From the NCBI RefSeq assembly GCF_013260645.1, contig NZ_CP053921.1:992001-1056000 (forward strand): a stretch of DNA of 64,000 bases, read 5' to 3'. This stretch comes from Erythrobacter mangrovi (lineage in GTDB: Bacteria; Pseudomonadota; Alphaproteobacteria; Sphingomonadales; Sphingomonadaceae). The notes under the pieces were generated by a model. That model was not told where the DNA came from and did not search any database. It worked only from the letters and a program-made list of their open reading frames with translations. A program made the position numbers and the translations under genes. Of the stretch, positions 1-64,000 are shown one piece after another; positions within the stretch are counted from its first letter, which is position 1, and each line of letters opens with the position of its first letter.

Positions 1-1012
1 CACGGCGCGCTGGGACGGGCGCGACACGCTTTACCTCGAAGCCGCTACATCGCGCCTCGATGTGCCACTGACCGAACTGCGCTTCGGCGAAGTCCGGGGG
101 GAATCGCGCACCTATCGGCGTGCGGGTGAAGACGGATTTCGCCTCACCCTGCCAATCGACATGCCTGCCGGACTGGCCGTCCGTTTGCCGGGAAAGAGCG
201 AGTACGGGGCCTGGATCGACCGACTAGGCCTGGGCCGGGCCGCGGCCATATTTGCCGTCGCCAGCGCGGCAGCGGTGACGCTTTTCCTGACCGCGCCCGA
301 CTGGCTCGGCCCGCGTGTACCCGAAAGCTGGGAACGCAAGATCGGTGAAGCGATGGTTGGCGATCTGGGTGGCCGGATCTGTCACACGCCCGCTGGCGAC
401 GCGGCGTTGAACAAGCTGCTCGCCAAGGTCGATCCGGGGGCGGTCAAGGTTCGCGCCGGGGTCGCCAATATCGACATGATCAATGCCGTCGCGCTTCCCG
501 GCGGGCAGGTGTTGCTGTTCGACGGGATCATCCAGCAGGCCGAGAGCCCCGAAGAACTCGCTGGCGTGCTGGGCCACGAGGTGGGCCATGTACGCGAACG
601 CCACGTAATGACCGCCTTGCTGCGCCAGTTCGGACTTTCGGTCCTGCTCGCGGGGGCTAATTCGGGCGTGGGAAATACCGCAGCCGGCATCGCTTCGATG
701 GGCTATTCGCGCGACGCCGAGCGCGAGGCTGACGCCTATGCGCGTTCCAGCATGGCAAGCAGTCACGTCTCACCGGTGGCCACCGCCGGCTTCTTCGAAC
801 GCATGGCCGAGAGAAGCGGCGAGGGCAAAGAGGACAATGCGGTGATCGGCTGGCTCGCCAGCCACCCTGCAGCGCTTGAACGGGCCAAGGCTTTCCGAGC
901 CGCGGCGAAGAAGGGCGCGGACTACCGACCGGTGCTGAGCGACCGGGAATTCGCCGCGCTGAAGTCGATGTGCAAGGACGATAAGGACGTCGAACCGTTC
1001 GACCTGTTCTGA
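1..1012 (+). CDS. M48 family metallopeptidase (5' end outside window)
   Basis: The reading frame is open from the left edge (first full codon at base 2), so the true start lies upstream. A hydrophobic stretch encoded around 236-300 looks like a membrane anchor. The zinc-binding HEVGH motif sits at 575-589, followed by a downstream R-E-A-D-A-Y-A segment near 720-740 that carries the third zinc ligand, as in M48 proteases. The family consists of membrane-associated, outward-facing zinc endopeptidases used in protein quality control. The HtpX/Oma1-like layout is clear, but the substrate cannot be told. The next gene follows after 48 bp on the same strand. Confidence 0.88.
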   Translation, partial: TARWDGRDTLYLEAATSRLDVPLTELRFGEVRGESRTYRRAGEDGFRLTLPIDMPAGLAVRLPGKSEYGAWIDRLGLGRAAAIFAVASAAAVTLFLTAPDWLGPRVPESWERKIGEAMVGDLGGRICHTPAGDAALNKLLAKVDPGAVKVRAGVANIDMINAVALPGGQVLLFDGIIQQAESPEELAGVLGHEVGHVRERHVMTALLRQFGLSVLLAGANSGVGNTAAGIASMGYSRDAEREADAYARSSMASSHVSPVATAGFFERMAERSGEGKEDNAVIGWLASHPAALERAKAFRAAAKKGADYRPVLSDREFAALKSMCKDDKDVEPFDLF

Positions 1013-1060
1013 CCCGCGCCCCCTTGCAATTGCGGACCCGACCCTCGACAGCGTGACGCC

Positions 1061-1804
1061 ATGAGCGAAGTGCAGTTCCACAGCCTGCGCGACGGACGAA
1101 GCATAGCCTATCGCTTCACCCCCGGCCGCGGACCCACGCTGGTATTCCTTCCCGGCTACATGTCCGACATGGCGGGCGGCAAGGCGACTGCCCTGTTCGC
1201 CGACGCGCAGGAACGCGGCCAGGCCTGCCTGCTGCTCGACTATTCGGGCTGCGGTCTCAGTTCGGGCAGCTTCGCCGATGGCAAGCTGTCACGCTGGCGG
1301 GACGAGGTGCTGGCGCTGATCGACGGGCTGGTCGAGGGACCGGTAGTCGTGATCGGTTCGTCGATGGGGGGATGGCTGATGCTGCTGGCAGCCCAGGCTC
1401 TCGGCGATCGGCTTGCTGGGCTTGTCGGCATCGCCGCAGCACCCGACTTCACCGAATGGGGCCGCAGCGCAGCCGACAAGGCGAAGTTCGCGGCAGGTGA
1501 AACCGTCTATGACGAAAACCCCTATGGGACCGACCCCACGCCAATGCATCCCGGCTTCTTCGCCGACGGGCAGGCGCTGCTGCAACTTGGCGGCACGATC
1601 CCCATCGACGTGCCGGTACGGTTGATTCACGGACAGCGTGACGCCGATGTGCCATGGGACATCAGCATTCAGCTTGCGCAGGCTTTGCGTTCGGGCACGG
1701 TACAGGTCACGCTGGTAAAGGATGGCGACCACCGCCTGTCGCGCGAGCAGGACATCGCCTTGCTACTGCGCATCGTCGCCGACCTTTCGGAGAGCCTCAC
1801 GTGA
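1061..1804 (+). CDS. alpha/beta hydrolase
   Basis: A 247-residue single-domain alpha/beta hydrolase. The nucleophile elbow is GSSMGG (Ser near residue 99), the acid is in HGQRDADVPW near residue 190, and the catalytic His is in the C-terminal GDHRLS, so the triad looks intact. There is no signal peptide, so it should act in the cytoplasm. The family covers serine esterases, lipases and acyl-transfer enzymes, and no substrate can be assigned. Its stop overlaps the GTG of the following TPR gene (GTGA), which indicates translational coupling. Confidence 0.85.
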   Translation: MSEVQFHSLRDGRSIAYRFTPGRGPTLVFLPGYMSDMAGGKATALFADAQERGQACLLLDYSGCGLSSGSFADGKLSRWRDEVLALIDGLVEGPVVVIGSSMGGWLMLLAAQALGDRLAGLVGIAAAPDFTEWGRSAADKAKFAAGETVYDENPYGTDPTPMHPGFFADGQALLQLGGTIPIDVPVRLIHGQRDADVPWDISIQLAQALRSGTVQVTLVKDGDHRLSREQDIALLLRIVADLSESLT

Positions 1805-2646
1805 TCGCTTCGCTTCTTGCCCTGCTGCTGATGCAGGTGGGTTTCGACCCCGCCCGCGGAGCGATCCCCGGCGTTCCAGACGAGTTGCGCGATCGCCCGC
1901 CGCGCGACACGGGCATCATTGCCGCTCCCGAAACGGCGCCCAGACCCCGCGAGGACTATCTGCGCCGTTGCCTCAACCTGGCCGCCAGCGAGCCGGAACA
2001 GGCCCTCGATTTCGCCAACACCTGGCGCTTGGCGGTGGAGGATGATCTCGAGCTTGCCCAGTCGTCGCATTGCCTCGGCCTGGCACTGGTGCGTCTCGAC
2101 CGGTTCGAGGAGGCTCGTGAGATCTTCGAGGTGGCCAGCGCCGAAGCACCTAGCGAACTGCCCGCCTATCGCGCGCGGCTTGCGGGGATGGCAGGCAATG
2201 CCGCGCTCGCCGACGGCAAGCCGGCGACTGCCGAGCCACTGTTCGCGCAGGCATTGACCGAAGCCGATCTGGCTGCCGATGCCGCGCTGCAGGCCAGCCT
2301 CCAGATCGATCGTGCGCGCGCACTGGTCGCATCCGGCCGCCCCGAAGACGCCATCGGCGCGCTCGCCACCGCGCGCGCGATCGAACCGGCCAATGTACGG
2401 GCCTGGCTGCTTTCGGCGACGCTTTCCCGTCGTCTCGAACGGCTCGACGAGGCCCAGCAGCAAATCGAACAAGCTGCCACGCTAGATCCCCGCGATCCTG
2501 CGATCGGGCTTGAGGCTGGAGTCATCGCCGCGCTCGCCGGGCGCGACGAGGACGCACGCAAAAGCTTCGAATCGGTTATCGCCGTCGCTCCGGAAAGCGA
2601 AGAAGCGATGCGGGCCACCGCCTATCTGGAGCAGCTAGCGAAATGA
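1801..2646 (+). CDS. TPR-repeat protein, probably exported
   Basis: I chose GTG at 1801 because it overlaps the upstream stop (GTGA) and gives an N-terminus VIASLLALLLMQVG that resembles a short signal peptide or anchor. A longer in-frame version from 1654 would run through the hydrolase gene. The protein has about 281 residues. From about residue 60 onward it is alanine-rich helical repeats with the spacing of tetratricopeptide repeats (for example A-X-L-D-P-R-D-P and A-I-E-P-A-N turns). Such proteins act as scaffolds, so the partner is unknown. It ends in an ATGA overlap with the next oxidoreductase. Confidence 0.78.
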   Translation: MIASLLALLLMQVGFDPARGAIPGVPDELRDRPPRDTGIIAAPETAPRPREDYLRRCLNLAASEPEQALDFANTWRLAVEDDLELAQSSHCLGLALVRLDRFEEAREIFEVASAEAPSELPAYRARLAGMAGNAALADGKPATAEPLFAQALTEADLAADAALQASLQIDRARALVASGRPEDAIGALATARAIEPANVRAWLLSATLSRRLERLDEAQQQIEQAATLDPRDPAIGLEAGVIAALAGRDEDARKSFESVIAVAPESEEAMRATAYLEQLAK

Positions 2647-3650
2647 CGGCTTTTTCGATTCTCGACCTGGTCCCCGTCCGCGAAGGCGGAAGTGTCGGCG
2701 AGGCCTTGGCCGATGCTACCGAACTTGCTCGGGCGGCCGAACGGGTCGGCTGCAAGCGCTTTTGGGTGGCCGAACACCACGCCATGGCCGGCATTGCAGG
2801 CGGCGCGACTGCGGTCGTGCTGGCGCATGTCGGAAATGTGACTTCGACGATCCGCATCGGTTCGGGCGGGATCATGCTGCCCAACCATACCCCGTTCCAG
2901 ATTGCCGAGCAGTTCGGTACGCTCGATGCGCTGTTCCCCGGGCGGGTCGATCTCGGCCTCGGCCGCGCGCCCGGTGCGGGGCCCGAATTGCAGCGCGCAT
3001 TGCGCAAGGACCTCCATCGCGCGGCGGAGATGTTCCCGCAGGACGTGGTCGAACTGATCGCGCTGATGGCTGGGGAAACCACCATCCATCCCACCCCCGG
3101 GCTCGGCGCGAAGCCGGAGTTCTGGATGCTGGGATCGAGCCTGTTCGGCGCCCAGCTGGCCGCCAGGCTGGGCTTGCCCTACGCCTTTGCCAGCCATTTT
3201 GCGCCCGACCACCTCGATGCCGCGCTCGAGCTCTACCGCCGCCAGTTCCAACCCTCTCCGATGCTGGAAAGGCCACATGTCATGGCCGCGATGAACCTCT
3301 TCGTCGCCGAGACCGAGGACGAGGCAGAGTTCATCGCCAGCTCGCAATTGCAGGCCTTCGTGTCGCTCCGCACCGGCCAGCCGGGCGAGCTGCCGCCACC
3401 GATCGAGGGATACCGGGCCACCCTGCCGGCCTCGTTCCAGGCCATGCTCGCGCATATCGGACAGGCCAGCGCGATCGGTACCGCCGAAACGGCCCGTGAT
3501 TCGATCATGGCATTTATCCAGCGCACCGGAGCCGACGAGATCATCTTTGGCGGCAGCACCTTCGATCCGGCCGCACGAATTCGTTCGCTCGAGTTGACCA
3601 TGCCGCTGCTTGCGGGTGCAGATGCCGTAACGTCAGCCTGGGGCGCATAG
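2643..3650 (+). CDS. LLM class flavin-dependent oxidoreductase
   Basis: A 335-residue luciferase-like monooxygenase. It opens with FSILDLVPVREGGS and continues with WVAEHH near residue 43, IRIGSGGIMLPNH near residue 76 and GRVDLGLGRAPG, all typical of the bacterial-luciferase TIM-barrel subgroup known from YhbW-type proteins. These enzymes use reduced FMN (or F420 in other lineages), and the substrate of this subgroup is mostly unknown. The ATG overlaps the TPR stop (ATGA). A 7-bp-stem hairpin follows at 3676-3694. Confidence 0.88.
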   Translation: MTAFSILDLVPVREGGSVGEALADATELARAAERVGCKRFWVAEHHAMAGIAGGATAVVLAHVGNVTSTIRIGSGGIMLPNHTPFQIAEQFGTLDALFPGRVDLGLGRAPGAGPELQRALRKDLHRAAEMFPQDVVELIALMAGETTIHPTPGLGAKPEFWMLGSSLFGAQLAARLGLPYAFASHFAPDHLDAALELYRRQFQPSPMLERPHVMAAMNLFVAETEDEAEFIASSQLQAFVSLRTGQPGELPPPIEGYRATLPASFQAMLAHIGQASAIGTAETARDSIMAFIQRTGADEIIFGGSTFDPAARIRSLELTMPLLAGADAVTSAWGA

Positions 3651-3675
3651 GATTGCATGGTGACGTGCGCGGCAC

Positions 3676-3694
3676 CTTGCGGAGGTCCCGCAAG
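3676..3694 (+). terminator. hairpin after the LLM oxidoreductase gene
   Basis: CTTGCGG and CCGCAAG form a perfect 7-bp stem around a 5-base loop, 26 bp after the stop codon. No T-tract follows, so it may be a weak or Rho-assisted terminator or only an mRNA-stabilising hairpin. Confidence 0.4.
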
Positions 3695-3785
3695 AGGCCT
3701 AGGCGCGCCTTCTGACACTGCTGCCGCACGACTCGGAAATTACGCGACAGCGAAATGATCGTTCTCCGCGAAACGAGAGGCCCCC

Positions 3786-6700
3786 ATGGGTTCGAACAGC
3801 GAAACCACCGCCAAGCCAGCCAAGATTTCCAAGAAGCTCCTAAGCGATATCGCCGAGCGGATGCAGCATTCGCTACTACGCGGCGACATACCCTTCGCCC
3901 GCGACAAGCTCGCCGAAGCGGCCCATTTCGTCGCAGCGACCGCGATCCATCGCGAAGTCGGCCGCTCGGCCATGCAGGTGGAAAGCGCCACTGACGACAG
4001 GCGCTTTACCCGCATCGCCATCGTCAACGACGACATGCCTTTCCTGGTCGATTCGGTGGCGGCGGCCATCGCAGCGCTGGGTCTCTCGATCGACCGTCTG
4101 GTCCATCCCGTGCTCCCGGTCGAGCGCAACAAGAACCTCGTGCTCACCGCAATTCCCGCCGGCGATCCCGAGGACGCCGCATGGGAATCGATGATCTATA
4201 TCGAGACCACCAGGGTCGATGCCCGCACGCGCCGTGCGCTTGAACATACGATTCGCGAGACGCTGGGCGATGTCCGTGCTTCTGTGACCGATTGGCCCAA
4301 GCTGCAGCAGGCCATGGCCGCTGACGCCAAGCGGATTGCCGATGCCGACAGCGAAGGCGCGGCGCTGCTCGAATGGCTCAATTCGGGCATGCTGACCCAG
4401 CTCGGCCACGTCACCCGCCACCGCGACGGGACGCAGGACAAGCCGCTGGGCATCTGCCGCAAGAGCGCGCGAGAACTGCTCGCCGATGCATCCTACCAGC
4501 GCGCCTTCGCCTGGTTCGAGGACACGGCGAACACTCGCATTCCACTGATCATCAAGGCCAACCACCTCAGCAACGTTCACCGCCGCGTTCCGCTCGACCT
4601 GTTCATCGTGCCGATCAGGGAAGGTGGCGAACTGGTCGCGCTCTCGGTTCACGCGGGGGTCTGGACCAGCGCCGCATTGGCCGCATCGCCGCGCAATGTG
4701 CCGCGCATGCGCCGCCAGGTCGACGAACTTCGCGACCGGCACGGCTTCGACGACACCGGCCATGCCGGCAAAGCGCTGGTTCATGCGCTGACCGCCCTGC
4801 CGCACGACCTGCTGATCGGCTTCTCCGAGGAAGACGTGGAACGCGTCGCGACGACCATGATGAGCCTGGTCGACCGCCCTCGCCCGCGTCTGGCGGTGGT
4901 CGAGGCCCCTCTGGCCCGCCATCTCTTCGCCTTCGTCTGGCTGCCGCGCGACATGCTGGCGACGCAGGTCCGCCTCGAAATCCAGGCCTTGCTCGAAGAT
5001 GGCGCATCTGCGCGCCTGCTCGACTGGAGCCTGGTGGTGGAGGGTGGCAATCTTGCCATGCTGCGCTTCGTGCTCGACATCCGCGACGGCGAGAGCGCAC
5101 CCGACGAGGCGGCACTGGAAGAGCGCATGCAGACCCTGCTGCGCGGGTGGAGCGAAGCGGTCGAGGCCGAGCTTGCCAAGATCGAGGAACCGGCCCGCGC
5201 CGCCGCGCTGGCCCTGCGCTTCGCCGAAGCCTTCCCGACTCCGTTTCGCGGCCGCTTCGGCGCGCGCGACGCGGCACTCGACATATCGCGCCTGCACCGG
5301 CTGGGGGCGAGCCTCGAGAGCGAGGCCGTCGAACGCGGGGCCCGGATGTACTATTGCGAGCGCCAGGCCGACGGCTGCCTGCGCTTGAAGCTGTATCAGT
5401 CCGAGGGCAGCCTGCCGCTGTCCGAAGGCGTGCCGGTGCTGGAGAACTTCGGCTTCCACGTGCAGTCGGAAATGCCGACCGTGCTCGACGACGGCCGCCT
5501 AGGGACAATCCACGATTTCCGTCTCGAGCTGAAGCCCGGCAGCGATGCCAAGCTGCTGGTCGAGCGCGCATCGGCGATCGAGGAAGCGATCGCCGCCGTA
5601 CTCAACGGTGAAGCGGAGAACGATCCGTTCAACCGGCTGGTACCCGAAGCAGGGCTGTCGGCCCATGAGGCCGATTGGCTGCGCGCCTTCTATCGCTACC
5701 TGCGGCAGATCGGCATGAGCTTCACCATCTATACCGCGGTCGATGCCCTCGCCGCCGCACCCGATGTGACTCGCGCCCTCGTGGCACTGTTCGTCGCGCG
5801 CCACGATCCGGCCTTCAAGGGCAGTCGCGAAAAGGCGATCGAGGAGGCCCGGTCGGCCATCAAGCGCGGGTTGGCCAAGGTCAAGGCGATCAACGACGAC
5901 CGCCTGCTCCGCCTCTACAATGCACTGATCGATGCGGTGCTACGCACCAATGCCTTCGCCCCGGCGGCGCACGAAGCGCTGGCATTCAAGATCGACAGCG
6001 CCAAGGTTCCTGGCCTGCCCAAGCCAATCCCCTATCGCGAGATCTTCGTCTATTCGCGTCGGGTCGAGGGCATCCACTTGCGCGCCGGGCCGGTCGCTCG
6101 CGGCGGGCTGCGCTGGTCCGACCGGCGCGACGACTTCCGCACCGAAATCCTCGGCCTGATGAAGGCGCAGCGGGTGAAGAATGCGGTGATAGTGCCGACC
6201 GGCGCGAAGGGCGGCTTCTATCCCAAGCAATTGCCCAATCCCGCGCTCGACCGGGAAGGCTGGGCCGCCGAGGGCCGCGCCAGCTACGAAGTCTTCATCC
6301 GCACGCTGCTTTCGGTCACCGACAACATCGTCAAGGACAAGGTGGTCCATCCCGAAGGCGTGGTCATCACCGATGGCGAAGATCCCTATTTCGTGGTTGC
6401 GGCCGACAAGGGCACCGCCACCTTCTCGGACGTCGCCAACGCGATTGCCGAGGCGAAGGACTTCTGGCTCGACGACGCTTTCGCCAGCGGCGGCTCGAAG
6501 GGCTATGACCACAAAGCCATGGGCATCACCGCCAAGGGCGCATGGGTCTCGGTCCAGCGGCACTTCCTCGAAATGGGCGTCGATGTCCAAAGCGAGTCCA
6601 TCGAAGTCGTCGGCTGCGGCGACATGTCGGGCGACGTATTCGGCAACGGCATGTTGCTGTCGAAAGCGATCAAGCTGGTCGCCGCCTACGACCATCGCCA

Positions 6701-8492
6701 CATCTTCTTCGATCCCGATCCCGATCCAGCGACCAGTTGGAAGGAACGCAAGCGCATGTTCGGCCTGCCGCGCTCGAGCTGGGACGATTACGACAAGGCA
6801 CTGATCTCCAAGGGCGGCGGCGTGTTCTCGCGCGATGCCAAGGTCATCAAGCTGTCGGCGGCGATGCAGGCCAAGCTCGGTGTCGATCAGGCCGAATTCG
6901 AGCCCGAGGCGCTGATATCGGCAATCCTCAAGGCGCCGGTCGACCTGATCTGGTTCGGCGGCATCGGTACCTACGTAAAGGCTTCGACCGAGAACAACGT
7001 CCAGGTGGGCGATCCTGCCAACGATACGCTCCGTGTCGATGCAACCGAGCTACGCGCCAAGGTCATTGGCGAGGGCGCCAACCTGGGCATCACCCAGGCC
7101 GCACGTATCGAGTTCGGCCAGCGTGGTGGGCGCAGCAACACCGACTTCATCGACAATTCGGCAGGCGTCGATTGCTCGGACAACGAGGTCAACATCAAGA
7201 TCGCGCTCGCGGCGGCCAAGCGAGCCGGCAAGCTGTCCGAACCGAAGCGGGTCGAACTGCTGTCCGCGATGACCGACGAGGTCGGTATGATCGTGCTGGA
7301 GGACAATCGCCTGCAGGCGCTGGCGCTCTCGATCGCCGAAATCGGCGGCGCGCGGGCGATGGCATCCCAGCGGCACATAATCGAAACGCTCGAAACCGGG
7401 GGCAAGCTCGACCGGCGCACCGAAGGCCTCGCCGACGACCAGGCGCTGTCGCGCCGTGCGGCCGACGGGCATGGGCTTACGCGGCCCGAGCTCGCGGTGC
7501 TGCTGTCCTCGAGCAAGCTGGTGTTGCAGGATGCCATCGAACACAGTGTGCTGGCCGATGACGCGCTGCTCGTGGAAACGCTGTTCAACGCCTTCCCGAC
7601 GGCGATGCGCACCAAGTTCAAGGCGCAGATTGCGGGTCACCGCCTGCGCCGCGAGATCATCGCCACCAAGCTCGCCAACCGGATCATCAACCGGCTTGGC
7701 ACCATCCACCCGTTCGAACTGGCGGAAGAGGAGGGTGTCCAGCTGGCCGAGGTCGCAGCGGCCTTTGTCTGTGCGGAGAAGCTGTTCAACCTGCCCCAGC
7801 TGTGGGCCGATCTCGACTCGGCGCCCATGCCGGAAAGGGCGCGCCTGCTGCTGTTCGACCGACTGGCGGCTGCGGTCGGCAACCTCATGTCCGATGTCTT
7901 GCGCAGTGCCTCTGGCAGGATCGAGCCTAGCACGCTCGTGGCAGAACTCGGCAAGGGCGTGAAATTCCTTTCCGACGCCACCGGCGAGCTTCTTTCGATG
8001 GAATCGCGCACGCAATCGTCGCGCCTGCTCGCCCAGCTGGTCGACGCCGGGGCGCCCGAGAAGCTAGCGGCCCGTGTCACTCACCTGTTCGACCTCGACG
8101 GGTCTGTCGGGCTGGCGCGCCTGGCGAGCGAGACCGGGATCGATCCCAATGGACTTACCCGCGGCTTCACCGACGTCGGCCAGCGACTCGGCCTCGACTG
8201 GGCGCAGTCGACCGCGGCGCTGATGAGCCCGTCCGACGTGTGGGAACGCCTGCTGGTTTCGGGCCTTGCCCGCGATTTCCAGCAGATGCGGCTCGACCTC
8301 CTGCGACGGCTGGCGCGGCGCAAGGATGCCAAGAAGGACATGCCGGGCGCCGTCGCGAGTTGGGCCGAGGAACAGGCGGTTGCCGTGCGCGGCTTCCGCA
8401 GCATGATTTCGCGTGCGCAGGCGCAATCTCCGGTGGCGCCGGCGATGCTGGCACAGATCGCCAGCATGGCGCGCAACATGCTGGGGCGCTGA
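3786..8492 (+). CDS. gdhB: NAD-dependent glutamate dehydrogenase, large (GDH-180-like) type
   Basis: A 1,568-residue protein of the very large NAD-specific glutamate dehydrogenase class, which oxidatively deaminates glutamate to 2-oxoglutarate and ammonia. The long N-terminal region (about 1-690) carries the ACT-like regulatory segments. The catalytic core follows, with the Lys-containing VPTGAKGGFYPK near residues 803-814 and the glycine-rich VVGCGDMSGDVFGN near residues 940-953. The C-terminal several hundred residues are helical. GAGAGG precedes the ATG at a good distance. The gene stands alone and ends in a strong terminator at 8499-8529. The symbol follows common usage for this class and is less certain than the function. 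Confidence 0.95.
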   Translation: MGSNSETTAKPAKISKKLLSDIAERMQHSLLRGDIPFARDKLAEAAHFVAATAIHREVGRSAMQVESATDDRRFTRIAIVNDDMPFLVDSVAAAIAALGLSIDRLVHPVLPVERNKNLVLTAIPAGDPEDAAWESMIYIETTRVDARTRRALEHTIRETLGDVRASVTDWPKLQQAMAADAKRIADADSEGAALLEWLNSGMLTQLGHVTRHRDGTQDKPLGICRKSARELLADASYQRAFAWFEDTANTRIPLIIKANHLSNVHRRVPLDLFIVPIREGGELVALSVHAGVWTSAALAASPRNVPRMRRQVDELRDRHGFDDTGHAGKALVHALTALPHDLLIGFSEEDVERVATTMMSLVDRPRPRLAVVEAPLARHLFAFVWLPRDMLATQVRLEIQALLEDGASARLLDWSLVVEGGNLAMLRFVLDIRDGESAPDEAALEERMQTLLRGWSEAVEAELAKIEEPARAAALALRFAEAFPTPFRGRFGARDAALDISRLHRLGASLESEAVERGARMYYCERQADGCLRLKLYQSEGSLPLSEGVPVLENFGFHVQSEMPTVLDDGRLGTIHDFRLELKPGSDAKLLVERASAIEEAIAAVLNGEAENDPFNRLVPEAGLSAHEADWLRAFYRYLRQIGMSFTIYTAVDALAAAPDVTRALVALFVARHDPAFKGSREKAIEEARSAIKRGLAKVKAINDDRLLRLYNALIDAVLRTNAFAPAAHEALAFKIDSAKVPGLPKPIPYREIFVYSRRVEGIHLRAGPVARGGLRWSDRRDDFRTEILGLMKAQRVKNAVIVPTGAKGGFYPKQLPNPALDREGWAAEGRASYEVFIRTLLSVTDNIVKDKVVHPEGVVITDGEDPYFVVAADKGTATFSDVANAIAEAKDFWLDDAFASGGSKGYDHKAMGITAKGAWVSVQRHFLEMGVDVQSESIEVVGCGDMSGDVFGNGMLLSKAIKLVAAYDHRHIFFDPDPDPATSWKERKRMFGLPRSSWDDYDKALISKGGGVFSRDAKVIKLSAAMQAKLGVDQAEFEPEALISAILKAPVDLIWFGGIGTYVKASTENNVQVGDPANDTLRVDATELRAKVIGEGANLGITQAARIEFGQRGGRSNTDFIDNSAGVDCSDNEVNIKIALAAAKRAGKLSEPKRVELLSAMTDEVGMIVLEDNRLQALALSIAEIGGARAMASQRHIIETLETGGKLDRRTEGLADDQALSRRAADGHGLTRPELAVLLSSSKLVLQDAIEHSVLADDALLVETLFNAFPTAMRTKFKAQIAGHRLRREIIATKLANRIINRLGTIHPFELAEEEGVQLAEVAAAFVCAEKLFNLPQLWADLDSAPMPERARLLLFDRLAAAVGNLMSDVLRSASGRIEPSTLVAELGKGVKFLSDATGELLSMESRTQSSRLLAQLVDAGAPEKLAARVTHLFDLDGSVGLARLASETGIDPNGLTRGFTDVGQRLGLDWAQSTAALMSPSDVWERLLVSGLARDFQQMRLDLLRRLARRKDAKKDMPGAVASWAEEQAVAVRGFRSMISRAQAQSPVAPAMLAQIASMARNMLGR

Positions 8493-8498
8493 CCGGGT

Positions 8499-8529
8499 CG
8501 CGCGCCGGTGCTTGACCGGCGCGCGTTTT
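8499..8529 (+). terminator. rho-independent terminator after the GDH gene
   Basis: A perfect 11-bp GC-rich stem (CGCGCGCCGGT pairing with ACCGGCGCGCG) around a 5-base loop GCTTG is followed directly by TTTT. It lies 7 bp past the GDH stop and 20 bp before the next gene, so it separates the two transcription units. Confidence 0.85.
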
Positions 8530-8548
8530 CCCGCCAGCCACCGCGGCA

Positions 8549-9781
8549 ATGGACCATTACGACGTCGTCATAGTCGGCTCCGGCCATGGTGCGGCGCAGG
8601 CCGCGATCGCGCTGCGCCAGAACGGTCACGAGGATTCGATCCTCATGGTCAGCCGCGACCGCAATCCGCCTTACGAACGCCCGCCGCTCTCCAAGGAGTA
8701 TCTCGCGGGCGACAAGCCGTTCGACCGGATCATGATCCGTCCCGAAAAGTTCTGGGTCGACAAGAACATCGGCCTGCGCCTCGGCTGCAACGTCAATGCG
8801 GTCGACCCGATCGGGCATGAGCTGACCCTGTCGGACGAGTCGCGACTGTCCTATCGCAGACTCATCTGGGCGGGCGGCGGCGACCCGCGTCGGCTGGCCT
8901 GCCCGGGCAGCGATCTCGGCGGTGTCCACTACGTGCGGTCGAAGCGTGACGTCGACTCGCTGCGTGAGGAGCTGGCCGCGGGTGCCAAGCGGGCAGTGAT
9001 CATCGGCGCGGGCTATATCGGGCTCGAAGCCGCCGCAGTGCTACGCAAGCTCGACTGCGAAGTAACCGTGATCGAGATGCAGGACCGGGTTCTGGCGCGC
9101 GTCGCCGGACCCGACCTGTCCGATTTCTACGCCGACCAGCATCGCGCCCATGGCGTCGACTTACGCCTGTCCACCGGGGTCGAGAAGATCGAAGGCAGGG
9201 ACGGGCGCGTAGCCGCAGTGGTGACCGATGCCAGCGAGACCATCGCTTGCGACATCGTCATCGTCGGGATCGGCATCGTGCCTTCGGTCGGTCCGCTGAT
9301 CGCGGCAGGCGCGGCGGGAACCAACGGGGTCGACGTCGACAGCTTCTGCCGCACGACGCTCGACGATATCTACGCGATCGGGGACTGCGCGGTGCATGCC
9401 AATCCCTATGCCGACAATGCGGTGATCCGGCTGGAGTCGGTACAGAATGCCAATGACATGGCGACCTGCGTTGCTAAGGCCATCATGGGCGACAAGCAGG
9501 CTTACGACGCGGTCCCATGGTTCTGGTCGAACCAGTATGACCTCAAGCTGCAGACCGTCGGGATTTCATCCGGCTATGACGCCACCGTCGTGCGCGGCGA
9601 CCCGGCCGAAACGAAATTCAGCGTGGTCTATCTCAAGGAAGGCCGCATCATCGCGCTCGATTGCGTGAACGCGGTGAAAGACTACGTCCAGGGCCGCAAG
9701 CTGGTGATGGACAAGGCGGTGATCGATCCGGCGCTGCTGGCCAATTCCGAGATCCAGCTCAAGGAAATGGACGCAGCCTAG
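8549..9781 (+). CDS. FAD-dependent oxidoreductase, ferredoxin/rubredoxin reductase type
   Basis: A 410-residue flavoprotein. The N-terminal FAD-binding fold starts with [14 protein letters not shown], the [15 protein letters not shown] segment (residues about 38-52) is typical of the putidaredoxin/rhodocoxin reductase family, and the NAD-binding fold is at [15 protein letters not shown] near residue 150. A second FAD contact is YAIGDCA near residue 275. Family members pass electrons from NAD(P)H to a [2Fe-2S] ferredoxin or rubredoxin serving P450s or other oxygenases. A CYP153 gene lies 3.4 kb downstream but is not in the same unit, and no ferredoxin gene is nearby, so that partnership is only possible. 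The 3' end overlaps queG by 23 bp, tail to tail. Confidence 0.9.
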
Positions 9782-10820
9782 CCGCTGCCCAATCCGCGGC
9801 CTCGGCGACTGCGGGATCGGAATCTCTGCGTAACGCTTCCACACGGGGTAGCAATTCGGGCGCGCTGCTGTTGCCCGCCGCATAGAGGCAATTGCGCACA
9901 AACCGATCGCGGCCGACCCGCTTGATCGGAGAGCCGGAAAAGAACTCCCGGAAGCCCGCATCATCGAAAGCAAGGAAGCTCGCGAGGTCGGGCGCGACGA
10001 GTTCCGCGCGGGGCGCCAGCTTCAAGTGACGATGCGCGGTGTCGGCGAACTTGTTCCACGGACACACGGCCAGGCAATCGTCGCAACCGTAGATGCGATT
10101 GCCCAAGGCGGTGCGGAATTCTTCGGGAATCGGGCCCTTGTGTTCGATGGTCAGGTAGGAAATGCAGCGCCGCGCATCGAGCCTGTAGGGCGCCGGGAAG
10201 GCATCTGTCGGGCAGGCGTCCTGGCATGCACGGCACGAGCCACAACGATCCTTGCCCGGCTCATCGGGTGCGAAGTCCAGGGTCGAATAGATCGCCCCGA
10301 GGAAGAGCCATGACCCGTGTTTGCGGCTGACGAGATTGGTGTGCTTGCCCTGCCAGCCGATCCCAGCGGCTGCACCCAGCGGCTTTTCCATCACCGGCGC
10401 GGTATCGACGAAGACCTTGAGCTCGCTCTCGGGCGCGCGTTCGATCAGCCAGCGCGCCAGCGCCTTCAGCGCCTTTTTGACCACATCGTGATAGTCACGA
10501 CCCTGCGCATAGACCGAGACGCGGGCCTTCTCGGGCCGCCCTTCCAGCGCCAGCGGGTCGCCCTCGGGTGCATAGCTCATCCCCAGCGCGATGACGCTGC
10601 GTGCCTCGGGCCACAGGCCCTGGGGCGAGGCGCGCTGGTCCTTGCGGGCCTCCATCCATTCCATCGATCCATGGCTCCCTTGGCCAAGCCACTGCTCCAG
10701 CCGTGCAGCGCGCAGGGTATCGTGCCCCGCAGACGCGAAGCCGCAGGCTACGAAGCCAAGCCTTGCCGCCTCTGCGCGCAGGGCATCCTGCAAGCCGTCG
10801 GGTAGAGCGTTGTTAACCAA
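9759..10820 (-). CDS. queG: epoxyqueuosine reductase QueG
   Basis: A 353-residue protein that reduces epoxyqueuosine to queuosine in tRNA (wobble position 34), a cobalamin-dependent iron-sulfur enzyme. The two ferredoxin-like clusters are visible: [17 protein letters not shown] in the middle and [13 protein letters not shown] further on. The N-terminal region has the GFVACGFA and [11 protein letters not shown] segments, and the short C-terminal region looks HEAT-like, all in the usual order and at the usual length. It is convergent with the flavoprotein gene and divergent from the ABC transporter genes. Confidence 0.96.
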
Positions 10821-10886
10821 TCTTGCGTGGGCTCCCGTTCACTGGCAGCGGTTAATCGAGCACGCATGCTTACCGAGACAGGTGCG

Positions 10887-11867
10887 ATGACGCGACCCTC
10901 CGCTGCCGATACAAGACCGCTCGCTATCGAGGCGCGCGGGTTGGTCAAGCGGTTCGACGATACGCTGGCGGTGGACGGGGTCGATATCTCCGTGCCCGAG
11001 GGCGCAATCTACGGGATCCTTGGTCCCAATGGCGCGGGCAAGACAACAACCCTGCGCATGCTGCTGGGCATCATCGATCCCGACGAAGGCGTGAGACGCG
11101 TATTCGGCAACGACCGTCCGCACGAAGTCGCCAAGTTGATCGGCTACCTGCCAGAGGAACGCGGGCTCTATCCCGCGATGAAATGCGACGAAGCCATCGC
11201 GTTCATGGGCGCGCTGCGCGGCCTGCCGCTGGATCAAGGCCGGGCACGGGGGCGTGAACTGCTCGAACGGCACGGGCTTGGCTATGCCGTCGACCGGCAG
11301 ATTCGCCAGCTCTCCAAGGGCATGGCGCAGACCGTGCAGCTGCTCGGTACGCTGGTCCACCGCCCGAAGCTGGTCGTGTTCGATGAGCCGTTCAGCGGGC
11401 TCGACGCGATCAACCAGGGCAAGCTCGAAGTGATGATCCGCGAACTCGCCAGCGCCGGGACCACCGTGATCTTCTCGACCCACGTGATCCACCATGCCGA
11501 ACGGCTGTGCGACGAGGTCGCGATCATCGCCGGCGGCAAGGTGCCCTATGCAGGGTCGGTCGATGTCGCCCGCGACCGTATCCCTGCCCAGGTACGGCTC
11601 GAAACGCGTGCCGAAGGCGGCGCGTGGCGCAGCGCGCTTCCGGCTGACGCGCGCCACGACGCCAAGGCTGGCGGCGGGCATTTCTGGTATTTCCCTGTGC
11701 CCGACAGCGGGATCGAAGCGCTGCTCAAGCGGCTGCTCGATGGTGAAGCCGGCATCCTTTCGCTGTCGATCGAACGCGCCGGGCTGCACGATGCCTTTGT
11801 CGAGATCGCAGGCGAGGCAGCGGCGCGCGCGCTCGAGGCCGACAATGTTGAGGAGCAGGGAAAATGA
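10887..11867 (+). CDS. ABC transporter ATP-binding protein (NatA-like)
   Basis: A 326-residue nucleotide-binding subunit. Walker A is GPNGAGKTT, the signature is LSKGMAQTVQLLG and Walker B is LVVFDEPFSGLD, followed by the switch His in STHVIHHAE. The LSKGMAQ form and the C-terminal extension of about 100 residues are typical of NatA/YhaQ-type export subunits. I chose ATG 10887, preceded by GAGACAGG. An in-frame ATG at 10866 would add seven residues. It overlaps the permease gene by ATGA, so the two form one unit. Confidence 0.92.
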   Translation: MTRPSAADTRPLAIEARGLVKRFDDTLAVDGVDISVPEGAIYGILGPNGAGKTTTLRMLLGIIDPDEGVRRVFGNDRPHEVAKLIGYLPEERGLYPAMKCDEAIAFMGALRGLPLDQGRARGRELLERHGLGYAVDRQIRQLSKGMAQTVQLLGTLVHRPKLVVFDEPFSGLDAINQGKLEVMIRELASAGTTVIFSTHVIHHAERLCDEVAIIAGGKVPYAGSVDVARDRIPAQVRLETRAEGGAWRSALPADARHDAKAGGGHFWYFPVPDSGIEALLKRLLDGEAGILSLSIERAGLHDAFVEIAGEAAARALEADNVEEQGK

Positions 11868-13075
11868 GCGACACCACCCGCCTTTCACTGTTCCAGGCAG
11901 CACGCGTCGTCGCCCGGCGCGATTTTCACGCGATCCTGTTCAGCCGCGCATTCTTCTTCTTCCTGCTGGGTCCCCTGTTCCCGCTGATCATTGGGACGCT
12001 TGCGGGCGGGATCGGCGGACAGGTACAGCGCGAAGCGGTGACCAATCTGGTAGCGCTTTCGATGAGCGCGGAGGACAGCGCCGCGATGATTTCGGCCAAC
12101 CAGACCCTCGCGCCCCAGGTCGGCTATGTGCTGCCGCAATTCGTCGTGGACGACAGCGGCGATCCGCCCGCCGAGATCCTGAAGCGACCAGGTGCCAACT
12201 ACGCCGCCGTGGTCAGCGGCACGCTGGCAGAACCGCGCCTGACCGCACCAGAGGACCAGATTGACCGTTGGAAGGGGCCGGTCGGACTGATCGCGGCGAC
12301 CGCATCAGGAAGCTCGCCCAACACCTTTCCAGAGATTGCCGCCGAACCGGTGGCGACCAGCGCAGCCGCCGCGCGCACCGACCGGATCCGCACCGCTCAG
12401 GCAGGCCAGCTGTTGCTGTTCCTGCTGATGATGCTGCTCGCAGGCATGGTCCTCTCCAACCTCGTCGAGGAGAAGGCCAACAAGGTGATCGAAGTGCTCG
12501 CCGCCGCGATCCCGATGGATGCAGTGTTCCTGGGCAAGCTGTTCGCCATGCTTGGAGTGAGCTTCGTCGGCATTGCCGTGTGGGCGGGGTTTGGCGGTGT
12601 GGTGGGATTGGTGGCTGGCGAGCAATTGCCTCAACTTCCCGAGCCCGCGCTCGGGTGGCCGCTCTTCATTGCATTCGGCATCGCCTATTTCGCCATGGGT
12701 TACCTTCTGCTCGGCTCGCTGTTCCTCACGATCGGTGGAATGGCCGCGACCGTGCGTGAGGTGCAGACGCTGTCGATGCCGGTCACCATGATGCAGCTTC
12801 TGGTGTTCTTCCTCGCCGCCTCGGCGATTACCCGGCCGGGATCCGCACTCGAACTCGCGGCCGCAGCCTTCCCGTTATCCTCCCCCTTCGCGATGCTCGC
12901 CCGCGCGGCACAGTCTGAGGCACTCTGGCCGCATGCACTTGCGCTTGCCTGGCAGGGTCTGTGCGTCGTGCTGTTCGTCCGCTTCGGCGCGCTGCTGTTC
13001 AAGCGGCGGGTGATGAAGTCGGGCAAGGGCGGCCGGGCGAAGAAGTCTGCGGGCGGTGCCGCTGCCGTGACCTGA
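11864..13075 (+). CDS. ABC transporter permease (NatB-like)
   Basis: A 403-residue membrane subunit partnering the ATPase just upstream (ATGA overlap). It has one N-terminal transmembrane helix (about residues 25-45), a large outward domain rich in beta structure up to about residue 175, and then five hydrophobic helices with the NLVEEKANKVIEVL motif after the second. That order is characteristic of the NatB/YhaP ABC-2 permease family, which exports sodium or drugs in Bacillus. The substrate here is unknown. The C-terminus is a Lys/Gly/Ala-rich tail. Confidence 0.9.
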   Translation: MSDTTRLSLFQAARVVARRDFHAILFSRAFFFFLLGPLFPLIIGTLAGGIGGQVQREAVTNLVALSMSAEDSAAMISANQTLAPQVGYVLPQFVVDDSGDPPAEILKRPGANYAAVVSGTLAEPRLTAPEDQIDRWKGPVGLIAATASGSSPNTFPEIAAEPVATSAAAARTDRIRTAQAGQLLLFLLMMLLAGMVLSNLVEEKANKVIEVLAAAIPMDAVFLGKLFAMLGVSFVGIAVWAGFGGVVGLVAGEQLPQLPEPALGWPLFIAFGIAYFAMGYLLLGSLFLTIGGMAATVREVQTLSMPVTMMQLLVFFLAASAITRPGSALELAAAAFPLSSPFAMLARAAQSEALWPHALALAWQGLCVVLFVRFGALLFKRRVMKSGKGGRAKKSAGGAAAVT

Positions 13076-13128
13076 TCGTCCGGCAACGCCTCGACATCCG
13101 CCTGCGCAGAAGTCAAAAAATTAGGTTC

Positions 13129-13160
13129 CGTTTTGAAACGCACTATTGACACGTGTGTCA
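13129..13160. promoter_or_regulatory. two inverted repeats upstream of the CYP153 gene (candidate operator/promoter)
   Basis: CGTTTTGAAACG at 13129-13140 contains 5-bp inverted arms, and TGACACGTGTGTCA at 13147-13160 is a perfect TGACAC-N2-GTGTCA inverted repeat. The second contains TTGACA at 13146-13151, a good -35 hexamer, but no convincing -10 lies 16-18 bp downstream. The arrangement suggests a repressor or activator site for the P450 gene. The cognate regulator is not in the immediate neighbourhood. Confidence 0.45.
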
Positions 13161-13227
13161 GTTGCGGCAGGATGGGGGATGAGAGAGCGGGTGCGGCGCC
13201 TAGAGTCGCCCCGACATGGAGAGAGAT

Positions 13228-14565
13228 ATGGCCACCGCCGCTATTGAACGCCCCCAATGCCGCACTTCGCCGACCGCCTTCCAGGCACTCAAGGAGTACC
13301 TTGCGGAGCATCCGGAGGAACGGCTGCAGCATCCGCACAAGTGGGACGTCAGCCGGTCGGACATTTATTACAACGACACGTGGCAGCCGATCTTCAAGGA
13401 AATGCGCGAGGCCGGCCCGCTTCACTACATCGATGAGAGCCCATTCGGTCCCTATTGGGCGGTGGTCCAGCACAAGGCGATCCAACATATCGAGGCGCTG
13501 CCCGATATCTTCTCGTCGAGCTGGGAGAAGGGGGGCATCACCATCCTCGAACGGCTGAGTGACGAACAGCTTGCCGAAATGGGCCGCGAGAAGTTCGAGC
13601 TGCCGATGTTCATCGCGATGGACCGCCCGCAGCACACCGGCCAGCGCCGCACGGTCGCGCCTAAGTTCACCCCCAGCGGCATGACCGAGATGGAGGAAGA
13701 GATCCGCCAGCGGACCGGCGAGCTGCTCGATACGCTTCCGCGCGGCAAGGTGTTCGACTGGGTCGATACGGTCTCGATCGAACTGACCACCGGGATGCTC
13801 GCAATCCTATTCGGCTTCCCCTGGGAAGACCGCCGCCTGCTGACTTACTGGTCTGACTGGTCAGGCGATACCGAACTCGCCACTGTGCGTGATCTCGACC
13901 AGATGCGTCAGGGCATCCTGCGCGAGATGGGCGCCTACTTCCAGTCGCTGTGGATCGAGCGGACCATGGCGAAGGAGCCGAGCGACGACCTGATCTCGAT
14001 GATGATCCACTCGCCGGCGATGAACCAGATGAGCCCGGAAGAATTCATGGGCAATTTGGTGCTGCTGATCGTCGGCGGCAACGACACCACCCGCAACACG
14101 ATGAGCGGGATCATCCACGCGTTCGACAAGTTCCCCGACCAGCGCAAACTGTTCGAGGAACATCCCGAACTGATCCCCAATGCGGTACAGGAGTGCATCC
14201 GCTACCAGACCCCGCTCGCGCATATGCGCCGGACCTGCACCGAGGACACCGAAGTCTTCGGCCAGCAGATCAAGAAGGGCGATAAGGTCGTGCTGTGGTA
14301 CATCTCGGCCAATCGCGACGAGGAGGTGTTCGAGAACCCCGACAAGCTCGACATCGAACGCGAGAATGCCCGGCGCCACCTCGCCTTCGGTTATGGCATC
14401 CACCGCTGTGTCGGGGCACGCCTGGCAGAGCTCCAGTTGCGGGTCCTGCTTGAGGAAATGCATAAGCGCCGCATGCGGGTGCACGTGGCCGGCGATGTCG
14501 AGCGGGTGCGCGCGAACTTCGTTCACGGGTTCCGCAAGCTTGAGGTCGAAATCACGGCGTTCTGA
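13228..14565 (+). CDS. cytochrome P450, CYP153 family (alkane/fatty-acid omega-hydroxylase type)
   Basis: A 445-residue soluble P450. The heme-binding FGYGIHRCVGARLAE segment puts the axial cysteine near residue 394, the I-helix reads LIVGGNDTTRN (about 280-290), and TPLAHMRRT and GDKVVLWYISANRDEE follow. This combination is characteristic of CYP153, the bacterial terminal hydroxylases of medium-chain alkanes and fatty acids. I start at ATG 13228 because GGAGAGAG lies just upstream. ATG 13216, four codons earlier, is the alternative. The enzyme needs a ferredoxin and reductase, and no ferredoxin gene is beside it. Two inverted repeats precede it. Confidence 0.92.
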   Translation: MATAAIERPQCRTSPTAFQALKEYLAEHPEERLQHPHKWDVSRSDIYYNDTWQPIFKEMREAGPLHYIDESPFGPYWAVVQHKAIQHIEALPDIFSSSWEKGGITILERLSDEQLAEMGREKFELPMFIAMDRPQHTGQRRTVAPKFTPSGMTEMEEEIRQRTGELLDTLPRGKVFDWVDTVSIELTTGMLAILFGFPWEDRRLLTYWSDWSGDTELATVRDLDQMRQGILREMGAYFQSLWIERTMAKEPSDDLISMMIHSPAMNQMSPEEFMGNLVLLIVGGNDTTRNTMSGIIHAFDKFPDQRKLFEEHPELIPNAVQECIRYQTPLAHMRRTCTEDTEVFGQQIKKGDKVVLWYISANRDEEVFENPDKLDIERENARRHLAFGYGIHRCVGARLAELQLRVLLEEMHKRRMRVHVAGDVERVRANFVHGFRKLEVEITAF

Positions 14566-14647
14566 CGCCGATCGGGTAACTTTTCGACCTGCTAAAGCGT
14601 ATGTTCAGCGTGGGGCGTCCATGCCCCACGCCAAGGATATGCGAGCG

Positions 14648-15142
14648 ATGACCAAAACCGTTCTCGACCGCCGCAGCCTTCTCGGCTGGATCGGCGCCTC
14701 CGCCAGCTTTGCGGCACTGGCCGCGTGCGGCTCAGGCCGAGCCGAAGCGAAGACCTTCCCCCTGACGCTTAGCGACGCCGAATGGCGCCAGAAGCTGACC
14801 AAGACCGAATATTGGGTGTTGCGCCAGGAGGGGACCGAGCGTCCCTTTAGCTCACCGCTGAACAAGGAATACCGCGAGGGCACTTTCGTTTGCGCCGGTT
14901 GCGCCACGCCGGTCTATTCGTCGAAGGTGAAGTATGACTCGCACACTGGTTGGCCGAGCTTCTGGCAGGCGCTGCCAGGCGGCGTCGGGACCAGCACCGA
15001 CTACAAGCTCGGTTATCCGCGGACTGAAGTGCATTGCGCGACATGCGGCGGGCATCTCGGCCACATCTTCGACGATGGACCGCGCCCGACCGGCAAACGC
15101 CACTGCATCAACGGCGTAGCGCTGGATTTCATCCCGGCCTAA
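14648..15142 (+). CDS. msrB: peptide-methionine (R)-S-oxide reductase MsrB, exported lipoprotein form
   Basis: The MsrB domain (residues about 38-160) has the two zinc CxxC pairs CAGC and CATC and the active-site RHCING near the C-terminus. The N-terminus carries DRRSLLG, a twin-arginine-like motif, then a hydrophobic stretch ending in LAAC at residue 27, a lipobox. The enzyme should therefore be a membrane-anchored periplasmic reductase of methionine-R-sulfoxide. ATG 14648 is chosen because AAGGAT lies about nine bases upstream, and ATGs at 14621 and 14639 are in frame. MsrA is elsewhere in the window at 27038-27718. Confidence 0.92.
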   Translation: MTKTVLDRRSLLGWIGASASFAALAACGSGRAEAKTFPLTLSDAEWRQKLTKTEYWVLRQEGTERPFSSPLNKEYREGTFVCAGCATPVYSSKVKYDSHTGWPSFWQALPGGVGTSTDYKLGYPRTEVHCATCGGHLGHIFDDGPRPTGKRHCINGVALDFIPA

Positions 15143-15154
15143 GTTTTGGGGCGC

Positions 15155-15174
15155 CTCCCCAATCGATGGGGGAG
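15155..15174. terminator. hairpin between convergent msrB and PilZ genes
   Basis: CTCCCC pairs with GGGGAG around AATCGATG, flanked by further GC pairing, in the 56-bp gap between two convergent genes. It could terminate both. The T-run is short (TTTT lies before the stem, which suits the minus strand). Confidence 0.45.
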
Positions 15175-15198
15175 CGGGGCCATCTGGACTAACCGTTT

Positions 15199-15837
15199 TT
15201 AACGGCGATCTTCAGGGTTCAGCAGGAGCGGGCACTGGACGCGTGCCGCGAGCAAAGCGAATTCGCGCAGGCTGAAGAAGGTATCGAAAGCCAGGCCATA
15301 GTTGGCGTCCCGGCGCCAGCGGACCTTGGCGCGAATCTCGGGCATGAACTCGTTTTCGATGCGGACCGTCTGGTCGATGGCGAAGACGCTTTCGCACTCG
15401 ATCCGAGCGCCTTGCTGCGACAGGTTGAGCATGTAGGCGTTGGCCTTCTGGCTCAGCGTCGAAACGGTCAGCGGCATCGCGAGGTTGAGGCGCAGCTGGC
15501 GCTTGGGGAAGGCCCAGTTTTCGTGAACCAGGCGTTCGACGGGAACGACGCTCTCGAAGCGGTAGCTGCCATCGAACCCATCGGCCCGCACCTGGGTCAT
15601 CTCGTAGATTTCACCGTTCTGCAGTTCGAGCGCAATCTGCTGGTCAGTCGGAAGCCCGTGAAAGGTCCGCAGGCTGACCCCGGTGGCTGAAACATCGCGG
15701 ACCACGCAAACGAATTCGCCCTGTCCGCAGACGAGTTTTGCCGCCCGAATCAAGGAGGTAAAGCGTGGCGCGCCCCGCTGATCGGAGGCCGTTGCGGAGC
15801 TCGATTCATTCATCGCGTAGGCCGTCGCGAATTCCAT
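15199..15837 (-). CDS. PilZ domain protein, two PilZ-like halves
   Basis: A 212-residue cytoplasmic protein. Residues about 22-105 (RGAPRFTSLIRAAKLV, then VRDVSATGVSLRT) and about 112-200 (RQLRLNLAMPLTVS, then MLNLSQQGARIECE) both follow the PilZ pattern of a basic N-terminal strand followed by D/N-x-S-xx-G. Classical PilZ proteins bind cyclic di-GMP through RxxxR and DxSxxG. Here the first half has DVSATG and the second NLSQQG, so binding is plausible for one half only. It is common in sphingomonads, and its target process is unknown. Confidence 0.8.
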   Translation of the reverse strand: MEFATAYAMNESSSATASDQRGAPRFTSLIRAAKLVCGQGEFVCVVRDVSATGVSLRTFHGLPTDQQIALELQNGEIYEMTQVRADGFDGSYRFESVVPVERLVHENWAFPKRQLRLNLAMPLTVSTLSQKANAYMLNLSQQGARIECESVFAIDQTVRIENEFMPEIRAKVRWRRDANYGLAFDTFFSLREFALLAARVQCPLLLNPEDRR

Positions 15838-15962
15838 CTACCCTAATCCCTGTTCGACGCCTCGCCCCTTCTGGCGAGCACAAACTCTTATGGATCGAAA
15901 GCTTTTCTCGACCATTCAATGGGCCACTAAGCGTTAACACGGAGTCAAAGCCGGGGTGGGTT

Positions 15963-15981
15963 TTGTCAGATAATCCGACAA
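15963..15981. promoter_or_regulatory. 19-bp near-perfect palindrome between tRNA-Leu and the PilZ gene
   Basis: TTGTCAGATAATCCGACAA reads TTGTC-x-GAT-A-ATC-x-GACAA, symmetric except for one base pair and the centre. It lies 126 bp upstream of the PilZ start and 19 bp past the 3' end of the minus-strand tRNA-Leu. No T-tract supports a terminator, so a dimeric regulator site is the better guess. Confidence 0.4.
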
Positions 15982-15999
15982 TTGATGCGGGCAGTGGGA

Positions 16000-16084
16000 T
16001 GGTGCGGGCGGTGGGACTCGAACCCACACGAGCAAAGCTCAGGGGATTTTAAGTCCCCGGCGTCTACCATTCCGCCACGCCCGC
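16000..16084 (-). tRNA. tRNA-Leu (anticodon UAA)
   Basis: Read on the minus strand, the 7-bp acceptor stem GCGGGCG pairs with its 3' partner, the anticodon loop contains TTAAAAT with anticodon TAA, there is a variable arm of class-II length, the T-loop is GGTTCGAGTCC and CCA is encoded. The length is 85 bases. Confidence 0.95.
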
Positions 16085-16149
16085 AGCGGTCGGCAGCGTT
16101 AGGGGTTTGGCGCCCAGCGCGCAATTGGGCAGGTAAGGGCCGGGCGCAA

Positions 16150-16431
16150 TCAGTCCGCGTTGAGGCGGCGACGCATTTCCTTGCCGGGCTTGAAATAAGG
16201 CACCTTCTTCGCGGGCACGTCGACGGTATCGCCAGTGCGCGGATTGCGCCCCTTGCGCGCCTCGCGCTCGCGCGTCGAGAAGGCCCCGAAACCGCGCAGT
16301 TCCACTCGGCCGCCTTCGGCCAGGCGCTGGGCGATTTCTTCAAAGAAGATGTCGACTACCTGTTCGACCTCTTCGGCCCGCAATCCGGGGTTTTCCTGTG
16401 CGAGAACGGCCAGCAGTTCAGATCGGATCAT
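16150..16431 (-). CDS. ihfB: integration host factor beta subunit (HU/IHF family)
   Basis: A 93-residue DNA-bending protein. It starts [11 protein letters not shown] and has [11 protein letters not shown] near residues 41-51, then RNPRTGDTV and the [12 protein letters not shown]-terminus, all matching HU/IHF proteins. The [14 protein letters not shown] arm is typical of IHF beta. The start at 16431 is preceded by GGGAGAGC. IHF beta works as a heterodimer with IHF alpha in nucleoid organisation, transcription and recombination. A -10-like TATAGT lies on the minus strand at 16528-16533. Confidence 0.92.
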
Positions 16432-16579
16432 AAGAGCTCTCCCGGCCGCCCTCCCGGGCCAGCCAGACAACTGTTTTCGTTTTCGCAACCCTCCCGGATC
16501 ACCGCATGGGCGGTTTCGCCGAGGTAAACTATAGTGGCAGAAGCCCCGCGTCCTCGCAAGAAAACAATTGCTTCCCCCG

Positions 16580-16921
16580 TCAGGCGTTGGACAGGAGGTC
16601 GGCCGCATCGACGCCGAGCCGGTCCATGCGCGCGCGGATCTCCGGCCATTCCCGGTCGAGGAAGAGCTTGCGCTCGCTTGCGCGCAGACGATCGGCCGCA
16701 CCTGGCACGACGTACATGCCGACGCCGCGCTGGACCTCGACCAGGCCATCGTTCTGGAACTGCTGGTAGGCCTTGGCCACTGTCAGCGGGTTTGCGCCCT
16801 GCTCAGCTGCGAGTGCCCGGACCGAAGGAAGCATCTCCCCTTCGGCGTAGCGCCCATCGATAATGGCTGCGGCGATCATGTCGCGCAGCTTGAGATAGAC
16901 GGGCTTGGTTTGATTATTCAT
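16580..16921 (-). CDS. GntR family transcriptional regulator, YtrA subfamily
   Basis: A 113-residue regulator. It has a winged-helix DNA-binding domain ([14 protein letters not shown], then [23 protein letters not shown]) and only a short helical tail of about 40 residues, which is the hallmark of the YtrA subfamily. The start at 16921 is supported by GGGGA at a suitable spacing. YtrA regulators usually control an adjacent ABC transporter and themselves. No ABC genes follow here, so it is an orphan, though a POT transporter diverges from it. A pair of direct repeats lies upstream. Confidence 0.88.
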
Positions 16922-16943
16922 GGCGATTCCCCGAGAGCTGCTG

Positions 16944-16962
16944 ATACAGTGCCATAATACAG
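16944..16962. promoter_or_regulatory. direct repeat ATACAG-N7-ATACAG upstream of the YtrA-type regulator
   Basis: Two ATACAG copies begin 13 bp apart (16944 and 16957), 23 bp ahead of the GntR start codon. They may be an autoregulatory operator, but the motif is short and the proposal is speculative. Confidence 0.25.
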
Positions 16963-17127
16963 CGCTGCGCACAAGGCTTCGCCCCATCGGCGCATCTTTG
17001 CCGTTCACCCACGCGCAAGGCGGTCTCGTCTGTAACTAAGGCTTCACATGCGCGTTCGAGCCGCTAGGGTGCCGCGCCATCGGGACCTGCAAGCGGTCGC
17101 AAGCGAAATTCAGGGGGAAGACCTGTA

Positions 17128-18759
17128 ATGAAAGAATTGGCGTTGTGGAACGAGGGCGACTGGATTGCGGTCATCGCGGTCGTCGTGCTCGCACTATTCC
17201 TGGCGATCGGCGGCAAGATCGCGATCCAGAAGGAACCGGAGTTCGCCGGCCACCCCAAGGGCCTCTACATGCTGTTCTTCGCCGAGATGTGGGAGCGCTT
17301 CTCCTATTACGGCATGCGCGCCATCCTGATCTTCTACCTGACACAGCACTGGCTGTTCTCGGACTCCAAATCGAGCCTGATCTACGGTGCCTATACCTCA
17401 TTGGTCTACATTACCCCGGTGCTGGGCGGCTATCTCGCCGACCGCTACCTAGGCCAGCGCAAGGCGGTGCTGTTCGGCGGCCTGCTGCTCGCAGCGGGTC
17501 ACTCGTTGATGGCAGTCGAGGGCGTTGGCGGGCAGGATGATCCAACGATCAACGTCTTCTGGGCCGCCCTGGCCTTCATCATCGTCGGCTCGGGCTTCCT
17601 CAAGGCCAATATCTCGGTGATGGTCGGGCAGCTTTACAAGCTCACCGACATCCGCCGCGATGGCGCCTACACCATCTTCTACATGGGCATTAACGTCGGT
17701 GCGGCGATCGGTACGATCCTCGTCGGCTACCTCGGCCAGACCATCGGCTGGGGCTTCGGTTTCGGCCTTGCTGGCATCGGCATGCTCGCGGGCCTCGTGG
17801 TCTTCGTGCTCGGCAAGAAAGCGTTGAAGGGCGCAGGCGAGGCGCCGGTGGTCCTCAGCAAGAGCCGCGAATGGACGCTCTACGGCATCGGCCTGGCAGC
17901 CGTCGCGGTGATCTGGGCGCTGGTCCAGTACCAGGACGTGATCCAGTCGCTGCTCGCCGTCTCGGGCGTCGCGCTGCTCGGCTACGTGCTGTACGAGAGC
18001 TTCAAGCTCGAGAAGGAACCGCGCGAACGCATGTTCGCCATCCTGTTCCTGATCAGCCTCAACCCGCTGTTCTGGGGCCTGTTCGAACAGGCCGGCGGAT
18101 CGATGAACCTGTTCACCGACCGCTTCGTCGATCGTGGCGCAGTGCCGGCATCGATCTTCCAGTCGATCAACCCGATCTACATCATCCTGATGGCGCCGAT
18201 CTTCGCTGCGCTGTGGCAGTGGCTGGGCAAGCGGGGCAAGGAACCGTCCGCGCCGGCCAAGTTCGGCCTTGCCCTGGCGCAGATGGGCCTCGGGAACCTC
18301 GTGCTGGTATGGGGCGCCCAGGCCTATGGTATCGAGGCGATGACCCCGGTCATCTTCGTATTCCTCTACTACCTCCTCGCCACCACCGGCGAACTGTGCC
18401 TTTCGCCCGTTGGGCTCTCGGCCATGAACCGGCTGGCACCGCCCTTCCTCGCGTCGCTGATCATGGGCGCGTGGTTCTACATGACTGCGGTCGGCAATTT
18501 CGTGGCAGGCAAGATCGGTGAAGCCACCGGTGGCCACGGCGGCGAGCTGAGCAAGGCCAAGCTGCTCGAGATCTACGAGATGTTCGGTTGGGTGGCGATT
18601 GGCGCGGCGGTAGCCGTCCTGCTGGTCAGCCCAATCGTCAAGCGGTGGATGCATCTCGACACTCTCGAGGACCGCACCGACGGCCTGCTCGGTGCGAAAG
18701 AAGGTCCGGGCGAAGCACAGGGCGCGGGAACTCATCCCGAAACGCGCCCGGCGGGCTGA
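17128..18759 (+). CDS. POT/PTR family peptide transporter
   Basis: A 543-residue proton-coupled oligopeptide transporter of the major facilitator type with about 12-14 hydrophobic helices. The diagnostic FFAEMWERFSYYGMRA (residues about 50-65) contains the ExxERFxYYG proton-coupling motif, and the second PTR signature is YFMGINVGAAIG-like at about 187-199. FFEQ-type segment FEQAGGSMN is also present. It imports di- and tripeptides across the inner membrane. Two amidohydrolase genes follow on the same strand after 100 bp, which fits uptake followed by hydrolysis of peptides. Confidence 0.94.
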   Translation: MKELALWNEGDWIAVIAVVVLALFLAIGGKIAIQKEPEFAGHPKGLYMLFFAEMWERFSYYGMRAILIFYLTQHWLFSDSKSSLIYGAYTSLVYITPVLGGYLADRYLGQRKAVLFGGLLLAAGHSLMAVEGVGGQDDPTINVFWAALAFIIVGSGFLKANISVMVGQLYKLTDIRRDGAYTIFYMGINVGAAIGTILVGYLGQTIGWGFGFGLAGIGMLAGLVVFVLGKKALKGAGEAPVVLSKSREWTLYGIGLAAVAVIWALVQYQDVIQSLLAVSGVALLGYVLYESFKLEKEPRERMFAILFLISLNPLFWGLFEQAGGSMNLFTDRFVDRGAVPASIFQSINPIYIILMAPIFAALWQWLGKRGKEPSAPAKFGLALAQMGLGNLVLVWGAQAYGIEAMTPVIFVFLYYLLATTGELCLSPVGLSAMNRLAPPFLASLIMGAWFYMTAVGNFVAGKIGEATGGHGGELSKAKLLEIYEMFGWVAIGAAVAVLLVSPIVKRWMHLDTLEDRTDGLLGAKEGPGEAQGAGTHPETRPAG

Positions 18760-18804
18760 CCGCCGACCGTTCTGCGAAAGGCGGGATCGACCCGACAAGC
18801 GCAT

Positions 18805-18833
18805 TTGACCGTACCGGCCGGGGCAGCAATGCT
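18805..18833 (+). promoter_or_regulatory. possible sigma-70 promoter before the amidohydrolase pair
   Basis: TTGACC (18805-18810) is separated by 17 bp from AATGCT (18828-18833), 26 bp before the ATG at 18860. The -35 is good and the -10 is weak. Confidence 0.3.
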
Positions 18834-18859
18834 CTGGCCGGACTGCATCTGGGGGAACC

Positions 18860-20238
<1,379 letters not shown>

Positions 20239-20242
<4 letters not shown>

Positions 20243-21528
20243 TCCGCGCAACCCTTCTCGCGGCGAGCGCTCTGGCGCTCGCCACCCCCGCCGCTGCAGA
20301 GGATTTCGTGATCGTCAATGCCACCCTCGCCAAGGGGGATGGCGGCGATCCGATCCAGCAAGGCGTGGTCATCGTCGATGACAACCGCGTAGTCTATGCC
20401 GGACCGCAATCGGGCGCCGGGTCATTCGAGACCGCAACGGTCTATGACGTAGCAGGGCGTTGGGTAACACCTGGCCTCGTCGCCACGCTGACGCAGCTCG
20501 GTCTGTCCGACGTCGCGGGAGTAAGCGAATCGAACGATACACGGGCTGGGGGCTCGCGCTTCGGGGCCGCGCTCGATGTTTCGCCGGCGATCAATCCCTC
20601 ATCCGAGCACATCACGGTCCACCGCGCAGCCGGTATCACCCGCGCGGCAACCGACACCCTGCCGAGCGCGGGCATCTTCGGCGGACAGGGCGCGATCATC
20701 GACCTTGGCGTCGATGGCAGCCCCATAACCACGCCGCGCGCGTTCCAGCTTGTCGCCCTGGGCGAAACGGGTGCGCGGATTTCGGGTGGCAGCCGGGTGG
20801 CCAGCTTCGTCGACCTCGCCAATGCGCTGCATGAGGCCGATGCCTATGCCAAGGGCAAGTGGGACGGGGCAGACGCGGTCTTGCCACGCGCCGACGCCGA
20901 GGCCCTGGGGCCGGTGCTGAACGGTTCGCAGAAACTCTACGTGGGTGTCGAGCGCGCATCCGATATCCGCGCCGTTCTCGGCCTCAAGGCAAGCTATCCC
21001 AAGCTCGACCTAGTGCTACTCGGCGCTAGCGAGGGTTGGATCGTCGCCTCCGAGATCGCCACCTCAGGCGTTCCGGTCATCGCCGATGGGCTAGACGATC
21101 TGCCGGCGGCTTTCGAGGAACTGGCCGCTACGCAGAGCAATATCGGTCGCATGGTCAAGGCGGGTGTACGCGTCGCGATCAACGCGGCTGCCATGGAGAA
21201 CCCGCGCAATCTCAATCAATATGCCGGCAACCTCGTCGCGCTTGCAAAGGTGCCCGGAGCCAGTGGGTTGAGTTGGGGCCAGGCGCTGGCGACGATCACT
21301 TCGGTCCCCGCGGAGATCAGTGGGCTGAAGGGCCTGGCGGGCGTACTTGCGCCTGGAGCGCTGGCAGACGTGGTGGTGTGGGACAATGACCCGCTGGAAC
21401 TGGGATCGGTCCCGACCATGGTCTTCATCGAGGGCGTGAAGCAACCACTCGACAGCCACCAGACGCGACTGCGCGATCGCTACAAGGACCTCGACGAGAC
21501 CGCCCTGCCCGAGGCCTATGACTGGTAA
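20239..21528 (+). CDS. amidohydrolase-like protein lacking the HxH metal motif
   Basis: A 429-residue paralogue of the gene upstream, with a Sec signal peptide (LLAASALALATPAAA). It keeps the fold landmarks WVTPGLVA and APGALADVVVWDNDPL, but where the metal-binding HxH belongs it reads ATLTQLG, and the later His and Asp ligands also look absent. It is therefore probably a non-catalytic partner of the upstream enzyme in the periplasm. ATGA overlap on the 5' side and a 10-bp-scale gap to the FKBP gene support one operon. Confidence 0.85.
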
Positions 21529-21541
21529 GGATACGCGCGAC

Positions 21542-22036
21542 ATGCGAATGACTTTGCTCGCCTTGGGCGCGGCTGCCGCGGCAATCGGCTTCCATGCTGT
21601 TGCGGCAGAGGAGTCTCCGCCGGACCGATCGCAGGACCTGGCCTGGATGAGTGCGCAGCAGGCCTATCTTGGCGGACTGAAACCGGTCGATGGCTGGCGC
21701 TACATCGATGGCGGGCTGCGCTGGCGGTACGTCGAGTACAAGGGCAGCCAGGACAAGCCCCGCGTCGCTGACACGGTGACGGTGCACTACGCTGGGACCT
21801 TCATCGACGGGCAGACCTTCGACAGTAGTTTCGATCGCGGCGAACCCGCGACCTTTCCCTTGGGGCGGCTGATCAAGGGTTGGCAGCTGGCCATCCCGCA
21901 GATGGGCGTGGGGGATACCATCGAAATCGCGATCCCGGCCGAGCTGGCCTATGGGACGAGTGGCAAGGGGCCAATTCCCGGAGGAGCGACTCTGCTGTTC
22001 AAGGTCCAATTGCTGGGGTTCGAGCGCGCCGAATAA
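21542..22036 (+). CDS. FKBP-type peptidyl-prolyl cis-trans isomerase, exported
   Basis: A 164-residue protein. A signal peptide (MRMTLLALGAAAAAIGFHAVAA) precedes an FKBP domain with VHYAGTFIDGQTFDSS, LIKGWQ, MGVGD and the closing LLFKVQLLG. These contain the conserved Tyr, Asp and Trp of the active site. It should speed proline isomerisation in periplasmic proteins. I start at ATG 21542, behind TAAGGATA. An upstream ATG at 21518 overlaps the preceding stop but lacks a clear ribosome site. Confidence 0.9.
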   Translation: MRMTLLALGAAAAAIGFHAVAAEESPPDRSQDLAWMSAQQAYLGGLKPVDGWRYIDGGLRWRYVEYKGSQDKPRVADTVTVHYAGTFIDGQTFDSSFDRGEPATFPLGRLIKGWQLAIPQMGVGDTIEIAIPAELAYGTSGKGPIPGGATLLFKVQLLGFERAE

Positions 22037-22109
22037 GGCACGAATTCGGGGCCTTGCGTCCGTCACCGCACCTGTTATCATGTTTACGGCGTGAACATGG
22101 GGGCGATTC

Positions 22110-22796
22110 ATGGACCAGGCACTAGTTTCTCTGATTGCAGCTTCGATTGCATTCGTCGGTACGCATTTCGCTTTGTCGCATCCGTTGCGTGCCGGTTTGG
22201 TGGCTCGGCTCGGGGACAAGGGCTTCATGGGCCTGTATTCGCTCGTCGCGCTGGGCACATTTGCATGGGCGGTGATGGCGTTCCGCACGGTCGGTCCGGG
22301 CGGTGCGCAGCTGTGGGATGGCATGGGCGATGTGCCCTGGGTGATCGCGACGGTTGTCATGCTGGTGGCATCGGTGCTGTTCGCCGGTTCCTTCGCCGGT
22401 AATCCCGCGTTGCCCGATCCGCGCGCCGCGCGCCTCGCCGCAGCGGGACCGCACGGCGTCTTTCATGTGACCCGCCACCCGATGATGTGGTCCTTCGCGC
22501 TGTGGGCCGCGGTGCACATCGTGCTGAGCCCGACCGCGCGCCAGATCGTTCTGGCCGGCGCGCTCGGTTTCCTGGCACTGGTCGGCGCACGCATGCAGGA
22601 CCGCAAGAAGGAATTGCTGATGGGCACGGCCTGGGCGGACTGGGAAAGCCAGACCAGCTATTGGCCGCGCCTCGGCAAGCTAGGCAAGGCGGGTGCTATG
22701 CCATGGATCGCAGGTGCTATCGGCTGGCTGCTGTTCACCTACGCCCATATTCACGCAAACGGCATTCCTGCCGGAATCTGGAAGTGGTTCGGCTGA
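22110..22796 (+). CDS. NnrU family membrane protein
   Basis: A 228-residue protein with about six hydrophobic helices. THFALSHPLR near the N-terminus and TRHPMMWSFALWAAVHI with HVT-R-HP (residues about 115-135) match the NnrU/isoprenylcysteine-methyltransferase-like membrane family. NnrU is genetically linked to nitrite and nitric-oxide reduction in other alphaproteobacteria, but its chemistry is unknown. GGGGGC precedes the ATG. It is convergent with the crotonase gene. Confidence 0.88.
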   Translation: MDQALVSLIAASIAFVGTHFALSHPLRAGLVARLGDKGFMGLYSLVALGTFAWAVMAFRTVGPGGAQLWDGMGDVPWVIATVVMLVASVLFAGSFAGNPALPDPRAARLAAAGPHGVFHVTRHPMMWSFALWAAVHIVLSPTARQIVLAGALGFLALVGARMQDRKKELLMGTAWADWESQTSYWPRLGKLGKAGAMPWIAGAIGWLLFTYAHIHANGIPAGIWKWFG

Positions 22797-22831
22797 GCGT
22801 CCGAGTCTAGCGCGCCAAGGCAGCGAGTCGG

Positions 22832-23629
22832 CTAGCTGCCCTTGAATACCGCCGCGCGTTTTTCCAGCAGGGCGTCGATCCCTTCCATATGGTCGTCGGT
22901 CAGGTGCATCAGTGCCTGCGTATTCGCCGCCATTTCCAGCGCCGTGTCGTAGGAGGTCGAGCGGCCCTGCCGCATCAGGTTCTTGGCATGGCGCAGCGCA
23001 TGCGGCGGCATGGCCGCCACCTTGTCAGCCAGCGCATTGGCTTCGTCGAGCAAGGCGTCCCCAGTGACAACACGGCTGACCAGGCCCCAGTCGAGCGCAG
23101 TCTGCGCATCGATCACGTCGCCGGTGTAGAACAGCTCTGCCGCCCGGGCTTCGCCAATGATGCGCGGGAGGATCCATGTACCGCCGTCACCCGGGATGAT
23201 GCCGAGCTTGAGGAAGGTGACGCCGAACTTGGCCCGGTCGCTCGCAAGACGCATGTCCGCGAGACAGGCGAGGTCGCAGCCCAGCCCGATCGCCGGGCCG
23301 TTGACCGCTGCGATCAGCGGCACCCGCAAGCCATAGAGCGCACGCAGCACCTTATGGATGTTGTCACGATAGCCATCCGAGATACCCGGCGGCGTACCCC
23401 CGAAGGTGCCCGTCCGCTCTTTCATCGCCTTGATGTCGCCGCCGGCGCTGAATGCCCGGCCCGCACCCGTCAGGACCACGCAGCGCACGCCTAGGTCGAG
23501 GTTGATTGCATCGCAGGCGGCGGCAAAGGCATCGCCATCGCCTTTTGCTCCCAAGGGGTTCATCGTTTCGGGGCGGTTGATCGTCAGCGTGGTGACGTGG
23601 TCGCGGCGAGTGATCTCAAGCAGGCTCAT
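22832..23629 (-). CDS. enoyl-CoA hydratase/isomerase (crotonase) family protein
   Basis: A 265-residue crotonase-fold enzyme. The oxyanion hole is formed by SAGGDIKA and PAIGLGCDLA. LGIIPGDGGTWILPR follows, and AAELFYTGD contains the position of the second catalytic glutamate. The position equivalent to the first catalytic glutamate of hydratases appears to hold a hydrophobic residue, so the reaction may be isomerisation or another crotonase chemistry, not plain hydration. The product name should stay at family level. It ends the same-strand pair with the HxlR regulator gene 9 bp upstream. Confidence 0.9.
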   Translation of the reverse strand: MSLLEITRRDHVTTLTINRPETMNPLGAKGDGDAFAAACDAINLDLGVRCVVLTGAGRAFSAGGDIKAMKERTGTFGGTPPGISDGYRDNIHKVLRALYGLRVPLIAAVNGPAIGLGCDLACLADMRLASDRAKFGVTFLKLGIIPGDGGTWILPRIIGEARAAELFYTGDVIDAQTALDWGLVSRVVTGDALLDEANALADKVAAMPPHALRHAKNLMRQGRSTSYDTALEMAANTQALMHLTDDHMEGIDALLEKRAAVFKGS

Positions 23630-23638
23630 GCGCCGATG

Positions 23639-23971
23639 CTAGGATGGCCAGCCCGACCCGTCGAGTAGCCATTTGCTGCCCCAGTCGCGAATTTCGGCCA
23701 TCATTGGATGGAGCGCGCGCCCGGCTTCGGTGAGGCGATACTCGGCCCGATGCCCTTCCGGCGGGACCCGTTCCATGATCCCGAACTCGACCAGCGCAGC
23801 GAGGCGGGACGTTAGGGCTGCGCGGTTGATCCCGGTGTTGGGCAGGAACTCCTCGAACCTTGTGGCGCCAAGGAAGGCCTCGCGCAGGATCAGCATGACC
23901 CAACGGTCACCCAGGATCCGCGAGGCGCGGCCAACCGGGCATGGCGAGCGCGAGGATTCGAACTGCTTCAT
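23639..23971 (-). CDS. HxlR family transcriptional regulator
   Basis: A 110-residue winged-helix regulator. CPVGRASRILGDRWVMLILREAF near the N-terminus has the conserved Cys and GDRW..LILR helix of HxlR proteins, then RFEEF, INRAALTSRL (recognition helix) and the ERVP..EYRLTEAGRALHP wing. The start at 23971 is set by the Met directly before KQFESS. A longer in-frame opening would run through the operator region and the thioesterase gene. It is divergent from the thioesterase and 9 bp upstream of the crotonase gene. Two matching 15-bp palindromes sit in the intergenic region. Confidence 0.9.
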   Translation of the reverse strand: MKQFESSRSPCPVGRASRILGDRWVMLILREAFLGATRFEEFLPNTGINRAALTSRLAALVEFGIMERVPPEGHRAEYRLTEAGRALHPMMAEIRDWGSKWLLDGSGWPS

Positions 23972-23972
23972 G

Positions 23973-23987
23973 GTCTGGAATTTAGAC
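23973..23987. promoter_or_regulatory. HxlR candidate operator 1
   Basis: GTCTGGAATTTAGAC has GTCT/AGAC arms and shares the pattern GTCTG-N-AAT-NN-AGAC with operator 2. It lies right next to the HxlR start codon, so occupancy would repress hxlR itself. Confidence 0.6.
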
Positions 23988-24019
23988 TTGACCGAGGCGA
24001 AGGCAAGTCCGATGGGATA

Positions 24020-24034
24020 GTCTGCAATCCAGAC
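24020..24034. promoter_or_regulatory. HxlR candidate operator 2
   Basis: GTCTGCAATCCAGAC, extended to AGTCTG...CAGACT, lies 16 bp before the thioesterase ATG at 24050. Its centre is 47 bp from that of operator 1. Confidence 0.6.
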
Positions 24035-24049
24035 TTTGGGGAGTTCCAC

Positions 24050-24520
24050 ATGGCGCGGGCCGGTTTCGACAATGAAGAACAACTCATCGACTACATGCGC
24101 AAGGTCGCCATCGGCCGGTCGGGCTTCAACAGCTTCCTGCAGCTCGACCCCGTGCGTTGCTGGGACGGTGAGGCCGAGATCGTGATGGAGATTCGCCCCG
24201 AGATGACCCAGCACCACGGCTTCGCTCACGGAGCGCTGGTGGGGATGATGGCGGACAATGCCTGCGCCTGGGCTGCCGGCTCGGCCGTCGGCGACGTGGT
24301 GACCGGGAGCTACACGATCAACCTTCTGGCTCCCGCCAAGGGAGCGCGGCTGCGGTCGAAGGGCACTGTGATCAAGGCCGGCAAGCGCCAGGTCGTTGTT
24401 CGCGCCGATGTTTGGGCGGAAGACGACGGGGTCGATCCCGTCCTGGTCGCCGTCGCCCAGGCAACGATCGTGCCCACCGGGATTGCTACCTCGAAGGAAA
24501 CCGCCGCCAGCGCGGCCTAG
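24050..24520 (+). CDS. PaaI family hot-dog thioesterase
   Basis: A 156-residue hot-dog-fold protein. [22 protein letters not shown] (residues about 56-77) is the active-site helix with the G-xx-D/N pattern of PaaI-type acyl-CoA thioesterases, followed by [14 protein letters not shown] and the closing strands VVRADVWAE. It likely hydrolyses an aryl- or acyl-CoA. Divergent HxlR and crotonase genes suggest a small regulated CoA-ester pathway. GGGGAG precedes the ATG. The 3' end overlaps dxs by 4 bp, tail to tail. Confidence 0.88.
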
Positions 24521-26439
24521 GCGCGCGCCTCCGCCACGCCAGCGCTATTGTGCCGAAGCGCCGTGAGCACGGTATCGACGATATGCGGGGCGTTGAGGCC
24601 CGCTTCGTCATACTGCTTCGCCGGATCGTCGTGATCCTGGAAGACATCGGGCAAGCGCATCGTGCGAACCTTCAGGCCGTTGTCGGTCAGCCCACTGTCG
24701 CTGGCAAAGGTCAACACATGCGCGCCCAGGCCGCCAATGGCAGCTTCCTCGACGGTGACCACGACTTCGTGGCTGCGCATCAGCTGCTCGATCAGTGCAG
24801 TGTCGAGCGGCTTGGCAAAGCGCATGTCGGCGACCGTGGTTGAAAGGCCCTTGGCCTCGAGCTGGTCGGCCGCCTTGAGCGCTTCGGCCAGGCGTGCGCC
24901 AAGCGACAGGATCGCTACCTTCGAACCCTCGCGCACGATGCGCCCCTTGCCGATCTCGAGCTTCTGCGGAGTCTGAGGAAGCTCGACGCCGACGCCATTG
25001 CCACGCGGATAGCGGAACGCGATCGGGCCCGCATCATGCTCGGCAGCGGTATAGGTCATATGGACCAGCTCCGCTTCGTCCGCTGCAGCCATCACCACCA
25101 TGTTGGGCAGCGTCGCAAGATAGGTGACGTCGAAGCTGCCGGCATGGGTGCAGCCGTCGGCGCCGACCAGGCCCGCGCGATCGATGGCAAAGCGCACCGG
25201 CAGGTTCTGGATCGCCACGTCATGCACCACCTGGTCGTAGGCGCGCTGGAGGAAGGTCGAATAAATCGCACAGAACGGACGCATGCCCTCGGCGGCAAGG
25301 CCGGCGGCGAAGGTCACGGCGTGCTGTTCGGCGATGCCAACGTCAAATGCTCTGGCAGGATGGGCCTTGGCGAAGCGATCGACGCCGGTCCCGCTGGGCA
25401 TCGCCGCGGTAATGGCGCAGATACGCGGATCGCCATCGGCCAGCTTCGCGAGCGTATCGCCGAAGACATTCTGGTACGCCGGGGGGCCGCCGCTCGCCTT
25501 CTTCTGCTCGCCGGTAACGACGTCGAACTTAGCCACGCCATGATACTTGTCGGCGCTGTTCTCGGCCGGGGCATAGCCCTTGCCCTTCTGCGTCACGACA
25601 TGGATCAGCACTGGCCCCTGCTCGCTGTCGCGGACATTCTCAAGCACCGGGATGAGATGGTCGAGATTGTGCCCGTCGATCGGGCCAACGTAGTAGAAGC
25701 CGAGTTCCTCGAACAAGGTCCCGCCGGTCGCCATCCCACGGGCATATTCCTCCGCCTTCTCGAGCCCGCCCCAAACCCGGCGGCCAAGCTTCTTGGCGAT
25801 CTTGGAGGCCATCGAACGCAGGCCGAGATACTCGCTGCTCGACACCATGCGGGCGAGATAGGCCGAGAGTCCGCCCACCGGCGGCGCGATCGACATGTCA
25901 TTGTCGTTGAGGATAACGATCAGGCGATTGCCCGCCTGTTCGGCGTTGTTCATCGCCTCATAGGCCATGCCTGCGCTCATCGCGCCATCGCCGATCACCG
26001 CAATGCCGCGACCAGGGCGATCCTGCAGCTTGTTGGCCACCGCAAAGCCCAGTGCGGCCGAAATCGAGGTCGAGGAATGCGCCGCGCCGAACGGATCGTA
26101 TTCGCTCTCGGTCCGCTTGGTGAAGCCCGACAGACCGCCACCCTGGCGCAGCGTGCGGATGCGGTCGCGCCGGCCGGTGATGATTTTGTGCGGATAGCAC
26201 TGGTGGCCCACGTCCCACACCAGCTTGTCGGTGGGGGTGTCGAAGACATAGTGGATCGCCACTGTAAGTTCGACCACGCCGAGCCCTGAACCCAGGTGTC
26301 CGCCGGTCGTGCCCACAGCATCGATCATCTCGGCGCGCAATTCGTCAGACAGCTGGCGCAACTCGCTCTTGTCGAGTTTGCGCAGGTCGCCAGGCGTGTC
26401 GACTGTATCGAGGAGCGGCGTGTGGGGTCGCGTCGTCAT
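24517..26439 (-). CDS. dxs: 1-deoxy-D-xylulose-5-phosphate synthase
   Basis: A 640-residue thiamine-diphosphate enzyme that condenses pyruvate and glyceraldehyde 3-phosphate in the first step of the non-mevalonate isoprenoid pathway. The N-terminal part has [16 protein letters not shown] and the ThDP motif [13 protein letters not shown]...NDND (residues about 150-190), the transketolase-like middle has [16 protein letters not shown] with the catalytic glutamate, and the C-terminal domain is complete. Length and order match Dxs fully. Confidence 0.97.
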
Positions 26440-26518
26440 GGGGTGCCGCTCTACACGTTGAATTCATGCCTGTCGATGAACGGCTCATCGACGAAAGGGA
26501 ACGACTCGGCGTTGGCCC

Positions 26519-26980
26519 TCACGCGGCGCAATCGTCGCACAAACCGCGCAGTTCGACCACCGGGCGAACATCGGTGAAGCCGGCGTCCTTGCCCGCGGCG
26601 CGCAATGCTCCCGTCACCCGTTCATCGTCGAGGTGAGAGGCCTTGCCGCAGTCATCGCAAATCAGGAAGATGCAATCGTGGCGGCAACCGGGGTGGGTGT
26701 TGACGAGATAGGCGTTGGCGCTCTCGATCCGGTTGGCCAGATTCGTCCGCACGAACAGGTCGAGAATGCGATAGACGCTGTTGGGCGCGACCCGCTTGCC
26801 GCGTGATGCGGAGAGATTGTCGGCGATGTCATAGGCTGAAACAGGCCTGTCATGCGCCGCCAGTTCCTCGAACACCGACTGGCGCATGCCCGTCCATTGT
26901 TCGCCATGATCGGTCAGCGTGAGACGCGCCGCTTCAACCAGCGCCTCACCCTTGTGTTCCTTGTGCGTATGCCCTGCCAT
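26519..26980 (-). CDS. zur: Fur family transcriptional regulator, Zur-like
   Basis: A 153-residue Fur-type repressor with a His/Lys-rich N-terminus (MAGHTHKEHK). A winged helix with SAYDIADNLS and PNSVYRILD is followed by a zinc site built from CRHDCIFLICDDCG and the C-terminal CDDCAA, giving two CxxC pairs. The HPGCRHDC core and the paired cysteines fit zinc-sensing Zur better than iron-sensing Fur or peroxide-sensing PerR. Zur represses zinc uptake genes when zinc is ample. No zinc transporter gene is adjacent. Confidence 0.85.
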   Translation of the reverse strand: MAGHTHKEHKGEALVEAARLTLTDHGEQWTGMRQSVFEELAAHDRPVSAYDIADNLSASRGKRVAPNSVYRILDLFVRTNLANRIESANAYLVNTHPGCRHDCIFLICDDCGKASHLDDERVTGALRAAGKDAGFTDVRPVVELRGLCDDCAA

Positions 26981-27037
26981 GCGCGAGAGTTAAGCCCCCC
27001 GCGCGACGGGTTCAAGCTAGGGCGTGCACCCGCAGCC

Positions 27038-27718
27038 CTAATTGCGTTGGAAACTGGCCGTATAGACGCCGGGATAGAGCTGCTTCAGCGCCGCAACCTT
27101 GGGCGCGTCCCACCGCACGATGTAGCCATGGCGCGGATTGTTCAGCATGAAGTCCTGATGGTAGCCTTCGGCCGGATAAAACGCCTGCGCGCGTTCGATC
27201 TTGGTCACTATCGGCCGGTCCCACAGCTTCGCCGCAGTCAGCTGGGCCAGATAGGCCTTTGCCACCGCAAGCTGTTCGGCCGAGGTCGGGATCAAGGCAT
27301 TGCGATATTGCGGGCCGGTATCCGGGCCCTGACGGTTGAGCTGGGTTGGATCCGTCACCACCGAGAAGAAGATGCGCAACAACTGGTCGTAACGGATCAC
27401 GGAGGGGTCGTAGGTGACCTTCACCGCTTCGGCATGGTCGGTGATGCCGCTGGATACGATATCATACCTGGCCGAACGCTCTGTCCCGCCATGATAGCCC
27501 GAAACCGCGCTGGTTACACCCTTCACATGGCTGAAGACGCCTTCGACGCCCCAGAAGCAGCCACCTGCGAAGATAGCCGTTTTGAGCCCTTCGCCTTCCT
27601 TGGCGATGCGCTTTGCCTGCGGCGCCGTGACGACGCTTTCTGCGGCGAGGGCGGGTTGCTGGCATGCGGCAGCGCCCAGTGCGAGCGTTGCAGCGAAGAT
27701 GAAAGCGGAACGGCGCAT
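27038..27718 (-). CDS. msrA: peptide-methionine (S)-S-oxide reductase MsrA, exported
   Basis: A 226-residue protein. An N-terminal export signal of about 26 residues (ATLALGAAACQQPALA) precedes the MsrA domain. The active site is GGCFWGVEGVF near residue 52, and GYHGGT, YDPSVI and EGYHQDF are the usual later landmarks. The signal could be cleaved after ALA or used as a weak lipobox at AAAC. Together with the exported MsrB at 14648 it would repair both methionine-sulfoxide epimers outside the cytoplasm. Its ATG overlaps the stop of a 43-codon ORF upstream (TAATG). Confidence 0.94.
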   Translation of the reverse strand: MRRSAFIFAATLALGAAACQQPALAAESVVTAPQAKRIAKEGEGLKTAIFAGGCFWGVEGVFSHVKGVTSAVSGYHGGTERSARYDIVSSGITDHAEAVKVTYDPSVIRYDQLLRIFFSVVTDPTQLNRQGPDTGPQYRNALIPTSAEQLAVAKAYLAQLTAAKLWDRPIVTKIERAQAFYPAEGYHQDFMLNNPRHGYIVRWDAPKVAALKQLYPGVYTASFQRN

Positions 27719-27849
27719 TACAGGATCGAAGCCACTAGCTGGGGCACGACGGCGAAGAGACCATCGGCGTTGGAGAGGAGGACGAGCACGGCACCAACAC
27801 CGAAGCCGATACCGAAACTGCGATAGAGGTCTGGGGAGAGGAGTGTCAT
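27718..27849 (-). CDS. small hydrophobic ORF, 43 codons, coupled to msrA
   Basis: The frame reads MTLLSPDLYRSF, then a glycine/valine-rich hydrophobic stretch (GIGFGVGAVLVLLS), then a second short one (LFAVVPQLVASIL). Its stop overlaps the msrA start by TAATG, which argues for translation and coupling. The ribosome site is poor, only purines about 10 bases upstream. It would be a one- or two-pass membrane peptide. I do not recognise a family. Confidence 0.5.
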   Translation of the reverse strand: MTLLSPDLYRSFGIGFGVGAVLVLLSNADGLFAVVPQLVASIL

Positions 27850-27951
27850 TACGGGGGGTCTTTCGTGGGCTGTCTCCACGTGGTTACAAACGCCGCGATT
27901 GCAACGCGCTTAATGCGATTGTTGTGAACGGTTCAGCCGATGGTTGCCGGG

Positions 27952-29538
27952 TCAATGTCGGAAATGGCGCATCCCGGTGAAGACCATCGCGAGGCCGGCC
28001 TCGTCCGCAGCGGCGATGACTTCGTCGTCCCGGATCGAACCGCCGGGCTGGATGATGGCGGTCGCCCCGGCCTCGGCCGCGGCGAGTAGCCCGTCGGCGA
28101 AGGGAAAGAAGGCATCCGAGGCCACCGCGCTGCCCACGGTCCGGCTCTGCGCCCAACCATAGGTTTCCGCGGCCTCTGCCGCCTTCATCGCAGCGATACG
28201 CGAAGAATCGCGGCGGTTCATCTGCCCGGCCCCGATCCCAGCGGTAGCGCCATCCTTGGCATAGACGATGGCGTTCGACTTGACGTGACGCGCCACAGTC
28301 CAGGCGAACAGGCAATCCTTGAGCTCCTGTTCGGTCGGCTGGCGCTTGGTAACGACCTTGAGATCCGCCTCGGTGATCGCGCCATTATCGCGAGACTGGA
28401 CCAGTAGCCCACCGGTGATCGGCTTGATCGCAAGCCCGTCGCGGCGCGGATCGGGCAGCTCACCGGTGACCAGTAGGCGCAGGTTCTTCTTCTTTGCAAA
28501 GGCCGCCTTGGCTTCTTCGCTCACCGAAGGTGCAATCACTACCTCGGTAAAGATCTGGCAGATCGCTTCGGCGGTCGGTCCATCGAGCTCGGTGTTCACC
28601 GCGACGATCCCGCCAAAGGCCGAAACGCTGTCGCAATGAAGCGCTTCATCCCATGCAGCGAGCAGGGTGGAAGCCTGTGCGACGCCGCAGGGATTGGCGT
28701 GCTTGACGATCACGACCGCTGGATCCTGCCCGCGGAATTCCGCGCACAGTTCGAGCGCGGCATCGGCGTCGTTGTAATTGTTGTAGCTGAGTTCCTTGCC
28801 CTGCAGCTGTTCGGCGTGCGCAATCCCGCGCCCATGCGGGCCGACCGGGGTGTAAAGCGCCGCCTTCTGGTGCGGGTTCTCGCCATAGCGCAGCTCGGTC
28901 ACGCGGTTGCCGTTGACCGCTAGCATGTCGGGAAACAGCTGTTGCTGGTCGGCGAAGGCGAACCACTGGCTGATCATCGAATCATAGGCGGCGGTGGCGC
29001 TGAAAGCCTTGGCAGCGCATTTGCGCCGGAAATCGAGCGTGGTCGCGCCGGTCGCATCTAGCTCTGCAACCAGCGTGGGATAATCGGCCGGGTCGGTGAC
29101 GATGGTCACAAACTGGTGGTTCTTGGCGGCGCTGCGCACCATGCTGGGTCCGCCGATATCGATATTCTCAATGATCTCGTCACGCGAGGCGCCGCGCATC
29201 ACGGTCTGGGCGAAGGGATAGAGATTGACCACCACAAGGTCGATCGCGCCGATCGCATGCGCTTCCATTGCCGCGACGTGTTCAGGGTTGTCACGGACGG
29301 CGAGCAGGCCGCCATGAACCATCGGATGGAGCGTCTTGACCCGCCCATCCATCATCTCGGGAAAGCCGGTAAGGTCGGATACGTCACGCACCTCGAGCCC
29401 GGCCTCACGCAGCGCCTTGGCGGTGCCACCGGTCGACACCAGCTCCACGCCTTTCGCCGCCAGCGCCTGGCCCACTTCTACCAAGCCGGTCTTGTCGGAC
29501 ACCGAGAGCAGTGCCCGCTTGATCGCCACATCCGACAT
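27952..29538 (-). CDS. purH: bifunctional AICAR transformylase/IMP cyclohydrolase PurH
   Basis: A 528-residue enzyme for the last two steps of IMP synthesis. The N-terminal cyclohydrolase (residues 1-200) has [25 protein letters not shown] and [13 protein letters not shown]. The C-terminal transformylase has [26 protein letters not shown] and the terminal [11 protein letters not shown] with the conserved histidines. It is complete. A heparinase-family gene and rpe lie immediately upstream on the same strand (5 bp gap), probably one transcription unit. Confidence 0.97.
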
Positions 29539-29543
29539 GAATT

Positions 29544-31409
29544 CTATCCCATTCGTCTGAGCAGCCAGGGGAAGCGTCCCCCGCTGCGTACGGTCAGTCC
29601 TTCGACCACGAGTTGCCGCGTCGCGCGCGGGCGCCCGTGACCATCGACCCAGAGGCTGTCCTCGAGTCCGATCGTGGCCTCGCCGCTATCGCCTCCAAGC
29701 CGGAATTGCCAGTAGCTTCCGTCAGGCAATGCCAGGCCAGCCCCGCGCCTGTCCTCGGACAGCCCTGCCTCGATCCCGTGACCGAGATGGAAACGGATCG
29801 CGAAACCTATCTTGCCGCGCTGACCCTTGCGCCCCGAAGGCTCGAGCACGTCTTCGCCGCGGAGTTCCTCACCGTCGGCCGACAGCAGCAAGATGCGGCG
29901 GTGCAGCAACCCGTGACGCGCGGCGTATCCGTTGTGCACGGCCTCCAGACGCGTCGCGTCGCGGCCGCGCTGCTTGACGGTGGATCGGGCAATGTCGACT
30001 TCCTCGACACCCTTGCCGATCTGCCCCTTGATCAGGACCGCAGTGGAATTGGCATCGTCGAGCACCAGCGTCGAATGCGCCGCCGTGCCGCGCAACCCCT
30101 GTTCGATCCGCACGGGCGTCTGCCCGCCGGCGAGTTCCGACCCGCCGCAATTGACGATGATTCGCTGCTCGCCGTTCGACAGCTCGAAGGCCAGCGTCGA
30201 GGCGCAACCAAACCGCGCGTGGCGGGCGCGCGGCGGCGGGGCGGAGTCCATAACGAGGATGCTCTTGCCCGCATCGATTCGCTGGTAGCCCCAGTGGCGC
30301 ATGTCCTTGCCCGGCCGCGCGCGAACGCCGCTGGCGGCAATCACGGCATCGAGCTGCGCCGCCGAGGTGGCGCCCGAACCCTGCCAGCTTCCAAGCCCCC
30401 GATCGCCCATCCGCAGGGATAGCAGCGGCGGCACCAGCAAGGTAATCATCGTTTCGAGCGCCGCAGGCGGATCGCGATCGACGGCGGCATAGCAGGCCTT
30501 GAGATCGACCAGCAGGCCGATTGCCTCGATCTGCGCCAGGGGGCTGCGCGAGAGCACCCCGCCATCATCGCTGACCAATTCGCCCAGAGCACGAATGAGG
30601 CCGGCCTCTCCATAGAGGCGGCGCGGACGCCCATCAGGCAGGAGCAACCCGGCGGCAACCACGGCAGCCCAGCCCGCAACCTGCCCCAGCCGATCTTCCG
30701 CCCGTGCCACCTGGCGATCGAGCCAGCGCGCGGTCGCTTCCATCGCCTCCAGCGCGCGGCTGCGCAACTTGGCCTCGCCGGACAGGATAAGCGGCGCATG
30801 AACCAGCCAGGCGAGCAGGCGCAGGCCAGCATGCTCGACCGTCCAGGCCGCCCCCTTGGCCGGCGTCGGATTGGCGATGAGCCATTTCGCCAGGAGCGCT
30901 TCACCCACGCCGGTGCACTCCTCACGCGGGGCGCAGGCGGCAAGATCACGCAGCCAGGTGAACCCATGAACCGTGCGAAGGAAGGGCGGCGTCAGCGGCG
31001 CCCCACTGGCAAAATCGACCTTCTCGATCGGGGCCTTGAGTCCATAGACGAGGAACTGCCCCGCCCTCAGCGCCATGCCCGCCGCACGTTCGCCCTGCAG
31101 GGGGCGCGACACCGTGCCGAGCAGGCGCGGTGCACTGGGCTTGCGCAGTGGCGCGGAGAGGACCGAGCCGGGAACGCCCATCCGGTAAGCCCAGCGCAGG
31201 ACCGAATCGACCGGGCCGGCACGCGGCGGCTGGAAATCCGACAGAACCAGCGCGTGCCCGGGTTCCAGCGGGATCGCTTCGGGCTGACTGGCTGGCGCAT
31301 TGGCGACGACCAAGGGCTCATCGCCAGCGGTGAGCGGCAGCGCGCTGACTTCTTCCGCAGCCCTGTCGTCCCCGAAAGGCCGCAGCAGGGTCCGCGCTGC
31401 GTCGGTCAT
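29544..31409 (-). CDS. heparinase II/III family protein
   Basis: A 621-residue protein. The N-terminal half is an alpha/alpha-toroid-like helical domain ([24 protein letters not shown]). The C-terminal half has the beta-sandwich of the heparinase II/III family with [24 protein letters not shown] and [14 protein letters not shown]. The family includes polysaccharide lyases, but this rpe-hep-purH arrangement is widespread in alphaproteobacteria and suggests a housekeeping envelope or polysaccharide role. No signal peptide is evident. The 3' end is 5 bp from purH and the 5' end overlaps rpe (ATGA). Confidence 0.86.
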
Positions 31410-32068
31410 TGCCCGCCCTTCAACGCGGCAATGTTGGCAGCATATTGCGCTGGCCCGCCCTTAAAGGTCGCCGAGCCGGCAACCAGCACATCGGCCCCTG
31501 CCTCAACACATTGACGGGCGGTCTCGACATTGACCCCGCCGTCGACTTCAAGGTGGATCGGGCGCCCGGTCTTTTCGATCATCTTGCGGATCGCTTCGAT
31601 CTTCTTGAGCTGGCTGTAGATGAAGCTTTGCCCCCCGAAGCCGGGATTGACGCTCATGACCAGCACCAGGTCGACGTCATCGATGAGATAGTCGAGCATC
31701 TTCGCCGGGGTCGCGGGGTTGAGCACCACCCCGGCCTTCTTGCCCAGACCTTTGATCGCCTGCACGGTGCGGTGGATGTGCGGCCCGGCTTCGGGATGCA
31801 CAGTAATGATGTCGGCCCCCGCATCGGCGAATGCCTCAAGGTAGGGATCGATCGGAGCGATCATCAGGTGCACATCGAACGGTTTGTCCGTGTGCGGGCG
31901 CAAGGCCTTCACCACCGCTGGGCCGATGGTGATATTCGGGACGAAATGCCCATCCATCACATCGACATGGATCCAATCGGCGCCAGCCGCATCGATGGCG
32001 CGCACCTCTTCACCCAGCCGGGCGAAATCGGCTGACAGGATCGAGGGGGAAATCAGGGGTGTCGCCAT
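31406..32068 (-). CDS. rpe: ribulose-phosphate 3-epimerase
   Basis: A 220-residue TIM-barrel enzyme interconverting ribulose 5-phosphate and xylulose 5-phosphate. The metal and phosphate motifs are in order: [61 protein letters not shown] and VAGSATFKG. It is the first gene of the rpe-heparinase-purH unit and is divergent from the RiPP locus. Confidence 0.96.
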
Positions 32069-32185
32069 TTGTGCGCAGTGGCCTTGTAGCTTCTAGCCTG
32101 GCCCAGCCCTACGCGCGCGAAAGGACGGTTAACAAGCTTGCGCGAACGCCTTTTCCACATGGACCGGCTCGATTAGGAATGCCCC

Positions 32186-32452
32186 ATGAGCGCGGTTCGC
32201 AAATTGGCGGGAAACTTCGTGGAAACCGACGTCGATGACGAGGTGCTGATCGTCGACCTTGAAGGAGGCGAGCTGTTCTCATTGCGTGGGACGGCACGCG
32301 ATACCTGGCGGCTTATCGATGGCCAGCGAAGCCTGGACGAGATCGTTGCGTCGCTTGCCGGGGAATATGACGCGCCCGAAGATCGGATCGCGGGCGATAC
32401 CGCAGCGCTGATCAACGAACTGGTCGATGCGGCGCTGGTTTCGCTCGCCTAG
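32186..32452 (+). CDS. PqqD family protein (RiPP recognition element)
   Basis: An 88-residue stand-alone PqqD/RRE domain. ETDVDDEVLIVDLEGGELFSL forms the strands, GTARDTWRLIDGQRSLDEIVASL the helix-turn, and INELVDAALVS the closing helix. In lasso-peptide loci this is the B1 protein, which binds the leader of the precursor and presents it to processing enzymes. It is the first gene of the RiPP locus, 51 bp upstream of the precursor ORF. A leader-binding role here rests on gene context. Confidence 0.9.
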   Translation: MSAVRKLAGNFVETDVDDEVLIVDLEGGELFSLRGTARDTWRLIDGQRSLDEIVASLAGEYDAPEDRIAGDTAALINELVDAALVSLA

Positions 32453-32503
32453 ATTTTTCCGGCCACTGCGCTATCTACCGAAGCCGATTTGAGGATGAGA
32501 CCG

Positions 32504-32641
32504 ATGAGCGACAAGGCAACCCGTACTGCTCCGCAGAAGCGCGAATGGACGGCGCCGGTCCTGGTTCGGCTGGGAACCATCCGCGACATTGCGGGCAACA
32601 TCGGTGCAGGTCGGCAGTCGCCGGTCCAGCTTCGGTCCTGA
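32504..32641 (+). CDS. RiPP precursor peptide, lasso-type leader (45 residues)
   Basis: The small frame sits between the PqqD and asparagine-synthetase-like genes, with GAGG about nine bases before the ATG. The leader reads KREWTAPVLVRLGTIRDIAG: W15-xx-P18-x-L20-xxx-G24-x5-A30 matches the lasso leader YxxPxLxxxGxxxxxT with W for Y and A for T. Cleavage one residue after position 30 would leave a 14-residue core NIGAGRQSPVQLRS. This core has no Asp or Glu, which lasso peptides need to close a ring, and does not begin with Gly. So the leader is lasso-like but the core is not canonical. Confidence 0.82.
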   Translation: MSDKATRTAPQKREWTAPVLVRLGTIRDIAGNIGAGRQSPVQLRS

Positions 32642-32661
32642 CCGACTGTCGCTGACACCCC

Positions 32662-34518
32662 TTGCTTGCTGCATGGAGCAACCGGGGCGGAGCGGTCCGT
32701 CGTCAACCGATCCTTGCGGCGCTCTCTGCCTATTCCGGCGACCGACCAGCGCTGGTCGCGGATAGCTTCGGCTCCATTGCCACCTGTCGGCCCGGTCAGC
32801 GATCGCCCCCGGTCGATGCCCCTACGCCCTACGCAGATGGTATCCTTGCCTTCACCGGCTGGCTGGACCGCGCCCCGGACAGGCACCAAACCGATACACA
32901 ATGCTACGCGCAAGCCCTCGAGCGATACGGCTCCGACGCCGATGATCGCCTGAGCGGCGCCTATGCCGCAGCGACGCTCTATCCCGACGGTCGCCTGCGC
33001 CTGTCGCGCTCGCCCTGGCAGGCGCCCCCGCTTCACTATGCGGCCCATCTGGGCGAAGTCATCGCCAGTTCGGTCCTGCGCGCGCTCTTTGCCTTCGGTA
33101 TTCCTCGCACGCTCGACCGGACGCGCGTTCTCAATGCGCTTTATCTCGATGGCGCCGGAGACCCGACTGCGGGCTGGTATTGCGGTGTCAGGAGCGTCCC
33201 TTTGGGCACTTCGCTGATCGTGAGTCCGGATGGATCCGTCGAGATCCAGCGCCAATACGATCCCTTCCGCGCATACGTGGATGTAGGGAAAGACCCTGCA
33301 CAGTGGGTCGCCGAGGCACGGTCCCTGATCGACGATCATGCGCGACTGGCAGCGAGCCGCTCGCAACATCCGGCGATTTCGCTGTCCGGCGGGCTCGATT
33401 CACCGATCGCAGCCGCAGCCCTGCTCAGGACGAAACCGGCGACTGCCCCCTTGAGCGTCATCTCCGTCCGACCATCCCGGTCATGGGACATGGTGACCGA
33501 ACCGGGCAAGTTCGGCGATGAGGGATCCCGGGCCGAAGAATTCTGCGCCATGCACGGACTGACGGCCGTGTTCACTCACGAAGGCGGCTTCGATCTCGAC
33601 CTGCAGGACTTGCATCGTGCAAGCGCCATCACTTCCCCTTTCATTGGTAATGGGGGGATGATCATGGCAGCCTATCGCGCGGCCGCTGCCGCGGGCGCGG
33701 ACTGGTTCTTCGATGCCGTCTCGGGAAACGACACAATCAGTGCCGAAGGCCATTGGGCCTATCCCGCCATGCTCGCTTCAGGCCGGTGGCGGCAGTTGCT
33801 GGCCGCACTCCGGCAGCGATCGAACGACCCGCGAGGCCTGGCCCGCAAATTCGTCTCGCTGGCGCTGATGCCGCACCTTCCGGTCGGAGCCCGCAACACC
33901 CTAAAGGTCCGTTTCTCGCGCGGCGCCGGGTCGGTTGCCGACAGGTCTTCCTTGCTCAAGCGGGCGGTCATTGCTGATTTCGGGCTGGCGACAGCCGCAA
34001 GCCAGCGCCAGACCGCGACCGGGCGCCGCCGGATGATTGAGCTGGCGTGGGCAGCAAGCGATTCGGGCATGGCTGATCTCGAACTTGGGCGCGAACAGCT
34101 CACCGGCCTGCGCCGCCGGGACCTGCTCGCCTATCGACCGTTGATCGAATTCTGCCTGTCGTTGCCCGATGAGGCATTCTTACGGGATGGGACTGATCGC
34201 TGGCTCGCGCGCGAGCTCGCACGCGGAATCATGCCGGAAAGCCAGCGGCGCGAAACCCGTTACGGCGGGCATAATGTCGACTGGCACAGCTATCTCGTCG
34301 CGAGGCGCGAGGAGCTGCTCGAAACCTTCGATGGCCTATCGACCCACCCCTGGCTGGGGGAGTGGATCGATGTCGAACGGGCACGCGGTTTGCTTGACGC
34401 CTTGCCGAACCGCACACCGCTGGACCCTGCGACTGCGTGGCCCCTGCAGTTCGGGATAGTCGGGACCGCGGCAATCGCCCGCTTCGTGGCGCAGGTGGAA
34501 GGTCGCAACGCCCTTTGA
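32662..34518 (+). CDS. asparagine synthetase-like protein, lasso cyclase homologue (RiPP C protein)
   Basis: A 618-residue protein. The N-terminal 200 residues resemble the degenerate glutaminase part of asparagine synthetase. The C-terminal ATP-pyrophosphatase domain has LSGGLDSPIAAA (SGGLDS at residues 242-247) and a later RETRYGGHNVDW segment. Lasso cyclases of this family adenylate a side-chain carboxylate and join it to the core's N-terminus. It starts at TTG 32662, the first in-frame start after the stop at 32653, with no strong ribosome site, and lies 20 bp past the precursor gene. The precursor core has no carboxylate side chain, so the real reaction is open. Confidence 0.85.
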   Translation: MLAAWSNRGGAVRRQPILAALSAYSGDRPALVADSFGSIATCRPGQRSPPVDAPTPYADGILAFTGWLDRAPDRHQTDTQCYAQALERYGSDADDRLSGAYAAATLYPDGRLRLSRSPWQAPPLHYAAHLGEVIASSVLRALFAFGIPRTLDRTRVLNALYLDGAGDPTAGWYCGVRSVPLGTSLIVSPDGSVEIQRQYDPFRAYVDVGKDPAQWVAEARSLIDDHARLAASRSQHPAISLSGGLDSPIAAAALLRTKPATAPLSVISVRPSRSWDMVTEPGKFGDEGSRAEEFCAMHGLTAVFTHEGGFDLDLQDLHRASAITSPFIGNGGMIMAAYRAAAAAGADWFFDAVSGNDTISAEGHWAYPAMLASGRWRQLLAALRQRSNDPRGLARKFVSLALMPHLPVGARNTLKVRFSRGAGSVADRSSLLKRAVIADFGLATAASQRQTATGRRRMIELAWAASDSGMADLELGREQLTGLRRRDLLAYRPLIEFCLSLPDEAFLRDGTDRWLARELARGIMPESQRRETRYGGHNVDWHSYLVARREELLETFDGLSTHPWLGEWIDVERARGLLDALPNRTPLDPATAWPLQFGIVGTAAIARFVAQVEGRNAL

Positions 34519-34554
34519 CAGCGGCGCCTCGCGGCGGGCAAGCGTGGTACACCC

Positions 34555-36216
34555 ATGACCCAAGCGTTCAGATCCTTCCTTGACCTGGCCGGTGCGCACC
34601 GGCTGGCCGCGCTGGTTCTCCTGTCGGCAATCGGCGCAATTACCGAAGGGTTCGGGCTGGTCCTGCTGGTACCGATGGTGGGGACGCTCACCGGCGGCCT
34701 GGCGCTGGTCGATCTTCCGTTTCCGCTACCACATTGGTCGCTGGCCACGCTGCTCGCGTTATTCATGGCGCTGGTCGTCTTGCGCTCGTTGGTCGACATG
34801 GCCCGCGCCCTGTCTGCCCAACGGCTCGAAGTCGCGGTGGTGGACGAGTTGCGCCGACGGGCTGTGGCGGCCCTGCTCGGTGCCGAGTGGCGTACGCTCT
34901 CTACCATGCAGCAAAGCGCCAACCGTGCACTGTTGGTAACCTCGGTCGACCGGGTCGGAGAGGCCGTGCAGCATGTCTCGACCCTGACCCGCGCGCTTGT
35001 TTCGCTCCTCGCGCTGGGCTTGGCGGCGCTCGCGCTTTCTCCGGCGCTGGCGATGGGATGCATGCTCGCAGGCCTGTTCGCGCTGGCCGCGCTGGGCGGA
35101 CTGCGGCGCAAGGCACGGATGCTCGGCGATGCGCTCTCCCGCCGCTACGAAGCGATTTATGCCCGGCTCGAAGCAACTCTGTCGGCGCTGCGGCTGGTGA
35201 AGAGCTTTAGTCGCGAAAGGGCCGAAGCCCAGAGCCTCGCCGACGAATTCAACAGCATGCGCAAGGCCGAGCGCCGCTACCTGGTTGGCACTTCGCTGGC
35301 GCGCGCCGCGCTGCAATCCGGGGCGGCACTGGCCCTGGCATTGGCGGTATGGATGTCGGTCGTGCTGTGGCAGGTACCTGCGCCGGTCCTGCTCGCCATG
35401 ACCGCCATCGCGGTCCGCGCGGTCCCGCTTGTCGAGGCCCTGCAATCGGCAGGGCAAGGCTGGGCCCATGCGGCTCCCGCATTCGATGATGCCCAGAGGT
35501 TGATTGCCCGGGCCGAGGCGGTGGCGGAGGTTCCGCCGGCAGGGGTCCAGCCCCGCCTTCGCAGGGCCTTGGTTCTTGATCGGGTCACCTATCGCCACAC
35601 GGTCGAGAGGGCCGGTGTGAGCGATGTCTCGTTCGAACTTGAAGCCGGAACGATTGCGGCGCTGGTCGGCCCCTCAGGGTCGGGCAAGAGCACCCTGGCC
35701 GACTTGCTCGGCGGCCTGCTTTCGCCGGATGAGGGCCAGATCATTGTCGATGGCTTGTCGCTTGCCGGGGGGCACCGAAACGCGTGGCGGCAGCGCGTCG
35801 CCTACGTCCAGCAGGAGGCCATGCTGTTCGGCGGTTCCGTCCGCCAGAACCTGCTTTGGGCTCAACCGGATGCAAGTGAAGCGCAACTCCACCACGCCCT
35901 GACAAGCGCCGCAGCACAATTCGTGGAGGAACTGCCCGGCGGGCTCGACTGCCAATTGAACGAGGGCGGACGCAGCTTGTCAGGAGGCGAGCGGCAACGC
36001 ATCGCACTGGCGCGCGCCCTGTTGCGCGACCCCGACCTGCTGATCCTCGACGAGGCGACCAGCGCGGTCGATCCGGAGAGCGAACTGGCGATCACCTCGG
36101 CGGTCCGTAGGCTCGCGGGCAGTTGCACCATCCTTGTCATTGGGCACCGTGGCGCACTGGTCGACAGCGCAGACCGGCGGATCAGCCTTGATAGCGGGCG
36201 GCTGGTCCAAGCATGA
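34555..36216 (+). CDS. ABC exporter (membrane domain fused to ATPase), RiPP D protein
   Basis: A 553-residue half-transporter. About six hydrophobic helices occupy residues 1-310. The ATPase follows with Walker A GPSGSGKST at 372-380, signature LSGGERQR from 475, and Walker B LLILDEAT shortly after. There is no N-terminal C39 peptidase domain, so it cannot remove the leader itself. In lasso loci this type exports the mature peptide. Same strand, 36 bp after the synthetase gene, and last in the locus. Confidence 0.9.
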   Translation: MTQAFRSFLDLAGAHRLAALVLLSAIGAITEGFGLVLLVPMVGTLTGGLALVDLPFPLPHWSLATLLALFMALVVLRSLVDMARALSAQRLEVAVVDELRRRAVAALLGAEWRTLSTMQQSANRALLVTSVDRVGEAVQHVSTLTRALVSLLALGLAALALSPALAMGCMLAGLFALAALGGLRRKARMLGDALSRRYEAIYARLEATLSALRLVKSFSRERAEAQSLADEFNSMRKAERRYLVGTSLARAALQSGAALALALAVWMSVVLWQVPAPVLLAMTAIAVRAVPLVEALQSAGQGWAHAAPAFDDAQRLIARAEAVAEVPPAGVQPRLRRALVLDRVTYRHTVERAGVSDVSFELEAGTIAALVGPSGSGKSTLADLLGGLLSPDEGQIIVDGLSLAGGHRNAWRQRVAYVQQEAMLFGGSVRQNLLWAQPDASEAQLHHALTSAAAQFVEELPGGLDCQLNEGGRSLSGGERQRIALARALLRDPDLLILDEATSAVDPESELAITSAVRRLAGSCTILVIGHRGALVDSADRRISLDSGRLVQA

Positions 36217-36344
36217 ACCGCCGTTGCCGCGCAAATTCAGCCAGAATTCAGTGCAAATTGCTAGATCGCTCCCCATATCGCGCCCGGTTGGGCAGGCCGG
36301 CCCTGCACTGCAGGGCCATGTGATCGACTAGAACAGGGAATTAG

Positions 36345-36842
36345 ATGACGCGCAGTTTCACCACCCTCGCCGGGATGACCGGCCTCGCCCTTGCCGCCGC
36401 AACACTCAGCATTCCAGCACAGGCGCAGTACCGCCAGACCATTACCGAGAACCCCGCGAAATGCGCGCCTGGCGCAGGCCCCGCCGTGCGCGTGACGATC
36501 ATGGGCATCAAGGAATCGCGCGGCACGATCCGCGTGCAAAGCTATCGCGCGACCAAGGAAGACTGGCTCGAGAAGGGGCGCTGGATCAATCGCATGGAGG
36601 CACCGGCCAAGGCCGGCACCATGTCCTTCTGCATGCCGCTACCGGCGGCGGGGACCTATGGGATAGCTGTGCGCCATGACCTGAACGGCAATGGCAAGAC
36701 CGACATCTTTTCCGACGGCGGGGCAATGTCGAACAACCCCAGCATCAACATCTTCAATCTCGGGAAGCCCAGCTACAAGAAGGTCGGCTTCACCGTGGAG
36801 AGCGGGGTCGAGGCAATCACGATCAATATGCGCTATCGTTGA
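36345..36842 (+). CDS. DUF2141 domain-containing protein, exported
   Basis: A 165-residue protein with a signal peptide (LALAAATLSIPAQA). The DUF2141 domain has GTIRVQSYRATKEDWLEKG, FCMPLPAAGTYGIAVRHDLNGNGK and SNNPSINIFN, the DxNxNxK turn being the family hallmark. The function is unknown. It begins 128 bp after the exporter gene, but nothing links it to the RiPP locus. It overlaps the Tam41-like gene by 10 bp, tail to tail. A second DUF2141 gene lies at 40766. Confidence 0.88.
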   Translation: MTRSFTTLAGMTGLALAAATLSIPAQAQYRQTITENPAKCAPGAGPAVRVTIMGIKESRGTIRVQSYRATKEDWLEKGRWINRMEAPAKAGTMSFCMPLPAAGTYGIAVRHDLNGNGKTDIFSDGGAMSNNPSINIFNLGKPSYKKVGFTVESGVEAITINMRYR

Positions 36843-37729
36843 GCGCGACGCTTGCGCCACAATTCCAGCGCTGCGCCCGGGGCCGCCAGCAACGGGTGCT
36901 TGGCCCGGAACGGCGTAACCGCAAGCGTGATCCCGGTATGCCGATGGAGCTTCCACGCAGCATAGTCGGCAGCACCCTCGAAGGTCGTGGTCGCCTTTGC
37001 GAGGCGAAGCAGGTTCAGCGCCTTGCCCAGTCGGGCGCGCTTGTTCCACCAATCTAGGAGTTGCTTGCGCGAAGCGGCGGCCATGGCTGGCACGAGCAAG
37101 TCGCCTTCGCGCATGAAGGCAAGCCCTTCTGCCTCCCACGCTAGCGGCAGCAGTCCTTCGAAATGCGACCTGTTGACCTCGAGTATCGAGTCTTCACGGC
37201 CTGCTTTCTCGATCCGGAACTCGGCCCGGTAGGTCGCCCGGAACAGCGCCCGCCAATAATCTTCGGCCTTGCCCTTGTCCGGCCCCAGGGTCGCCGCCAG
37301 CCGGGCCGCCGTTCTCGCAGCGCCTTCCACCGCCTCGGTGATCGTAGAGTGCGAGACCTCATCGTGGGCCCAGACCAGGGCACAAGGTTGGACGAAACGC
37401 GCCCAGATTGTCGTATCACGTGAGTTCCCTGAAGCCGCGCGGGCGAACTGGTCGAGCGACATGGTCGCAATCTTTGCGCGCAGAATCTCGCTACCAAAAG
37501 TCCACTCGCGATAACTCACGCGCGGCCAGATGCGTTCGCGCTGTGGGCCGGGTAGCAGCACATAGAAATCCAGTACGCCCTCAAGCAAGCCGGTGCGCAG
37601 GTTAGAACCATAGAACAGCACGCCGAGAGCGCCCGCTTCCTTGCCCAGCATGCCGGCATAGGCAGCGACTTCGGGCCGCACCTCGCGGTCCAGGTTTTCG
37701 CGGATACGAGCGGTGAGAGTTGCCGTCAC
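36833..37729 (-). CDS. putative Tam41-like nucleotidyltransferase (CDP-DAG synthase?)
   Basis: A 298-residue protein without an assigned product. Residues about 30-60 contain LGVLFYGSNLRTGLLEGVLDFYVLL, a nucleotidyltransferase-fold signature (G-S followed by D-x-Y) that resembles mitochondrial Tam41/Mmp37, which makes CDP-diacylglycerol from phosphatidic acid and CTP. The later SEILRAKIATMSLDQF and ARFVQPCALVWA also follow the Tam41 layout. The preceding gene on the same strand encodes a lipid kinase that would make phosphatidic acid, and the two overlap by ATGA, which supports the idea. This is an inference from motif and context. Confidence 0.6.
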   Translation of the reverse strand: MTATLTARIRENLDREVRPEVAAYAGMLGKEAGALGVLFYGSNLRTGLLEGVLDFYVLLPGPQRERIWPRVSYREWTFGSEILRAKIATMSLDQFARAASGNSRDTTIWARFVQPCALVWAHDEVSHSTITEAVEGAARTAARLAATLGPDKGKAEDYWRALFRATYRAEFRIEKAGREDSILEVNRSHFEGLLPLAWEAEGLAFMREGDLLVPAMAAASRKQLLDWWNKRARLGKALNLLRLAKATTTFEGAADYAAWKLHRHTGITLAVTPFRAKHPLLAAPGAALELWRKRRAQR

Positions 37730-38763
37730 GGCGTGACGAAGGTCAGCTCGGGGCCCTGACCGATTGCATAACGCCCTGCGGGGAAGGCTTCACCGTCCAG
37801 AATGACCGGCTCGGCCACGTCGAGCGTAAACGAAGTGGCATCGAGTTGGTGGAGGCCTGCCGCGGCAAGCCACTTGGGTTGCCAGCCGAGCAGGATCGCG
37901 GGAAGCGCCAACAGGACGCGCCGACGCGGCTTGTCGAGCACCGCCAGCTTCAGCCCCTCGCGTTCGGCACCGAACAACTTGATCCCCATCGGCAGCTTCT
38001 TGAGCGTGCTCACCAGGATGATGTTGCGGCGAGCGAGATCGCCATGGCCGGAATGGGGTAGCGGCGTGCCGGAAGGCTGGCACACTAGCTGCATCTGGGT
38101 TCCGCGGCGCCAGACATTGGCATCGCTGCCGAACAGCGCCTGCATCACACCCCACACGCTGGTGGCGCCTACCGCCAGGCTGTTGAAGAAACCCAGCTGG
38201 TGCGCATCCTGCCCGGCCTCGATCCCCAGGGTGAAGGCGCCGGCACCGAAAATGAATCCGAGCATCGCCGGCTCTTCCGCGCCCTCGCGCGCTACGACCA
38301 GCGGGCGACGGACTATCCTGTGACCGTCCGCGTAGGCGGCGATCGCCTCGGGCAGGTTCCAGCCGCTTGGAGCGCCGAGATCGACATTGAGCGCGTTGGT
38401 CTTGCCCTTCGGCAGGATCGCGAGCGCCGGCCAGTTGTCACCGAACACGCCCTGCCCCATGGTCAGGACGTCGCGCACGGTCCCGTCACCGCCATTGATG
38501 ATCAAGTAATCGATTCCTCGCGCGGCAAAATCGGCCAGCGCGCCAGCAATGTCCTCGCGCGTGCGAGGTTGGGCAACGGTAATGCTCGCACGCGCCGTGC
38601 AGGCAAGATCCTGGCCTTTGTTGCGGTGGCTGCGCGGATTGTAGATCACACCGATCCGGGGATTCGGCGCGCGAAAATCGCGCGTGGTGCGCGGCTGCGA
38701 CGGCTGGGCTGCCGCATGCGCCTGGACCGCTAGGGTCTCGAAATTATAGACTACCCGATCCAT
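37726..38763 (-). CDS. diacylglycerol kinase-like lipid kinase
   Basis: A 345-residue protein. The catalytic domain begins with [17 protein letters not shown] and contains [13 protein letters not shown], the GGDGT nucleotide-binding signature of DagK/YegS-type lipid kinases. It then has [15 protein letters not shown] and a C-terminal beta-sandwich ending [14 protein letters not shown]. It should phosphorylate diacylglycerol or a related lipid at the inner membrane. Its stop overlaps the start of the putative CDP-DAG synthase, so PA made here could be passed on. Confidence 0.85.
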
Positions 38764-38860
38764 TGCGCAGATGCCTTAGCCGAAATTGAGCGGCGCTATG
38801 TAGCGATTTCGTGCCATAATGAAACGGCGCGGGGGCAAAAAGCCAATCGCGGAAACGCCT

Positions 38861-38937
<77 letters not shown>

Positions 38938-39048
38938 CCATGGCCCTTGCGGGCCGTGCAGCGAGGGCGGCGCTTAGCAAAGCGGGTCGCCACTCGCCAG
39001 TGCAAATCGCACCCCCGATCTAGCGTCCGGCGTTAGAGATTTGGCAAG

Positions 39049-39462
39049 ATGCGCGGCTTAATCCTGACCGGCATGAGCGCAATCTCCCACGAATTCGACC
39101 TGAGCCAGGCCACCATGCTTCCGCCCGCGGAGACGGGCCCGCGCGAAACGCCCGATGTGGCGACACTGGCGAACCAGTGGGAAGCCGTCCACGAAGCTGC
39201 GGCGGCAGTCGGGCATCTGGCCCAGCTTGGCCGCGAAGTCGTGGGCGACGAGGTCGTAGGCCTGCCCCTGCGGGCGGCAGAAAAGGGCGGCTGGCACTAT
39301 GAAATGGTTGCTCGCGGGGTCGACGATCTTGCCGCAATCATGCAGCCGGGCTTGCGCGCGCTGCTTTCGCTCACCGCGCAGGGCCAGGACACCACCGCCG
39401 CGGCGCTGACTCTTTGGCACGAATTCCATACTTCACGCAGCGCTATCCTCTCGCTCATCTGA
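39049..39462 (+). CDS. hypothetical protein
   Basis: A 137-residue protein. The visible parts are a hydrophilic start, an alanine-rich amphipathic helix (VHEAAAAVGHLAQLG), WHYEMVARGVDDLAAI and a last LALWHEFHTSRS-like helix. It has no signal or membrane segment and I recognise no family. GGCAAG lies just before ATG 39049, and ATG 39073 is an alternative start. It is followed after 57 bp by mmcB, whose own SOS box suggests a separate promoter. Confidence 0.55.
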   Translation: MRGLILTGMSAISHEFDLSQATMLPPAETGPRETPDVATLANQWEAVHEAAAAVGHLAQLGREVVGDEVVGLPLRAAEKGGWHYEMVARGVDDLAAIMQPGLRALLSLTAQGQDTTAAALTLWHEFHTSRSAILSLI

Positions 39463-39492
39463 TCCTCCCGGCGCATCAAGTCGGTTGACGGC

Positions 39493-39507
39493 GTTCGCCA
39501 TCTGTTC
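39493..39507. promoter_or_regulatory. LexA (SOS) box upstream of mmcB
   Basis: GTTC-GCCATCT-GTTC is an exact match to the alphaproteobacterial LexA motif GTTC-N7-GTTC. It lies 13 bp before the mmcB start and just after TTGACG (39485-39490), a possible -35, so LexA binding would block the promoter. Confidence 0.8.
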
Positions 39508-39519
39508 CAATCCGTCTTC

Positions 39520-40002
39520 ATGACGGAATCGGTACAAGGCCTGCCCGAGACGGCAGCGATGGTGGCGCGCGGAATCGCGCGACTGTTCGCGCGCAACGAT
39601 ATCTGGTGCATTCCGGAAATGCCGCTGCGCAATGGGCGCCGCGCGGACCTGATGGGGGTCGACCCAAAGGGTCGCCTGATCATCGTCGAAATCAAGGTCC
39701 AGCGTGGCGACCTGCTGGGCGATGGCAAATGGCCCGACTACCTCGAATTCTGCGATCGCTTCTTCTGGGGGGTCCCGCCAGGCCTCGACCGGTCAGCGCT
39801 CGAGGGACCCGATTACCGCCCCGACATCTGCGGAATCATCGTCGCCGACGGCTACGATGGCGAGATCGTCAGGCCGGCGCCATTGCAGCCGCTGGCGGCT
39901 GCGCGGCGCAAGGTCGAGATCGAGCGGCTAGCGCGCGCTTCGCTTCGCCGGATGACGGTGGCGGGAGACCCGCACTGCGCGCCGTGGGGTACGGGTCGCT
40001 AG
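39520..40002 (+). CDS. mmcB: MmcB family DNA repair protein
   Basis: A 160-residue protein matching the MmcB (DUF1052) family. Characteristic segments are RNGRRADLMGVDPKGRLIIVEIKVQRGD, with a nuclease-like D...EIK core, and LEFCDRFFWGVPPG. In Caulobacter, MmcB is SOS-induced and protects against mitomycin C damage. An exact GTTC-N7-GTTC box at 39493-39507 supports damage control here as well. It is about the usual length with no export signal. Confidence 0.88.
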   Translation: MTESVQGLPETAAMVARGIARLFARNDIWCIPEMPLRNGRRADLMGVDPKGRLIIVEIKVQRGDLLGDGKWPDYLEFCDRFFWGVPPGLDRSALEGPDYRPDICGIIVADGYDGEIVRPAPLQPLAAARRKVEIERLARASLRRMTVAGDPHCAPWGTGR

Positions 40003-40052
40003 CCACAGTTCTTGTGGCTCCCCCGGCGAATACGGCATAGGAGCCGTCAAGC

Positions 40053-40769
40053 ATGTGGACCGGCATCCTCCTTTCCGCCCTGGCCATGACCGCAATCATC
40101 GCCGGGCGCTATCTCGCCAGCAGCGGCCTGTTTGCACTCGTCACCAATCGCGTCAGGCCAGGCTATCATGCCAAGCTGAGCGGGCAGATCCGTCGCGAGA
40201 TAGCCTGGTCGCTTGCTTCTGCAGCCATCTACGGCATCCCGGCGGGCGTGGTGGCGTGGGGCTGGCAGCAACGTGGCTGGACGCTGATCTATACGGGATG
40301 GAACGACTACCCCTTATGGTACCTGCCGCTTGCGCCATTCATCTACCTGCTGGCACACGACAGCTGGTTCTACTGGACCCATCGCTGGATGCACCGGCCG
40401 AGGCCGTTCCGGATCGCCCACGCGGTGCATCACGCCAGCCGGCCACCCACTGCCTGGGCGGCGATGAGCTTCCACCCGTGGGAAGCGCTCACGGGCGCGG
40501 TGGTGATCCCGGCTCTCGTGCTCATGGTGCCGATCCATGTCGCGATGCTAGGCCTGGTGCTGCTGGTGATGACCGTCATGGGCGTCACCAACCACATGGG
40601 CTGGGAGATGTTCCCGCGGAAACTGGTTCACTCGGCGTTAGGGGGCTGGCTGATAACCGCCAGCCACCATCAGCGTCACCATGAAGAGTATCGATGCAAC
40701 TACGGCCTCTATTTCCGTTTCTGGGATCGCTTGTGCGGAACCGACCGGGGGCTGAGCGAAACCCTGTGA
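40053..40769 (+). CDS. fatty acid hydroxylase/sterol desaturase family protein
   Basis: A 238-residue membrane enzyme with about five hydrophobic segments. The diiron histidine motifs are in order: HDSWFYWTHRWMH (residues about 108-120), HAVHHAS near 130, and the C-terminal TASHHQRHHEEYRCNYG. This is the non-heme diiron pattern of the family, which hydroxylates or desaturates sterols, carotenoids or fatty acids. Its stop overlaps the GTG of the DUF2141 gene (GTGA). No carotenoid genes are adjacent, so the substrate is unknown. Confidence 0.9.
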   Translation: MWTGILLSALAMTAIIAGRYLASSGLFALVTNRVRPGYHAKLSGQIRREIAWSLASAAIYGIPAGVVAWGWQQRGWTLIYTGWNDYPLWYLPLAPFIYLLAHDSWFYWTHRWMHRPRPFRIAHAVHHASRPPTAWAAMSFHPWEALTGAVVIPALVLMVPIHVAMLGLVLLVMTVMGVTNHMGWEMFPRKLVHSALGGWLITASHHQRHHEEYRCNYGLYFRFWDRLCGTDRGLSETL

Positions 40770-41212
40770 GAGGCCTCTCCGCCCTTGCGCTGTTGCCCTT
40801 CGCGCTCCTGCTTGGCGCAGCCGCCCCCGGCGACGGGGCGACGATCACCGTGTCCGTCACCGACCTGCGCAATGCCAAGGGTATCGTGCGCGCCTGCATG
40901 ACGACCGATGCCGACAAGTTCCCGCGCTGCCGTGGGGTGCCCGGGGCCTATGCCGCAACCGCCGATGCGCAAGAAGGCACAGTGACCTTCACCTTCACCG
41001 GGGTGAAGCCGGGGCGATATGCGATTGCGCTCCTGCATGACGAGAACAGCAATGGTAAGGCGGACCGGGTCCTCGGGATGATGCCCAAGGAGGGCTTCGG
41101 CTTCTCACGCGATGCCAAGGTCCAGATGGGTCCGCCCAGCTTTGCCGACGCAGCGATCGATATCGGCGAGGAAGACCGCGATCTTACCATCCGCATGCGC
41201 TACCTGCTCTGA
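40766..41212 (+). CDS. DUF2141 domain-containing protein, exported
   Basis: A 148-residue protein starting at GTG 40766, which overlaps the hydroxylase stop (GTGA) and gives a clean signal peptide (LSALALLPFALLLGAAA). The domain has AKGIVRACMTTDADKFPRC, AIALLHDENSNGKAD and the GFGFSRDA turn of DUF2141. It is a divergent paralogue of the gene at 36345. Translational coupling to a membrane oxygenase suggests a periplasmic accessory role, not proven. Confidence 0.87.
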   Translation: MRGLSALALLPFALLLGAAAPGDGATITVSVTDLRNAKGIVRACMTTDADKFPRCRGVPGAYAATADAQEGTVTFTFTGVKPGRYAIALLHDENSNGKADRVLGMMPKEGFGFSRDAKVQMGPPSFADAAIDIGEEDRDLTIRMRYLL

Positions 41213-41241
41213 CCCCGCCTTCGGCCAGCAGTGGCAAGGTT

Positions 41242-41260
41242 GGTTAATATGTTTAACCAT
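41242..41260. promoter_or_regulatory. CtrA-like palindrome upstream of the PAS_5 gene
   Basis: GGTTAATATGTTTAACC at 41242-41258 is an inverted repeat with GGTTAA/TTAACC arms around TATGT. It includes TTAACCAT (41253-41260), the half-site recognised by CtrA-type cell-cycle regulators in alphaproteobacteria. It lies 67 bp before the start codon at 41327. Confidence 0.5.
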
Positions 41261-41326
41261 ATGTTTACCACGCAGGGCTCATACCAATGTCGAATGAGCA
41301 GATCTCTTCCAGGGGCTTAAGGATTC

Positions 41327-43381
41327 ATGGACAGGCTTGGCGGCTATTTCGGCACGCATGAAGCGGATGAACCGCTCGACGATTTCGTCGGCGAGGCTGA
41401 CGCCCTGCCCGAACCGCCGCCCTCACCGGTCGGTCAGGACGAGAGGCGCATGCAGGTACGCGCCTACAACCACTGGGCAAGCCTGCTGGGCGACCGGATA
41501 TACCCCGCAATCGATGATCTCGAGCCACACACCCTCGACGATTTCGGCCCCTATTCGGTACTCCTCGATTTCTCCAACGGCATCGAGGATCCGACGGTTC
41601 GCTTCGTCGGCGCCGAATTGGCTGCCGAATGCGGCGAAGACGCAGTCCTGAACAAGCTCTCAGACGTACCCAGCCGTTCGGTACTCAGCCGCATAACCGA
41701 TCACTACATGCAGATCCTGGCCAACCAGGCGCCGATCGGATTCGAGGCCGAGTTCGTCAACGATCGCGGGTTGGCCGTGCTCTATCGCGGGATCCTGCTT
41801 CCCTATTCGTCCGACAACCACACGATCGACTTCATCTATGGGGTGATCAACTGGAAGGAAATGGCCGATCAGGGGACCGCCGACGAGCTGTTGCTCGAAA
41901 TCGGACAATCGCTTGGCGAGTATGACGACGGTGAGGATGCCGACGGTACGGGCGAGGCGATCGAGACTGCGGAAAGTCTGACTGCACAGGGCGAAACTGC
42001 GATGGATGAAGAAGGCGACGACGTGTTCGAACTGGGGAATACCCACATTTTCGAGCACGAATCCGACCCTGACCTTCCCCAGCCCGCCTTCGGGCAGGAA
42101 TCCTTCGCCGCAACCCCGGTGAGCAAGGCGCATCGCGGTTTCGATGCGCTTGGCAATCCAATCGGGGGGCACGGCCACAGCGACGAAGACGGATTCGACG
42201 AAGAGGATGGATACGGCGACTTCGACAGCGGCATAAAGACTGCCGCTGACTATGGCCTGCCCGATTGGGACGAAGACGAAGAGGAAGACGACGTCGACGA
42301 CCTCGTCGATCCACTTGCCGACGATGAATCGTCGAGCAGCCTCATGTCGCTGGTTAGCCGCGGTAACCGGAACAAGAAGTCCGTCGACCTGACGGGCAAT
42401 GAAACGCCGCCGCCGGTACCGCAGGCTTACTCGCCCGATCCGACGGTTCCGGCCTTCGTGCCCGAACCTCCGACCATCACCTTCTCGATGCCCGAGCCGT
42501 TCCAGGCTTACCGGCCCGAAGACGAGGCGGAGGAGGAGTACGCGGAGGAAATCGCCACCGAGCCCGTGTCGGTCGACTTTGGCGACGCGATGCTCGAGGA
42601 CGAGGAAGACGACGAAGACTTCGCTCCGGAGTTCGAAGCGGAATCCCTCACTGGAGTGGAATTGGCCACGCAAGATTTCGCAGACCCGGACGAGGACGAG
42701 TTCGAGGAACAGGCCTCACAGATCGAGCCTGCTATTGCAGATGCCGATACACCGCTCGAGATCGAGCAGGAAACACCGGAAGGCCTCTACGATTGCCTCG
42801 CTGCCGCGCGCGAATTGGCCCAGGCGGCGCAGAATACCGAGGATCGCAGCCGCAAGGCGCTCTACCAGGCAGTCAGCCTCGCCTACGACTTCAGTCTCGA
42901 GACCGAATCGGACCCCGACGGCTTCGCGGAGCTGCTCGAAGACAACGGTCTCACGGTGCAGGATCGCGCGCCGATGACCCCGGTGGTCAAGCTCGTGTTC
43001 GGCGCCGACTACGACAAAACCCGCTTGACCGAATACGCTGCAGTGCTGATGCATGCGCACCGCATCGGCGTGCAGCGCGGCACGCTGGCGCGCTACCTCG
43101 ACGAGGCCGAGGGCGGCCTCAAGGCCGTGGTCAATGCCGAACGCCGTGCGCGCAAGGAAGAGCAGGGCAAGCCGGTCGACGACACTGACGGTGTCCGCAA
43201 GGCTCTTGCGAAGCAGCTGCGCCGGCTCGATTCGCTCGAACTGGCTGATCTCGAATCCGAAGGGCCGGAGTTCGCGCTGGTCATGGTGCGCCGCACGCTC
43301 GACGGGAAGATCGTCATCCTGGGCGAGGTTCCGGAAGACATCCCGCTGGTAGAGCGCGCAGCCCGCAAGCTGCTTGGCTGA
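41327..43381 (+). CDS. PAS_5-type domain protein with long acidic linker
   Basis: A 684-residue cytoplasmic protein. Residues about 40-185 resemble the PAS_5 domain of alphaproteobacterial proteins (YNHWASLLGDRIYPAIDDL, VRFVGAELAAECG, ANQAPIGFEAEFVND, YRGILLPYSSD). Residues about 200-485 are an extremely Asp/Glu-rich, proline-containing linker with no recognisable fold. The last 190 residues are helical and basic-acidic mixed. The role is unknown. A PAS-sensing scaffold is plausible. A CtrA-like palindrome precedes it. Confidence 0.82.
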   Translation: MDRLGGYFGTHEADEPLDDFVGEADALPEPPPSPVGQDERRMQVRAYNHWASLLGDRIYPAIDDLEPHTLDDFGPYSVLLDFSNGIEDPTVRFVGAELAAECGEDAVLNKLSDVPSRSVLSRITDHYMQILANQAPIGFEAEFVNDRGLAVLYRGILLPYSSDNHTIDFIYGVINWKEMADQGTADELLLEIGQSLGEYDDGEDADGTGEAIETAESLTAQGETAMDEEGDDVFELGNTHIFEHESDPDLPQPAFGQESFAATPVSKAHRGFDALGNPIGGHGHSDEDGFDEEDGYGDFDSGIKTAADYGLPDWDEDEEEDDVDDLVDPLADDESSSSLMSLVSRGNRNKKSVDLTGNETPPPVPQAYSPDPTVPAFVPEPPTITFSMPEPFQAYRPEDEAEEEYAEEIATEPVSVDFGDAMLEDEEDDEDFAPEFEAESLTGVELATQDFADPDEDEFEEQASQIEPAIADADTPLEIEQETPEGLYDCLAAARELAQAAQNTEDRSRKALYQAVSLAYDFSLETESDPDGFAELLEDNGLTVQDRAPMTPVVKLVFGADYDKTRLTEYAAVLMHAHRIGVQRGTLARYLDEAEGGLKAVVNAERRARKEEQGKPVDDTDGVRKALAKQLRRLDSLELADLESEGPEFALVMVRRTLDGKIVILGEVPEDIPLVERAARKLLG

Positions 43382-43409
43382 GCGGCTCGCTTCGCGCAAA
43401 TAGGGCTTG

Positions 43410-43444
43410 TCGCCCGGGTGCTGCCTTGGCTAGCGCCCGGGCGA
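43410..43444 (+). terminator. candidate terminator after the PAS_5 gene
   Basis: TCGCCCGGG and CCCGGGCGA form a perfect 9-bp stem around a 17-base loop, followed shortly by CCTTTTC, in the gap before the next hydrolase. Confidence 0.5.
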
Positions 43445-43475
43445 TGTCCTTTTCCCCGCCCATCCGCTCGACAAG

Positions 43476-44399
43476 GTGAAACGCATGCTCCCGGTCTTCG
43501 GCATGTACATCGCCCTGCTTGTCCTGGTCGCAGCCACCTTGTGGGTAGCGATCCTCGTCAACGGTCCCGCGGTACTCGATGCCATCGATCGTCTTGCGAG
43601 CGGCGATCGTGGTGTACGACTGGTGGCGCACGCCAGCTACGGCGAACAGCCCGCGCAGAAGCTGCGATACTATGTACCAGCAGCCCCTGGCCACGATCTG
43701 CCGGCCCTCATCTTCTTCCATGGCGGCGGCTGGCAGTCGGGAGATCCCGACGATTACGGCTTCGTCGCAAGGGCGCTGGCGCCCGAAGGCTTCGTCGTCG
43801 TGCTGGCTGGCTATCGACTTGGCCAAGAGGGGCGCTACCCCGCCATGCTCCAGGATGCTGCCCGGGCCATTGCGCAGGCTCGTGCCGATGTCCGCAAATT
43901 CGGCGGCGACCCCGATCGGATCGTGCTTTCCGGCCACTCGGCAGGGGCCTACAACGCCGTGCAAGTGGTGCTCGAACAGCGCTGGCTGGCTGAAGCAGGG
44001 GTCCCGCAATCCGCCATCAAGGGCGTTGCAGGGCTGTCTGGCCCCTACGATTTCCACCCTTTTACCAATGACTCGGCGAAGCTGACTTTCGAAACCGTTG
44101 GCGCCGGACCTGAAAGCCAGCCGGTCAACCATGCGCGTGGCGACGCACCAGCGATGCTGCTGGTCCATGGCGAAGAGGATACGCTGGTCAAGCCGCGCAA
44201 TACGCGGGCCCTCGCCGCGGCTCTCGGTACCAAAACGGCGCAGGTCGAGACGGCATTCTACCCTGCCATGGATCACAATGCACCGCTGATCTCGCTGGCT
44301 GCCCCATGGCGTCATCGCCGCGATGTCGCCGCACGCATTGCGACATTCGCGCGTCGGGTAACGGACGTTTCAGTTCCGGTTCAGGCCGAAAGGCCTTAG
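43476..44399 (+). CDS. alpha/beta hydrolase, HSL/esterase-like
   Basis: A 307-residue protein. It has an N-terminal membrane anchor (FGMYIALLVLVAATLWVAILV), then an alpha/beta hydrolase with FFHGGGW oxyanion motif near residue 85, nucleophile GHSAGA near residue 155, acid HGEEDT and the His in the PAMDHNAP segment. The HGGG and GHSAG pair place it with hormone-sensitive-lipase-like carboxylesterases. The catalytic part should face the periplasm. GTG 43476 is taken, and ATG 43485 is an equally possible start. Confidence 0.87.
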   Translation: MKRMLPVFGMYIALLVLVAATLWVAILVNGPAVLDAIDRLASGDRGVRLVAHASYGEQPAQKLRYYVPAAPGHDLPALIFFHGGGWQSGDPDDYGFVARALAPEGFVVVLAGYRLGQEGRYPAMLQDAARAIAQARADVRKFGGDPDRIVLSGHSAGAYNAVQVVLEQRWLAEAGVPQSAIKGVAGLSGPYDFHPFTNDSAKLTFETVGAGPESQPVNHARGDAPAMLLVHGEEDTLVKPRNTRALAAALGTKTAQVETAFYPAMDHNAPLISLAAPWRHRRDVAARIATFARRVTDVSVPVQAERP

Positions 44400-44408
44400 C
44401 AGGCAGTA

Positions 44409-45788
44409 ATGCGCTTTCCCGGTCGCCTGCTTGTCGCCCTTGCTGCCACCATGCTGGCAACCCAGCCTGTCGCCGCGCAAAGTGTGCTGCGCGATGCCGA
44501 GACCGAAGCATTCCTCGATGATATCTCCGCCCCGCTGATCGCCGCGGCCGGGCTGGAACCCGGCAATGTCGAGATCGTGCTGATAAACGATCCCTCGATC
44601 AACGCCTTCGTTGCCGGCGGCCAGGCGGTCTACATCCACTCCGGCCTGATCGAAGCTGCTGATACGGCGGAGGAAGTCCAGGGTGTGATCGCCCACGAAC
44701 TGGGACATATCACGGGCGGCCACGTGCTGCGCTATAGCGACGGCGCGGCGGCGGCCACCAAGATCTCGATCCTCAGCCTGATCGCCGGGGTCGGCGCCGC
44801 ATTGGCCGGATCCGGTGATGCCGCCATCGGGCTGCTCGGACTTGGCCAGCAGGCGGCCCTCGGCAACTTCCTCTCGTTCAGTCGTACCCAGGAGTCTTCG
44901 GCCGACTTCGCCGGTGCCGATTTCCTGTCCAAGGCAGGCATTTCGGGGCGCGGGTCGCTGGCATTCTTCGGCAAGTTGCTCAACCAGGAGTTCCGCTATG
45001 GCTACAGCCAGTCGGACGAGGCCGGCTTCTATCGCACGCACCCGCTGTCCGGAGATCGCATCGCGCGGCTGAAGGAGGTCTTTGAAAGGGACCCTGCCTG
45101 GAACGCGTCGGCCAACGCCCGGCAGCAGGCAGGTTTCGAAAGGGTCAAGGCGAAACTGACCGGCTATATCGCCAAGCCCGCCGCAACCTTGCGCGATTAT
45201 CCCGAAAGTAGCCAGACAGTCCCGGCGCTCTATGCCCGCGCCTATGCCTATCACAAGTCGGCCCATGTCGACCGCGCATTGGCGACCACCGACGCGTTGC
45301 TCGCGCGCAATCCCGACGATCCTTATTTCCTCGAACTCAAGGGTCAGGTGCTGCTCGAATCTGGTCGCCCGACCGAAGCGCTTGAACCGTTGCGCCGGGC
45401 GACTCAGCTCACCAATGCGGAACCGCTGATTGCCGGCTTGTTCGGCCATGCCCTGATTGCGACCGAAGATGCCGCAAACTTCGAGGAAGCGGAACGGGTG
45501 CTTCGCGCTGCGGTTGGACGCGATCGCTATAACCCTTTCGCCTGGTACCAGCTTGGCGTGGTCTATGCCGCCCGGGGCGACATCCCCCGCGCGCGCTTGG
45601 CGAGCGCCGAACAGCAGGTGCTGAGCGGTGCCTATGCGCTCGCCATCAGGAGCGCACAGGCGGCGGAAGCGGGGCTGGAAACCGGCACGCCAGATTGGCT
45701 ACGGGCGCAGGACATCGGGTTCGAAGCACGTGCCTTGTTGGAACGGCAGTGCGAATTGGAACGGGGCCGCAGTTGCGAGCGGCGCTGA
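44409..45788 (+). CDS. M48 family metalloprotease with TPR domain (BepA-like)
   Basis: A 459-residue protein. The signal peptide (LLVALAATMLATQPVAA) is followed by an M48 domain with HELGHITGGHV (residues about 97-107) and the third-ligand segment ESSADFAGADF. The second half has TPR-like helical repeats (LLARNPDDPYFLELKGQVL, ALEPLRRATQLTNAEP). This matches periplasmic BepA/YfgC-type proteases that monitor outer membrane protein assembly. It begins 9 bp after the hydrolase gene. A DsbA-like gene follows. Confidence 0.92.
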   Translation: MRFPGRLLVALAATMLATQPVAAQSVLRDAETEAFLDDISAPLIAAAGLEPGNVEIVLINDPSINAFVAGGQAVYIHSGLIEAADTAEEVQGVIAHELGHITGGHVLRYSDGAAAATKISILSLIAGVGAALAGSGDAAIGLLGLGQQAALGNFLSFSRTQESSADFAGADFLSKAGISGRGSLAFFGKLLNQEFRYGYSQSDEAGFYRTHPLSGDRIARLKEVFERDPAWNASANARQQAGFERVKAKLTGYIAKPAATLRDYPESSQTVPALYARAYAYHKSAHVDRALATTDALLARNPDDPYFLELKGQVLLESGRPTEALEPLRRATQLTNAEPLIAGLFGHALIATEDAANFEEAERVLRAAVGRDRYNPFAWYQLGVVYAARGDIPRARLASAEQQVLSGAYALAIRSAQAAEAGLETGTPDWLRAQDIGFEARALLERQCELERGRSCERR

Positions 45789-45807
45789 TCGGCGCCAAAG
45801 GGCAGAT

Positions 45808-46494
45808 ATGAAGAACCACATCCTTACCGCGCTGATCGCGCTCGTCTTCGGCTTCTCAGGCGCTGGCCTGTGGTCGGTCAGTGGACTAGGCGACAGCCAG
45901 GTCCGCGAATACATGCTGTCGCACCCCGAGATTCTGCCGGAGATGGCGGAGGCCTACCAGCGCGACCAAGCCCAGCAACGGTTGGCAGGCATCGCGGGCG
46001 AAGTTGGCGTCCCCTTCCCCGGCGCCGTGCTCGGCAATCCGCAGGGCAGCAAGGTGCTGGTCAAGTTCACCGACTATGGTTGCACATATTGCCGGCAGAG
46101 CATCGCTGAGATCGACAAGCTGATTGCCACCGATTCCGAGGTGAAAGTGGTTGTCCGCGAATGGCCTATTTTCGAAGGCAGCGAAGCCGCTGCTCGAATG
46201 GGCCTCGCAGCAGCAAAGCAGGGCAAGTTTGCGGCCTTCTACCACGCCATGTTCAAGCTCGGTCCACCGAGCGAGGCGAGTATTGCCCAGGCTGCGCAGG
46301 CCGCCGGCCTCGACATGGCGGCAGCGGAAGCCTTTGCCCAATCGGATGAGGCCACGGAGGAGATCGCGCGCACCATGTCGTTCGCACGCACGCTTGGCTT
46401 TACCGGTACGCCGAGCTGGGTTGCGGGCAGCGAAGTGATCGAAGGGCTGGTACCTTACGAAAGGCTGGCGGAAGCGCTCGACGCCGAAGGCTGA
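45808..46494 (+). CDS. DsbA family disulfide oxidoreductase-like protein
   Basis: A 228-residue protein starting at ATG 45808, 19 bp after the protease stop. An export signal (ALIALVFGFSGAGLWS) precedes the thioredoxin-fold domain with FTDYGCTYCRQSI, active-site C92-x-x-C95, and the late FTGTPSWVAGSEV cis-proline segment. Likely a periplasmic thiol oxidant or reductant. The neighbouring BepA-like protease fits outer-envelope quality control. The exact redox partner cannot be told. Confidence 0.9.
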   Translation: MKNHILTALIALVFGFSGAGLWSVSGLGDSQVREYMLSHPEILPEMAEAYQRDQAQQRLAGIAGEVGVPFPGAVLGNPQGSKVLVKFTDYGCTYCRQSIAEIDKLIATDSEVKVVVREWPIFEGSEAAARMGLAAAKQGKFAAFYHAMFKLGPPSEASIAQAAQAAGLDMAAAEAFAQSDEATEEIARTMSFARTLGFTGTPSWVAGSEVIEGLVPYERLAEALDAEG

Positions 46495-46498
46495 GACC

Positions 46499-47110
46499 TT
46501 ACTCTTCGGCGACTGCCTTTGCATACATCGAGGCTAGCGGACGCTCCATCACGCGGCGAACCATGGGTTCGAAGAACTCGAGCGGCTCGCTGTCGTAGTC
46601 AGGATCGAATGCCGCCTGGTCGTACTTCTCGCAGAATTCGCGGCATGCCTCGAAATACGGATTATCGCGGAACTGGTCGCGCGCATTCTGGTCCATGCCG
46701 AGGAAGTGGAAGTAATAATAGCCCTGGAAAGCGCCGTGATTCTGGCAGATCCAGTGCACTTCCTCGCTGACGAAAGGCTTGATGATCGAAGCCGCAACTT
46801 CGGGATGGTTGTAGCTACCCAGCGTATCACCGATGTCGTGGAGCAGGGCCATCACCACATATTGCTCGTCGCGGCCGTCGCGGTGGGCCCGGGTCGCGGT
46901 CTGTAATGAATGCTCCAGCCGATCGACGGGGAAACCTCCAAAATCGCCATCGAGCAGCTTGAGGTGGTCGAGCACACGGTCGGGCAAGCCCTTGGCGAAG
47001 GCACGATACTCGCCTCCGATGATCGCCCAGTCTTCCGCCGTTCCTTCCTTCATTTCGCGGAACTTGGCCCGTTCACGGCTTTCGTGGTCGATTGTTTCGT
47101 GCACGCCCAT
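46499..47110 (-). CDS. HD domain protein, putative mixed-valent diiron oxygenase (PhnZ/MIOX-like)
   Basis: A 203-residue protein. The candidate metal ligands are H67 (RLEHSLQTA), H91-D92 (LLHDIGD), H102 (YNHPEV), H125 (CQNHGAF) and D164 (KYDQAAFD), an HHDHHD set like that of the PhnZ/MIOX diiron oxygenases, which cleave C-H bonds using O2. The H67-to-H91 spacing of 24 equals that of PhnZ, but the PhnZ Tyr/Glu lid pair is not obvious. The substrate is unknown. A phosphohydrolase is the alternative. Convergent with the DsbA-like gene. Confidence 0.75.
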   Translation of the reverse strand: MGVHETIDHESRERAKFREMKEGTAEDWAIIGGEYRAFAKGLPDRVLDHLKLLDGDFGGFPVDRLEHSLQTATRAHRDGRDEQYVVMALLHDIGDTLGSYNHPEVAASIIKPFVSEEVHWICQNHGAFQGYYYFHFLGMDQNARDQFRDNPYFEACREFCEKYDQAAFDPDYDSEPLEFFEPMVRRVMERPLASMYAKAVAEE

Positions 47111-47191
47111 CGCGTCTCTCCCTCACTTCGTCAGCGGGAATGAGTGTAGCGACTGGCGCAATTCGTCGCAATTGGGCTAGAGGAGGCGCGC

Positions 47192-48424
47192 ATGGCCGTG
47201 TTGCCCATTCGCCCGACGCCGTTCTTCGCCAACAAGAACCAGGCGTTCTGGAACCTCCAGCTCGCCGGCTGGGGCGGGACCGCGATGCTGCGCGCCATGT
47301 CGGCAGTCGCCAATGGCCAACCGATCGACGCCTTGGTCATCATCGTTATAGCGACGATCACCGGATTCTCGCTCAGCCTGATCCTTGCAGTGATCTATGG
47401 CGCGCTGATGAACCGCCGCCCACTGGTGATGTGGGGGGGAACAGCCGTGGTGCTAGCGCTGGCTGTCGGCGTCTTCGCCTTCATCGACAGTTGGGTGCTG
47501 CAATTGACCAGGCCATCGAATGATGGCGGCTTCGTGCGCCTTTTCCTCGGCCTCTATTCGTATGACCTAACCTTGTTGGGCGCCTGGTCGGCGCTCTATT
47601 ACGCCATCAATTACTTCCTCCAGGTCGAGGCGCAGACCGATCGGCTCGAACGGCTCGAAGCGCAGGCGACAAGCGCGCAACTCGCCATGCTTCGCTACCA
47701 GCTCAACCCGCACTTCCTGTTCAACACCCTCAATTCGATCAGCACGCTGGTGCTGCTGAAGCAGACCGAAACCGCCAATGCCATGCTCACCCGGTTGTCG
47801 AGCTTCCTGCGACATACACTGGTCACCCAGCCTGGTGGCAAGGTCACGGTCGCGCAGGAAGTCGAAACGCTGAAACTCTACCTCGATATCGAACGCATGC
47901 GCTTCGAGGAGCGGCTGCGCACCGAATTCCGCATCGATCCCGAAGCGGCCAAGGCACAACTTCCGTCCATGCTCCTCCAGCCACTGGTCGAGAATGCGAT
48001 CAAGTACGGTGTCAGCCCGATGGAGGATGGCGCGGAGATCAGCGTGAGCGCGCAGGTCGTTGGGCCGCGCCTCCGGGTGATCGTCTCCGATACCGGTCCG
48101 GGCATGGCCTCCAACACCATTATCGAAGGACTGCCTGCCGTTCGCCCCACCCACGCACGGCGCGATTCGACCGGGGTTGGCCTGGCCAATATCCGCGACC
48201 GCCTTGCGCAGGCCTATGGCGAAGAACATCGGTTCGAAATCCGGTCACCCGAAACCGGCGGCTTCAGCGTTCTCATCGAACTGCCCTATGAGGCCGACGA
48301 AGCGAAGGTCCCGTTCACCGCAGCGCCAGCCAAGGCGCGGCAAACCGCAGCGATCCAGAAACCTACGGGCGCCTCGTCCGTTCATACGCTGCAACCTCCC
48401 CGGAAAGCACAGCCAACGTCATGA
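47192..48424 (+). CDS. LytS/AlgZ-type sensor histidine kinase
   Basis: A 410-residue membrane kinase with four hydrophobic helices in the first 145 residues. The phosphoacceptor is H174 in RYQLNPHFLFNTLNSIS, and the HATPase has LLQPLVENAIKYGV, VSDTGPGM and GVGLANIRDRL. This His-kinase_2 type is the usual partner of LytTR regulators. The C-terminal 45 residues are a low-complexity tail. Its stop overlaps the regulator ATG. Confidence 0.93.
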   Translation: MAVLPIRPTPFFANKNQAFWNLQLAGWGGTAMLRAMSAVANGQPIDALVIIVIATITGFSLSLILAVIYGALMNRRPLVMWGGTAVVLALAVGVFAFIDSWVLQLTRPSNDGGFVRLFLGLYSYDLTLLGAWSALYYAINYFLQVEAQTDRLERLEAQATSAQLAMLRYQLNPHFLFNTLNSISTLVLLKQTETANAMLTRLSSFLRHTLVTQPGGKVTVAQEVETLKLYLDIERMRFEERLRTEFRIDPEAAKAQLPSMLLQPLVENAIKYGVSPMEDGAEISVSAQVVGPRLRVIVSDTGPGMASNTIIEGLPAVRPTHARRDSTGVGLANIRDRLAQAYGEEHRFEIRSPETGGFSVLIELPYEADEAKVPFTAAPAKARQTAAIQKPTGASSVHTLQPPRKAQPTS

Positions 48425-49218
48425 CCATTCGCACCATCCTCGTCGACGACGAGAAACTCGCCATCCAGGGCCTCCAGCTTCGGCTGGAGCCGTTCGACGA
48501 TGTCGAGATCATTGAAACCTGCCAGAACGGGCGCGAAGCGATCCGCGCGATCAAGACGCTCAAGCCCGACCTCGTCTTCCTCGACATCCAGATGCCGGGC
48601 TTCGACGGTTTCAGCGTCGTCCAGGGCGTGATGGAGATCGAGCCACCGCTGTTCGTGTTTGTCACTGCATTTCAGGAGCACGCGATCCGCGCATTCGAGG
48701 CCAATGCGGTCAACTACCTCATGAAGCCGGTCGATGAGGACAAGCTAGCCGATACCATCGAACGGGTGCGGGTACGCTTGGCCGAGAAGAAATCGAGCGA
48801 GGAGGCGGAGAAACTCAAGAGCGTGCTCTCCGAAGTCGCGCCCGAAGCAGCCGAGGAGCTGGCGAGCGACGATGCCGAAGCGGCGAGCCGATTCGAGAGA
48901 CTCATAAACGTCAAGGACCGCGGCCAGATCTTTCGTGTCGAGGTCGATACGATCGAGCATATCGAGGCCGCCGGCGACTATATGTGCATCTATACCGGCG
49001 ACAATTCGCTGATCCTGCGCGAGACGATGAAGGATCTCGAACGCCGGCTCGACCCGCGCAAGTTCCAGCGCGTGCACCGCTCGACTATCGTCAATCTCGA
49101 CCAGGTCAGGCAGGTCAAGCCGCACACCAATGGAGAATGTTTCCTGGTGCTCGACAGCGGGGCGGAGGTAAAGGTCTCGCGCTCCTATCGCGACGTCGTG
49201 GCCCGCTTCGTGCATTGA
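48421..49218 (+). CDS. LytTR-type response regulator
   Basis: A 265-residue regulator. The receiver domain has D9/D10 and phosphoacceptor D55 (DLVFLDIQMPG), with T/K partners in VTAFQ and NYLMKPVD. A linker of about 45 residues is followed by a LytTR DNA-binding domain (IEHIEAAGDYMCIYTG, FQRVHRSTIVNLDQV). It overlaps the kinase gene by ATGA. The targets are unknown. It is often used for quorum, cell-wall or adhesion control. Confidence 0.93.
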   Translation: MTIRTILVDDEKLAIQGLQLRLEPFDDVEIIETCQNGREAIRAIKTLKPDLVFLDIQMPGFDGFSVVQGVMEIEPPLFVFVTAFQEHAIRAFEANAVNYLMKPVDEDKLADTIERVRVRLAEKKSSEEAEKLKSVLSEVAPEAAEELASDDAEAASRFERLINVKDRGQIFRVEVDTIEHIEAAGDYMCIYTGDNSLILRETMKDLERRLDPRKFQRVHRSTIVNLDQVRQVKPHTNGECFLVLDSGAEVKVSRSYRDVVARFVH

Positions 49219-49272
49219 TCCCGCGCGATTGCCGTAGCCGGCAATTGCGCGAGGTTCGCGAACCTCGGCAGC

Positions 49273-49719
49273 CTATTCTGCGGGCTCGCGGTAGCGCGCT
49301 TCCTCAAGGCCGATCAGCAGGTCGGCAAGGAACCAGTAGGCCTCGCCCCAGGCGGCGAGAACTTCCGGTGTCGCGGCGTCACCCAGTACGTCGGCGATAG
49401 CCGGGAGCAGCGCGTCCGCAACCAGCGGGTAGTGCTCGCGCCTGACCCCGGTTTCGACGTGGCGGGCAACCATCCGTTCGACCGGCTTCGCAAGGGCCTC
49501 GAGCTTGTCGACATTCTCGGCATAGGCAAGGATTGCCGCGGCAAGCCGCCTCGGCTGCTCGCCCGATTCCTGCGCAGCCTGGTCGAACAGTGCCTTCACG
49601 TCCGGATCGACGAACAGGCGCTCGTACATGCGCTGGGTGATCGCGAATCCGTGGTCACGCAACGCCGGGGCCGTCGCTTTGACAGTGGCAATGACCGAAG
49701 GACTCAAGGGATTGGCCAA
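49273..49719 (-). CDS. single-domain bacterial hemoglobin (flavohemoglobin-like globin)
   Basis: A globin of 148 residues when started at TTG 49719, preceded by AAGGA at 7 bp. The longer ATG at 49752 would put the first codons inside an NsrR-type box, so I reject it. PLSPSVIATVKATAPAL, MYERLF (B10-type Tyr, residue 32), LAYAENVDKL and the proximal H87 in VARHVETG match the globin half of Hmp, without the reductase. It likely detoxifies nitric oxide. The adjacent nsrR-like gene and the box support this. Confidence 0.9.
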   Translation of the reverse strand: MANPLSPSVIATVKATAPALRDHGFAITQRMYERLFVDPDVKALFDQAAQESGEQPRRLAAAILAYAENVDKLEALAKPVERMVARHVETGVRREHYPLVADALLPAIADVLGDAATPEVLAAWGEAYWFLADLLIGLEEARYREPAE

Positions 49720-49734
49720 AGTCGTTTCCTTTAT

Positions 49735-49753
49735 GATGCTTTGAATATGCATC
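49735..49753. promoter_or_regulatory. NsrR-type operator 1
   Basis: GATGCTTTGAATATGCATC is a 19-bp inverted repeat, GATGC-N9-GCATC. It closely fits the known NsrR consensus (GATGC-A/T-rich-N9-ATC half-site form). It lies 15 bp upstream of the globin TTG start. Confidence 0.7.
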
Positions 49754-49772
49754 TATTCATCGCCAGATAAAT

Positions 49773-49791
49773 GATGCATGTCAACTGTATC
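49773..49791. promoter_or_regulatory. NsrR-type operator 2
   Basis: GATGCATGTCAACTGTATC has GATGC-N9-GTATC, one mismatch from the perfect repeat of operator 1, 38 bp away and 16 bp before the nsrR ATG at 49808. It suggests autoregulation. Confidence 0.55.
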
Positions 49792-49807
49792 TTTCCGGAG
49801 AAAGGCA

Positions 49808-50224
49808 ATGCGCCTCACAACCCACTCGGACTATGCGCTACGCATCCTGCTACAGGCGGCGATAGAACCGGATCGCCTGCTGTCGATTGCGCAAGTCGCT
49901 CAGGAGCAAGAAATTTCGCGCAATCACGCGATGAAGGTCGTCAACCAGCTGGCAAATGCGGGCCTGCTGGAAACCACTCGGGGACGTAACGGCGGATTCC
50001 GGTTGGGCCAACCGGCGAATGAGATCAGCATTGGTGAGGTCGTCCGCCTGACCGAACCGAGCCTGAGCTCGGCCGATTGCGCGAACTGTATCCTTGCCCC
50101 TTCTTGTGGGCTGACCCCGACGCTTGGCGAAGCCGTGGACGCGTTTCTGCAAGTGCTCGACAATCGCTCGCTGGCCGACGTTGCGCGCTCGACCCGCCTG
50201 CCTTTCCACCGCACCCGGGCCTGA
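49808..50224 (+). CDS. nsrR: Rrf2 family transcriptional regulator, NsrR-like
   Basis: A 138-residue regulator started at ATG 49808, behind GGAGAAAGGC. An Rrf2 winged helix (MRLTTHSDYALRILL, SIAQVAQEQEISRNHAMKVVNQL, TRGRNGGF) is followed by the Fe-S cluster cysteines C91, C94 and C100. NsrR represses NO-detoxifying genes until its cluster is nitrosylated. The divergent globin gene and two NsrR-type boxes in between make NsrR the best call. RirA or IscR are less likely in this context. Confidence 0.88.
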   Translation: MRLTTHSDYALRILLQAAIEPDRLLSIAQVAQEQEISRNHAMKVVNQLANAGLLETTRGRNGGFRLGQPANEISIGEVVRLTEPSLSSADCANCILAPSCGLTPTLGEAVDAFLQVLDNRSLADVARSTRLPFHRTRA

Positions 50225-50277
50225 GGCGAGGCAAAGGCCCCTCGACAAAGCCAACCCGAATCGCGAGACAGGCCTGC

Positions 50278-51138
50278 ATGAACTTCTCGCTCCCCGGTTT
50301 CGATCTCGACCGTTTCGTCCACGACACACTAGCAGAAGACCTCGGCGAAGGCTTAGCTGGTGGCGGACGGGACGTAACCAGCGAGAGCGTGATCCCCATC
50401 GACGCGCGTTTTGCCGGCGTCATGGACACACGCGATGCCATTTGTGTCGCAGGATTACCGATCGCGTTGGCGTTCTTCCGCGCACTCGATCCCCTAATGG
50501 CAATTGAGATCCTGGTCGAGGAAGGGGCATATGTCCCGGCAGGTACCGATCTGATGCGGCTGGAGGGAAATGCGCGAGCAATGCTCACCGCAGAACGCAG
50601 TGCCCTCAACACAGTCCAGCACCTCTCGGGTATTGCCACGCTGACCCGGCAGTATGTCCAGGCAATGGACAACCCCGCCTGCACGCTGCTTGATACCCGC
50701 AAGACCATTCCCGGCCTGCGGGTGCTCGAGAAATACGCCACGCGCATGGGTGGCGCGGCGAACCACCGCATGGGCCTGTGGGACGCTGCGATGATCAAGG
50801 ACAACCACGTGCTCGTCGCCGGCTCGGTTGGGGAAGCCGTCCGCCGCGCCGTGGATGCGGGGGTGAAGGAAATCATCTGCGAAGTGGACCGGATCGACCA
50901 GATCGAACCCGCACTGATCGCCGGTGCAACGCGGCTGCTGCTCGACAACATGGAACCTGAAGTGCTGCGCGAGGCCGTGGCACTGATCGCCGGCCGGGTG
51001 CCGACAGAAGCGAGCGGGGGCATCAATCTCGACACCATCGGAGCTAAGGCTACAACCGGAGTCGATTTCGTATCCGTCGGCCGCCTGACCCAAAGCGCGC
51101 CTGCGGCCGATATCGGTCTGGACTTTACGCCACTGTAA
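50278..51138 (+). CDS. nadC: quinolinate phosphoribosyltransferase (carboxylating)
   Basis: A 286-residue enzyme of NAD synthesis, converting quinolinate and PRPP to nicotinate mononucleotide. Landmarks are DLGEGLAGGGRDVTSESV, RSALNTVQHLSGIATLT, TLLDTRKTIPGLRVLEKYA, GGAANHRMGLWDAAMIKDNH and EASGGINLDTI with VDFVSVGRLT. It starts at ATG 50278, 54 bp after nsrR. The adjacency is probably incidental. nadA/nadB are not in the window. Confidence 0.96.
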   Translation: MNFSLPGFDLDRFVHDTLAEDLGEGLAGGGRDVTSESVIPIDARFAGVMDTRDAICVAGLPIALAFFRALDPLMAIEILVEEGAYVPAGTDLMRLEGNARAMLTAERSALNTVQHLSGIATLTRQYVQAMDNPACTLLDTRKTIPGLRVLEKYATRMGGAANHRMGLWDAAMIKDNHVLVAGSVGEAVRRAVDAGVKEIICEVDRIDQIEPALIAGATRLLLDNMEPEVLREAVALIAGRVPTEASGGINLDTIGAKATTGVDFVSVGRLTQSAPAADIGLDFTPL

Positions 51139-51177
51139 TTTTGCGGCATCTCCAACAATGTTATTGGGGAGCATGCA

Positions 51178-51597
51178 ATGAAACCTTCGTCTATTAAGAA
51201 TTTCGATAGACTTTACATCGGTTCGATTGTTGTCGGCCTGATTGGATTCTTCTTCAGTTACGGTGCAGCCGTTGAACAAGTGAGCGCAGAACTGCCTGAG
51301 GCCGGCGCGGGTGGTTTGGTATCTGGTGGCCTAATCATTGGCCTGGTAGTTGGCACTGCCATCAGCCTTGCGCTATGGTTCCTCATCTCGGTTCTGCGGA
51401 TCGAACTGATGAAATGGATATTGGCCATCATTGCTGCCTTCGGTATCCTTGGACTGTTTGTCGGGCTGGGCAGCGAATTGGCTACCGGAACAACGCAGGC
51501 CTTCAACACTCTGAGCACGTTGCTGAGCATTGCTGCGATATTCTTCCTGTTCCAGCCTGACGCGAAGGCCTGGTTTGCTGAAAAGCGGGGCGGCTAA
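51178..51597 (+). CDS. hypothetical four-helix membrane protein
   Basis: A 139-residue protein with four hydrophobic segments (about residues 15-33, 46-70, 78-98 and 112-128) and a charged C-terminal [10 protein letters not shown]. The GLIIGLVVGT and GLFVGLGSE stretches are glycine-rich. I recognise no family. It overlaps the RNase T2 gene by 23 bp when that gene starts at TTG 51575. Confidence 0.6.
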   Translation: MKPSSIKNFDRLYIGSIVVGLIGFFFSYGAAVEQVSAELPEAGAGGLVSGGLIIGLVVGTAISLALWFLISVLRIELMKWILAIIAAFGILGLFVGLGSELATGTTQAFNTLSTLLSIAAIFFLFQPDAKAWFAEKRGG

Positions 51598-52300
51598 CTG
51601 GCTTAAGGGCTGCGCCCTCGCCGCGCTGCTGGCGTCTCCGGCGGGTTCAGCTGGCGCGCAGTCCTATCAGTGTCGCCTGCCCGCAAGTGTCGAGCTGCCG
51701 CAGCTATCGCCCGATGGTCCGGTTCGCCGCCTTCCAGTCACCGGCTATACGTTGGCGCTCAGCTGGAGCCCGGAGTTTTGCCGCGGGCGCGAAAACGAGG
51801 TGCGCCACAAGCGGCAGTGCTCAGGTCGCGCGGGGCGCTTCGGGATGGTCGTGCATGGGCTTTGGCCCGAAAGTGGGCGCAGTTGGCCGCAGTGGTGCCC
51901 CATTCAATCGCCCCTGTCGGTAGAAGCAGTTCGCCCCAATCTGTGCCTTTCGCCGTCGACCTCATTGGTGGTGAACCAGTGGGCCAAACACGGCAGCTGC
52001 ATGACCCGGCGCCCCGAAACATACTTCCGCGTGACCCGCATCCTGTGGAGCGGCCTACGCATGCCCGATTTCGACCGAATCTCGCGCGAAGAAGGCCTGA
52101 CTGCCGGAACAATCCGTACTCGCTTCACCGATGCCAATCCGGGATGGCGTTCCGAAGCTGTGGGTGTGCATCTCAATCGACGCGGCTGGCTCGAGGAGAT
52201 CCAGCTCTGTTACGACAGGCGCTTCATGCCGACCGCCTGTGACCGCGGCCGCCGTGGCGAAAGTGATGATGCTCCCGCCAAGATCTGGCGCGGGTTTTAG
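51575..52300 (+). CDS. ribonuclease T2 family protein, exported
   Basis: A protein of 241 residues from TTG 51575 (AAGG upstream), with signal peptide [19 protein letters not shown]. The two RNase T2 active-site blocks are present: [11 protein letters not shown] near residue 90 and NQWAKHGSC near residue 131, with [12 protein letters not shown] before them and several cysteines for disulfides. It should cut single-stranded RNA in the periplasm or outside the cell. Alternatives for the start exist upstream (51530), but the signal peptide fits best from 51575. Confidence 0.88.
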
Positions 52301-52752
52301 CGACGGCCGCGGAAGAACTCGCGCAAGAGATCACCCGCCTTCGCCTCGCCCATGCCAGAATAAACCTCCGGATGGTGCAGGCATTGCGGCTGGTCGAAAA
52401 CCCGCGCGCCATGCTCCACCGCACCACCCTTGGGGTCGCTGGCGGCGTAGTAGAGCTTGCCGATCCGTGCATGGACGATAGCCCCTGCGCACATCGCGCA
52501 GGGCTCGAGCGTGACCCAGAGCTCGCAATCGACCAGCCGGTCGCTACCCAGGACCTCCGCCGCCCGGCGAATCGCGAGGATCTCTGCGTGAGCGGTGGGA
52601 TCGAGGTTTGCTCGCGGGGCATTATGGGCCTCGGCAATAATCGCCCCGGCATGTACAACCACGGCGCCAACTGGCACTTCACCGGCTGCCGCCGATTCTT
52701 CCGCAAGCGCGAGGGCGCGCTGCATGGGGTGTGGGAGGGTCCAGCCGGTCAT
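52297..52752 (-). CDS. tadA: tRNA-specific adenosine deaminase TadA
   Basis: A 151-residue deaminase. The zinc site is [14 protein letters not shown] and [15 protein letters not shown], plus the FRG-rich C-terminus ([10 protein letters not shown]). It deaminates adenosine 34 of tRNA-Arg(ACG) to inosine. Length and motifs are complete. The 3' end overlaps the RNase T2 gene tail by 4 bp. Confidence 0.95.
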
Positions 52753-52795
52753 GGTGCAAGCGCGCTAGACTGCTGTGCCGGAGGGCGCAACGTGC

Positions 52796-52824
52796 TTGAC
52801 GATTCGGGAGGCCGCCGCTATGCG
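52796..52824 (+). promoter_or_regulatory. promoter for rpmB
   Basis: TTGACG (52796-52801), a 17-bp spacer and TATGCG (52819-52824) make a good sigma-70-like promoter about 80 bp before the rpmB ATG. Confidence 0.6.
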
Positions 52825-52905
52825 CGCCGCTTTCCGGGACAAATCGAGGCCCCCCGCCGAAAGCGGATAAGGGAACTCGCCCAGCCATTTGAACGAGAGA
52901 CGATC

Positions 52906-53193
52906 ATGTCGCGCATTTGCGAACTCACCGGCAAGGGCCGCCAGGTTGGCCACAATGTGAGCCACGCCAACAACAAGACCAAGAAGGTCTTCCTGCCGAA
53001 CCTGCAGAACGTCACGCTGATGAGCGAGAAGCTCGATCGCAGCTACAAGTTCCGCGTGTCGACCCAGGGCCTGCGCTCGGTCGAACACAACGGCGGTCTC
53101 GACAACTGGCTGCTCAAGACCAGCGACACGAAGCTGTCGGCGCGCGCCCTCAAGGTGAAGCGCGAGCTGAAGAAGGCTGCTGCAGCCGCCTAA
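52906..53193 (+). CDS. rpmB: 50S ribosomal protein L28
   Basis: A 95-residue ribosomal protein. [29 protein letters not shown] and the [15 protein letters not shown] region are L28 hallmarks. I use ATG 52906, preceded by GAGAGAC. A longer in-frame reading upstream crosses tadA and is not used. It stands alone with its own promoter and is followed by a UUCG hairpin and a strong terminator. Confidence 0.97.
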
Positions 53194-53198
53194 GGCCG

Positions 53199-53214
53199 CA
53201 GCACTTCGGTGCTG
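53199..53214 (+). terminator. UUCG hairpin after rpmB
   Basis: CAGCAC-TTCG-GTGCTG is a perfect 6-bp stem with a UUCG tetraloop, 5 bp after the rpmB stop, followed by TCTTAA. Confidence 0.55.
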
Positions 53215-53233
53215 TCTTAATAGCTAACGCAAG

Positions 53234-53261
53234 AGCGCGCGGGGTCACTCGCGCGCTTTTT
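53234..53261. terminator. rho-independent terminator between rpmB and the esterase-like gene
   Basis: AGCGCGCG pairs with CGCGCGCT around an 8-base loop, followed by TTTTT. On the plus strand it ends rpmB transcription. It also overlaps the last codons of the convergent minus-strand gene (stop at 53245-53247). Confidence 0.8.
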
Positions 53262-54225
53262 GCCGTTGGTCCCAGCTCAGCTTGAGCAGCAAGGTACGCT
53301 GATAGTGCACGAAGTTGTCATCGGAGATCAGCCAGACATGCCTGCCATCGGGATCGTCGGTAACCGCCATGCCCTCGTAATTGTCTTGCGGGATTGGGGC
53401 AGTGAAGCGCGCCAGCACACGCGACGTTAGTATCCCATCGTCCGAAGTCCGATCGATATCCACCACGCCAATCGCGGTTCCAAAGCCAGGTGGAAACCCA
53501 ATCTCCAGCTTGCGGAAGAGAATGAGGGCCCGGCCGTTGTCGAGCGGCGCAAGGTCGACCGGTCGATATCCGTCAGGTGCAACAAAGGATAGCTCGAGCG
53601 GCTTTTCGTCCTCGACCGGGTCCCTCGAGAAGACAAACGCCTGATGCTTGTCCGAAAACCAGCTTCCGGTTCCCTCTTCGATGACCAGGAATCGACCGTC
53701 GGCCAGCCTTGCAAAGGCTTCGGGACCACTATTGGCGCCCCAATCACGCATCGCGGCAGGGCGGACACGGCCTGAAACCTTGAGGTCGGGACCGAAGCGC
53801 ACGATGCGGTTCTTGCCTTCGTACCCGGCCCAAACCGTTCCGGTTGCAGGATCGCGGGTTAGCGATTCGAGATCGAGATTCGCCTTCTCTACCTTGCGCC
53901 TTGGGCCGAGGTGGCTGAGCAGCGCCAGGCCGCTTCCACGGTCGGGCCGCCGGAAGACCAGCTTTCGCCCGCTGTCACTGCCGGCGACAAACCGATCATC
54001 AGCAAGTGTGATCAGCGCGGAGAATCCTCCGAACCCCGAATCGGCCCCGGCAATTTGCCAGGCGCCGACAAGCTCGAGGGGGCCGAAGCGCTGCGCCTGG
54101 AAAGGGATCGGCTTGATCGCCGCATGAGGGGCAACGACCGGATTGGGTGGCGAGGTATGTATCCAGGTGACGGGCGCAGCGGCGGCTAAGACGGCGAGAC
54201 TGAGGGCAAGGCGCGTGCGACACAT
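53245..54225 (-). CDS. esterase-like/phytase-like beta-propeller protein, exported
   Basis: A 326-residue protein starting at ATG 54225, which opens with a signal peptide (CRTRLALSLAVLAAAAPVTW). The body has propeller-like strands: FGGFSALITLADDRFVAGSDSG, LESLTRDPATGTVWAGYEGKNRI, GPEAFARLADGRFLVIEEGTG and NYEGMAVTDDPDGRHVWLISDDNF. These fit the 'esterase-like activity of phytase' family. Its natural substrate is unknown. It ends over the rpmB terminator. Confidence 0.85.
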   Translation of the reverse strand: MCRTRLALSLAVLAAAAPVTWIHTSPPNPVVAPHAAIKPIPFQAQRFGPLELVGAWQIAGADSGFGGFSALITLADDRFVAGSDSGRKLVFRRPDRGSGLALLSHLGPRRKVEKANLDLESLTRDPATGTVWAGYEGKNRIVRFGPDLKVSGRVRPAAMRDWGANSGPEAFARLADGRFLVIEEGTGSWFSDKHQAFVFSRDPVEDEKPLELSFVAPDGYRPVDLAPLDNGRALILFRKLEIGFPPGFGTAIGVVDIDRTSDDGILTSRVLARFTAPIPQDNYEGMAVTDDPDGRHVWLISDDNFVHYQRTLLLKLSWDQRQKARE

Positions 54226-54256
54226 GGCGGATAGTAGAAGCCTAGCGTGGACGCGG

Positions 54257-55159
54257 CTAGCGCATCGGCCCAGTGAACAGCAGCGGGTCGAGCCGCGCCT
54301 CGTGCCATTTGAGGCTCCAATGCAGGTGCGGGCCAGTTGCCCGTCCGGATGAGCCGATATCGCCGACATGCTGGCCCTGCTTCACCGCATCGCCCTCCTT
54401 CACGTAAAGCCGAGAAGAATGGAGGAACGCGCTATTGAGCCCGTTGCCGTGATCGATGATCAACAGGTTCCCTTCAAGGCTGTAGCCCTGCACCGCCAGA
54501 ACCACCACGCCATCGGCGGGCGCGACATAGGGTGTGCCGCTGGTGCCGGTGGTGATGTCGATCCCCGAATGATAGCTGCCCGGTTCGCCGCGGTAGATGC
54601 GCTGCGAGCCGAAGCGGCCCGAGATCCGCCCCGCAACCGGCCAGATGAAAGGCTGGCGCCACCCTTGCGCGTCAGTCAGCTTCTGGCGGGCGCTCCAGAT
54701 CGCATCCAGTTCAGGTTGGCGGGCCTTCATAAAGGCTTCGGACGCCCCGCCGGGACGACGCGCGATGTTGACTCTCTCGATTTGCCAGGCACGCGGTGAC
54801 ACGTCGAGCGGATTGCTGATCACGCGACCGTCATCGAGCGTCGCCGACAGGGTAGCCGAGCTCGTCGCATCGCGATCGAACGCAGCAAAGAATCGCCCCG
54901 CTTCATCGAACGCCAATGGCTGGCCGTCCAGCGTCAATGAAACAGTGCCCGCCGGTGCTGTGCCGCGAATCCAGCCTCCTTGTGTCACTTCGCCCTCGAT
55001 CGCAAAGGCAGCAGGCCGACTCTCGGAAGGCGACGCGGTTCCCGGCTGGACCACGGTTGCCACCACGCGTTCCGCCGCCGACTCGACCTGATCGGGCGAA
55101 GGTGCGCAGCCCAGCGTAGCGATCATGGTGAGGAGCGGCGCGACCCGGCCCCAGTTCAC
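54257..55159 (-). CDS. M23 family metallopeptidase, lipoprotein
   Basis: A 300-residue protein. The lipobox TLGC places the lipid at C18. After about 150 residues of N-terminal domain, the M23 catalytic domain follows with GSYHSGIDITTG (first zinc His and Asp) and GPHLHWSLKWH (catalytic H and second zinc His). It should cut peptidoglycan cross-links or act in cell-wall regulation. It starts at GTG 55159, overlapping the DUF2093 stop (GTGA), and is probably cotranscribed with xseA. Confidence 0.93.
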   Translation of the reverse strand: MNWGRVAPLLTMIATLGCAPSPDQVESAAERVVATVVQPGTASPSESRPAAFAIEGEVTQGGWIRGTAPAGTVSLTLDGQPLAFDEAGRFFAAFDRDATSSATLSATLDDGRVISNPLDVSPRAWQIERVNIARRPGGASEAFMKARQPELDAIWSARQKLTDAQGWRQPFIWPVAGRISGRFGSQRIYRGEPGSYHSGIDITTGTSGTPYVAPADGVVVLAVQGYSLEGNLLIIDHGNGLNSAFLHSSRLYVKEGDAVKQGQHVGDIGSSGRATGPHLHWSLKWHEARLDPLLFTGPMR

Positions 55160-55365
55160 GGTTTCAGTCGCTCGGTCGCAAGTACCGGCGTGGCATAGGG
55201 CTCCTGGTACTCGACCGACCAGTAGCGCAATTCTTCGAGGGCAATCGGCACCCCGCTCATCGCGCAGACAACGTATTGGCCCGCGCGCAGCACGCGGAAG
55301 CCGCCGGGTCCATAGTGCAACCGTGCCTCACCACCCGAGGGTGTCGAATTCTTGTTCATCAGCAT
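55156..55365 (-). CDS. DUF2093 domain-containing protein
   Basis: A 69-residue protein matching the alphaproteobacterial DUF2093 family: EARLHYGPGGFRVLRAGQYVVCAMSG and PIALEELRYWSVEYQEPYA. The function is unknown. It sits between xseA (23 bp upstream) and the M23 peptidase gene (GTGA overlap). The second ATG, two codons in, is an alternative start. Confidence 0.9.
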   Translation of the reverse strand: MLMNKNSTPSGGEARLHYGPGGFRVLRAGQYVVCAMSGVPIALEELRYWSVEYQEPYATPVLATERLKP

Positions 55366-55388
55366 GGGGCTATCCTAGCACCTACGGC

Positions 55389-56855
55389 TCAGCCGAACAA
55401 ATCGTCCTGGCGCGGCGGTGTTCCGGTCGAGCGGGGCCTGCGCGGGGCGGCAGGCGGCGGAGTACTACCGGTTGAAACCGCAAGATCGCCGTCGCGGAAC
55501 TTGAGCGTAAGCGCCGGCTCCTTCGCCGCATCGGCCTTGTCCGTCAGCGTTCGCCCATCGGGCGCAACCACCCGAACATATCCGCGCTCAAGCGGCCGGT
55601 CGGGATGGAGTGTATCTGCCAGCCGCGCCAATGCGGCGAGCCGCTCGCGACGTTCCGCCAGCGGCCGCTCCACAAGGGCTGGAATGAGCCTTTGCCCCGC
55701 CAATGCCCGCGTCGCATCACGCAGACCGCGCTCGAGTACGGAGGGCGAGAGGCGTAGCTGGCCGAGCCGCTCGCGTCCCTGCGCCGCGCGGTCCATCAAC
55801 CCGCGCCTGAGTCGTTCGGCAGCCTCGTCGAGCGCCTGGGCGGGCGGCTGGAGCAGCGCCTCGGGCGCGGGCAGGCGTTGCACGCGCGCCTCCAGCCGCT
55901 CGCGCCCGAGCTGCACCGGGCGCAGGATCGCCCGCTCCTTGCGCGCCCCGAAATCCTTGAGCGTGGCGACGAGCTCGGCGCGCACGGGCACCGCCATCTC
56001 CGCCGCAGCGGTCGGCGTCGGGGCGCGACGGTCGGCGGCGAAATCGGCCAGGGTTGTGTCGGTCTCGTGCCCCACCGCGCTGATCGTGGGGATCGAGCAC
56101 TCGGCGATCGCACGCACGACGACTTCCTCGTTGAAGCTCCACAAATCCTCGATCGAACCGCCGCCCCGTGCGACTATGACGAGGTCGGGCCGGTCGGGGT
56201 GCCCCGCAGGCAGCGCGGAAAAGCCCCGCACCGCGCCCGCCACTTGCTCTGCCGCGCCTTGTCCCTGCACCAGCACCGGCCAGACGATCACCCGGCTGGG
56301 AAAGCGGTCGGCAAGGCGATGGAGGATATCGCGAATCACCGCACCGGTGGGTGATGTGACCACGCCGATGGTGCGCGGCAGGTAAGGCGGCGGGCGCTTG
56401 CGTTCGGGGGAGAACAGCCCCTCCGCCGCCAGTCGCGCCTTGGTCTTCTCGAGCAGCGCCAGCAGCGCGCCTTCGCCTGCCAGCTCCATCCGATCGATAA
56501 CGATCTGGTACTTCGAGCGCCCCGGATAGGTCGTCAGCTTGCCTGTCGCGACCACCTCAAGCCCGTCTTCTGGCCGGAAAGGCAGGCGCTCGGCATTGCC
56601 GCGCCACATGACGCCGTCGAGCACTGCGCCCTCATCCTTCAATGCACAGTAGAAATGGCCCGAAGCTGCGCGTTTGACACCCGAGAGCTCGCCACGCAGT
56701 CGGACGAAGCCGAAACGCTCCTCGACCGTACGCTTGAGCATTTGGGAGATTTCGCTGATCGTTAGCGGCGCGGCGTTGTCCCCGGCGCGGCCCTTCGCTA
56801 CCAGCCCCTCACCGTCATCAATATCGTCATCGTAAGGGGTGGGAACGTCGGCCAT
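55389..56855 (-). CDS. xseA: exodeoxyribonuclease VII large subunit
   Basis: A 488-residue subunit starting at ATG 56855 ([11 protein letters not shown]). It has an N-terminal OB-fold ([48 protein letters not shown]), then [41 protein letters not shown] and [28 protein letters not shown], and a long coiled-coil. It degrades single-stranded DNA together with XseB, which is not in the window. The start codon overlaps that of purD on the other strand. Confidence 0.96.
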
Positions 56856-58128
56856 GAATATCCTTCTGCTCGGCAGCGGCGGGCGCGAACATGCGCTGGC
56901 ATGGAAACTGGCGCAATCACCACTGTGCGACAAGCTGTGGGCGGCCCCTGGCAATCCCGGCATCGCGCAGGAAGCGGAGTGCATCGGGCTCGATGCAACC
57001 GACCACGCGGCGGTCATCGAATTCTGCCGCGCCCAATCGATCGACCTCGTGGTTATCGGCCCTGAGGCACCGCTGGTCGACGGATTGGCCGATTCGCTTC
57101 GCGCTGCGGGACTGGATACCTTCGGGCCGTCGAAGCAGGCTGCGCAGCTCGAAGGCAGCAAGGGCTTCACCAAGGAGCTGTGCAAGCGCGCGAATATCCC
57201 GACGGCGCGCTACGAACGCTGCACCTCGCTCGAGCAGGCCTGGGGCAAGCTCAAGCGCTTCGACCCGCCTTTCGTGCTCAAGGCCGACGGCCTGGCAGCG
57301 GGCAAGGGCGTAGTGATCGCCGAAACCCGCGAGGAGGCGCAGGAGGCCCTGAACGACATGTTCGGGGGCCAGTTCGGCAGCGCCGGCAGCGAGGTGGTAA
57401 TCGAACAATTCCTGGTCGGCGAGGAAGCGAGCTTCTTCGCGCTGACCGACGGCAGCTCGATCGTCCCCATCGGCACCGCGCAGGACCACAAGCGCGTGGG
57501 AGAAGGCGATACCGGTCCCAACACCGGGGGCATGGGTGCCTATTCCCCCGCACCGGTGCTCAGCGAGGCGCTCCAGGCGCGAGTCATGCGCGAAATCGTG
57601 GAGCCGACCGTGCGCACGATGCGCGAGGAGGGCATGCCCTATTCGGGTGTCCTCTACGCCGGGTTGATGCTGACCAAGGACGGCCCGCAACTGATCGAGT
57701 ACAACGCGCGCTTCGGCGATCCCGAATGCCAGGTGCTGATGATGCGGCTCGAAAGCGACCTCGTCGAGTTGATGCTCGCCTGTGCGCAGGGGCGGTTGGA
57801 CGAGATTGCTCCGCCCAAGCTCGCCGATGAGTTCGCGCTGACCGTGGTCATGGCGGCAGAAGGATATCCCGGCACGCCGAAAAAGGGTGGCGCGATCGAT
57901 CTTGGCGATGCCGAGGCTGCGGGCGCCAAGGTTTTCCACGCAGGCACCGCCCTGGGCGACGGGAAGCTGGTCGCCAGCGGCGGGCGCGTCCTCAACGTCA
58001 CAGCCAAGGGCGCCAGCGCGACCGAGGCGCAGCGCAAGGCCTATACCGCGGTCGACGCGATTACCTTCCCCGAAGGCTTCTGCCGCCGCGATATCGGCCA
58101 GCGCGAAGTTCGGCGGGAGCGGGGGTAG
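56854..58128 (+). CDS. purD: phosphoribosylamine-glycine ligase
   Basis: A 424-residue ATP-grasp enzyme of purine synthesis, joining glycine to phosphoribosylamine. Landmarks are [69 protein letters not shown] and [18 protein letters not shown] start at ATG 56854, which shares the CATG of the divergent xseA start. An in-frame GTG at 56839 lies inside xseA and is less likely. Confidence 0.96.
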
Positions 58129-58198
58129 CAACAAATCGTAAGATGCTCGACTTTAAATTAAGGTAGTTTAGAGTTATATCTGTGACACAGAGCGCTCT

Positions 58199-59110
58199 AT
58201 GCTTGGCTCTACCAAATCCTTCCTGGCAGCAATTTTCGTCATCCTACTTCAGTTATTCCCCCTGACGGGGGTATTCCTGATGATTTTTCTGGCCATGACT
58301 TGGTCGATAATACTCGTGAATCTAGGCTTCATTCTCCTGATCAAGGAAGTCTGGGAAGGGCGAGCACCGCGATGGGCCTCCGCCTTCCCCATGCTTTGGT
58401 TCGGCGGATACATGATCGCCGCCATCTATAGCCACTACGAGGCGAGCCGGCTTGTCGAGCAGGTCGACACCGAGAATGCTTCGCAACGCTTTGCCTTCGA
58501 TGCTGAACGTATGGACGCGGTGTTCCTGCGCGGGGAGGACTATCAGGTTCGCGAACTGGTCCGTGACTACGACTTACCACGGGCATTCATTTCCTACGAG
58601 CGGCCCCACGGTGTCTTGGAAACCCACGCAAACTGGATGGAGGATCATAGCTGCCCTCCGACCGGACGTTGGGACTCTAGACGCCCCGATCCATGGAGCA
58701 ACACCTCCCAATCATTCACGAGTGTATACGCCCACTCAACAGATCCGAGCTCGCCTCGCAGAACGATCCCGGGCCTGTGCCTCTACTCCGGGAAGCGTGA
58801 GCCGACCCGGAGGATCATGCAGATCGAGGTAGCCAGACAGGTCGAAACCAAGGGCATCGTCAACACAGAGACCCAAACCTTGTCGATTACGTCCCCTGAC
58901 GGATCGCGAGGTGAGTTGCATTCTCTGAGGGTCAAACCACTTCGTTGGTTGCCGATGCCGATCGCCGGTTGCGGGTTGGTTAGCAGCGTCTCGAAATGGG
59001 AATGTGTGTTCGACTTTCTGCGCAAAAAAACCATCGATAGCGAAGACTACAACAGGCCACCGATGCTGGTTATAGCTCGGGCCCTAGGGCTAAATGAACG
59101 ACAGTTCTAG
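58199..59110 (+). CDS. hypothetical membrane protein, atypical composition
   Basis: A 303-residue protein. Three hydrophobic helices occupy residues about 5-80 (FLAAIFVILLQLFPLTGVFL, AMTWSIILVNLGFILLI, FPMLWFGGYMIAAIYS), followed by a 220-residue hydrophilic part with a few cysteines. I recognise no family. The upstream 70 bp are AT-rich (AAATTAAGG, TAGTTTAGAG) and the first 100 codons use more AT-ending codons than the neighbours, which may indicate transfer. No strong ribosome site precedes ATG 58199. Confidence 0.6.
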   Translation: MLGSTKSFLAAIFVILLQLFPLTGVFLMIFLAMTWSIILVNLGFILLIKEVWEGRAPRWASAFPMLWFGGYMIAAIYSHYEASRLVEQVDTENASQRFAFDAERMDAVFLRGEDYQVRELVRDYDLPRAFISYERPHGVLETHANWMEDHSCPPTGRWDSRRPDPWSNTSQSFTSVYAHSTDPSSPRRTIPGLCLYSGKREPTRRIMQIEVARQVETKGIVNTETQTLSITSPDGSRGELHSLRVKPLRWLPMPIAGCGLVSSVSKWECVFDFLRKKTIDSEDYNRPPMLVIARALGLNERQF

Positions 59111-59151
59111 GAGCCTGCGCGTAAGTATCCTTCTCGCCACCTCGACCCCTG

Positions 59152-59223
59152 AGCCGGGATTCCGTCCGCTTGAAACCCGGCACAACACCGCAAGGAGAAG
59201 CTGCGCCCCGGATCGAATCCGGG
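59152..59223. repeat. intergenic inverted repeats before the adenosine kinase end
   Basis: GCCGGG (59152-59157) and CCCGGC (59176-59181) can pair, and CCCGGAT-CGA-ATCCGGG (59207-59223) is a perfect 7-bp stem. The second resembles the short CCGGAT-type intergenic repeats common in sphingomonad genomes. On the minus strand it lies 12 bp past the kinase stop, so it may also act in 3' end formation. Confidence 0.5.
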
Positions 59224-59234
59224 ACGTGTAAGGA

Positions 59235-60230
59235 TCAACCCAACTTCTCCACGACCAGCGCCTTCAAGTCGACCTCGCTGCGCGCACCGTAGTGGCTGAT
59301 GATCTCCGCCGCGCAGATCGCACCCATACGCAAGCAGCGCTCGAGGGTTTCGCCACGCGCATGGCCGGTGAGGAAGCCGGCAGCGAAGAGGTCGCCCGCG
59401 CCAGTCGTATCGACCACCTTCTCGACCGGTTCGGCTTCCACTTCGGCCCGTTCGCCACAGGCGATCGCGATGGCGCCCTTGGCGCTGCGCGTCGCGACGA
59501 GAACCGGGACCTTGCCCGCGACTGCCGCAACGCCCGCCTCGAAGTCGCTCTCGCCAGTCAGCGAGGCGAGTTCGTGTTCATTGACGAAGAGGATATCAAT
59601 CTGCCCTTCTTCGATCAGCGCGCGGAAATCGTCGCCATGGCGATCGATCACGAAGCTTTCGCTGGAAGTGAAGGCAACCTTGCGTCCGGCAGCCCGCGCC
59701 ACTTCGATCGCCCGGCGCATGGCGCTGCGTGGCTCCTCGGGATCCCACAGATAGCCTTCGAGGTAGAGGATGCTGGCGCTCGCGATCAGTTCATCATCCA
59801 GTGCGGCCGGCGGCAGGAACTGACTGGCGCCGAGAAATGTGTTCATCGTGCGTTCGCCGTCGGGGGTGACGAAGATCAGGCAGCGCGCCGTGGAAGGCTG
59901 GCCTTCGCGGGCGGGCGTGTCGAAGTCGATCCCGACAGCGCGGATATCGTGGCTGAACACATCGCCCAACTGGTCCTTGGCCACCTGGCCCACAAAGGCG
60001 CATTGCGCACCAAGGGCCGACATGCCGGCGAGTGTGTTGGCCGCCGAACCGCCCGAAATTTCCCGAGCCGGACCCATCGCTTCATAGAGTCTGCGGGCGC
60101 CGTCCTCGTCGACAAGCGTCATCCCGCCCTTGGCGAGGCCGAGTTCCTCGATCAAATCGTCTGTACAGGGGGACATCACGTCGACGATTGCGTTGCCGAT
60201 GGCGATGACGTCGTAGCGGGGTTCGGTCAT
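59235..60230 (-). CDS. adenosine kinase (PfkB family)
   Basis: A 331-residue sugar/nucleoside kinase. GNAIVDVMSP opens the fold, GGSAANTLAGMSALGA is the substrate loop near residues 59-74, and the C-terminal VDTTGAGDLFAAGFLTGHARG is the PfkB ATP/anion-hole signature with the catalytic Asp. The FVTPDGERTMNTFLGAS segment is typical of bacterial adenosine kinase-type members. It would recycle adenosine to AMP. It is divergent from the EI24 gene. Confidence 0.92.
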   Translation of the reverse strand: MTEPRYDVIAIGNAIVDVMSPCTDDLIEELGLAKGGMTLVDEDGARRLYEAMGPAREISGGSAANTLAGMSALGAQCAFVGQVAKDQLGDVFSHDIRAVGIDFDTPAREGQPSTARCLIFVTPDGERTMNTFLGASQFLPPAALDDELIASASILYLEGYLWDPEEPRSAMRRAIEVARAAGRKVAFTSSESFVIDRHGDDFRALIEEGQIDILFVNEHELASLTGESDFEAGVAAVAGKVPVLVATRSAKGAIAIACGERAEVEAEPVEKVVDTTGAGDLFAAGFLTGHARGETLERCLRMGAICAAEIISHYGARSEVDLKALVVEKLG

Positions 60231-60344
60231 GGGTACTCCAGGGAGGGGGGATTCTCGGTGTGTCGGGCGCCGTTACCCGTTCAACGAGTGTTGGCCAAGG
60301 GCGGCGTTGACTTGGCCCATCGGCCCGCGCAAGGCCCGCCGCCT

Positions 60345-61052
60345 ATGATGACGCTTTTCCGCGCCCTCGGCCTTGCCATCGGCCAGCTTGGCGATCCGGC
60401 GATCCTGCGGGTGCTCGGGAAGAGCATGGCAGTGACCGCGGCGATCTTCGTCATTGCAGGAGCTATCCTATGGTGGGGCCTCAATGCCGCCATCGGCGCT
60501 TGGCTGACCACGGCATTGCCGGATGACTACGGTACCGCCGCTGCAGGGATCGTTGCCCTTGCGATAGCGCTGGTGGGCGGTTGGCTGCTGTTCCGTTTCG
60601 TCGCGCTGGCGGTGCTGCAATTCTTCGCCGACGAGGTAGTCCGCGCGGTCGAACAGCGCCACTATCCGCTGCACGCTGCCAATGCTCGTGAACTGCCCTT
60701 CGCCGAGGAGTTCTCGAACAGCTTCCGGGCGACCGGGCGCGCCTTGCTCGTCAACCTCCTCGTGCTGCCGGTGGCGCTGGCGCTGCTCATCACCGGGGTC
60801 GGGACAGCCCTGGTGTTCTGGGCGGCCAACGCCTTCCTGCTTGGGCGCGAGTTGCAGGACATGGTGTGGTTGCGCCATCGCCAGGGCGCCGGTGAGATCG
60901 CGCCGATCGGCGGTCCGACCCGTTTTGCGCTTGGGGGGATCGTTGCCGCGCTGCTGGCGGTACCGTTGGTCAATCTCCTGGCGCCCATTATCGGGGCAGC
61001 CAGCGCAACACACCTTGTGCATCGCGCCAAGAGGGAGCCGATCGATGCGTAG
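60345..61052 (+). CDS. EI24 domain-containing membrane protein (CysZ-like)
   Basis: A 235-residue protein with four to five hydrophobic helices (VTAAIFVIAGAILWWG, GIVALAIALVGGWLLF, LVNLLVLPVALALLITGVG, GGIVAALLAVPLVNLLAP). AILRVLGKS and the ELPFAEEF loop fit the EI24/CysZ family, whose founder imports sulfate. The function here is unproven. I start at ATG 60345. A much longer in-frame reading upstream runs through the kinase gene and is rejected. It overlaps the lipoprotein gene by 8 bp. Confidence 0.87.
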   Translation: MMTLFRALGLAIGQLGDPAILRVLGKSMAVTAAIFVIAGAILWWGLNAAIGAWLTTALPDDYGTAAAGIVALAIALVGGWLLFRFVALAVLQFFADEVVRAVEQRHYPLHAANARELPFAEEFSNSFRATGRALLVNLLVLPVALALLITGVGTALVFWAANAFLLGRELQDMVWLRHRQGAGEIAPIGGPTRFALGGIVAALLAVPLVNLLAPIIGAASATHLVHRAKREPIDA

Positions 61053-61476
61053 CGCAATCGTGCTGGTGCTGCCGCTACTGGCTGCCTGCGTAACCTCACC
61101 CATTCCCGCGCCCACTCGCCCGCCGCCGCAAGGTTCCGTGGGGCGGCCAGCAACCCCGCCGCCACAGGTGGTCCGCCCGGCCCCATCGAGCGGAGCCTTC
61201 CGCGCCCCGCGGGTCATGGCAATGCCCGGGCTCGAAGGAGTGATCGGAAAGAATGAGACCGCACTCGCCAATATCTTCGGGCCCCCGCGGTTGTCGGTGA
61301 AAGAGGGCGATGCACGCAAGCTTCAGTTCGCGGGCGAGGCCTGCGTGCTCGACGTCTTCCTCTACCCCCTGGCACCCAAGGCTGAACCCAGCGCGACCTA
61401 TGTCGATGCCCGACGGGCCAGCGATGGGCTCGATGTTGATCGGGCGGCCTGCGTTGCCGCGCTGCGACGGCGTTAG
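61045..61476 (+). CDS. hypothetical lipoprotein
   Basis: A 143-residue protein. The lipobox LLAAC puts the lipid at C15. A proline-rich linker (PIPAPTRPPPQ, ATPPPQVVRPAPS) is followed by a C-terminal domain with GVIGKNETALANIFGPPRLSV and ACVLDVFLYPLA. This GxNExxLxxxFGxP pattern is seen in small envelope lipoproteins, but no function is known. It overlaps the EI24 gene by 8 bp. Confidence 0.75.
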   Translation: MRSAIVLVLPLLAACVTSPIPAPTRPPPQGSVGRPATPPPQVVRPAPSSGAFRAPRVMAMPGLEGVIGKNETALANIFGPPRLSVKEGDARKLQFAGEACVLDVFLYPLAPKAEPSATYVDARRASDGLDVDRAACVAALRRR

Positions 61477-61535
61477 GGCGCTCTTAAGCTTGCTGTTCTA
61501 CGCCTTTCCGACCTACAATTCGGGACTTGGCGACA

Positions 61536-62465
61536 ATGAGCGTGCATTTCAGCGAGCTGGCGAAGAAAGTCGGCGCAGACGGCGTAATAACGAGCGACGA
61601 AGTACTTGCATTGCGGCGTGAGGCGTGGCCGGACGGGCACATTTCGCAGAGCGAAGCTGAAGCGATCTTCGCGCTCAACGATACCATTCTGTCGAAGACG
61701 ACCGAATGGGTCGATTTCTTCGTCGAGGCCCTGGTCGAATATGTTGTCAACCAGCGTGCGCCGAAAGGGTTCGTCGATGCCGAGAATGCGAACTGGCTGA
61801 TGGGCCAGATCGACTCCGATGGCCTGCTTTGTTCGATGGCCGAACTTGAACTGCTGGTCCGCGTATTCGAACGCGCCCAGAACGTGCCGGTCGCGCTCAA
61901 GGATTATGCACTGCACCAGGTCGAACGTGCTGTGCTCGAAGGCGTCGGACCCACGCGCGATGGCGGTGCGCTCGAGGCTGGCAATGTGAACGCCACCGAG
62001 GCTAGGCTACTGCGTCGCGCCATCTTTGCGCCAGCGAGCGAGCGGCCGGCCGCAGTCGGGCGCAACGAGGCCGAAATGCTGTTTCGCCTGAAGGATGCAA
62101 CTCTAGGCGCCGACAATGCTCCCGAATGGAAGCAGCTGTTCGTGCAGGGCATTGCCAATTACCTGCAGGGTTACAGCGATCCCGATGCGCAGATCAGCCG
62201 CGAGCGCGCGCAGGAATTGCAGACCTTCATGAACGACACGTCGGTCAGCTTCGGCCGCTTCCTTGGCCGGATGGCTAAGGGTTCACCTAATACGTTTGGC
62301 GTGGTGTTCGGGCGCAAAGACTCGGGTACCACACGCGAAGCTGAGGTCGCGGCAGCGCATGAGGTTACGCATTCGGAACGCGAATGGCTCGACGCGCAGA
62401 TTGAGGCAGATGGCCAGGTTGACGAGTTCGAACTGGCGCTACTGGATTTCCTTGCCGAGGAATAA
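61536..62465 (+). CDS. hypothetical protein with an internal duplication
   Basis: A 309-residue acidic protein without signal peptide, starting at ATG 61536. The same layout occurs twice. First: E-VLALRREAWPDGHIS, EAEAIFALND, EWVDFFVEALVEYV and NWLMGQIDSDG. Second: EARLLRRAIFAP, EAEMLFRLKD, EWKQLFVQGIANYL and EWLDAQIEADG. Each unit is about 150 residues. The IDSDG/IEADG turns resemble EF-hand-like loops, but I cannot claim calcium binding. No family is recognised. Confidence 0.65.
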   Translation: MSVHFSELAKKVGADGVITSDEVLALRREAWPDGHISQSEAEAIFALNDTILSKTTEWVDFFVEALVEYVVNQRAPKGFVDAENANWLMGQIDSDGLLCSMAELELLVRVFERAQNVPVALKDYALHQVERAVLEGVGPTRDGGALEAGNVNATEARLLRRAIFAPASERPAAVGRNEAEMLFRLKDATLGADNAPEWKQLFVQGIANYLQGYSDPDAQISRERAQELQTFMNDTSVSFGRFLGRMAKGSPNTFGVVFGRKDSGTTREAEVAAAHEVTHSEREWLDAQIEADGQVDEFELALLDFLAEE

Positions 62466-62483
62466 GTCAGAGCAGCGACGCGC

Positions 62484-62843
62484 TCAGACCATAAAGGATT
62501 CGCCGCAACCGCATGCGCCCTTGGCGTTGGGGTTGTCGAATACGAAGCCGGCGGTGAAATCGTCTTCGACCCAGTCCATCGTGCTGCCGACAAGATAGAG
62601 CACGCTGGCACCGTCGATGTAGAAGGTGCCTCCCGGTGTCTCGATCTTCTCGTCGAACTTGGCTTCCTCGCTGACGTAATCGACCGAATAGGCGAGGCCC
62701 GAACAGCCGCGACGCGGGGTCGACAGCTTCACACCGATCGCGTCTGCCGGGGATTTGGCCATCAGCTCGGCAACGCGAGCCTCGGCACGCTCCGTCAGGA
62801 TGACGGCCGCCGGAATTGGACGCCTGGTCTTCGTTTCGGTCAT
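62484..62843 (-). CDS. A-type iron-sulfur carrier (IscA/ErpA/SufA family)
   Basis: A 119-residue protein. The three cluster cysteines are in RRGCSGLAY near residue 47 and the C-terminal ACGCGESF. The core LTERAEARVAELM, FYIDGASVLYLVGSTMDWVEDD and GFVFDNPNAKG is complete. It delivers Fe-S clusters to client proteins. It is last in the sufS-sufT-GNAT-A-type unit and overlaps the GNAT gene by ATGA. Which named subtype it is cannot be told from sequence. Confidence 0.93.
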   Translation of the reverse strand: MTETKTRRPIPAAVILTERAEARVAELMAKSPADAIGVKLSTPRRGCSGLAYSVDYVSEEAKFDEKIETPGGTFYIDGASVLYLVGSTMDWVEDDFTAGFVFDNPNAKGACGCGESFMV

Positions 62844-63340
62844 GTCAGCTTCTTCTGCCAGAACAATGCATGGCCCTGTTCAGGGTCGAGCGCGTAGTCG
62901 TCAAACCCGCACGAGCGATAGAGGCCCTTGGCGGTTTCGTTGCCGCTGAGCACCTCCAATGTGATCTTGCAGGCGCCGCGCTTCAAGGTTTCGGTCTCGA
63001 CCGCTTGCATCAAGGCGCGGCCGATGCCCGCCCCGCGATGGACGGGCAACACCACCATGTCATGGATATTCACCAGCGGCGCGGCCGCGAAGGTCGAGAA
63101 TCCGGTGAAGCAGTTGGCCAGGCCGACCGGCTCCCCATCGAGCCGGGCGATGAGGGTGAAGGCACCGGGCGCCGCGGCCAGTCCGGTGACCAATCCGGCG
63201 CGTGTATGCTCGGGCAGCGGTTCTCCGCCTCCCATCGGGTCGCGGGCATAGGCATCGAGCAGCGCGACGATGGTCGCACCGTCCAAAGGGTCGGAGTAAT
63301 CGGCCAGCGAAACCGTGAGCGAAGGCGCGAGAAGGTTCAT
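62840..63340 (-). CDS. GNAT family N-acetyltransferase
   Basis: A 166-residue acetyltransferase. HDMVVLPVHRGAGIGRALMQAVE (residues about 96-118) has the R-x-x-G-x-G/A acetyl-CoA motif, and NETAKGLYRSCGFDDY is the C-terminal GNAT segment. The substrate is unknown. Overlaps of 4 bp on both sides tie it to the Fe-S assembly genes. Confidence 0.9.
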   Translation of the reverse strand: MNLLAPSLTVSLADYSDPLDGATIVALLDAYARDPMGGGEPLPEHTRAGLVTGLAAAPGAFTLIARLDGEPVGLANCFTGFSTFAAAPLVNIHDMVVLPVHRGAGIGRALMQAVETETLKRGACKITLEVLSGNETAKGLYRSCGFDDYALDPEQGHALFWQKKLT

Positions 63341-63837
63341 AGCATTCCCAGTTCGAGGCGGGCCTCATCGGTCATCTTGTCCGGGCCCCATGGCGGGTCC
63401 CAGACCAGATTGACCTCTGCATCACGCACGCCGGGCACGCTCGCCGCGCGCAACTCGACTTCGCCCGGCATGCTCTCGGCGACCGGACAGTGCGGTGTGG
63501 TCAGTGTCATGGTGATCGACACGTCTGCGTCGGCGGTCACCTCGACCCCGTAGATCAGCCCGAGATCGTAAATGTTCACCGGGATTTCCGGATCGTAGAT
63601 CTCCTTGAGCGCCGCGACCACGGCTTCATACAGTTCGCCCCCGGGAACGCCTGCAGGCAGGTTCTCCGGCTTCTTTTGCAGGAAACCCTCGAGGTAGTCG
63701 CGCTTGCGCTCCATCGTCTCGCGCGGCGTCTCTTTGGGGTCGACCGCATCTTCGACACGGGCGCGCGGCGGCTTGGCCGCCACTGCATCTTCCGCGGCGA
63801 CGGTGGTGAAATCCTTGCTGTCCATATCCTCGCTCAT
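63337..63837 (-). CDS. sufT: SUF system Fe-S assembly protein SufT (DUF59/MIP18 family)
   Basis: A 166-residue protein starting at ATG 63837, which overlaps the sufS stop (ATGA). The DUF59 domain has EIYDPEIPVNIYDLGLIYGVEV, TLTTPHCPVAESMPGEV with the conserved Cys, and the closing VNLVWDPPWGPDKMTDEARLELGML. SufT helps insert Fe-S clusters. It lies in one unit with sufS and the A-type carrier. Confidence 0.92.
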   Translation of the reverse strand: MSEDMDSKDFTTVAAEDAVAAKPPRARVEDAVDPKETPRETMERKRDYLEGFLQKKPENLPAGVPGGELYEAVVAALKEIYDPEIPVNIYDLGLIYGVEVTADADVSITMTLTTPHCPVAESMPGEVELRAASVPGVRDAEVNLVWDPPWGPDKMTDEARLELGML

Positions 63838-64000
63838 CCGAAGATCCTCTGGGTACGTTCGATGCCGCGCAGCAGTGCGGCGATATCGCTTTCGTCCGAA
63901 TAGAGCCCGAAACTGGCCCGGGCAGTGGCGGGGACGCCGAGATGGTCCATCAGCGGCTGCGCGCAATGGTGCCCTGCGCGGATCGCCACATTCTCTTCGT
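63834..64000 (-). CDS. sufS: cysteine desulfurase SufS, 3' end only
   Basis: The frame encodes the last 55 residues of a class-V aminotransferase. VAIRAGHHCAQPLMDHLGV contains the persulfide cysteine, followed by ARASFGLYSDESDIAALLRGI, the typical SufS/CsdA ending. It supplies sulfur for Fe-S cluster building. The gene continues beyond the right edge. Confidence 0.93.
   Translation of the reverse strand, partial: EENVAIRAGHHCAQPLMDHLGVPATARASFGLYSDESDIAALLRGIERTQRIFG

Follow-up and report, generated by a model that had tools for sequence, protein, structure and literature searches.

The locus and the question it raises

In the genome of Erythrobacter mangrovi (a single contig of 3,058,693 bases) we analysed a stretch of 64,000 nucleotides, positions 992001-1056000, here called the window, which carries a compact lasso-like cluster whose predicted core peptide has no acidic residue with which to close a ring. 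Known lasso cyclases are described as adenylating the side-chain carboxylate of an Asp or Glu, which is then attacked by the N-terminal amine (PMC13352647). This acid, at core positions 7-9, is given as part of the usual definition of the class (PMC10368454), and substitutions are described as well tolerated in lasso peptides with the exception of the acidic ring residue (PMC13352647). What, then, would a cyclase-like enzyme do with a core that has an amide in that place?

An earlier note on this DNA had described four same-strand genes with the B1-A-C-D skeleton of lasso loci, an intact SGGLDS site in C, and an acid-free core from which an ordinary Asp/Glu macrolactam could not be formed. The genes were confirmed at that place by their open reading frames and by Pfam and NCBIfam matches, the site in C reads LSGGLDSPI, and the core sequence bears out that such a macrolactam is impossible as encoded. 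The features, in window coordinates, are:

31406..32068, - strand: ribulose-phosphate 3-epimerase, a flanking marker gene (PF00834, E 2.2e-87)
32186..32452, + strand: B1, PqqD-like RiPP recognition element, 88 aa (PF05402 PqqD, E 1.4e-16)
32504..32641, + strand: A, precursor peptide, 45 aa, leader MSDKATRTAPQKREWTAPVLVRLGTIRDIA followed by core GNIGAGRQSPVQLRS (open reading frame and homologues)
32504..32593, + strand: predicted 30-aa leader of A, W..P.L..LG....IA, with a putative cleavage after Ala(-1)
32594..32638, + strand: predicted core of A, 15 aa, with a C-terminal Ser and no Asp or Glu
32615..32617, + strand: Gln8 codon CAG, where lasso precursors have their ring-closing Asp/Glu
32662..34518, + strand: C, asparagine-synthetase-like (lasso cyclase-like) protein, 618 aa, TTG start, intact SGGLDS PP-loop (PF00733)
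34555..36216, + strand: D, ABC exporter, 553 aa (PF00664 ABC_membrane, PF00005 ABC_tran)

The four genes lie between the ribulose-phosphate 3-epimerase gene and a DUF2141 gene. Each of the 20 regions fetched from as many further genomes had an epimerase homologue within the same 17-kb region, suggesting an old locus passed on vertically; a homologue of D was not grouped in five of these regions (L183, L184, L186, L189, and L196). B1 matched the NCBIfam lasso PqqD models at E-values of about 1e-6, under their cut-off, and no peptidase domain was present among the Pfam matches of D.

The precursor and its register

A had no Pfam match, and its sole NCBIfam match was to the lasso family NF033534 (E 0.039, under cut-off). 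A is no chance open reading frame, since a homologous precursor was present at all 57 loci of the C clade described below (the window's locus counted), a search of the whole genome for copies of the precursor gave A as the one strong copy (E 7.1e-16; next best 0.19), and the protein database held 72 precursor entries, the window's own among them. Where named by their source, these entries were called "hypothetical" or "uncharacterized protein". The precursors at L109, L112, and L115 are on the strand opposite C.

Most precursor rows shared the leader consensus W..P.L..[LIV]G...D[IV]A. Across 32 aligned precursors the W, P, and G were invariant and the L nearly so. Position -2 was Ile or Val, and of 118 distinct cores 113 were preceded by Ala(-1). 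As far as can be told from sequence, the leader of A fits the Y/W..P.L motif read by the lasso recognition element together with Ile/Val(-2). Leaders of the Ile/Val(-2) kind are known, including from Sphingomonadales, and the canonical positions are given as Tyr(-17), Pro(-14), and Leu(-12) (PMC10368454); the motif here stands one residue nearer the core, i.e., with a shorter linker. We infer a register of Gly1..Gln8, with the cut after Ile-Ala, over one of Pro1/Asn1..Gln7. The register is supported by acidic relatives such as L105 (..DAIA followed by GTAQVFGD), which have the canonical distance and the same Ile-Ala step. A gap-free register, in which most cores would begin with Pro, Ser, Gly, Arg, Ala, or Lys and have Gln at position 7, is less likely, and with it the amide problem would remain.

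An amide at the ring-closing place

In the inferred register the window core GNIGAGRQSPVQLRS (residues 31-45 of A) begins with G1, has Q8 followed by S and P, and ends in S15. To place it among its relatives we merged the duplicates of 134 rows (72 database entries and 62 genomic open reading frames) into 118 distinct cores. Gln8 was found in 98, Asp8 in six, and Glu8 in six; the other eight had Asn9 (three), Asp9 (three), Gln9 (one), or Asn8 followed by Gln9 (one). The ring place thus held Gln or Asn in 103 cores and Asp or Glu in 15, and since every one of the 118 carried an acid (Asp or Glu) or an amide (Asn or Gln) at position 8 or 9, Gln8 occupies the ring-closing site of the acidic relatives. 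An acid at positions 7-9 was absent from 73 of the 103 amide cores and present in 30. For the Gln8 cores taken separately, 68/98 had no Asp or Glu at 7-9 and 58/98 had none at all; 40 had one somewhere, 30 of them at 7 or 9 (27 at 7, 7 at 9). Position 1 of the Gln8 cores was Gly in 60, Gln in 28, Ala in six, Val in two, and Asn in two, and there was no further fixed position among 1-14. The C-terminal residue was Ser in 116 of the 118 cores and Thr in two.

Because the database precursors were found with a profile built mostly of Gln8 members, the figure of 98/118 is biased upward, and loci found via C give a fairer picture. Among the 57 loci of the window's C clade, 54 had an amide and three an acid at the ring place (labels set by hand), so the window core is no local oddity. 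The clade includes 49 Gln8 loci, of which 35 lacked an acid at 7-9 and 33 lacked any acid.

C and its relatives

C matched PF00733 Asn_synthase (E 1.7e-10), and its TTG start at 32662 gives MLAAW, which fits the MIAAW/MIA starts of the relatives. Against the lasso cyclase model NF033535 it scored 54.2 bits, not reaching the curated cut-off of 525; the C proteins of three relatives with acidic cores were also under this cut-off (82, 79, and 132 bits). A PDB search with C found no match at E ≤ 0.01. The PP-loop Gly-Leu-Asp-Ser was present in all 57 clade rows, so ATP-driven activation by C is probably kept. As for glutaminase activity of C, Met-Cys was found within the first 90 residues of the frame in 0/57 clade rows, so Cys-type glutaminase chemistry is taken as lost; Met-Ser or Met-Thr was found within that stretch in six rows, and 15 of the 57 did not show the simple start pattern.

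We placed C in a quick IQ-TREE phylogeny of 88 rows, with ring-residue labels set by hand and L096, L111, and L125 left out as cut off or duplicate. The window's C fell within a 57-row clade (SH-aLRT 100) containing 54 of the 55 amide loci of the tree; L104, with Gln8, was placed outside it amid Asp8/Asp9 relatives. The acid loci inside the clade (Glu8 in L075 and L090, Asp8 in L095) each grouped with Gln8 loci. At least five acid/amide changes were counted on the tree, a count that skips 18 of its 88 rows (17 unlabelled and L032). Monophyly of the 54 clade amide rows was rejected (log-likelihood 173 lower, p-AU 6e-11), in a test whose group was named after the quick tree had been viewed. The changes and the rejected single group indicate that amide replaces acid repeatedly at one place. 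When acid rows of C were compared with amide rows there was no consistent residue swap: 60 columns, listed and read by eye, differed in all four pairs. With no acid- or amide-specific column, nothing shows that C was retooled for amides. Rows L032-L034 are on long branches far from the window's clade. The single C match in a contig search, L004, was a 56-residue stretch at 33% identity.

In a sample of the order, the C model found 75/396 genomes at E ≤ 1e-40, every one from the window's family, in a listing that does not give the share of other families in the 396. In a sample of the class, C had matches in 22/327 genomes at E ≤ 1e-30, for the most part distant ones. We recognised no precursor with Gln8 beyond the family in the class sample, where several loci were without a clear precursor and no formal count was made; the few precursors readable by eye had Asp or Glu near position 8-9, likewise without formal count. 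The likely precursor of L221 (G543) is off the Gln8 pattern; those of L220, L223, and L225 fit it. In the window's genus we rechecked ten C-less genomes and obtained weak C-model matches in seven (best E 3e-23), which we took for other asparagine-synthetase-like proteins; G008 and G053 were counted as C-less despite weak matches (E 3e-11 and 5e-11). B1 was found in 0/9 C-less genus genomes, in a search run without a positive control.

A leader peptidase and a kinase at other chromosomal sites

The earlier note had reported no leader peptidase, which holds for the locus but not for the genome. A whole-genome PF13471 search gave one match over cut-off (2,901,448-2,901,762), more than 1 Mb from the locus, and the 149-aa protein passed NCBIfam NF033537 "lasso peptide biosynthesis B2 protein" (64.2 bits against a cut-off of 33). 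By the note's own account its interpretation would fall if a B2 turned up elsewhere and the mature peptide had the ring of an ordinary lasso; the first half of this, the unlinked B2, was found by the genome search. Taken as a whole that interpretation is thus partly supported: the B1-A-C-D skeleton and the acid-free core stand, and the absence of a leader peptidase does not. With A, B1/B2, and C, the genome has the gene set of the lasso class.

The B2 gene adjoins an acyl-CoA dehydrogenase gene, and it did so in 23/23 C-bearing genomes of the genus. Among 37 C-less genus genomes, six had this B2, 24 were without it (16 of which had no PF13471 match at E ≤ 0.001), and seven had PF13471 matches that were not all fetched. 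In a sample of the family, PF13471 was present in 68/68 C-bearing genomes (E ≤ 1e-20) and in 111/329 others (Fisher 5e-28, relatedness not corrected). The Cys (CLPQA-type) and His (HAW) motifs were present in 32/32 orphan B2 copies read.

A search for HprK-related kinases found at a third chromosomal site (117,605-118,498) a 298-aa HPr-kinase-like protein, K, which matched HprK_rel_A (E 3.9e-10) and PF07475 (E 3.7e-6), both under curated cut-offs; in a PDB search with K an HPr kinase was matched weakly (E 0.012). Among 147 relatives, 40 matched K at E ≤ 1e-10 and 30 strongly (E ≤ 1.1e-70). Within the genus a strong match was found in 22/23 C-bearing and 6/37 C-less genomes (Fisher p 5e-10, relatedness not corrected), the sole C-bearing genome without K being G006, a 290-contig draft that is 91% complete. 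B2 was kept in six C-less genus genomes, K in six, and both in five. Narrow kinase motif patterns matched 2/30 K copies; the motifs were then read from the sequences, and the His, P-loop Lys, and Asp-Asp were present in 30/30 genomic copies. By sequence, the genome thus carries both marks of a kinase-type (paeninodin-like) pathway, an HPr-kinase homologue with His-Lys-Asp-Asp and a precursor with C-terminal Ser.

Some other genera keep K-B1-B2-A-C-D in one chromosomal region; K, B1, B2, and C are together, e.g., in L075, L079, L084-L086, L089-L095, and L125, and further loci of other genera have K alone or B2 alone in the neighbourhood, or lack both there. We read the split over three sites as probably derived.

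Possible routes to the product

The reading we prefer, which we hold tentatively, is of a kinase-type, lasso-type pathway that has been split and whose precursors carry an amide where the ring would close, with C directly activating Gln8. In such a pathway K (0.12 Mb) would phosphorylate the C-terminal Ser of A, B1 would bind the W..P.L..LG leader, and B2 (2.90 Mb) would cut after Ile(-2)-Ala(-1). C would bind the 15-residue core and use ATP on its PP-loop to activate the side-chain carboxamide of Gln8, and attack by the Gly1 amine would close an 8-residue ring, through an amidine with loss of water (-18.011 Da) or through a lactam with loss of ammonia (-17.027 Da), before export of the product by D. 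The leader cut site, the phosphorylation, the ring bond, and any threading are all predictions of this scheme. Amide-like oxygens are activated by PP-loop relatives such as argininosuccinate synthetase, TilS, and QueC. The most specific form of the scheme, that C is a PP-loop amide-activating macrocyclase that adenylates the carboxamide of Gln8 (or Asn9) to give a threaded macro-amidine lasso, is rather unlikely, though it makes up somewhat more than half of the weight we give to direct activation. Several observations speak against direct activation: acid and amide rows of C show no consistent difference; the 30 Gln8 cores with an acid at 7 or 9 could, by letter, close an ordinary ring; the Gln at position 1 of 28 Gln8 cores might cyclise to pyroglutamate; the shorter leader linker makes the register with Gln at 8 a matter of judgement; C is under the NF033535 cut-off, although the acidic-core relatives are too; and there are C-less genomes that keep B2 or K. 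We think direct activation the most likely route, with deamidation next and a role of Gln8 outside the ring third.

If deamidation came first, an unlinked deamidase or the transglutaminase-fold B2 would convert Gln8 to Glu8 and C would then form an ordinary macrolactam (net -17.027 Da). This is possible, although we lean against it. Glu8 and Asp8 do occur at the same place within the same C clade, a C without acid/amide-specific residues is what would be expected if the enzyme always meets Glu, and B2 belongs to a transglutaminase-like family and keeps its Cys and His. The acid members of the clade, however, possess B2 as well, and a single Gln-to-Glu mutation could replace such a step, but 98 of 118 cores have retained Gln8. 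Nor did the 21 compared regions contain a recurring gene readable as a deamidase (mostly judged by eye; six window neighbours by Pfam): the neighbour at 36833-37729, with no Pfam family, was in 14/21 regions but missing from the Gln8 regions L181, L182, and L193-L196. We find it rather improbable that Gln8 is a recognition residue outside the ring, with C activating the C-terminal carboxylate (head-to-tail or otherwise) or Asp7/Asp9, or acting in some other way. Such a role would suit the 58 Gln8 cores in which the C-terminus is the sole carboxylate, the nearly invariant C-terminal Ser, and the 30 cores with Asp/Glu at 7 or 9; it would leave the other 68 without an acid at 7-9 and the alternation of Gln, Asn, Glu, and Asp, to the exclusion of other residues, at position 8 or 9 unexplained. 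The C-terminal Ser needs no ring role, since it is the known kinase site of the paeninodin type (PMC9266682, PMC8498205) and is common to Asp-bearing relatives with linked kinases. As to a decaying lasso locus that lost B2 and K and whose core drifted, the B1-A-C-D locus without either gene and the many genus genomes without the clade's C (ten of them rechecked) might suggest it, but nearly every C-bearing genome of the genus has B2 and K at other sites, with their catalytic motifs kept, and the PP-loop and Gln8 have stayed the same across deep divergences; we consider decay highly improbable.

Relation to known systems and significance

Among the nearest known systems are the phosphorylated lasso peptides of the paeninodin type (PadeA/ThcoA, and SyanA/SyanK of Sphingobium yanoikuyae), described as likewise having separate B1 and B2, an asparagine-synthetase-like C, an HPr-kinase-like K, and a C-terminal Ser (PMC9266682, PMC8498205, PMC5067487). 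As these sources describe them, they differ from the present pathway, which has Gln8 rather than Asp/Glu and, in the window's genus, unlinked B2 and K. The bsf cluster of Bradymonas sediminis is described with a similar Ile/Val(-2) leader end, a kinase, and separate B1 and B2; unlike here, BsfA is said to be cyclised between Gly1 and Asp8 and phosphorylated on Ser3, and the term "Gln" is absent from the main text of that paper (PMC10368454). Metanodin has an unusual first ring residue, Asn1, with a close match carrying Gln1 as in 28/98 Gln8 cores here, but it is described with a conserved Thr(-2), and its novelty concerns the amine partner (residue 1) and not the carbonyl partner (PMC12670498). 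The isopeptidase/TonB-type lasso cluster of Qipengyuania pacifica is reported likewise to have B2 and an asparagine-synthetase-like C, its own features being the isopeptidase and a TonB receptor (PMC9318849). In open-licence PMC papers, supplements excluded, we found no report of a lasso precursor whose ring is closed through Gln or Asn. Because the core lacks the acid at 7-9 that belongs to the usual definition of the class, we do not class the product as a lasso peptide; the pathway is best described as lasso-type, with an amide in place of the ring-closing acid.

About 100 distinct precursors keep an amide at the ring place, which would call for a hidden deamidation step or for an asparagine-synthetase-like enzyme that forms a new kind of ring bond, and an exact mass (-18.011 against -17.027 Da) would tell the amidine route from the lactam ones. 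In this genome the lasso-type pathway is spread over three chromosomal sites, and with an amide in its core and its genes split it would escape mining that requires an acid at 7-9 or B2 in the cluster.

Precursor variants and gene neighbourhood

Among the compared loci there were several departures from the single precursor gene with Gln8, the core residue standing in place of the ring-closing Asp/Glu of lasso precursors. In locus L016 (genome G074) the single cyclase gene is preceded by a tandem pair of precursor genes (1042-1170 and 1245-1373), with cores GKPVPFRQAHNNRKS and GKPVPVLQDAGNRKS. In three loci from the window's genus (L028, L029, and L030) Gln8 is replaced by Asn9-Gly10; Asn-Gly is a motif with a tendency to spontaneous succinimide formation, and this tendency could itself affect ring closure in these precursors. 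By sequence reading we also saw a likely precursor with a shortened leader in L221 (G543), the possible core of which, GRAEGPQRAGPQATGVKS, departs from the Gln8 pattern.

L221 1257-1373, likely precursor with shortened leader
Window 36833-37729, 298-residue protein matching no Pfam family

The 298-residue protein was recurrent, being found in 14 of the 21 compared regions. Region comparison grouped no homolog of the ABC exporter in five loci of other genera (L183, L184, L186, L189, and L196).

Unlinked leader peptidase and HPr-kinase-like protein

The orphan B2 leader peptidase and its orthologs carry an extra conserved Cys, in the motif TGxC[DE], beyond the presumed catalytic Cys (all 32 copies read). 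G031 has a second K-like (HPr-kinase-like) match and a second B2 match within ~3 kb of each other, a pair that probably belongs to a further lasso cluster of that genome.

L001 1471-1920, orphan B2
G031 contig C1 449491-450342, second K-like match
G031 contig C1 452188-452523, second B2 match

The window-type cyclase (clade C) and B1 were sought and not found in genus genomes G002, G011, G019, G022, G032, G055, and G042. Six of these seven retain the acyl-CoA-dehydrogenase-linked B2, six retain K, and five have both; here B2 and K are either remnants or serve another pathway.
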